Position numbers and translations under genes: made by a program. The notes under the pieces were generated by a model, which saw only the letters and a list, made by a program, of their open reading frames with translations, made no database searches and was not told where the DNA came from. A DNA stretch of 24,632 bases from a virus, in the IMG/VR virus record IMGVR_UViG_3300041411_000293, positions 1-24,632 of that record. One strand, given 5' to 3'. Below are positions 1-24,632 of the stretch, piece after piece. Numbering within the stretch: position 1 is the first letter of the stretch; each line of letters opens with the position of its first letter.

Positions 1-35
1 AGCTGGAAGATGTTCTGGTGGTGCTCAAGAAATAA
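1..35 (+). CDS. 3' end of a host gene (partial)
   Basis: An open frame runs in from the left edge and stops at TAA 33-35, giving a C-terminus LEDVLVVLKK. Only ten codons are visible, so the product cannot be named. It is probably the chromosomal gene just upstream of the tRNA, outside the prophage. The frame could be chance, since so little is seen. Confidence 0.3.
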   Translation, partial: LEDVLVVLKK

Positions 36-53
36 ATTCCTGCTTTTAAATAC

Positions 54-82
54 TTCCAGTTTTCAAAAGCTTGCGATATATT
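54..82 (+). promoter_or_regulatory. possible tRNA-Pro promoter
   Basis: TATATT at 77-82 is a good -10. A weak -35 (TTCCAG, 54-59) lies 17 bases upstream. The predicted start, near 89, is about 35 bases before the tRNA. The spacing is ideal but the -35 match is poor, so this is an inference. Confidence 0.35.
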
Positions 83-124
83 CTTGAGCGTACCTCGAGA
101 TGAGGAACAGATTCAACGCCTAGT

Positions 125-201
125 CGGGGCGTAGCGCAGTCCGGTAGCGCACTAGCATGGGGTGCTAGGGGTCGAGTGTTCGAATCACTCCGTCCCGACC
201 A
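125..201 (+). tRNA. tRNA-Pro (anticodon GGG)
   Basis: The sequence folds as a complete tRNA. The acceptor stem is CGGGGCG (125-131) with CGTCCCG (191-197), followed by an A discriminator and an encoded CCA (199-201). The anticodon arm is CTAGC-ATGGGGT-GCTAG, with GGG after the invariant T, so it reads proline CCC codons. The T arm contains GTTCGAATC. The gene is intact although a prophage begins right behind it, as expected when the phage attP restores the tRNA 3' end. It is the integration target. Confidence 0.95.
160..201. other. probable attL core in tRNA-Pro 3' end
   Basis: The integrase gene faces the tRNA and ends 90 bases away, the standard arrangement for integration into a tRNA 3' end. 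The core should be a direct repeat of part of 160-201 at the far (attR) end, which is outside this window. The exact limits therefore cannot be set. Confidence 0.5.
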
Positions 202-228
202 TATTTCTTGAGTAAAATCAGACAGTTA

Positions 229-254
229 AGCCGATCAGGTAGATCGGCTTTTTT
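229..254 (+). terminator. rho-independent terminator after tRNA-Pro
   Basis: A perfect 8-bp stem AGCCGATC/GATCGGCT with a 5-base loop is followed by six T on the plus strand. It ends transcription from the tRNA before it runs antisense into int. It lies on the phage side of attL, so the prophage supplies it. Confidence 0.8.
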
Positions 255-260
255 GTGCCT

Positions 261-291
261 GCGCAAAACCCGCGCAAAACCTGCGCAAAAC
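261..291. repeat. three 11-bp-spaced direct repeats, candidate Int arm sites
   Basis: GCGCAAAAC occurs at 261-269, 272-280 and 283-291, exactly 11 bases apart, between attL and the int stop codon. Lambda-type integrases bind short direct repeats (arm-type sites) beside the core through an N-terminal domain, and the Int here appears to have such a domain. The helical spacing and position fit P'-arm sites. This is an inference from layout; binding has not been shown. Confidence 0.5.
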
Positions 292-1403
292 TATCCGGTG
301 ATTTCGCTGATATTCAGGTCTGGAATTGCCTCCGACCAGACGATTTCTGCGTGGTCTTTCTGGTAGTTCTTGGTCATGCTTTCGCTCGCGTGGCCAGCGA
401 TTCTCTGCCCGTCTTTTCCGGCTTTTTGGTACAGGTGCAGCGACAGCGCTCGCACTTCGTGGAAGCCCGGCATTTCCTCTTCCTTCCATCCCTTGTAACA
501 ACCCGCCATTTCCCGAGCCTCCTTGAAGGCCCGCGTCAAATACCGCTCTTCAACCTGCGTCCAGTGATCCTTCGTCTGTGCCTGTTTCTGTTTCAGGCGA
601 TTGGGGCGGCGATGGACTAGGTACGGGGAGGCGATATCATCCCGGCACCGGCTGATCACGGCCTGAAGTTCTTCAGTCACCTTGAACCGGATCCACGCCG
701 CGTCACTGGCCTTGGCCGTTTTCTGTTGGACCACATACAGATACCCTTCCCGAACACCATCGAATCGCATGTTGAGGATGTCGGTGCGGCGCTGCGCAGT
801 GATCAGTGCAAGGTCGATTGCGTTCTGCAGCCAGAACGGCGACTTTTCCCGTATGGCTTTCAGACCTTCAATCGTGTGCCGTTTGCGCTGCTTCTTTTCG
901 ATTCGGTTGATGGTGCTGGCCGCCGCGTTGTCCGGGCAGAGGCCTTTGGCCGCTGCGTGGTTGAAGATATCGATCAGCAGGGCGCGGCACTGGTTTGCCG
1001 TGCGAGGGGTGAGGGCATCCAGCATCTCCGCGATCATGCGGATCGTGATCTGGTCTATCGCTTTTCCCTCGAACTGCTTGCGGAAACGCCGGAAGTGCAC
1101 GGCGTACAGGCCAAGCGTTCCTTTTGCCAATTCGCGCGGCGGCAAAACATCGCGTTCATAGGTGTCGAGGAAGCTGGCGAATGACTCGGATGAACTGCCC
1201 ATCACGGCGCCGATCAGGTCGGCGCCGCGCATGAACTCCAGGTTCAATTGCTTCGCAGCATCGATCGCCTTGATTCGGTCGCTGCCGAACTGAAACCATT
1301 TACCGTCGGTAGGCCGCCGGTAGCGATAGGTCGAGCGCCGCGAATCGAAGTACAGGTTTTGCGGGAGGCTCTTGTTCGCCTTGTTGCGCGGCCGTGGGAC
1401 CAT
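291..1403 (-). CDS. int: phage integrase, tyrosine recombinase
   Basis: This is a site-specific recombinase that integrates and excises the prophage at the tRNA-Pro gene. The 370-aa protein has an N-terminal basic region resembling the lambda Int arm-binding domain (about residues 5-55), a SAM-like core-binding domain (about 70-160) and a catalytic domain. The catalytic set is visible: Arg205 in AQRRTDIL, Lys228, His315-x-x-Arg318, His338 in AGHAS and the nucleophile Tyr347. It is transcribed with xis, whose stop overlaps its start region (ATGATG at 1401-1406). I chose the second ATG because it lies 7 bases from AAAGGAG; the first (1406) would add one residue. Nothing suggests damage. Confidence 0.93.
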   Translation of the reverse strand: MVPRPRNKANKSLPQNLYFDSRRSTYRYRRPTDGKWFQFGSDRIKAIDAAKQLNLEFMRGADLIGAVMGSSSESFASFLDTYERDVLPPRELAKGTLGLYAVHFRRFRKQFEGKAIDQITIRMIAEMLDALTPRTANQCRALLIDIFNHAAAKGLCPDNAAASTINRIEKKQRKRHTIEGLKAIREKSPFWLQNAIDLALITAQRRTDILNMRFDGVREGYLYVVQQKTAKASDAAWIRFKVTEELQAVISRCRDDIASPYLVHRRPNRLKQKQAQTKDHWTQVEERYLTRAFKEAREMAGCYKGWKEEEMPGFHEVRALSLHLYQKAGKDGQRIAGHASESMTKNYQKDHAEIVWSEAIPDLNISEITG

Positions 1404-1615
1404 CATGCAGCTCCTTTCAATACCATCGCGACCAGGTCATTGCCTTCCGACCGATTGAACGCTGTCCAATCAACGTACCAGAGTTTGCCGATCTGCTCTC
1501 CGGGCACCTGTCCGTTTCGAATGTAGTTGCGGATTGCTTGTGGGCACGGAGGGGTGCCGTTCTCGCCCCAGCGCCGGCGCTGGAACTCACTGATCTTGAT
1601 CAGCTCTCTTTTCAT
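1403..1615 (-). CDS. xis: excisionase / recombination directionality factor
   Basis: This 70-aa basic protein has a winged-helix/MerR-like look (KISEFQRRRWGENGTPPCPQ, then a C-terminal GKLWYVDWTAF motif), typical of small phage excisionases that bend attR/attL DNA and steer Int towards excision. It lies directly upstream of int with overlapping ends (TGA 1403-1405 against ATGATG), a lambda-like xis-int pairing. I chose the ATG at 1615 because GGAG lies 6 bases upstream; an in-frame ATG at 1627 has no ribosome site. Identification rests on size, motif and position. Confidence 0.8.
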   Translation of the reverse strand: MKRELIKISEFQRRRWGENGTPPCPQAIRNYIRNGQVPGEQIGKLWYVDWTAFNRSEGNDLVAMVLKGAA

Positions 1616-1699
1616 TGGGTGCTCCATGACGCGGGTGGCGGCAGAAGGTGGGGGACTGGGCAGTCAATACGGTTTTCTGTGGGCATTGGGATACCTCGG

Positions 1700-1729
1700 T
1701 TGTAGTCGTGATGAGCAAACTGATGTAAA
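1700..1729 (+). promoter_or_regulatory. possible promoter for the 1802-2610 membrane gene pair
   Basis: TTGTAG (1700-1705) and TGTAAA (1724-1729) are 18 bases apart, and TG at 1721-1722 makes an extended -10. It points rightwards at an AT-rich gene pair that runs against the surrounding leftward operon and so needs its own promoter. Confidence 0.35.
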
Positions 1730-1801
1730 TTGCGTGGCTATGGATAGACTTGGCCGTTGAACGGAGAAGTCTCGTTATTCTTAGTAAATAAGGAGTGACT
1801 G

Positions 1802-2194
1802 GTGAGCCAGTCCTTTAATCGTCATGAGGCTGTGTATCACTGGCTAGCGAGCGTAGGGCTAAACTTGGCGCTTCCAATGCTACCGTTGATTGTGGAGTTA
1901 GCAATTTCGCAAAAGGTCAGCTCATCTAATTTGGTGTTGGCTGCTAGCATGTATTCGGTGACCACAGGAGTGGTTTCAAAAAATCGACTTGTTTTTATTG
2001 TGTCCTTATTGATCTGTATATTTTACGCAGCTATTTTTGGTCATCTTTTGTCGTTCGATCCGTCAGCTAAGATGCCAAGTTATAATGCTGCTGTAGTTTT
2101 GATATTCCTATTTTTAACTAACGTTACCTTGAAGTTTTGGTACCACGTTGTTGAGCTTCGCAAGTATACGGACTTCTCTTTGGGGGGTGATTGA
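1802..2194 (+). CDS. small multi-pass membrane protein, unknown function
   Basis: I do not recognise this 130-aa protein. It is mostly hydrophobic, with about four predicted membrane segments (near residues 14-35, 42-58, 62-83 and 95-116) and short polar links. It starts at a GTG 6 bases after AAGGAG. Its stop shares one base with the ATG of the next gene, so the two are translationally coupled. Both run opposite to the flanking leftward phage genes and are clearly AT-richer. That marks them as a moron: a late-acquired cargo block probably expressed in the lysogen. Superinfection exclusion or another membrane effector is possible, but only as an inference from position and topology. Confidence 0.7.
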   Translation: MSQSFNRHEAVYHWLASVGLNLALPMLPLIVELAISQKVSSSNLVLAASMYSVTTGVVSKNRLVFIVSLLICIFYAAIFGHLLSFDPSAKMPSYNAAVVLIFLFLTNVTLKFWYHVVELRKYTDFSLGGD

Positions 2195-2610
2195 TGGATG
2201 AGTTCATCGGTGTCGTGCCGCTTCTGCTTGCCATTACCTCTTTTGCGGTTACTTTGTTTAACCTCAAAGATAAGGCCAGAGCGGAACAAAATTTCGTCGA
2301 GGCTCTTCAGGTTGAGCTTAAAAAAGAGTTGGAGGTTAAGAAATCGACTCATCCCGACAGTGAAAGCCTCACTGACGAAGGGGAGGCGCTGGGCAATAGA
2401 GATCCCGCGTTGGTGCGTGCGATCTATCGAGATGCTCTCAAGTCAGTGAGTGTTGCTTCGCAAGCAGAAGGCATCGTGTTTAAGGCACTCAATGATCTCG
2501 CTGAAAAAGACAAAAAGTACATAAAAGCCACCTTGAATGTTAATAGTATCGCGGGTCGGGCACGCTACCTGAGCAAGGTGTTTCGTAAAGCGCTTGCCAT
2601 TATGCATTGA
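2194..2610 (+). CDS. membrane-anchored protein with charged cytoplasmic domain, unknown
   Basis: This 138-aa protein has one N-terminal membrane segment (about residues 5-22). A long charged, largely helical region follows, rich in Lys and Glu near residues 25-65. The C-terminal third (about 70-138) is mixed helical. The start chosen is the ATG at 2194, overlapping the previous stop (TGATG); a TTG three bases earlier is possible. It is the partner of the four-pass protein and shares its AT-rich base use. No family is recognised. A paired multi-pass protein plus single-pass protein with a soluble domain is a layout seen in phage-exclusion and toxin modules, but the sequence alone does not show function. 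Confidence 0.7.
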   Translation: MDEFIGVVPLLLAITSFAVTLFNLKDKARAEQNFVEALQVELKKELEVKKSTHPDSESLTDEGEALGNRDPALVRAIYRDALKSVSVASQAEGIVFKALNDLAEKDKKYIKATLNVNSIAGRARYLSKVFRKALAIMH

Positions 2611-2737
2611 AGATCATTCCTTGATTTTTATGGTTTCTATGTTGGCAGCCATGACTACTCTTCTCCGGCTGGCGTGATTCGTTGAAGTGGGGTATTTGTG
2701 ATTAGCCCGGCATGGAGCCGGATTGAGGAGAATCGAT

Positions 2738-2980
2738 ATGGCTTATTGGGATTCGTACGGTTACCCAGAGAGCGATCCAAAAGTGTGGATCACGTTCGGC
2801 CCGCAAAAGGATGGTCCTCCGCAGGTGGCGTTTCTCGGCGCTATTCGCCAGCCAGAGGGTGATAGCCCGAAAGCCGTCGAGTACTACCAAGAGGTGGCAG
2901 GGCGCTGGACCGACGAGCTTATGGCCCATGAAGAACTGGACAAAATAGCTCAAGCACTCATCAAGCAGAAACGCCTTTAG
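2738..2980 (+). CDS. hypothetical protein, 80 aa
   Basis: An acidic, soluble 80-aa protein beginning MAYWDSYGYPESDPKVWI. The ATG at 2738 lies 7 bases after TGAGGAG, a strong ribosome site; an upstream TTG (2723) would include that site and is rejected. A small perfect hairpin (CCGGC-ATGGA-GCCGG, 2707-2721) lies just upstream. It is convergent with the methyltransferase remnant and ends 17 bases from it. I recognise no family and infer no function. Confidence 0.6.
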   Translation: MAYWDSYGYPESDPKVWITFGPQKDGPPQVAFLGAIRQPEGDSPKAVEYYQEVAGRWTDELMAHEELDKIAQALIKQKRL

Positions 2981-2997
2981 CAATAGGTTAGGGTGGG

Positions 2998-3300
2998 TCA
3001 GGCGGCCGGCGCAGCATCGTGAAACACGTCCATCTGCGTCGCGCCATCGAGCCAGGCCGCCGCAATCCGTCGCTCTGCCATGCTGGCGTACTCCGGATTG
3101 AGCTCGAACAGCACTGACTTGCGACCCTCCTGCATGGCGACCACCGCCGTGGTACCAGCCCCGCCGAACGGATCGAGTACAACGCCGCCCCGCGGGGCAC
3201 CAGCCAAAATGCTGGTCACGCAGCACTGTACTGACTGGTCTGGCAAAGTCCGCATCATGTCGATGCAGTCGCCGACCAGCATTTGGTGGGAAGGGGTCAT
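2998..3300 (-). pseudogene. DNA methyltransferase with in-frame internal deletion
   Basis: The 100-aa frame joins the two ends of a phage N6-adenine/N4-cytosine DNA methyltransferase. Residues 1-30 (MLVGDCIDMMRTLPDQSV, then CVTS) match the usual N-terminus, where the next residues should be the catalytic PP[YW]. Instead the protein jumps to ILAGAPRGG and the SAM-binding motif DPFGGAGTT (43-51), followed by the normal C-terminal helix ELNPEYASMAERRI. The catalytic motif and target-recognition region are gone; the junction is near base 3211. The frame is kept across the junction, so a small SAM-binding-like protein may still be made, but it cannot methylate DNA. It is in the leftward early operon. 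The start at 3300 is where family homology begins. Confidence 0.8.
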
Positions 3301-3425
3301 AAGTGAATTCCAGTCAGGTGCCGCGCTCCGTGACCGGATGTGGCACTGCAATGATAAGATTGTTCTCAAATAAGCCAGTATATGGCTGACAATGAACGAT
3401 GCACTTGTTGCTGAATAGGGTGTTT

Positions 3426-4034
3426 ATGGGGATTGCAAGCTCGTATCTGTCTATAGCTGTTCCGGTAGCAACTGCAATTATTGCGGGTGCAGTTACTTTG
3501 GTCGTTACAGTCCTATCAAAGGAGCAAAAAACCTCCGAGTTTAGGCAGGCTTGGATTGACTCATTACGGTCGGATGTTTCCGAGCTTGCCGGCGTTTTGG
3601 AGAACATAGTGGATATAGTTGAATCACAAATTGAAGCAGGTACGGCCGATGGGGATAAATTTATACACGATAAAAGCCAGGAAGTTACGAGGATTCAAAT
3701 CTGTATTACTAGGATTAGACTTCGACTTAATCCAGGCGAGCACAAGCATATCCTTGAGCCTTTAATGCGTCTTAGAGATAGCGAGATAGATCAATCGTTT
3801 TCCGAGGTTCTAACCGACCTTGAGCTAGTAGTTGCGGGAATCCAAGCGCTACTAAAAGGTGAGTGGGAAAGAGTCAAGTTGGGGGAGCCGGCATATAGAC
3901 AATTGAAGAGGATCGCTTCTAGGGTCGTAACTGGTGGGACTGTTGCAGCCTCCATTGGAGTTTTTGTATGGCTCGCTCAAGAGCTTATGCCTTACGTTCC
4001 AGAGATCAAGCTGCAGCTGTTGAGTTTTTTATAG
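3426..4034 (+). CDS. membrane protein with two terminal TM segments, unknown
   Basis: This 202-aa protein has a membrane segment near the N-terminus (about residues 6-29), a helical soluble middle (about 30-165) beginning SKEQKTSEFRQAWIDSLR, and a second hydrophobic segment near 170-190. The charge pattern suggests both ends are in the membrane with the middle on one face. The start used is the ATG at 3426, five bases after TAGGG; an in-frame ATG at 3399 has no ribosome site. The gene is AT-rich and runs against the leftward operon, like the pair at 1802-2610, so it is probably another moron. The KEQKxxxFRQAWIxxLR stretch recurs in many uncharacterised bacterial membrane proteins. Function unknown. 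Confidence 0.7.
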   Translation: MGIASSYLSIAVPVATAIIAGAVTLVVTVLSKEQKTSEFRQAWIDSLRSDVSELAGVLENIVDIVESQIEAGTADGDKFIHDKSQEVTRIQICITRIRLRLNPGEHKHILEPLMRLRDSEIDQSFSEVLTDLELVVAGIQALLKGEWERVKLGEPAYRQLKRIASRVVTGGTVAASIGVFVWLAQELMPYVPEIKLQLLSFL

Positions 4035-4040
4035 TTGCAG

Positions 4041-4349
4041 TCATGCCTCGACGCCGGTCCTGGCGAACTCTTCAAGCCGTCGCGACCACTTATCCTTCAT
4101 CGCTATTTCAGGTCGCGACATGCTGGAGAATCGGGCGGACTCTTCGGCAGGCGCGGCGGCGAGGTTGATCAGGAAGGTCGATGCCGTCTCCTGCCATTCC
4201 TTGAAATCGTGGCGCTCACCCAGCACCTGAAGTGCATTAGAAAGCGCCTTCGACACAATAAGTGACCGCTTCTCGGCGCCGATCCGATCCAGGAGGGCAC
4301 GCTCCTTGGCGCGCTTGTCCTTCTGAATGTCTGCATTGCTCTTGGCCAT
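4041..4349 (-). CDS. hypothetical early phage protein, 102 aa
   Basis: A strongly charged, helical protein beginning MAKSNADIQKDKRAKERALL, with a KRSLIVSKAL segment that could be a short DNA-binding helix, then an acidic/hydrophobic middle with DFKEWQETASTFLINL. Proteins with this start and the DxxEWQE-type middle occur in Pseudomonas prophages, as far as I recall, without known function. The ATG at 4349 has GAGG 6 bases upstream; a TTG at 4364 is less likely. It is the second gene of the PL operon and its stop lies 6 bases from the stop of the convergent moron gene. Confidence 0.75.
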   Translation of the reverse strand: MAKSNADIQKDKRAKERALLDRIGAEKRSLIVSKALSNALQVLGERHDFKEWQETASTFLINLAAAPAEESARFSSMSRPEIAMKDKWSRRLEEFARTGVEA

Positions 4350-4427
4350 GGCCTGCCTCTTCAATTCCGTGGGCCGGTAGATCCAGCCATGTCTGTCGTT
4401 GGCGCTGGCGCACCTGGTTGAGGTGCC

Positions 4428-4790
4428 TCAGTGCCCCGCTCCGTAGTATGCAAATACCAAGAGCATTGCCGTGAGTACTAAAGCCCAACGCAACATCCGG
4501 CCAGCGAACTGCTTTGTTGTTGACCGAGTTGAAGCGAAGAGGTCCGCGTTGTCCTCTAACTGCTGGGCGAGCTGGCAGGCGTGGGCGTGTCCGAGCCGCT
4601 CACCCTTTAGCGTGCCAGTGGAGCGATCGATTACCACGAAAGTATTGCTGCCTCGGGGCACGACGTTGTAGCGCGGTACGCGGACGGGTTCGTCGCGGCC
4701 GATCATTTGATACATGGTGCTGGTTTCGAGTGATGTCCGGAGCCGCAATCCCTGAAGAATGGCTTGGCTCTGTCTGATGGTTTGATTCAT
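4428..4790 (-). CDS. first PL-operon gene, C-terminal membrane anchor, unknown
   Basis: A 120-aa protein with a soluble N-terminal part (RYNVVPRGSNTFVVIDRSTG near residues 40-59 looks like a small beta unit, followed by KGERLGHAHACQLAQQLED) and one membrane segment at the C-terminus (about 98-116). The ATG at 4790 has AGAGGA about 6 bases upstream. It is the first coding gene after PL, behind a leader of about 300 bases, so it is expressed early after induction. That position is held by N in lambda, but the protein has no N-like basic region. Function unknown. Confidence 0.75.
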   Translation of the reverse strand: MNQTIRQSQAILQGLRLRTSLETSTMYQMIGRDEPVRVPRYNVVPRGSNTFVVIDRSTGTLKGERLGHAHACQLAQQLEDNADLFASTRSTTKQFAGRMLRWALVLTAMLLVFAYYGAGH

Positions 4791-5100
4791 GGCGATTCCT
4801 CTGGGTAGGGGTTACATCCCGATGCACCCTGTCGCCAAGGTGCAGCAGTGATGCTGTATGTCCTATTGCCGCCGGAGAGACGGGGCGCATTGCTTGCCGG
4901 GTCATTCGTGCCTGCTGGGCGTAAACGGTTCTGGCGTTACACCATCGAGCAGCTGTCCAGGTTGTTTCTGTCGTTGGCAAGCTTCGGGCCTGTCTGCTCG
5001 CCGGTCGCCGGTAGAGGCAATGCGGTCTTTAATTGTTGCGCTGACTGTTAAAGAGCGGCGCGGCTTTCGCTGCTGGGCCGGTGTTGCATTGGCTTGGACG
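4791..5100 (-). other. untranslated PL leader (gene-free stretch)
   Basis: About 300 bases between PL and the first leftward gene hold no convincing gene; the open frames here lack ribosome sites and family likeness. The stretch contains a boxA-like element about 40 bases after the predicted start of transcription. I could not identify a clear boxB hairpin. It is best read as an antitermination leader. Confidence 0.5.
5046..5057 (-). promoter_or_regulatory. boxA-like antitermination element (nutL candidate)
   Basis: Read leftwards the sequence is CGCTCTTTAACA, matching bacterial rRNA boxA (TGCTCTTTAACA) and close to lambda nut boxA (CGCTCTTA). It lies in the PL leader where nutL would be. 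NusB/NusE loading on the nascent RNA is expected from the family; whether a phage protein also takes part is unknown. Confidence 0.6.
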
Positions 5101-5101
5101 C

Positions 5102-5130
5102 AATATAGGTAATCCCATATTTTATGTCAA
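5102..5130 (-). promoter_or_regulatory. PL promoter
   Basis: On the minus strand a perfect -35 TTGACA (5125-5130) is followed after exactly 17 bases by TATATT (5102-5107). Transcription should start near 5095 and run through the early genes to xis-int. Two repressor sites overlap it: one covers the spacer and part of the -10, the other touches the -35. Confidence 0.85.
5105..5118. promoter_or_regulatory. operator OL2 (CI/Cro site)
   Basis: ATAGG-TAAT-CCCAT, the same dyad as the three sites at OR. It covers the end of the PL spacer and part of the -10, so bound repressor excludes RNA polymerase. Its centre is 25 bases from OL1. Confidence 0.75.
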
Positions 5131-5143
5131 TGGGTATTCCCAT
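5130..5143. promoter_or_regulatory. operator OL1 (CI/Cro site)
   Basis: ATGGG-TATT-CCCAT, the best match to the shared operator dyad, differing from OR1 by one base. It adjoins the PL -35. Matching sites 6 kb away at OR would allow CI looping of the lambda kind (inference). Confidence 0.8.
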
Positions 5144-5160
5144 ATGTCTATTTTTAACGA

Positions 5161-5184
5161 TAAAAGGCCCGCTCGAAGGCGGGC
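5161..5184 (-). terminator. terminator after the DUF1654 gene
   Basis: The inverted repeat GCCCGC (5167-5172)/GCGGGC (5179-5184) is followed on the minus strand by a short T-rich run. It closes the leftward lysogenic transcripts just before PL, keeping immunity-region transcription out of the lytic operon. Confidence 0.65.
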
Positions 5185-5189
5185 TCATT

Positions 5190-5441
5190 TCAGGCTTCGC
5201 AATACTCTCGCCACCCAATCCTTACCGCGCCGCTTTCGAGACGCTCCATGTTTACACCGCTGGTCTCTTCAATCTCCTGAAGGACTTGCTGCCATGCTTC
5301 AGCAGGTTCTGCTTCAAGCCTGGTGACAGTGATGGCTTGAACCTTTTGCACGCTGGGTGCAGCTATAAGGCGTTGGATGCGCCGTCCAACCAATTCATAT
5401 GAGTCTCTGGCTTGTGATACGGGTGACGCGATTTTCGACAT
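5190..5441 (-). CDS. DUF1654 family protein, LexA-controlled
   Basis: This 83-aa protein matches the DUF1654 family of Pseudomonas: an N-terminal SPVSQARDSYELVGRRIQRL helix (about residues 6-25), then QAITVTRLEAEPAEAWQQVL and a C-terminal ESGAVRIGW strand. The biochemical role is not established as far as I know. The ATG at 5441 follows AAGGAG by 8 bases. A perfect LexA box lies 20 bases upstream of the start codon, so the gene should be silent in the quiet lysogen and induced by DNA damage, when CI is also lost. It is the last leftward gene before OL and has its own terminator. Confidence 0.85.
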   Translation of the reverse strand: MSKIASPVSQARDSYELVGRRIQRLIAAPSVQKVQAITVTRLEAEPAEAWQQVLQEIEETSGVNMERLESGAVRIGWREYCEA

Positions 5442-5461
5442 AGGAAAGCTCCTTGCTAATG

Positions 5462-5477
5462 CTGTATATATATACAG
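5462..5477. promoter_or_regulatory. LexA box (SOS operator)
   Basis: CTG-TATATATATA-CAG is a perfect 16-base palindrome identical to the classic LexA consensus core, 20 bases ahead of the DUF1654 start codon. A candidate minus-strand promoter lies just upstream (TTGCCA, 17 bases, TACTGT), so bound LexA would block it. Confidence 0.9.
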
Positions 5478-5553
5478 TATTGTTCCTGCCATATTTTGGC
5501 AAGAGACATGTTCTATCTGGTGCGGGGTGGGGGGCGCTTTTTTCTCCGGGCAC

Positions 5554-5577
5554 AAAAAAGCCCGCGTTTAGCGGGCT
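5554..5577 (-). terminator. terminator after the 72-aa gene
   Basis: AGCCCGC-GTTTA-GCGGGCT has a perfect 7-bp stem followed by six T on the minus strand. It separates the 72-aa gene upstream from the SOS-controlled DUF1654 gene downstream. Confidence 0.8.
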
Positions 5578-5615
5578 CATACTCTGTTACGTTTACCAGG
5601 AGGAGGTCGCCTTGA

Positions 5616-5834
5616 TCAGTCCGGTCCTTGAGCCTTCAGCCTGGCTAGGCCCTGTTTGATATGCCCTGTGTTCTCGCGGATCGTATCCAGAGCGCCGCGG
5701 ACGTTACCGCCTATCTCGATCGCGCCCTGACTCTCAATCAGCAGCGTCAGCTCCATAATGGCAGCCTCCAAGGCGTGTTGATTTTCATGCATACGATCAA
5801 GTACATCGGGGAGGGAGTATTCGGTGGTGGGCAT
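5616..5834 (-). CDS. hypothetical protein, 72 aa
   Basis: A small helical protein beginning MPTTEYSLPDVLDRMHENQHAL, with a leucine-rich second helix (EAAIMELTLLIESQG) and a basic C-terminus ending HIKQGLARLKAQGPD. Similar short proteins are, as far as I recall, common in Pseudomonas genomes and prophages without known role. The ATG at 5834 follows AAGGAG by 8 bases; a longer frame to 5891 lacks a ribosome site. Strong terminators bound it on both sides, so it is its own transcription unit. No function is inferred. Confidence 0.75.
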   Translation of the reverse strand: MPTTEYSLPDVLDRMHENQHALEAAIMELTLLIESQGAIEIGGNVRGALDTIRENTGHIKQGLARLKAQGPD

Positions 5835-5891
5835 GGTTACGACTCCTTTCGAGGGAGTGAGGAGCTTAGCAGCGGGAATGGCTGACAACAA

Positions 5892-5914
5892 AAAGCCCGC
5901 ATTTTGCGGGCTTT
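5892..5914. terminator. bidirectional hairpin terminator
   Basis: AAAGCCCGC-ATTTT-GCGGGCTTT is a perfect 9-bp stem with A and T flanks on both sides, so it can act in either direction. It lies about 75 bases beyond the ietS terminator and insulates the 72-aa gene from the cassette. Confidence 0.7.
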
Positions 5915-5987
5915 CTGTATGGGGTCAAATCCTTTTGGCTGTCCGTATTGTGCTCGGGCGCGTGACGAAGGCATGACAGGGCGGAAC

Positions 5988-6016
5988 AAAAAAAAAGCCC
6001 GGCGCGGGGCCGGACT
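5988..6016 (-). terminator. terminator of the ietAS operon
   Basis: An 8-bp stem with one mismatch (5996-6003 with 6009-6016) and a GC loop is followed on the minus strand by about nine T, starting 19 bases after the ietS stop codon. It is a strong intrinsic terminator for the two-gene operon. Confidence 0.8.
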
Positions 6017-6034
6017 ATTTTCATACATAAAAAT

Positions 6035-8254
6035 TTAACTGACTTGAATATCTTGGTTGAGCACTGCACTCTCTAATTCAGCACCCATGCTTTGTACAGT
6101 AGAGTCATACAAGGCACTATCAGCGTCAAGCGCACTAAGCGTAAGCACAAACGCCACTTCCTGAGGTGCTAACTCTGAATGATGGCTCATATCATATTGA
6201 AAAAGGTCGCGGGTAAACACTCGAGCATTTAAGCGCATTGTGGAGCCGCTGATACCAGTGCCATTATGATGTTTGAAATGATTTCGAATCGGGTTCCATT
6301 TTGACAAATCGGATCTTGCTATCGCTTCTTTTTCTTTATCCTCTCTCATGCTGCCCGCCAGACTAATAGTTTTGCCTGCAGATGATGTCGCCTGCAGAGA
6401 AGTCTGAAGGCGAGAGGAAAAATAATTTTCCCCCACGGAGTTGGATATCAATGGGTTTAAGATTGCGGTTAACGCTACTTTACCTACAAATTTACCGTCT
6501 TTCACCAATTCCTGAGGGATGGGGATGTCATTCCAGTAGTAATTGAATCCAGGCTGTAATCTTGAAGTCCAAGCAAGTGTAACGTCACCAGGAGCACAGA
6601 ACCAAGGAAGATTGTTTTCATCCCATGGTGTTCCCCACCCAATAGTGTTGCTGTGGGCGTTTAATTCGGCTCGATTTATAAGTAGCGCTCTGACTAAGTC
6701 TGGTGTCGAACCCTTAATATTCACGAAAGTGTGGGCGGCAAGAGAGGACACTAAAGGTGTGCTGAAGCTGGTTCCTGTTTCGATTACCCCTCCTATCATT
6801 CTAAGTTCAGAAAACCAAGATAGATCTGGTTTTCGCATGCCAGCAGGAGAGGGGCCTCTTAGGCTTAGTTTGCAACCTTCACCTAAAGACTTAGTTGAAT
6901 CGTTGAAGGTGCGCCCGCTAATTGTAAGCGCTGCTTCACAGTCGGCAGGTGGGCATATGAGCTTACGTTTTGGATTGTGATTATTGTTTCCGGCCGAAAT
7001 GATAGGCAGGATATTGTATTTTCTCGCCAGCTTGCTTACCTCGTGACCTAGAAAACTTACCTCGTCTTTCTGGTCTTTAGATGCAACTTGGTTGAATGAT
7101 AGATTCCAGACTTTTGCATGGTTGGATGTTAGCTGTGCAACGCGATCAAGATAGCTTAGAAGCTGGCGATGATTTGGTGCTTTGAGTGCGCTATCTTTAC
7201 AAATTGCCTGGGCAGATATAAAAGTACAATCTAAGGCTGGCAAAGGGCGATTATTATTCCAAGCGTGAGCATGGCAGATCAGGGATGCTACTTTATTTCC
7301 ATGACTTTGGTTTGCGTCGGTATCTTTGACCAGGGGAGGCAGCGGTAATTTTTGAAGAGGAAGATAACTGCGCGCGCTTACACCACCGTCAATTATTAGA
7401 ACTGTCGGAGATGTCTTGGAAATGTTCGACGGAACGGGATCCTTGCCAGTGCCTGGATGGGAGGAGAGCCTGACACTTGGAGCCGCCTCAATACGGTAAA
7501 CTGCACCTGAAGAGAGAATGGTTCGGAAGTCTTTTTTGCTAGAAAAATTTAGTGAGAAAACTCCAGCACCAGAGGTTAGGTACCTTTGGAGTACGTCTTG
7601 GAGATTATCTGCTGCGATCTCTCCTATCGCTTCACCCCAAGCGTTTTCAAACTCGGGATGTCCCAAAGTGCAGTTTGTTTCGGATATAGAGCTCTTAATT
7701 CTCTCAACAAGTTTTTTTCTTGCTAGCTGATTTTTGAAAGGTTTTAACCAGATATTTAAAACCTTGTCTGTGCCTTCTGAAGGCAATGATTCCCAGAAAT
7801 CTTTTTCTGACGCTCCTCTTAACGTTTCGCTGGCATCAAATGCTGCAATGCTCGAAATTCGAGAAATGTCTACCATGTCGTTAGTCTTTTTTGTTGAGGA
7901 AAGATGGCTGGAAAGAACTTCCAGTTTATCTCTTTCGATCTCAACCAGAAAACCCTTGTACGCTGGCGCTACGATCCGACAGTTTGACCGAGAGTCAAAT
8001 ATATCAGTAGGTGTCCAACTTGGCGAAAGAGAGTCCTCATCCATTTTTGCAATGAGATGAACCACACCTGAAAAAGTCAGATCGTCGATATCGGCCTTGT
8101 TGATCGTCTTAACGCTTTTTGAAAGCTGCGCTCTTTTGCTGTCTAATAGGTCAACCTTAATTCCTTTCGCGTTTTTCCCTCCGCCTGGAACGGTTTTCGG
8201 AATTGGAGACTTGAGAAGTTTTAAGACGGGATTTACCACAGGCCGATTCGCCAT
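6035..8254 (-). CDS. ietS: subtilisin-like serine protease, IetS-type
   Basis: A 739-aa S8-family protease with no signal peptide, so it is cytoplasmic. The catalytic set is complete: Asp289 in VLIIDGGV, His318 in SHGNKVASL, oxyanion Asn423 in SAGNNN and Ser496 in GTSFSTP. About 280 residues of unassigned sequence precede the protease domain and about 190 follow it. It lies 4 bases after an AAA+ ATPase gene with its own good ribosome site (AAGGA). In the IetAS family, known as a plasmid stability and incompatibility determinant of an Agrobacterium Ti plasmid and later reported as an anti-phage system, the protease is the toxic effector and the ATPase restrains it. That role is carried over from the family. 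Base use is much AT-richer than the phage genes, so this is imported cargo. Confidence 0.85.
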   Translation of the reverse strand: MANRPVVNPVLKLLKSPIPKTVPGGGKNAKGIKVDLLDSKRAQLSKSVKTINKADIDDLTFSGVVHLIAKMDEDSLSPSWTPTDIFDSRSNCRIVAPAYKGFLVEIERDKLEVLSSHLSSTKKTNDMVDISRISSIAAFDASETLRGASEKDFWESLPSEGTDKVLNIWLKPFKNQLARKKLVERIKSSISETNCTLGHPEFENAWGEAIGEIAADNLQDVLQRYLTSGAGVFSLNFSSKKDFRTILSSGAVYRIEAAPSVRLSSHPGTGKDPVPSNISKTSPTVLIIDGGVSARSYLPLQKLPLPPLVKDTDANQSHGNKVASLICHAHAWNNNRPLPALDCTFISAQAICKDSALKAPNHRQLLSYLDRVAQLTSNHAKVWNLSFNQVASKDQKDEVSFLGHEVSKLARKYNILPIISAGNNNHNPKRKLICPPADCEAALTISGRTFNDSTKSLGEGCKLSLRGPSPAGMRKPDLSWFSELRMIGGVIETGTSFSTPLVSSLAAHTFVNIKGSTPDLVRALLINRAELNAHSNTIGWGTPWDENNLPWFCAPGDVTLAWTSRLQPGFNYYWNDIPIPQELVKDGKFVGKVALTAILNPLISNSVGENYFSSRLQTSLQATSSAGKTISLAGSMREDKEKEAIARSDLSKWNPIRNHFKHHNGTGISGSTMRLNARVFTRDLFQYDMSHHSELAPQEVAFVLTLSALDADSALYDSTVQSMGAELESAVLNQDIQVS

Positions 8255-8258
8255 GCTA

Positions 8259-9413
8259 CTAATCCTTTAGATATGTTGAGAGTGTTTGGCGGCTAGTTTT
8301 TATTATTGCTAAAATTTCGACTTGGCTAAGTTTGAATGTTTGGTTTAGAAGTCGACAGAATTCTTTTTTGTTTAATTGCTCTCCTGCGGATATTTGCAAA
8401 TCGGGATGTGCGCTTCTGATTGTGTTAATTGCAATTTCTTGTAAATCTATTTTTTGTTTGGAGATTATAGATATACGTCGTGCCGAAAGAGAGATGGACT
8501 CGATATCGGCACCGCTTAAGGTAGATGATATTTTTGCAAGGGACGTTGTGGTCGTTGCATCACCTTTGTCTTGAAATAGAAAGTGATTCCACAGATGAGC
8601 TCGCAGATCTATATCTGGTTGTTCGAAATCCATTCGGTAAGGAAATCGGCGCCATATTGCTCTATCTAGTAATTCGGCATGATTAGTTGCCGCAATAACA
8701 ATCGCTCTGTCATCAAGAGAGTCAATTGCTTGAATTAAAGTGTTGACAACTCTCTTTAGCTCGCCTAACTCATGTTGGTCGTTTCGGAGTTTGGCGATGG
8801 CGTCAAACTCATCCAAAAAAATAATTCCATTTTTTTCAGGTACAAAATCAAAAACGCTTCTAATGTTTTTTGCAGTGTCGCCTAGCAGTGATGATACTAA
8901 TGAATCAAGTCTAACTACATAAAGTGGCATGTTTAGGGCGGAGGCGATGTGCCCAGCAACTAGTGTTTTGCCTGTGCCTGGAGGGCCAGACATAAGCAGG
9001 TTCATTTTTCCGGATAGACCATTTTTTAATAATAGGTCGTAGTTTTTAACACTAGAAATAAACGATTCGAATGTTTTCTTGAGAGTTTCGTTTAAGAAAA
9101 CCGGGTTAACCGGCCACGCCTGTTCCTCTACCAACGCACTTCTTGATTTTGGATCAGTAGGAATATTTTCGGAGTAACCAGACGCCCGAAGTGGAACGCC
9201 ATTTCGACGTATTGCTAGTTTGATTTTCTTGCTCACGTCGGGGGCAGCAGAAGCAGAATGAGTGGCAAGGCGATTGGATATCTGCCTCACGCTGGTGTAA
9301 TCCGCATTTAAAGAGGCGTCTATCAGCCGCAGGAGATCTTGAGAAGGTATGGTTATGTCTAGGGACATGTCATCAATGCTTAGAAAATTTGAGCGAATGT
9401 CTAATTTTTTCAC
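8259..9413 (-). CDS. ietA: AAA+ ATPase, IetA-type partner of the protease
   Basis: A 384-aa AAA+ ATPase of the FtsH/spastin-like kind: Walker A GPPGTGKT (143-150), Walker B IIFLDEFD (197-204), sensor-1 Asn244 in AATNHAELLD, paired arginines in AIWRRF (255-256) as fingers, and a sensor-2-like SGADIES (300-306). The last 25 residues resemble a helix-turn-helix (LSQVEILAIIKTSRQTLSTYLK), unusual at the end of an AAA+ protein. It is the first gene of the two-gene operon. In the IetAS family it is the antitoxin-like partner that controls the subtilase. The start is taken as the GTG at 9413; the ribosome site is weak, and a rare-codon start a few residues upstream cannot be excluded. Confidence 0.87.
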   Translation of the reverse strand: MKKLDIRSNFLSIDDMSLDITIPSQDLLRLIDASLNADYTSVRQISNRLATHSASAAPDVSKKIKLAIRRNGVPLRASGYSENIPTDPKSRSALVEEQAWPVNPVFLNETLKKTFESFISSVKNYDLLLKNGLSGKMNLLMSGPPGTGKTLVAGHIASALNMPLYVVRLDSLVSSLLGDTAKNIRSVFDFVPEKNGIIFLDEFDAIAKLRNDQHELGELKRVVNTLIQAIDSLDDRAIVIAATNHAELLDRAIWRRFPYRMDFEQPDIDLRAHLWNHFLFQDKGDATTTTSLAKISSTLSGADIESISLSARRISIISKQKIDLQEIAINTIRSAHPDLQISAGEQLNKKEFCRLLNQTFKLSQVEILAIIKTSRQTLSTYLKD

Positions 9414-9546
9414 GGCTTCGTCAAGCTGTGCGTCGAAAATGTCATGTTAAAGCAGAGAAATCTGACGAAACGTTGAGGCGAACGGCTTATGAGTGAGGCG
9501 GGGATCGGGGGAGACAAGCCTCCAGATGATCCGGACCTCACTAATG

Positions 9547-9702
9547 TTAGTAATAGATGAGGCCCAGTATCATCAGCTCAAGCATAGCCACCATCACGCA
9601 GAATGCGACAAATCCGCGCGTGAAGACCCTGCGAGGCTTTTCGTAAGGCTGGAGATTAGCGAGCCCACCGAGAAGGTCGGATAGAAATTCGAGCAGCCCC
9701 AT
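9547..9702 (-). CDS. small membrane protein, 51 aa
   Basis: A short protein with a polar N-terminal half beginning MGLLEFLSDLLGGLANLQPY and one membrane segment near the C-terminus (about residues 29-49, FVAFCVMVAMLELMILGLIYY). The ATG at 9702 (or TTG at 9705) follows a GAGG at 7-10 bases. It sits between the 66-aa gene and ietA on the same strand, in the lysogen-expressed region. No family is recognised. The hydrophobic profile makes it credible as a gene, but it is short. Confidence 0.5.
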   Translation of the reverse strand: MGLLEFLSDLLGGLANLQPYEKPRRVFTRGFVAFCVMVAMLELMILGLIYY

Positions 9703-9756
9703 CAACCATCTGCCTCGCTGTTTATACACCCAGCCTTCAGCTGGGATGTGTACGTT

Positions 9757-9957
9757 TCAATGAAGAACCCTGCGGCTCTCTCCGATCCTGATCCGATCAA
9801 GCGCTCGGTTTAGTGCGTCCAAGGCATCGAGGAGGGCTTTCGCCTCAGTCTCCCGACCATCGCCCCAGAGGCGTTCAGCCATTTTGTTCAGCGCTTGGAT
9901 AGAGCGCTCAATGTCAGCAGCAGTCGCTGCTTTGCTTTCCTGATATCTCTTTGGCAT
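9757..9957 (-). CDS. hypothetical protein, 66 aa
   Basis: A helical, charged protein beginning MPKRYQESKAATAADIERSI. Heptad-like leucines and alanines around AKALLDALDALNRALDRI (about residues 40-57) suggest a helical hairpin or small coiled coil. The ATG at 9957 follows AAGGG by 7 bases. It lies downstream of cI among the small immunity-region genes. Function unknown. Confidence 0.65.
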   Translation of the reverse strand: MPKRYQESKAATAADIERSIQALNKMAERLWGDGRETEAKALLDALDALNRALDRIRIGESRRVLH

Positions 9958-10042
9958 TAATCAACCCTTCCTCAGGGCATTGCTTCATCAGCTTCAGCGC
10001 AAATACATCGTGCACCAAATCACGTGCCCAAAGTCACTTCTG

Positions 10043-10375
10043 CTAAGGCTGCAACAGTTGGAGCCAATTCCGCCTTTCTGCTTTGGGGCAGTCTATCGAA
10101 TCCATGCGCCGGCTAAGTGCTAAGGATTTCGAAGGGTCATGAGGCTTGAAAGCAGAAGAAAAACCCTTTATGCCGGCAATATCCTGCAATTCAAAAAAAA
10201 GCAGGTTGCTGAGATTTTTGCATTGCTCCAGACGATCAGCCTCGGTGGTGGGTATCGGCGCCGAGTCAATTTGCTTCTCGAATTCCGTTTTTTCCTTCGA
10301 TGCGCTGCTGCAGCCAGAAAGGAGTGCGACCAGCAAGAGGTCGGAAATCTGTGGCCAGCGCATCTTCACTTCCAT
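10043..10375 (-). CDS. small lipoprotein, unknown function
   Basis: This 110-aa protein has a lipoprotein signal: positively charged start, hydrophobic stretch LLLVALLSG and a lipobox LSGC with the modified Cys at residue 22, followed by SSASKEKTE. The mature part is charged and soluble, with two further Cys (in LEQCKNL and SIDCPKAE) that could form a disulphide in the periplasm. The start is uncertain: ATG 10375, 10363 (GGAAG just upstream) and 10390 are in frame. It lies downstream of cI on the same strand, so it may be a lysogenic-conversion gene that changes the cell envelope. That is inference. Confidence 0.7.
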   Translation of the reverse strand: MEVKMRWPQISDLLLVALLSGCSSASKEKTEFEKQIDSAPIPTTEADRLEQCKNLSNLLFFELQDIAGIKGFSSAFKPHDPSKSLALSRRMDSIDCPKAERRNWLQLLQP

Positions 10376-10458
10376 TTGAAATATCATTCCTTTAGCGCGA
10401 ACCCATCGCCCACCAGAACACATGTCCCAGAATCGAAATCTGCTGTTGGACTATCGCC

Positions 10459-11121
10459 CTAAAACTTCTGCAGAGCGCGAACCACAACACCAACGATCCG
10501 ACAGTCCTCATTGAACGGCTCGATTCGCCAGGCTGGATTCAGCGGCTTCAGAAAAAGCTTTCCACCATCATTGACCAGCTTCTTGAACGTCGCCTCATTA
10601 CTGTCTGGCAGCTTGGCGATCACTAGTTTCCCGGGTGCTGCTTCAGCCTCTGTGTCCACCAGAATCAGCGTGCCTTCCGTAACGCTTTGGCCGACAGGAG
10701 AGGTCATCGAGTCGCCTTTGACCTCTAACCAGAATGCAGCGCCCTTCGAGTTGTATTCGGAAAACTCGTATCGATCGGAGAAGCCGGCAGGATAGGGCTC
10801 AATGGCTTCAGCCCAGGCGCCGGCGGCGACCCAACTGATCACGGGGTAACGGTAGGACGCTACGGGCTGGCGGGTGTCGCTGACGTTGGAGTCTTCAGGG
10901 CCACCAGAACCTGAAGATGTCATGGGGCCAATTTCGTCGGATAGCCACTTCGCGCTCACGCCACAGGCGTCAGCAATCTTCACTACATGTGCAGTGGCTT
11001 TGGATTTTCCGCGTTCAAGATCAGAAATGGACGTTTGCGTGATGCCCGCCCGGGCGGCAAGTTCTATCTGATTGAGCTTTGCGTGCCGTCTTGCGGCCTT
11101 TAAACGATCTTTGAATTCCAT
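10459..11121 (-). CDS. cI: CI-type prophage repressor, HTH plus S24 autocleavage domain
   Basis: A 220-aa repressor. The N-terminal helix-turn-helix (about residues 5-60, with QIELAARAGITQTSISDLERG) binds the operators. The C-terminal LexA/CI-like domain has a cleavage site Ala100-Gly101 in WVAAGAW, nucleophile Ser138 in GDSMTSP and general-base Lys180 in TFKKL. RecA-stimulated self-cleavage on DNA damage is therefore expected, making the prophage SOS-inducible. No ribosome site precedes ATG 11121, and the PRM -10 places the transcript start at about 11121-11122, so the mRNA is probably leaderless, as for lambda cI from PRM. It is divergent from cro across three operators. Confidence 0.93.
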   Translation of the reverse strand: MEFKDRLKAARRHAKLNQIELAARAGITQTSISDLERGKSKATAHVVKIADACGVSAKWLSDEIGPMTSSGSGGPEDSNVSDTRQPVASYRYPVISWVAAGAWAEAIEPYPAGFSDRYEFSEYNSKGAAFWLEVKGDSMTSPVGQSVTEGTLILVDTEAEAAPGKLVIAKLPDSNEATFKKLVNDGGKLFLKPLNPAWRIEPFNEDCRIVGVVVRALQKF

Positions 11122-11128
11122 TGAAGGA

Positions 11129-11157
11129 GTATTACGGGTGCTCCCATATCCTTGCAA
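11129..11157 (-). promoter_or_regulatory. PRM, cI maintenance promoter
   Basis: On the minus strand TTGCAA (11152-11157), 17 bases, then TAATAC (11129-11134). The predicted start coincides with the cI ATG, so the message lacks a leader. OR3 sits in the spacer (repression). OR2 is centred about 42 bases upstream of the start, the geometry for activation by repressor contact. Confidence 0.75.
11134..11147. promoter_or_regulatory. operator OR3
   Basis: ACGGG-TGCT-CCCAT lies within the PRM spacer and touches its -10. Its centre is 24 bases from OR2. Binding here should shut off cI synthesis, as Cro or excess CI does in lambda. Confidence 0.72.
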
Positions 11158-11180
11158 ATCGGCATTCCTATAAATTAACA
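11152..11180 (+). promoter_or_regulatory. PR, rightward early promoter
   Basis: TTGCAA (11152-11157) and TTAACA (11175-11180) are 17 bases apart. The -35 hexamer is its own reverse complement, so PR and PRM appear to share it. Transcription should start near 11187, inside OR1, and read cro and the replication genes. Confidence 0.65.
11158..11171. promoter_or_regulatory. operator OR2
   Basis: ATCGG-CATT-CCTAT, the weakest match of the set, lies exactly midway between OR1 and OR3. It fills the PR spacer and abuts the PRM -35, where bound CI could both repress PR and activate PRM. Confidence 0.65.
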
Positions 11181-11181
11181 T

Positions 11182-11195
11182 ATGGGTATTCCCGT
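11182..11195. promoter_or_regulatory. operator OR1
   Basis: ATGGG-TATT-CCCGT differs by one base from OL1. It covers the predicted PR start site, just upstream of the cro ribosome site. Confidence 0.78.
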
Positions 11196-11207
11196 ATGGA
11201 GGGCGAC

Positions 11208-11423
11208 ATGAACACTATTTACAAAGACCTCGTTGCCTACTTTGGCACCCAAGAGGTCACTGCTGAAAAGCTCAAAGTTGATCAAAGCACCGTTTCCGGC
11301 TGGGTTCGGGAAAAGCACGGCATGTCTCCAGTGGTTGCCAAGCGAGCGGAGGCGTTGACCGAAGGTGCTTTCAAAAAAGAATTCCTTTGTCCGTCGTTTC
11401 CTTGGGCCGAGATGGCCGCCTAA
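11208..11423 (+). CDS. cro: Cro-like repressor
   Basis: A 71-aa DNA-binding protein of the P22-Cro/YdaS kind: MNTIYKDLVAYFGTQEVTAE, then the recognition helix-turn-helix KLKVDQSTVSGWVREKHGMS (about residues 21-40) and PVVAKRAEALTEGAF. The ATG at 11208 follows GGAGG by 5 bases. It is the first gene from PR and divergent from cI. It should bind the same operators with a different preference, limiting early transcription and blocking cI from OR3. The assignment rests on motif, size and position together. Confidence 0.87.
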   Translation: MNTIYKDLVAYFGTQEVTAEKLKVDQSTVSGWVREKHGMSPVVAKRAEALTEGAFKKEFLCPSFPWAEMAA

Positions 11424-11477
11424 GCGACATCCATATCCGCCGATCCATTGAAGCCAGATTAGAAGAGAGCAGTCCCC

Positions 11478-12092
11478 ATGGAAACGTCCAGTCCAAGACA
11501 CAGCGTCCAAACCCGCGACCAGGTGCTGGTAGCGCACGCGGCAAACCAGATCGCTCGTACCAGCCTGAGTCAGGACGATTTCGCCCAAGCGCTTAGCCGC
11601 GAGCTGCACTTGGCGTGTCCGGAGAAGGCCACCGCCAAAGAGGTACCGGACTTCGGCGCGCTGACTGAGCAGAACGATGTTGGTGAGTTCGTGAAGGCTA
11701 CTGGCCGCTGGCTGAAGCGGGTGCAGCGCTGGCTGTCCGGCGATCAAGACATGCCGTCTTGGCTGGAAGAGTCATGGGTGAATGCTCTGGAACCTGAGTT
11801 CCGCGATCACTGCCTCAACGAGCTGGCCAGCCGTCACGGCTTGATCGGCGCCCGCCAGATGCCGAGCGAGCAGTGCGCGAACAAAAGCTTCGGCTCGCTG
11901 ATCCGCGCCTTGGGCGACATGATCGACACCGGCAGCGAAGTTTTTGATGACCAAGTGATGTGCGAAGAGGACTTGCCGCATCTGCCGGCGTTCGCCAAGC
12001 AATGCCGCCAGGTTGAAGCGCGGGCAGGGGAGCTGGGTCGGAAGGCTGAGGAGTTGCTCGACAAGCACAGACCAAAACTGAAAATCGCCTGA
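11478..12092 (+). CDS. hypothetical protein in the cII position
   Basis: A 204-aa soluble, mostly helical protein beginning METSSPRHSVQTRDQVLVAH, with an N-terminal segment (about residues 12-45) that could be an atypical helix-turn-helix and a charged C-terminal helix (EARAGELGRKAEELLDKHRP). It lies immediately after cro, where lambdoid phages carry cII, but I see no clear CII-family signature and it is twice the usual CII length. The ribosome site is weak. A terminator follows it. Treat it as an early protein of unknown role, with a lysis/lysogeny regulator as one possibility. Confidence 0.7.
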   Translation: METSSPRHSVQTRDQVLVAHAANQIARTSLSQDDFAQALSRELHLACPEKATAKEVPDFGALTEQNDVGEFVKATGRWLKRVQRWLSGDQDMPSWLEESWVNALEPEFRDHCLNELASRHGLIGARQMPSEQCANKSFGSLIRALGDMIDTGSEVFDDQVMCEEDLPHLPAFAKQCRQVEARAGELGRKAEELLDKHRPKLKIA

Positions 12093-12102
12093 ATCCCGGG
12101 CA

Positions 12103-12135
12103 CAAAAAAGCCGACGGTCGAGGTCGGCTTCTTCA
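12103..12135 (+). terminator. terminator between early segments
   Basis: AGCCGAC (12109-12115)/GTCGGCT (12123-12129) is a perfect 7-bp stem followed by TTCTTC on the plus strand, with six A on the other side. It lies in the rightward operon after the cII-position gene, where lambda has tR1. Read-through must occur for the replication genes to be made. Confidence 0.65.
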
Positions 12136-12163
12136 ACAGCGGTAAAACGTACTCGAGTTGATT

Positions 12164-12907
12164 ATGCACAACCACATCACCCCCGGCAACACCCGCCATG
12201 TCGCGACACTTTTGAGCAGTTCGCAAAACGTGTCGTGTCACACCATGTCGTCACGCGAGATTGCCGAACTAACCGGCAGCACGCATGACAATGTTCTGAA
12301 AACAGTTCGGGCTCTGGTTGCCAAGGGTGTCGTTTCTTCAAACGACACCCCCTATGTCCACCCACAAAACGGTCAAGTCTATCGCGAATTCCTGTTGTCT
12401 CAGCGCGACACCCTAGTGGTTGTCTCGGGTTACAGCGTTGAACTGCGCGCACGGATCGTTGATCGATGGCAGGAGCTGGAGGCCGAGGTAAGGCAGTTCC
12501 AGATTCCAGCGACTTACGCTGAAGCATTACAGGCCGCTGCCGACCAGGCAAAGGACAACCAGTCGCTGCGTCTGGTCATACTCGATCAGGCACCGAAAGT
12601 GACGGCCATCAAACGGCTGGCTGCAGCCGGCGGTGCAATATGCATCACCGACGCGGCTAAGCATCTGCAAATCCAGCCGTCGAAGCTTTTCACCTGGATG
12701 GAAAAGAACCGCTGGATTTTTCGGCGTCTTGGTTCGGGCCGCTGGACTGCCTACCAGCCGCGCATCACGTCCGGCTACATGATTCACAAAGTCACCTCCT
12801 TGAAGGCAAACCCTGAAACCGGCGCCGAGCGCGCGGCCTTCGATCCATTGGTCACCCCGAAAGGTCTTGCCCGTTTGGCCGAATTCAATATCGGAGCTTC
12901 TCTGTGA
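12164..12907 (+). CDS. Rha/KilAC-type phage antirepressor
   Basis: A 247-aa two-domain regulator. The N-terminal Rha-like domain (about residues 20-108) has SSREIAELTG, HDNVLKTVR, YREFLLSQRDTLVVVSGY and RARIVDRWQELE. The C-terminal KilAC/ANT domain (about 115-245) has LAAAGGAICITDAAKHLQIQPSKLFTWM, RRLGSGRWTAYQ and VTPKGLARLAE, a DNA-binding unit common in phage antirepressors. It probably modulates CI or host regulators during early growth. The ATG at 12164 lacks a strong ribosome site; an internal ATG at 12245 would remove 27 residues. It overlaps the next gene by 4 bases (GTGA). Confidence 0.82.
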   Translation: MHNHITPGNTRHVATLLSSSQNVSCHTMSSREIAELTGSTHDNVLKTVRALVAKGVVSSNDTPYVHPQNGQVYREFLLSQRDTLVVVSGYSVELRARIVDRWQELEAEVRQFQIPATYAEALQAAADQAKDNQSLRLVILDQAPKVTAIKRLAAAGGAICITDAAKHLQIQPSKLFTWMEKNRWIFRRLGSGRWTAYQPRITSGYMIHKVTSLKANPETGAERAAFDPLVTPKGLARLAEFNIGASL

Positions 12908-13695
12908 GTGTTCAAGCAATGTCCTGGGCGCTCTCTCTGCCCACCGAATCCCTGAAAGACTCGAGCGCGCGTCACGTGCTGTTGTGCTTAGCCAATTACG
13001 CCGGCTCCAACGGTGCTGGGGCCTTCCCATCGGCCTCGACCTTGTCTCAAGACACCGGTCTCTCCGAGCGAACCATTCGCTACAAGCTGGACGATTTGGA
13101 GAAGGTCGGGCTGATCCAGAAGGGCAATCAAGCCATTGCCGCCGTGCACATCGATCGTCATGACCGCCGCCCGGTCGTTTATGACCTTCAACTATCGCGG
13201 GGTGCAAATCCTGCACCCCGTACAAAACGGGGTGCAGATGACGCAACGGGGTGCAACTTACAACAGAGCGGGGTGCAGTCTGGAGCAGAACGGGGTGCAG
13301 CGGCTGCACCCAATACGTCAATTAACCATCAAGGAACCGAGCAGCAGCCGCAGCGCGAGATTTCCGATGTGATTGCCGAACAGGATCAGGCCGCTATCTA
13401 TGCGCTGGAAGAGCGCCAACGCTTCGGTATGTTCGCCACTTGGGCACCGAGCGAAAAGGCATTGGCTGATCAGCTCACGATCGCCGGGCTGTCTGCTGAG
13501 TCGGTCACTGATGAGTTGTTCGCTGACTTCAAGGGCTTCTTCGTTGCCAAGTCTGCGACTGTCGACAGCCCGTCTGGCTGGTGCTTTCGGTTGGTCAAGT
13601 GGATCAAGCGTGAGCAGGTGAAGCGCGCCTTTGGCCAATCTAATCCGCCTGATTTCGATGACTCCAGTTGGGCTGATGATCTGGGGGATTTGTGA
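12904..13695 (+). CDS. replication initiator, O-like (HTH plus DnaT-like domain)
   Basis: A 263-aa protein with an N-terminal winged helix (about residues 5-80, with SARHVLLCLANYAG and LSQDTGLSERTIRYKLDDLEKVGLI), a low-complexity Gly/Ala/Gln linker (about 98-150), and a C-terminal region (about 170-240) resembling a DnaT-like domain (FGMFATWAPSEKALADQL, then SGWCFRLVKWIKRE). The layout matches phage O proteins, which bind origin repeats and recruit the helicase loader. The linker is encoded by an iteron-like repeat cluster, as in lambda O, whose gene contains ori. The start is a GTG overlapping the previous stop. Confidence 0.8.
   Translation: MSVQAMSWALSLPTESLKDSSARHVLLCLANYAGSNGAGAFPSASTLSQDTGLSERTIRYKLDDLEKVGLIQKGNQAIAAVHIDRHDRRPVVYDLQLSRGANPAPRTKRGADDATGCNLQQSGVQSGAERGAAAAPNTSINHQGTEQQPQREISDVIAEQDQAAIYALEERQRFGMFATWAPSEKALADQLTIAGLSAESVTDELFADFKGFFVAKSATVDSPSGWCFRLVKWIKREQVKRAFGQSNPPDFDDSSWADDLGDL
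13198..13311. repeat. iteron-like repeats inside the O-like gene, candidate ori
   Basis: CGGGGTGCA occurs in direct orientation at 13198, 13228, 13247, 13269 and 13291 (spacing 30, 19, 22, 22). It is inverted as TGCACCCCG at 13212-13220 and in part at 13305-13311 (TGCACCC). The cluster encodes the variable linker of the O-like protein, so its conservation is not for protein structure. Lambda ori has the same arrangement: iterons within O bound by O itself. Confidence 0.7.
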
Positions 13696-14456
13696 TGGAG
13701 ATGAAAGCACCGCGTAGTGCTACTCAGTTGCTCAGCAAGATGGGAAACCTACCACCTGTTGCACTGGTTCAACCGAAACAACTGCCGCCTGGCACTACCG
13801 ATGTCGTTAACGCGTTGTTCAAAGAGTTACAGGCGATTTTCCCGGCATGGAAACAGGCCTGGCCCGACGATGATGCCTTGCGAGCTGCCAAGCGTAGCTG
13901 GATCAAGGCGTTTATCGTCGCCGGAATCAATACCCTTGAGCAGATCCGGTACGGGCTGCAGAACTGCCGACAGTACGGCGGCGACTTCGCGCCGAGCGTT
14001 GGTAAGTTCGTGAAGTGGTGCCAGCCAACGCCTGAGATGTTGGGCATCCCTTCGCACGATAAGGCTTTCCGTGAAGCCCTGGTCAATTTGGACCCGAGTC
14101 ACGCCTCTTCCCGTGTGTGGTCGCACCCTGCGGTACGTCATGCCGCGCTCCAGTGCGAGATGCACAACCTGAACAGCCTGGTGTCGGAGAAGGCCAGCAA
14201 GGTCTTCGATCGGGCGTACGACATCACCGTTCGGATGTTGGTCCAGGGCAAGCCGCTTGAGGATATCGCCGTCGGCATCGGGCACGACTCGCAGAAGCCC
14301 GAAATGCAGTTGGCCCAGGAATACGGTGATGCGCGGCTGCTGGCAACCATGGCTCGGCAATCCATTCCAGTCGACGGCCAAACCGCCCGTGCTCAGTTGC
14401 TGTCTCGTTTCGGTATTCGAAACAAAACAAACATCGAAGGCCACTCCAATGACTGA
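13695..14456 (+). CDS. replication protein P, helicase loader
   Basis: A 253-aa protein of the lambda P family: a variable N-terminus, then DVVNALFKELQAIFPAWKQA (about residues 36-55), SWIKAFIVAGINTLEQIRYG (67-86) and DFAPSVGKFVKWCQP (96-110). P proteins load the host DnaB helicase at the origin through the O complex. It follows the O-like gene with a one-base overlap (TGATG); a GTG three bases earlier is possible. Its stop overlaps the next start, so these genes are translationally coupled. Lambda P is slightly shorter, and the extra length is C-terminal. Confidence 0.85.
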   Translation: MEMKAPRSATQLLSKMGNLPPVALVQPKQLPPGTTDVVNALFKELQAIFPAWKQAWPDDDALRAAKRSWIKAFIVAGINTLEQIRYGLQNCRQYGGDFAPSVGKFVKWCQPTPEMLGIPSHDKAFREALVNLDPSHASSRVWSHPAVRHAALQCEMHNLNSLVSEKASKVFDRAYDITVRMLVQGKPLEDIAVGIGHDSQKPEMQLAQEYGDARLLATMARQSIPVDGQTARAQLLSRFGIRNKTNIEGHSND

Positions 14457-14658
14457 TCGCCTACTGGCTGTTCCTGACCCGAAGAACTACCGATTCGCCG
14501 TGTTCTGTTGCTCTTTCAAGTGGGATCTAGGGAGCACTCCCGATCACGCATTGGCTTTGTTTGTTGATCAGGCAATGGCTGAGCGTTATGGCGCATCGAT
14601 GTGGCCGAACACCTTTCAAGTCGTCGATCTCCTGGCTCCAGTAGGTAACCCACAATGA
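14449..14658 (+). CDS. hypothetical protein, 69 aa
   Basis: A small soluble protein beginning MTDRLLAVPDPKNYRFAVFC with the later segment DQAMAERYGASMWPNTFQVV. It overlaps P upstream by 8 bases and the recombinase gene downstream by 4 (ATGA), so it is certainly within the operon. I recognise no family. Its beta-rich start and helix suggest a compact domain, perhaps an accessory to replication or recombination, by position only. Confidence 0.65.
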   Translation: MTDRLLAVPDPKNYRFAVFCCSFKWDLGSTPDHALALFVDQAMAERYGASMWPNTFQVVDLLAPVGNPQ

Positions 14659-15950
14659 CCGCTCTCGTAAAAACCCTGACGGTAAAGCTGTCGGATGCTG
14701 AGATTGAGCGCAACGCCAAGAAGCTGCATGTCCGTGATCTGCGGGATGCGAGTCACCCCGCGTTGCACTTTCGCTTTTCGAAGAATCGCACCCGCGGTTC
14801 TTGGTATCTGCTCAGCAAGCGCACCTGGAACAAGATCGGCAACTTTCCCGACCTGAGCACAAAGCAGGTGGTCGCGGCGCTGCCGGCGGTCCGTCTGCGG
14901 GTCGCTGCTGATGAAGGGTCGAACCTTTCCAAATGGAGTACCACTGGCGAGCTGCTGGCCTGGTATGCCGAGCGTATGGCACGTGATCGCAACCTATCCG
15001 AGAAGCGCAAGAAGACTTGCGCCTCGATGATCAAATGTCACCTGATGCCGCGTCTCGACGATTTGCCGTTGACCGGCATCGACAAGGCTGTTCTCGACAG
15101 CCAACTGATGTGGCCATTGCAGGAAAACATTTCCATCGACTACGTGCGTTCGGTGTTCCAGCTGCTGGCCCTGGCTTTCCGTCAGGCGTTCAAGTTGGGC
15201 CTGATTTCGTCCAACCCAATGGCGAGCATGAAGTTCAACGACTTCTCCAAAGCCAAGGTTGGGATCAAGCCTTCCCGGTTGCGTGGTACCCAGCTCCAAG
15301 ACCTGATGACTCGCTTGCTCGGTGCTATGGCGAGCAACCCTTCGGACGCCCTGTTGGCTCTGATGATGCTCTGCCATGGCACCCGCATCGGCGAAACCCG
15401 GCAGGCACGCTGGTCGCACATCAACCTGGCCGAGCGTGAGTGGTTCATTCCGGCCGAGCACACCAAGACCGGCGTTGAGCATCACCTGCCGCTGACCGAC
15501 CAAGTGCGCAAGGTGCTCATCAGCTATCGCGTGATCCAGCGGGCCAAAGGATATGACGGTCAGTTCCTGTTCCCGTCCCGTAACGGAAAGGCACTCAGCG
15601 AAGGGCAGGCGAGTGCCGTGTTCGTGCGGCTGGGGCAGGGTGAGTGGACCAGTCACGACCTGCGCAAGGTAGCTCGTACCGGATGGGCAGACCTCGGCAT
15701 CGACCACTTGATCGGTGAGTTGCTGATCAACCATGCCATGGGGCACAACGTGAAGGTGTACATCCAGTCGGACGTGATGGGCCGCAAGCGTGATGCCCTG
15801 GAGCAATGGCACGCGCATCTAGATACGAAGGGCTTTGACCAGATTCATATGTTGACCGGCGTTAGATTCGGAGATTCCGGTAATGCGCTGGAAGCCACAG
15901 AACATAAGGCCTGCGAGGCCAATCAAGAATCAACCATAGGCGAGGATTAA
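14655..15950 (+). CDS. second tyrosine recombinase, in the replication operon
   Basis: A 431-aa tyrosine recombinase with a complete active site: Arg244 in HGTRIGETR, Lys271 in HTKTG, His334-x-x-Arg337 in SHDLRKVAR, His360 and Tyr369. It has an N-terminal DUF4102-like region (about residues 10-90), a core-binding domain (about 95-200) and a catalytic domain, with a C-terminal tail after about 385. It overlaps the 69-aa gene start-to-stop. No tRNA or att-like repeat is nearby and it is unlike the Int at the left end, so it is not the integrase for this insertion. Resolution of replication multimers, a ninB-like recombination role or a captured integrase are options. Confidence 0.85.
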   Translation: MTALVKTLTVKLSDAEIERNAKKLHVRDLRDASHPALHFRFSKNRTRGSWYLLSKRTWNKIGNFPDLSTKQVVAALPAVRLRVAADEGSNLSKWSTTGELLAWYAERMARDRNLSEKRKKTCASMIKCHLMPRLDDLPLTGIDKAVLDSQLMWPLQENISIDYVRSVFQLLALAFRQAFKLGLISSNPMASMKFNDFSKAKVGIKPSRLRGTQLQDLMTRLLGAMASNPSDALLALMMLCHGTRIGETRQARWSHINLAEREWFIPAEHTKTGVEHHLPLTDQVRKVLISYRVIQRAKGYDGQFLFPSRNGKALSEGQASAVFVRLGQGEWTSHDLRKVARTGWADLGIDHLIGELLINHAMGHNVKVYIQSDVMGRKRDALEQWHAHLDTKGFDQIHMLTGVRFGDSGNALEATEHKACEANQESTIGED

Positions 15951-15955
15951 AAACG

Positions 15956-16270
15956 ATGAAAAAGGTCCATGGCCCCGCCTTCCGGAAGCAGCTGATTGAC
16001 CTGACCCAGTGCCCGGCATGTCATGGGAAAGCAGTCATCAGCGGCCTGTTCCACCAGATCGACTGCGACCGGTGCAATGCTTCCGGATGGGTTGCCGCCG
16101 GTACCGGTGAAGCGCTGCCGTTGCAGGATCTGGTCACACAACTGAGCTTCAAGTTGCAGCAGGCCGATCAGCAGCTGTTGGGGCACCGTCGGTCATTGAG
16201 CGGCCCGGCGCAGCAATACGAACGAAACAACCGCCGCGGTGCCGGCGGATCGAACTACACAGGGGATTGA
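15956..16270 (+). CDS. DnaJ-like zinc-ribbon protein
   Basis: A 104-aa protein with two paired cysteine motifs, C19PAC22HGKA and C37DRC40NASGW, of the CxxCxGxG type seen in the DnaJ central domain, so one zinc ion is probably bound. A helical region with many Gln (LSFKLQQADQQLL, about 62-74) and a basic Gly-rich tail follow. It starts 5 bases after the recombinase stop. Small zinc-ribbon proteins occur before late regulators in many phages. The role may be nucleic-acid or protein binding; not determined. Confidence 0.72.
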   Translation: MKKVHGPAFRKQLIDLTQCPACHGKAVISGLFHQIDCDRCNASGWVAAGTGEALPLQDLVTQLSFKLQQADQQLLGHRRSLSGPAQQYERNNRRGAGGSNYTGD

Positions 16271-16279
16271 GGGAACGCC

Positions 16280-16843
16280 ATGGGCATTTATAAAGACGTG
16301 ATGGGCACGCTGGTCCGCGTACTGGCCGCCGACAACATCGATAACAGCACCAAGCAGAGCTGGCAAAAACTGATTGATGCTGATCTGCGCCAGGGTGGTA
16401 CGGGCAGCACCATTTCGGTCCGTGACAAGTTCGACTATGACTGCTGCCTGCATGCGTTGTTGCACCGTGAACTGGCACCGGCCCAGTGGGATGTGCTGAT
16501 TGCAAAGTACTCGACCCATAAGGCCAATAAGGTCGACTCCGTCGGTCGCTTGATCAGCCGGATAGTGTCTCCAGCCCCTCAGTTGTTTATCTACAAAGCA
16601 GTCACCGCTTGGGCCATTCCGAAACTGTGTGGTGTCCAAACCGGCAAGCGCTCCACCGACATGATCGTGTTGCCTGCCGAGTTCTATGACATGAATACCT
16701 GGGACATGGAGGGCAAGCCGGAGTCGACTCGGCGCCGTTGGAAGACCGGCATTGCCAAGTGCTTGGAACGCTTAGAAGAGGCCGCAGTGGTGCATGCCAC
16801 GGAGATATTTGATAGGGAAGAAATATTCATCGACGCTGCTTGA
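16280..16843 (+). CDS. hypothetical protein in the late-regulator position
   Basis: A 187-aa protein beginning MGIYKDVMGTLVRVLAADN, with YDCCLHALLHRELAPAQWDVLIAKY near residues 53-77 and a basic segment STRRRWKTGIAKCLERLEEA near 148-167 that could be a DNA-contacting helix. The ATG at 16280 follows GAGGGAA. It is the last gene before a probable late promoter, tandem terminators and the lysis cassette. That is where lambda has the antiterminator Q, but I see no clear Q family signature. The Q role is an inference from gene order. Confidence 0.6.
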   Translation: MGIYKDVMGTLVRVLAADNIDNSTKQSWQKLIDADLRQGGTGSTISVRDKFDYDCCLHALLHRELAPAQWDVLIAKYSTHKANKVDSVGRLISRIVSPAPQLFIYKAVTAWAIPKLCGVQTGKRSTDMIVLPAEFYDMNTWDMEGKPESTRRRWKTGIAKCLERLEEAAVVHATEIFDREEIFIDAA

Positions 16844-16869
16844 CTATGATGGCGGAATGATCGTAAATT
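16840..16869 (+). promoter_or_regulatory. possible late promoter (PR')
   Basis: TTGACT (16840-16845) with TAAATT (16864-16869) 18 bases away, or GTAAAT at 17. It begins on the stop codon of the last early gene and points into the terminator/lysis region. An inverted repeat ATGATGG (16846-16852)/CCATCAT (16874-16880) brackets it. Confidence 0.4.
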
Positions 16870-16913
16870 GCCCCCATCATGTCGATCTTACGCGTTATGA
16901 GATTCGACGACTT

Positions 16914-16941
16914 AAAGCCCGGCCATCGTGTCGGGCTTTTT
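16914..16941 (+). terminator. tandem terminator 1 before the lysis genes
   Basis: AAAGCCCG (16914-16921)/CGGGCTTT (16932-16939) has a perfect 8-bp stem ending in a T run. It is the first of three hairpins between the possible late promoter and the holin. Confidence 0.72.
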
Positions 16942-16959
16942 GCTTTCTGCACCACTCCT

Positions 16960-16983
16960 AAGCCTCGCCACTGTGCGGGGCTT
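16960..16983 (+). terminator. tandem terminator 2 (weak)
   Basis: AAGCCTCGC (16960-16968)/GCGGGGCTT (16975-16983) makes a 9-bp stem with one G-T pair, followed only by CTTTC. It is less convincing alone but fits the series. Confidence 0.5.
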
Positions 16984-17025
16984 CTTTCATTTCACTCTCC
17001 CAAAGTTGGAGCGTGAGCAACCTTC

Positions 17026-17059
17026 AAGCCCTCGGCTCTCAACGGCCGGGGGCTTTTTT
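17026..17059 (+). terminator. tandem terminator 3
   Basis: An 11-bp stem (17026-17036 with 17045-17055, one G-T pair) followed by six T, ending 14 bases before the holin start. Lysis genes behind such hairpins normally need antitermination. Confidence 0.75.
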
Positions 17060-17073
17060 ATGGGGACAGAAAA

Positions 17074-17292
17074 GTGAACACAGAATCTGGCCTTGCGGTG
17101 ACGGTCGCGAAAGCCGCGCCGCCGGTGGCGTATTTCAGCAGCACCACGCTTTTCGGCTTTCAAATTAGCCACCTGATTGGCTGGATGACTCTGCTCTATA
17201 CCCTATTGCTGTTGCTCGATAAGGCGTTCCCGTCCTGGCGCACCACGCTGGTTAGCTCGGTTACGTCAGCGGTGGCGGCATGGCGAAAATAA
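17074..17292 (+). CDS. holin
   Basis: A 72-aa protein with two hydrophobic stretches (about residues 14-30 and 33-50, with LIGWMTLLYTLLLLLDKAF), a short turn and a C-terminal basic tail (AWRK), as in small phage holins. It starts at a GTG 8 bases after GGGG and overlaps the endolysin gene by 13 bases. It lies first in a classical holin-endolysin-spanin cassette, which supports the call more than sequence alone. It should form inner-membrane holes or depolarise the membrane to release or activate the SAR endolysin. Confidence 0.85.
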   Translation: MNTESGLAVTVAKAAPPVAYFSSTTLFGFQISHLIGWMTLLYTLLLLLDKAFPSWRTTLVSSVTSAVAAWRK

Positions 17293-17789
17293 AGCTGCCG
17301 GCCGCGCTTCTGGCGGTGTTGGCTGCCGGTGGTTCGGCCTATCAGCTGATGGACGTGGCAGTCCCCATCGTCGAGGGCAACCCTCTGCATGCTTATCTAG
17401 ACATTGGCGGCGTTCCTACCATCTGCGGAGGGGTGACCAAGGGTGTGAAGTTGGGCGATGTTGAAACAGTCGAGGGCTGCACGCGCCGCAATCGTGAGGC
17501 CATCGACATCGGACTGAGGGACGTTGCGCGGTGTGTAACCACTCACGACCTGATGCCCGAATCGATGAAAGCGGGGTGGGGCTTGTTTGCCTACAACGTC
17601 GGCGGCCCAAAGTTCTGCGGCTCGACAGCGGCCAGCCTGCTTCGCCAAGGGCAGTACGTGCAAGCGTGCGATCAACTCAAGCGGTGGCGATACGTTGCCG
17701 GTAAGGATTGCGCGCTGAAGAGCAGCAAGTGCGACGGCATCATTCATCGTCGCTCCCTAGAGGAAACCTTATGTGCGTGGGACTTGTGA
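17280..17789 (+). CDS. SAR-type endolysin, GH24 lysozyme
   Basis: A 169-aa muramidase of the T4/P21 lysozyme fold. The catalytic triad is visible with normal spacing: Glu32, Asp41 and Thr47 in PTICGG. An N-terminal weakly hydrophobic segment rich in Ala, Gly and Leu (residues 6-24) looks like a signal-arrest-release anchor, so the enzyme is exported by Sec, held in the membrane and released when the holin acts. Several cysteines (49, 67, 85 and near the C-terminus) may control activation by disulphide exchange. It cuts the glycan backbone of peptidoglycan. Confidence 0.92.
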   Translation: MAKIKLPAALLAVLAAGGSAYQLMDVAVPIVEGNPLHAYLDIGGVPTICGGVTKGVKLGDVETVEGCTRRNREAIDIGLRDVARCVTTHDLMPESMKAGWGLFAYNVGGPKFCGSTAASLLRQGQYVQACDQLKRWRYVAGKDCALKSSKCDGIIHRRSLEETLCAWDL

Positions 17790-17866
17790 TCGGCGCGCTG
17801 GTAAGTGTTGTCGTGTTCCTGCTGGCCACCGTGGCGGTCGGTCCGTATCAAGTGGTGATGGTATGA
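17771..17866 (+). CDS. 31-aa single-pass membrane protein in the lysis cassette
   Basis: A very short frame starting ATG 17771, MCVGLVIGALVSVVVFLLAT, with one membrane segment over nearly its whole length. The start has GAGGA about 6 bases upstream, better than many genes here. It overlaps the end of the endolysin gene by 19 bases in another frame, and its stop overlaps the Rz ATG (ATGA), giving a fully coupled chain. An accessory holin, antiholin or Rz translational coupler are possible. It is short, so there is some risk that it is chance. Confidence 0.55.
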   Translation: MCVGLVIGALVSVVVFLLATVAVGPYQVVMV

Positions 17867-18312
17867 AGCTGATTCCCTGGGGTATCGCGTTGCTGGTCGC
17901 GGCCTTGGCGCTCTGGCGCATCGAGGCCGTCGATTCGGCCCGCGCGTTGGCCGAACAGGCCAGTAGCAATGTCAGCAATCAGCTGACAACCGAACAGCAG
18001 CGAACCGCCGAACAGGCGGGGGTGATTGATGACCAGCGTGCCCAACTGAAACAAGCGCAGACCGCTGACCGCTTGTTCCGATCATTAGCGCAGACCATCG
18101 CTAAGGATGGTGCCGTTACGCGTAACGCGCTACAGGAGCTTAAAGAGAATGATCAAGCTATCGCCGATTACCTGGCCGGTGCTGTACCTGCTGCTTACGG
18201 GGTGCAGTTCGCCCGTCCAGAAACCACCGACCCAACCCAGTACAAGCCAAGCGCAGCCCTGTCCGCTGGTAGCCTGCCGCCTGCCGGCACGCCCGGCGGT
18301 GCTGGCCAATGA
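17863..18312 (+). CDS. Rz: inner-membrane spanin (Rz-like)
   Basis: A 149-aa protein with an N-terminal membrane anchor (residues 3-19, LIPWGIALLVAALALW) and a long periplasmic alpha-helical, coiled-coil-prone region rich in Gln, Ala and Glu (about 25-120), the form of i-spanins. It encodes the o-spanin in another frame, a hallmark of Rz/Rz1 pairs. With Rz1 it fuses inner and outer membranes in the last step of lysis. The ATG at 17863 overlaps the stop of the 31-aa gene; a longer frame from 17773 is rejected because its first 30 residues overlap other genes and lack a signal. Confidence 0.85.
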   Translation: MKLIPWGIALLVAALALWRIEAVDSARALAEQASSNVSNQLTTEQQRTAEQAGVIDDQRAQLKQAQTADRLFRSLAQTIAKDGAVTRNALQELKENDQAIADYLAGAVPAAYGVQFARPETTDPTQYKPSAALSAGSLPPAGTPGGAGQ

Positions 18313-18457
18313 GCAATGGGAGGATGCCGTGTTAGTGACTGAAGACGCGTTGAAGACCTGCGCCGCCCAGGTGCTGGCCTGCATCCAACAACAGGCACCG
18401 ACCACGCGCCATGATGGTGCGTCGATGGGTCTGGGTCCCTCTGGCTCCAAAATTTGA
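18149..18457 (+). CDS. Rz1: outer-membrane lipoprotein spanin (Rz1-like), nested in Rz
   Basis: A 102-aa lipoprotein begins inside Rz in another frame and extends beyond it. It starts MIKLSPITWPVLYLLLTGC with lipobox LTGC (Cys19), followed by a proline-rich stretch (SSPVQKPPTQPSTSQAQPCP), both typical of o-spanins. AAAGAG lies just upstream of the ATG at 18149. The mature lipoprotein sits in the outer membrane and pairs with Rz across the periplasm. It is longer than lambda Rz1, with a helical, cysteine-containing C-terminus. Confidence 0.82.
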   Translation: MIKLSPITWPVLYLLLTGCSSPVQKPPTQPSTSQAQPCPLVACRLPARPAVLANEQWEDAVLVTEDALKTCAAQVLACIQQQAPTTRHDGASMGLGPSGSKI

Positions 18458-18520
18458 ATCTACGGTCGTCAGGCCCGCGCGGCTCGCGAATTTTTCGGTT
18501 TTCGGAAAAGCGCGCCCTTT

Positions 18521-18615
18521 GTCCACCTTTATCGTTCAATTTTTGAACAGGTGGTTACGTGCAGCCCTTGAATTTACTGGCAACGTGTGCGCCGAACGAG
18601 AAGGGCAAGGTGGAC
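18521..18615. other. structured gap before terminase, candidate cos/terminase-binding region
   Basis: The 200 bases between Rz1 and the terminase small subunit hold no convincing gene. GTCCACCTT (18521-18529) recurs inverted as AAGGTGGAC (18607-18615), and AGGTGG (18549-18554) lies between. A small hairpin TTCAA-TTT-TTGAA (18535-18547) sits beside the first. In lambda-type phages cos lies here and terminase binds repeated boxes. No cut site can be identified from sequence alone. Confidence 0.35.
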
Positions 18616-18658
18616 AAATAGGCCAAGCGCTCGGCCACCTCTTCGCATTGGTCGACCT

Positions 18659-19204
18659 ATGCCGCTGATTTTGAATAAACGCGAATACGCCGATGCCCGG
18701 GGCATGTCCGAACGGACGGTTACGCGCTGGCTTGGCGAGGGGTTGCCGCATGAGGGAAGCGGCAAGAAGGGCGATCCCTTGCGCATCGACATGGCCAAGG
18801 CCACCGCTTGGGAAATTGCGCGGGAGGTGGCAAGGCAACTGGGCGACGGCAGCACGCTTGACGGTCAAACCACCAGCAAGGAACAAGAAGAACTGATGAA
18901 GCTGCGCGCCGACCGCAAGACGCGGGAAGCCGAAGCCGAGTTGCGCGCGTTGGAGCTGGGCGAAAAGAAAAAGACCTTGATCGACATCGACCTGGTCGAG
19001 CAGACCCTGGCCAGCGCACTGACACAGATGGCGATGATCCTGCGCCCGGTGGGCCGCAAGGTGATTCCCAAAGTCTTCACCGCGCGCAATGAAGCGGCGG
19101 GCTTGCAGATATTCGACGACGAACTGACCCGGGCCATGTCGGTCGCGGCTGACATGCTGGAGGCGCTAGACATCCATGCCGCACCGTCTGAAGAGGATTC
19201 TTAA
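18659..19204 (+). CDS. terminase small subunit
   Basis: A 181-aa DNA-packaging protein with an N-terminal winged helix-turn-helix like Nu1 (LNKREYADARGMSERTVTRW, about residues 4-23, then GEGLP), a long charged coiled-coil middle (EELMKLRADRKTREAEAELR) and a helical C-terminus (LTQMAMILRPVGRKVIPKVF) for the large subunit. It recognises the packaging site. The ATG at 18659 begins at the normal HTH start; upstream codons look non-coding. It overlaps the large-subunit gene by 29 bases. Confidence 0.85.
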   Translation: MPLILNKREYADARGMSERTVTRWLGEGLPHEGSGKKGDPLRIDMAKATAWEIAREVARQLGDGSTLDGQTTSKEQEELMKLRADRKTREAEAELRALELGEKKKTLIDIDLVEQTLASALTQMAMILRPVGRKVIPKVFTARNEAAGLQIFDDELTRAMSVAADMLEALDIHAAPSEEDS

Positions 19205-21233
19205 GCGGGCGGCGAAGGTGTTTCGGCCGGCGCCGCTGCGCGCGGCCTGGCTTTGGGCTAATCAGAAGCGCATCTTGCCGCCGGGCAGTCCCGAACCGGG
19301 GCCGTGGAACAGCGACCGGGCGCCTTGGGTTAAGGGCATCACGGAAGCCATCCGCGACCCACTGTTCAAGATGGTGACCGGCGTGATGGGCGCGCAGATG
19401 TCGAAGACCGACGGCGTGCTGTTAAACGCGGTCGGCTGGCGGATGGACGACGACCCTGGTCCGGTGTTGTACATCGGCCCGACTCGCAAGAACGTCGAGT
19501 CGGTGAGCAAGGATCGCTTTTCCAAGCTGCTGAAATCGGTGCCGTCGCTGTTTGAGGCGCTGGCCAAGGGCAAGCAAGACACGATTAACGAAAAGTTCAT
19601 CAACGGTCAGCGCATCGGCTTCGGCTGGGCTGGCTCGGCGACCGAGCTGGCGTCGCATCCATCGCGTGACGTATTCGTCGACGAACGCGACCGTATGGGC
19701 AATAACGTCGGCGGCGAAGGCGACCCGATCAGTCTGGCCGAAGCGCGTATTTCCAACTTCATCGACGGCAATGTGACGGTCGTTTCGACACCGACCGTTG
19801 GCAGCGTGGAAACCGAAACCGACGACGATGGCCTGGAGCGCTGGCGGCCGTCGGACGATGTCCATTCGCCGGTGTGGAAGCTGTGGCAGGAAGGCACCCG
19901 GCACGAATGGGCCTGGCCGTGCCCGAATGAGCGCTGTGGTCGGTACTTCATCCCGCGTTTTTCGACCTTGTACATCCCCGACGGGGCCACGCCTAAGCAG
20001 GCTCTGGACAATGCCCGGCTGTTCTGCCCGCATTGCGCGGACATGATCGCCGAAGAGTCGAAAGAATGGATGAATGACCGGGGCGTGTTTGTCGCCCCGG
20101 GCCAGCGCCTGGTTGGTTTCAACACAACCGGTGTGCAGATTGAGCAGGGTGGCGTTACGGTAACGGTCGCATTCGGTACCTACCTGGCGCCAATGGAGGC
20201 AGACACTTCGGCATCGTTTTGGGTGTCCGGGTTGTGCTCGCCCTGGCAGACCTTTGGCCAGCGCGCGCGTAAGTTCGTGGCGGCCATGCTGTCGGGCGAA
20301 CCCGGGCGGATGCAGGCGGCGATTAACACTGCGTTCGGCGAGCTGTTCATGGTCAAGGGCGAGGCGCCGGCCTGGCAGTCGGTCGCCGCGCTACGCCGTC
20401 CCTACGCCTTCGGCGAGGTACCGCGCGGGGTGCAACTGATCTTGGCCGGTGTCGACGTGCAAGGCGATCGCCTGGTCTATGTGGTGCGCGGCTTCGGCTA
20501 CAACTTTTCGTCGTGGCTGATCGAGCATGGCGAAATATGGGGCGACACCGAACAGGAACAGGTGTGGCAGGACCTGGCCAAGCTGCTGGAAACGACCTAC
20601 GACGGCCGGCCGATTGCGCGGATGCTGGTCGACTCGGGCTATAAGCCCGGCGGCAAGGCTGCGCCGGTGCACATGGTCTATCAGTTCTGCCGGCGCTACT
20701 ACGGCCGCGCGGTGCCGACCAAGGGCCGGCAGCAACAGGACAAGCCGTACAAGTTCGCTGACGTGGACCAGAAGGGCCACGAACGTCAACCGCTGAAGCT
20801 GATGCACATCCATACCGACCACTTCAAAAGCTGGGTGCATGCCCGTATCGAGTGGCCGGTGGAACATGCCGGCGCCTGGTACATCGCGCAAGACGCGACC
20901 GACGATTACTGCCAGCAGGTGGTCGCCGAGGCGCGCCTGGTGACCCAGGCGGGGCGCGTGTTCTGGCACAAGCTGCGTACCGACAACCACTATTTCGACT
21001 CTGAAGTGTTGGTGGCGGCAGCCGCCCATCTTGAGCAGGTGCATCGCCTGTCGCGCCTGGGGGACGAAATGCTAGACCAGCCGGATGAAACCGCTTCTGA
21101 CCTAACGGACATGCCTGCGTTGCCTGATGGTGCGCGGGTAAAACAGAAACCCAAACCCCCACTGGAACCGGCAGCGCCGGCACCGAAGCGGAAAAAACGC
21201 CGCCGGGGGGCCGTGAGTGAGTGCCAGCTATGA
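19176..21233 (+). CDS. terminase large subunit, GpA family
   Basis: A 685-aa motor and nuclease for DNA packaging, close to lambda gpA in size. The ATPase part has a Walker A-like GAQMSKT (72-78) in TGVMGAQMSKTDG and Walker B DVFVDE (165-170). A zinc-like Cys cluster follows (CPNERCGRYF and later CPHC), then the nuclease region with LAGVDVQGDRLVYVVRGFG and MLVDSGYKPGG, carrying acidic residues for metal binding. A basic Pro/Lys-rich tail ends the protein. It is coupled to both neighbours: it overlaps the small subunit, and its TGA overlaps the ATG of the gpW-like gene. It cuts concatemers and fills proheads using ATP. Confidence 0.95.
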   Translation: MPHRLKRILKRAAKVFRPAPLRAAWLWANQKRILPPGSPEPGPWNSDRAPWVKGITEAIRDPLFKMVTGVMGAQMSKTDGVLLNAVGWRMDDDPGPVLYIGPTRKNVESVSKDRFSKLLKSVPSLFEALAKGKQDTINEKFINGQRIGFGWAGSATELASHPSRDVFVDERDRMGNNVGGEGDPISLAEARISNFIDGNVTVVSTPTVGSVETETDDDGLERWRPSDDVHSPVWKLWQEGTRHEWAWPCPNERCGRYFIPRFSTLYIPDGATPKQALDNARLFCPHCADMIAEESKEWMNDRGVFVAPGQRLVGFNTTGVQIEQGGVTVTVAFGTYLAPMEADTSASFWVSGLCSPWQTFGQRARKFVAAMLSGEPGRMQAAINTAFGELFMVKGEAPAWQSVAALRRPYAFGEVPRGVQLILAGVDVQGDRLVYVVRGFGYNFSSWLIEHGEIWGDTEQEQVWQDLAKLLETTYDGRPIARMLVDSGYKPGGKAAPVHMVYQFCRRYYGRAVPTKGRQQQDKPYKFADVDQKGHERQPLKLMHIHTDHFKSWVHARIEWPVEHAGAWYIAQDATDDYCQQVVAEARLVTQAGRVFWHKLRTDNHYFDSEVLVAAAAHLEQVHRLSRLGDEMLDQPDETASDLTDMPALPDGARVKQKPKPPLEPAAPAPKRKKRRRGAVSECQL

Positions 21234-21445
21234 GTCGAAACCGACGAACCATTCGGGCGGAAATTGACGCCATCGACAAGGCCATTCTCGACGTCCTGCA
21301 GGGTGGCCAAAACGTCGAGGTGACGACGGCCGCCGGGACGCGAAAGGTGCAGATGGCGGACCTTAAAACCCTGTATGCACAACGCGATCGCCTGCGGCGC
21401 AGTCTGCGCGGCGGGCCGGTGGCTCGACAAGGGATTCCGATATGA
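21230..21445 (+). CDS. gpW-like head-tail connector
   Basis: A 71-aa helical basic protein: RRTIRAEIDAIDKAILDVLQ, a short beta segment NVEVTTAAGTRKVQMADL, then LKTLYAQRDRLRRSLRGG. Size, helix-hairpin-helix pattern and position between terminase and portal match lambda gpW, which closes the head before tail joining. Start and stop overlap the neighbouring genes by 4 bases each (ATGA). The first residues MSRNR resemble those of the portal gene that follows (MSRNV). Confidence 0.83.
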   Translation: MSRNRRTIRAEIDAIDKAILDVLQGGQNVEVTTAAGTRKVQMADLKTLYAQRDRLRRSLRGGPVARQGIPI

Positions 21446-23049
21446 GTCGAAACGTCTTCGACCGCGTGGTCGGTTTCTTCTCCGCCTCGGCGGGATTGGA
21501 GCGCGCGCGGGACCGGATGAGTCTCGACGCCCTGGATTCATTCGCCGGGGCGTCGAAAAGTCGCCCGGCGCTGAAATCGTGGTTTACCTCGAAAAAAGAC
21601 GCCGACGGCGACGTTAACCCCGAACTGGCGACCCTGCGGTCGCGGTCGCGGGATTTGGAGCGCAATAACCCGATTGCCCACGGCGCCATGAAAACCAAGA
21701 CGGTCTATGTGATCGGCACCGGGCTACGGCCTGAACCGAGTATCGACGCCGAGTTCCTGGGGCTGAGTTCCCAGCAGGCGGAGACGTTACAGGCGCAAAT
21801 GTTGCGTGAGTTCAACCTGGCGGCCGATTGCCTGGAGGCAGACGCCGCGCGGCGCAAGACCTTCTTTCAAAAGCAAGCCGAGCTGTTCCATAGCGCCCGG
21901 GTGAATGGCGACGCGTTTCTGTTGCTGCCACATTTCGAGCGTGAAGGGTCACCGTACGCGACGCACTTTCAGTCGGTCGAGTCCGACCGCGTGTGCAACC
22001 CGAACAACAAACCCGACAGCGAAACCCTGTCGGGCGGTTTCGAGCTGGACGAACACGGCGCCGCCGTGGCGGTGCATGTGCTGCAAACCAACCCGGCCAA
22101 GCGCTTTTTGCGCTCGAAAGCGTCCTGGCAGCGGGTGCCGCTGTTCGGTGAGCAGAGCCGACGCAACGTGCTGATTCACTCCAACCACAACATGCGGGCC
22201 AGTCAAACGCGGGGCATTCCTGATTTGGCGCCGGTGATCGAGGTGATTAAGCAGGCCGGGCGCTACATCGATGCCGAACTGATGGCGTCGGTGATTAGCT
22301 CGAAATTCACCGTGTTCATCAAGTCCGACCGCGATGGTGGTGGGGATGCTTATGGGCCGGGAGGGGGCAGGACAGGCGCAGCGGATGACGATGACGACAG
22401 CGACGAAGCCCGCGACCTGCGTCTGGGTGATGGCCTGGTGTATGAGCTGGACGAAGGCGAGAGCATTGAAACGGCCAATCCGGGGCGACCGAATGCGGCC
22501 TTTGACCCGTTCGTGACGGCGCTCTGGCGCATGATCGGCGGCGCCATTGGCGTGCCGTTTGAAGTGTTGATCAAACATTTTACCGCCAGTTATTCGGCCA
22601 GTCGGGCGGCGCTGTTGCAGTTCGCCCATTACATCATGGTCGACCGGGCCAACTTCGTTGTCGACGTGTGCCAGCCGTATTACGAAACCGTGATCGCGGA
22701 AGCGGTGGCACGGGGGCGCTTGCGCTTGCCGGGATTCTTTCAGGACCCGCTGGTCCGCCGAGCCTACTGCCAAGCGCTGTGGCACGGGCCCAATCTGGGC
22801 GAGCTGGACGAACTGAAGGCGGTCAATGCGGCTGAGAAGCGGCTAAAGATCGGCATCAGCACGCACGAACGGGAAAGCCGTCACTTGCTGGGCCAAGGTT
22901 GGGAGCAAATCAACAACCGGCGCGTGATCGAGGAGCGCCGCAAGTACAAACCGGAGGCGCCGAGTGCGCCGCCCAATGACGACAACGTCGAACAAGGCCC
23001 CGAAGGCAACCGCCAACGGGGCCTTTTGCTGCCAGGGGAGGACGCATGA
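21442..23049 (+). CDS. portal protein, lambda gpB family
   Basis: A 535-aa portal. Typical family stretches are visible: LRSRSRDLERNNPIAHGAMK near residues 66-85, the YVIGTGLRPEP segment, HSARVNGDAFLLLPHFE near 150-166, QTRGIPDLAPVIEVIKQAGRY, and GVPFEVLIKHFTASYSASRAA near 370-390. Twelve copies form the ring through which terminase packs DNA. An Asp/Gly-rich loop (about 293-325) looks disordered. Its end overlaps the protease start by 4 bases (ATGA), as in lambda B-C. Confidence 0.94.
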   Translation: MSRNVFDRVVGFFSASAGLERARDRMSLDALDSFAGASKSRPALKSWFTSKKDADGDVNPELATLRSRSRDLERNNPIAHGAMKTKTVYVIGTGLRPEPSIDAEFLGLSSQQAETLQAQMLREFNLAADCLEADAARRKTFFQKQAELFHSARVNGDAFLLLPHFEREGSPYATHFQSVESDRVCNPNNKPDSETLSGGFELDEHGAAVAVHVLQTNPAKRFLRSKASWQRVPLFGEQSRRNVLIHSNHNMRASQTRGIPDLAPVIEVIKQAGRYIDAELMASVISSKFTVFIKSDRDGGGDAYGPGGGRTGAADDDDDSDEARDLRLGDGLVYELDEGESIETANPGRPNAAFDPFVTALWRMIGGAIGVPFEVLIKHFTASYSASRAALLQFAHYIMVDRANFVVDVCQPYYETVIAEAVARGRLRLPGFFQDPLVRRAYCQALWHGPNLGELDELKAVNAAEKRLKIGISTHERESRHLLGQGWEQINNRRVIEERRKYKPEAPSAPPNDDNVEQGPEGNRQRGLLLPGEDA

Positions 23050-24455
23050 AAAAGCTGATGGCCTTGCAGTTTCTGGCTTCACAAGCCTGGGCGCTGCCGC
23101 CGACGATGCTGACCGACATGGAAGCCATCGCCCGCCGAGAGTTGAAGGCCGGCAGTCTGGATGCACTGGCCACGCAAGATGGGGAGGGAATGAAGTCAGC
23201 CCCTGCCGTCGAGCTGCGCGACGGGGTGGCACTGATCAAGGTGCGCGGGGTGGTGTCGCGCTATGCCAGTTGGATGCACGACATCTGCGGCGGCACGTCA
23301 ACCGAGGCGCTGGCCAAATCGCTGTCGGCTTCGATTGAAGACCCCAAGGCCCGCGCCGTGGTGCTGTGGTTCGACTCGCCCGGTGGCCAGGTCAACGGAC
23401 TGAATGAAATGGCTGAAATGATCTATCAGGCCCGGGGCCGGAAAAAGATCGTCGCCTATGTCGGCGGCCAAGCCTGTTCGGCGGCGTACTGGATGGCTTC
23501 GGCCTGTGCCGAAGTAGTGATCGACGCGACCGCCGAACTGGGTTCGGTGGGCACGGTGGCGGGGTTTCGCATCCTGCCGCCGGTCGAGGGCGAACAACGC
23601 ATCGAAGTCGTGTCGAGCAATGCGCCGAACAAGCGCCTTGACCCGACCAGCGAGGAGGGCCAGGCCGCCGTGCAGACCATCGTCGACGACCTCGAAACGG
23701 TGTTCATCGACGCGGTGACCCGAAACATGGGTGTCGGCCGCGACAAGGTCCTGGCCGACTTTGGCCGGGGCGGCACCTTTATCGGTGCCAAAGCAGTAAA
23801 GCAGGGCATGGCGCACCGCCTCGGCAGCTTGGAAGGCCTGATCGCCGAGCTAAGCGGCCGGCAGTCGTCGCGCCCGATTCAACCACTCAAGGCGTCAACC
23901 GCCGTCAAGACCAACGTAGGAGCAAACCACATGCCTCTGACTATCGCAGAAGGGGCGACGGCGGCCGCCGTTGCTGATGCCCTGAAGGCCCAGCACCCGG
24001 ACGCTTTCGCCACCATTGCCGCCACCGGCGCGGCCGACATGGCCACTGCCGTCGAAGCGGCCCGCGTGACGGGTCACACGGCGGGCAAAGCCGAAGGGGA
24101 AATCGCCGGCCGGACGGCCGAAACCGCACGCGTCACGGCGGTGTTTGCCAACAGCTTGCCCGGGCATGAAAAGCTGATTCAGGCCCTGGCCTTGGACGGC
24201 ACCACCAGCGGCCCAGAAGCCGCCGCGCAGATTATCGCCGCCGAGAAAAAAGGCGGTGCCGACTACCTGCACGACGCTGCCAATACCGAAGCCAACAAGG
24301 TCAAGGGTGGGGCCGAACCCCAGGGCGGGAAGTCCACCGTTGACCCGAAAACGCTGGCCGCTGAAGCCCGCACCCTTGTCGATTCCGAAGCCGCCAAGGG
24401 CAACAAAATCACTATTTCCGCCGCTGTGCGAATGATCCAAGGGGGTAAAGCCTGA
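23046..24455 (+). CDS. prohead protease (S49, ClpP-like) with C-terminal scaffold
   Basis: A 469-aa capsid maturation protein of the lambda gpC type. The N-terminal half is an S49/SppA protease: VLWFDSPGGQVNG (oxyanion region, about 106-118), nucleophile Ser145 in GGQACSAAYWMAS, and general base probably Lys196, a spacing close to bacterial SppA. The C-terminal part (about 290-469) is an Ala-rich helical scaffold with KAEGEIAGRTAETARVTAVF. A strong internal start lets the scaffold be made alone. It follows the portal gene with a 4-base overlap and precedes the decoration protein. Confidence 0.93.
   Translation: MKKLMALQFLASQAWALPPTMLTDMEAIARRELKAGSLDALATQDGEGMKSAPAVELRDGVALIKVRGVVSRYASWMHDICGGTSTEALAKSLSASIEDPKARAVVLWFDSPGGQVNGLNEMAEMIYQARGRKKIVAYVGGQACSAAYWMASACAEVVIDATAELGSVGTVAGFRILPPVEGEQRIEVVSSNAPNKRLDPTSEEGQAAVQTIVDDLETVFIDAVTRNMGVGRDKVLADFGRGGTFIGAKAVKQGMAHRLGSLEGLIAELSGRQSSRPIQPLKASTAVKTNVGANHMPLTIAEGATAAAVADALKAQHPDAFATIAATGAADMATAVEAARVTGHTAGKAEGEIAGRTAETARVTAVFANSLPGHEKLIQALALDGTTSGPEAAAQIIAAEKKGGADYLHDAANTEANKVKGGAEPQGGKSTVDPKTLAAEARTLVDSEAAKGNKITISAAVRMIQGGKA
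23931..24455 (+). CDS. nested scaffold protein (Nu3-like), in-frame internal start
   Basis: The ATG at 23931, in frame within the protease gene, follows TAGGAG (23917-23922) by 8 bases, a better ribosome site than most in this window. The product would be the 174-aa C-terminal part: MPLTIAEGATAAAVADALKA, then an Ala/Glu-rich helical body. This is the C/Nu3 arrangement of lambda, where the separately made scaffold shapes the prohead and is later degraded. The internal site is seen; use of it is inferred from the family. Confidence 0.7.
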   Translation: MPLTIAEGATAAAVADALKAQHPDAFATIAATGAADMATAVEAARVTGHTAGKAEGEIAGRTAETARVTAVFANSLPGHEKLIQALALDGTTSGPEAAAQIIAAEKKGGADYLHDAANTEANKVKGGAEPQGGKSTVDPKTLAAEARTLVDSEAAKGNKITISAAVRMIQGGKA

Positions 24456-24632
24456 TGCGTCAACACATTGAAAGCCGTCGCGCCGGTACGGATGCCGAGC
24501 CGTATCGCATTGCCGCCTATGACGATGTCGAAGGCGAGTTCAAGCAAGCCGCGGGGCCGAGCGAAGCGCCGTTGATGGGCGTGACCGGCAGCCTCGGCGC
24601 GGTGGCAGGCACCGTCTGCGACGTGATCCGAA
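24455..24632 (+). CDS. head decoration protein, gpD-like (partial, cut by window end)
   Basis: The frame starts at the ATG overlapping the protease stop (TGATG) and stays open to the edge (59 codons). It begins MRQHIESRRAGTDAEPYRIA and contains APLMGVTGSLGAVAGTVCDV, resembling capsid decoration proteins placed after the scaffold, as D is in lambda. The C-terminus is missing, so length and fold cannot be checked. Confidence 0.7.
   Translation, partial: MRQHIESRRAGTDAEPYRIAAYDDVEGEFKQAAGPSEAPLMGVTGSLGAVAGTVCDVIR

Follow-up and report, generated by a model that had tools for sequence, protein, structure and literature searches.

The right operator region (OR) of phage lambda is the textbook genetic switch, and in it the -35 elements of PR and PRM are separate. 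In the lambda record (NC_001416.1) the three operators follow one another at 23 and 24 bp, and the centres of the PR and PRM -35 hexamers are separated by 18 bp. The record of phage D3 (NC_002484.2) resembles the DNA described here in carrying a cI gene for an S24 repressor, a cro gene and a CII-like gene; it annotates pE together with three putative operators, spaced by 24 bp, that occupy 8060-8073, 8084-8097 and 8108-8121 of the locus, and it leaves PR, PRM and a shared -35 without annotation. For YA3, a phage of P. aeruginosa, divergent promoters have been predicted in the cI-cro gap and the immunity region has been compared with that of D3, as far as the consulted part of that report goes (PMC7326022).

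Divergent promoters that overlap are also known from other systems. According to the sections consulted of two reports on bidirectional promoters of E. coli and Salmonella, RNA polymerase can face either way on one symmetric element, and boosting one direction can suppress the other (PMC12825309, PMC10268837). In pLS20, the overlapping divergent promoters Pr and Pc form a repressor-controlled switch that its authors, in the part consulted, likened to lambda, and in their favoured reading the -10 of one promoter lies on the -35 of the other (PMC4207663).

The locus considered here lies in a window of 24,632 nucleotides, the whole stretch analysed, which corresponds to positions 1 to 24,632 of the IMG/VR virus record IMGVR_UViG_3300041411_000293 (Table 1). 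Divergent cI and cro repressor genes are followed downstream by a CII-like gene, three spaced dyads occupy the gap between the repressor genes, and a left operator is present together with PL. The N-terminus of CI and Cro are homologous to those of D3, with operators at the D3 offsets, and DNA comparison recovered the gap in D3, F10, JBD44, PMG1, PP9W2, VB_EV13 and PseuP_222, the sequences of which align with that of the window; an eighth region compared, from CBW1004C, has a 13-bp gap of a different type. We consider it likely, with good confidence, that this is the OR switch of a D3-type temperate phage in which PR and PRM share one palindromic -35, TTGCAA.

Table 1. Features of the putative switch and of the left operator in the window
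Feature	Position	Strand	Remarks
OL2 operator	5104..5119		operator pattern match
PL -35, TTGACA	5125..5130	-	-10 TATATT at 5107-5102; 17-bp spacer
OL1 operator	5129..5144		operator pattern match; 25 bp from OL2
cI repressor, 220 aa	10459..11121	-	HTH_3 and Peptidase_S24; putative leaderless ATG at 11121
Putative PRM -10, AATACT	11128..11133	-	18 bp from TTGCAA; 6 nt before cI ATG
OR3 operator dyad	11133..11148		centre 11140.5; covers PRM spacer and -10 edge; D3 operator at equal offset
TTGCAA palindromic hexamer	11152..11157		proposed -35 of PR (+) and PRM (-); position kept across relatives
OR2 operator dyad	11157..11172		centre 11164.5; left half weak; within PR spacer
Putative PR -10, TAACAT	11176..11181	+	18 bp from TTGCAA; weak match
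OR1 operator dyad	11181..11196		centre 11188.5; covers PR -10 edge and predicted start
cro Shine-Dalgarno, GGAGGG	11198..11203	+	
cro-like repressor, 71 aa	11208..11423	+	phrog_35; sub-threshold P22_Cro/YdaS
CII-like activator gene	11478..12092	+	downstream of cro; phrog_4834

The three dyads of the gap are 16 bp long and exactly 24 bp apart, as the first-pass annotation had recognized; the positions it gave for them (11134, 11158 and 11182) are approximately their left edges (11133, 11157 and 11181). A 16-bp operator pattern was built from the two outer dyads, which therefore match by construction, and it found eight matches in the window, where shuffles lead one to expect 0.67 and none of 100 shuffles reached eight; those at 5104 and 5129 played no part in making the pattern. 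When the gaps of relatives were grouped into 37 clusters at 80% identity, palindromy peaked at -14, +10 and +34 from the centre of TTGCAA, again 24 bp apart, these being values conditional on the presence of the hexamer. The D3 operators stand at the same three offsets from the D3 hexamer, and in both phages 6 nt lie between the putative PRM -10 and the cI ATG, with cores that read TATGAG..CCCATA in D3 and TATGGG..CCCGTA in the window. The operator array is thus not new, since the D3 record annotates three operators at this spacing, and the earlier proposal of a lambda-style OR is supported by the comparison with relatives.

Seen from the PRM side, the arrays of lambda and of the window nearly superimpose. 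The centre of OR2 lies 43.5 bp upstream of the A of cI (42 bp in lambda) and that of OR3 19.5 bp (19 bp in lambda), and in both phages 6 nt separate the PRM -10 from the cI ATG. The earlier placement of OR2 at the position for activation of PRM by repressor agrees with this geometry, the distance of about 42 bases given for it being corrected to 43.5. The two systems differ on the other side, where the PR of the window appears slid 18 bp inward relative to lambda, so that its -35 falls on that of PRM and OR1, which in lambda is inside the PR spacer, comes to lie over the predicted PR start.

The hexamer equals its own reverse complement, as can be seen directly and as had been noted before, and it stands between two -10-like hexamers that are 42 bp apart and each match the consensus at four of six positions; the predicted starts would be about 67 bp apart. 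When the gap was shuffled with its dinucleotides preserved, an arrangement of this kind, defined post hoc, arose 13 times in 200,000, and of the eight TTGCAA sites of the window one has it under the same definition. Both promoters are weak by consensus, because both fall below the threshold of nine matches in 12 at which a simple promoter scan of the window was run and from which they were absent. Their weakness agrees with the view that the region is an ordinary lambda OR in which two -35 elements coincide by chance, a reading that we hold to be most improbable in the face of the shuffling result and of the conservation of TTGCAA across the family. Three further assignments were discarded by eye: the -35 of PRM shifted by one base (17-bp spacer) gives a poorer consensus match; the hexamer is not part of an operator, since OR1, OR3 and OL all lack it; and, CII recognition involving TTGC repeats, no second TTGC lies at the distance from the hexamer that a CII-like repeat needs.

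Conservation was followed in sets of relatives chosen for the similarity of one protein. Similarity to Cro alone, without regard to the gap (the best 80 of 166, best 80 of 234, best 80 of 231 and all 23 relatives in four scans) gave 263 loci that overlap because they share contigs, and distinct gap sequences alone were counted, which left 154. TTGCAA is at the same position in 152 of these, namely in 150 and in the gaps of L342/L351 and of L357, which were initially mis-assigned and carry the hexamer. One miss is found in Pseudomonas fluorescens HK44 (L227), with TGGCAA. The other, L354, carries at 1281-1520 an outgroup switch with a 130-bp gap, a Shine-Dalgarno sequence before cI and a separate PR (TTGACG-17 bp-TATACT), and it possibly represents a state without the shared -35. 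Selection on the CI N-terminus only (the best 80 of 464 and the best 80 of 290 relatives) yielded 111 loci with 81 distinct gaps, all of which keep TTGCAA, as do all seven named relatives recovered by DNA comparison; the named hosts are Pseudomonas, Halopseudomonas, Halomonas and Vreelandella. Examples only were taken from a search for the arrangement as a pattern, since that search was selected on TTGCAA; among the matches listed, most precede a CI-like gene, and the remainder have the look of chance matches.

The surroundings of the hexamer have diverged widely. When gaps were clustered at 80% identity with the hexamer left aside, each of its six columns reached 2.00 bits over the 24 clusters, a value which, the clusters being drawn from gaps that bear TTGCAA, serves to show how far the rest has changed around it; the six columns that precede the cI ATG have 0.08-0.68 bits. 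Identity at fourfold degenerate sites of cI is 0.29 against 0.27 for random sequence, so neutral positions are saturated (the minimum pairwise CI identity of 0.08 is artefactual and stems from a single sequence that has an upstream ATG). Operator cores vary as well, among GGG..CCC, GCG..CGC, AGG..CCT and GGTATTGACC-like forms, and the hexamer remains constant. Six contiguous near-invariant bases exceed most -35 elements, and the adjoining A is likewise invariant in the 24 clusters, both of which might suggest that TTGCAA is bound by some other protein, a host factor or an additional contact of CI or Cro, its promoter use being incidental. This we regard as very unlikely: the seventh base fits into OR2, its counterpart in OR3 being invariant too; CI, Cro and the operator cores change between groups and TTGCAA does not, which makes a contact with CI or Cro unlikely; and the distances of 17 or 18 bp to both -10 hexamers require no such factor.

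Those distances were examined on both sides. Among 150 gaps, the best -10-like hexamer of the PRM side lies at 18 bp in 132 and at 17 bp in 18, with at least four of six matches in every gap; on the PR side it lies at 18 bp in 124, at 17 bp in 20 and at 16 bp in six, with at least four matches in 131, and the mean match at 18 bp is 3.6 of 6. When the Cro- and CI-selected sets were combined (169 distinct gaps in 37 clusters), hexamers with at least four matches at 17 or 18 bp were present on the PRM side in 163 gaps and 33 clusters and on the PR side in 144 gaps and 28 clusters, counts that are conditional on the presence of TTGCAA. The -10 of PR is the weaker case of the two. An extra hexamer 11 bp from TTGCAA scores in 52 of the 169 gaps at a spacing that is unusable, and is read as the tail of OR2.

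The left operator offers an unshared control. OL1 and OL2 flank a leftward promoter, TTGACA-17-TATATT, which identifies them as OL and PL. Read at a constant distance from the two OL operators, the PL -35 of 71 relatives is TTGACA in 39, TTGACG in 19, TTGACT in 11, TTGACC in one and TTAAAG in one, that is TTGACN in 70 and TTGCAA in none; ten of the 81 sources had no operator pair outside OR, partly because they came from short loci. Where one promoter is served the element thus appears as TTGACN, and where two meet back to back it appears as TTGCAA. Such a contrast bears on the possibility that TTGCAA serves PR alone as a -35, with PRM depending on an activator and needing little of a -35, and with the other half of the hexamer conserved for the spacing of CI at OR2 or as a second polymerase contact of PR. 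The -35 of lambda PRM is indeed poor, and noted with the same possibility is the exception in HK44, which keeps the TTG of the PRM side and alters the PR side, so that the latter is not absolute. An element serving PR alone is however expected to show AC at positions 4-5, as PL does in 70 of 71 cases, and CA is seen in 152 of 154; moreover, -10-like hexamers of the PRM side hold the distance of 17 or 18 bp in 163 of 169 gaps. We therefore judge that reading unlikely. The first-pass proposal of a single palindromic -35 for PR and PRM gains support from the near-invariance of the hexamer, the -10 hexamers at 17 or 18 bp on both sides and the contrast with PL, all of them properties of the sequence. 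In one prophage (L051) TTGCAA is intact beside a PR -10 of CGCTAT and a PL -35 of TTAAAG, which looks like decay of the early promoters.

The comparison also supports the earlier description of cI as leaderless and lacking a ribosome site. No Shine-Dalgarno sequence precedes cI in the window, where the ATG is 6 nt past the PRM -10; an SD-like 4-mer occurs before cI in none of 150 gaps and before cro in 139 of them, the distance of 6 nt is kept in 140, and few positions of the gap vary as much as the six nucleotides before the ATG. An upstream start at 11181 was rejected, as the proteins of relatives align from the ATG at 11121, a soft test given that the gap finder favoured starts bearing that N-terminal pattern. 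The N-terminus of CI, the operators and Cro travel together among relatives, and the S24 C-terminal parts are very different from one locus to another; the border of the module hence seems to fall inside cI. In lambda the rex genes occupy the position between cI and PL; here the same interval holds, at 6035-9413 (-), a subtilase and AAA ATPase pair with a PADLOC match to IetS/IetA. Elsewhere in the window, a protein with Rha and ANT/KilAC domains (12164-12907, +) is an antirepressor candidate, and a second gene with a Phage_integrase domain, of 431 aa, lies in the rightward operon (14655-15950, +), the other integrase being at 291-1406 (-).

A literature search for divergent promoters with a shared -35 returned shared -10 cases and other overlaps only, older phage papers being mostly outside its scope, and a search for a shared -35 in a phage switch found none, with the D3 papers (Farinha 1994, Kropinski 2000) outside its scope. 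A shared -35 is not mentioned in the consulted parts of the articles on a TA-prophage switch (PMC8630535) and on phi13 (PMC8516035), and the portion consulted of a DC3000 start-site paper, checked for prophage repressors, held nothing of use. The bidirectional promoters, in the sections consulted, share the -10 and have starts 7-25 bp apart, whereas the window would share the -35 between back-to-back promoters with the -10 hexamers 42 bp and the predicted starts about 67 bp apart, which places it outside that class; promoters competing for a shared element have a precedent in one of the reports (PMC12825309, in part), with the -10 shared and the starts close. In the authors' favoured reading of pLS20 a -10 lies on a -35, and here a -35 would lie on a -35. 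The arrangement would be a new variation on the known lambda-like switch; the D3 literature may already note the shared -35.

A shared -35 is only one way to account for the near-invariance of TTGCAA. No other hexamer has TTG as its first three bases on both strands, so that dual use would explain why it is locked. Region 4 of sigma would dock on it in either orientation, with room for one holoenzyme, so that PR and PRM would be mutually exclusive as soon as polymerase binds; judged from this geometry, their exclusivity would be strict. CI on OR1 and OR2 would cover the spacer, -10 and start of PR, and at OR2, 10 bp beside the hexamer, it would be placed like lambda CI to hold sigma in the PRM direction, the cI message beginning at its own AUG; Cro, or CI at high level, on OR3 would cover the spacer and -10 of PRM. 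The chances seem about even that this defines a class of switch in which the decision lies in the way that sigma region 4 faces on a single palindromic -35, the occupancy of OR2 versus OR3 selects the direction, and the specificity of the repressors can drift freely while double use locks the hexamer. If true, this lock would account for those bases of the switch that are conserved most strongly. A large group of phages of Pseudomonas, Halopseudomonas and Halomonas/Vreelandella seems to have merged the two -35 elements that lambda keeps apart, and may offer a natural setting in which to study competition between promoters. It may also be a clean example of how two promoters together constrain one regulatory element while the specificity of the surrounding proteins diverges.
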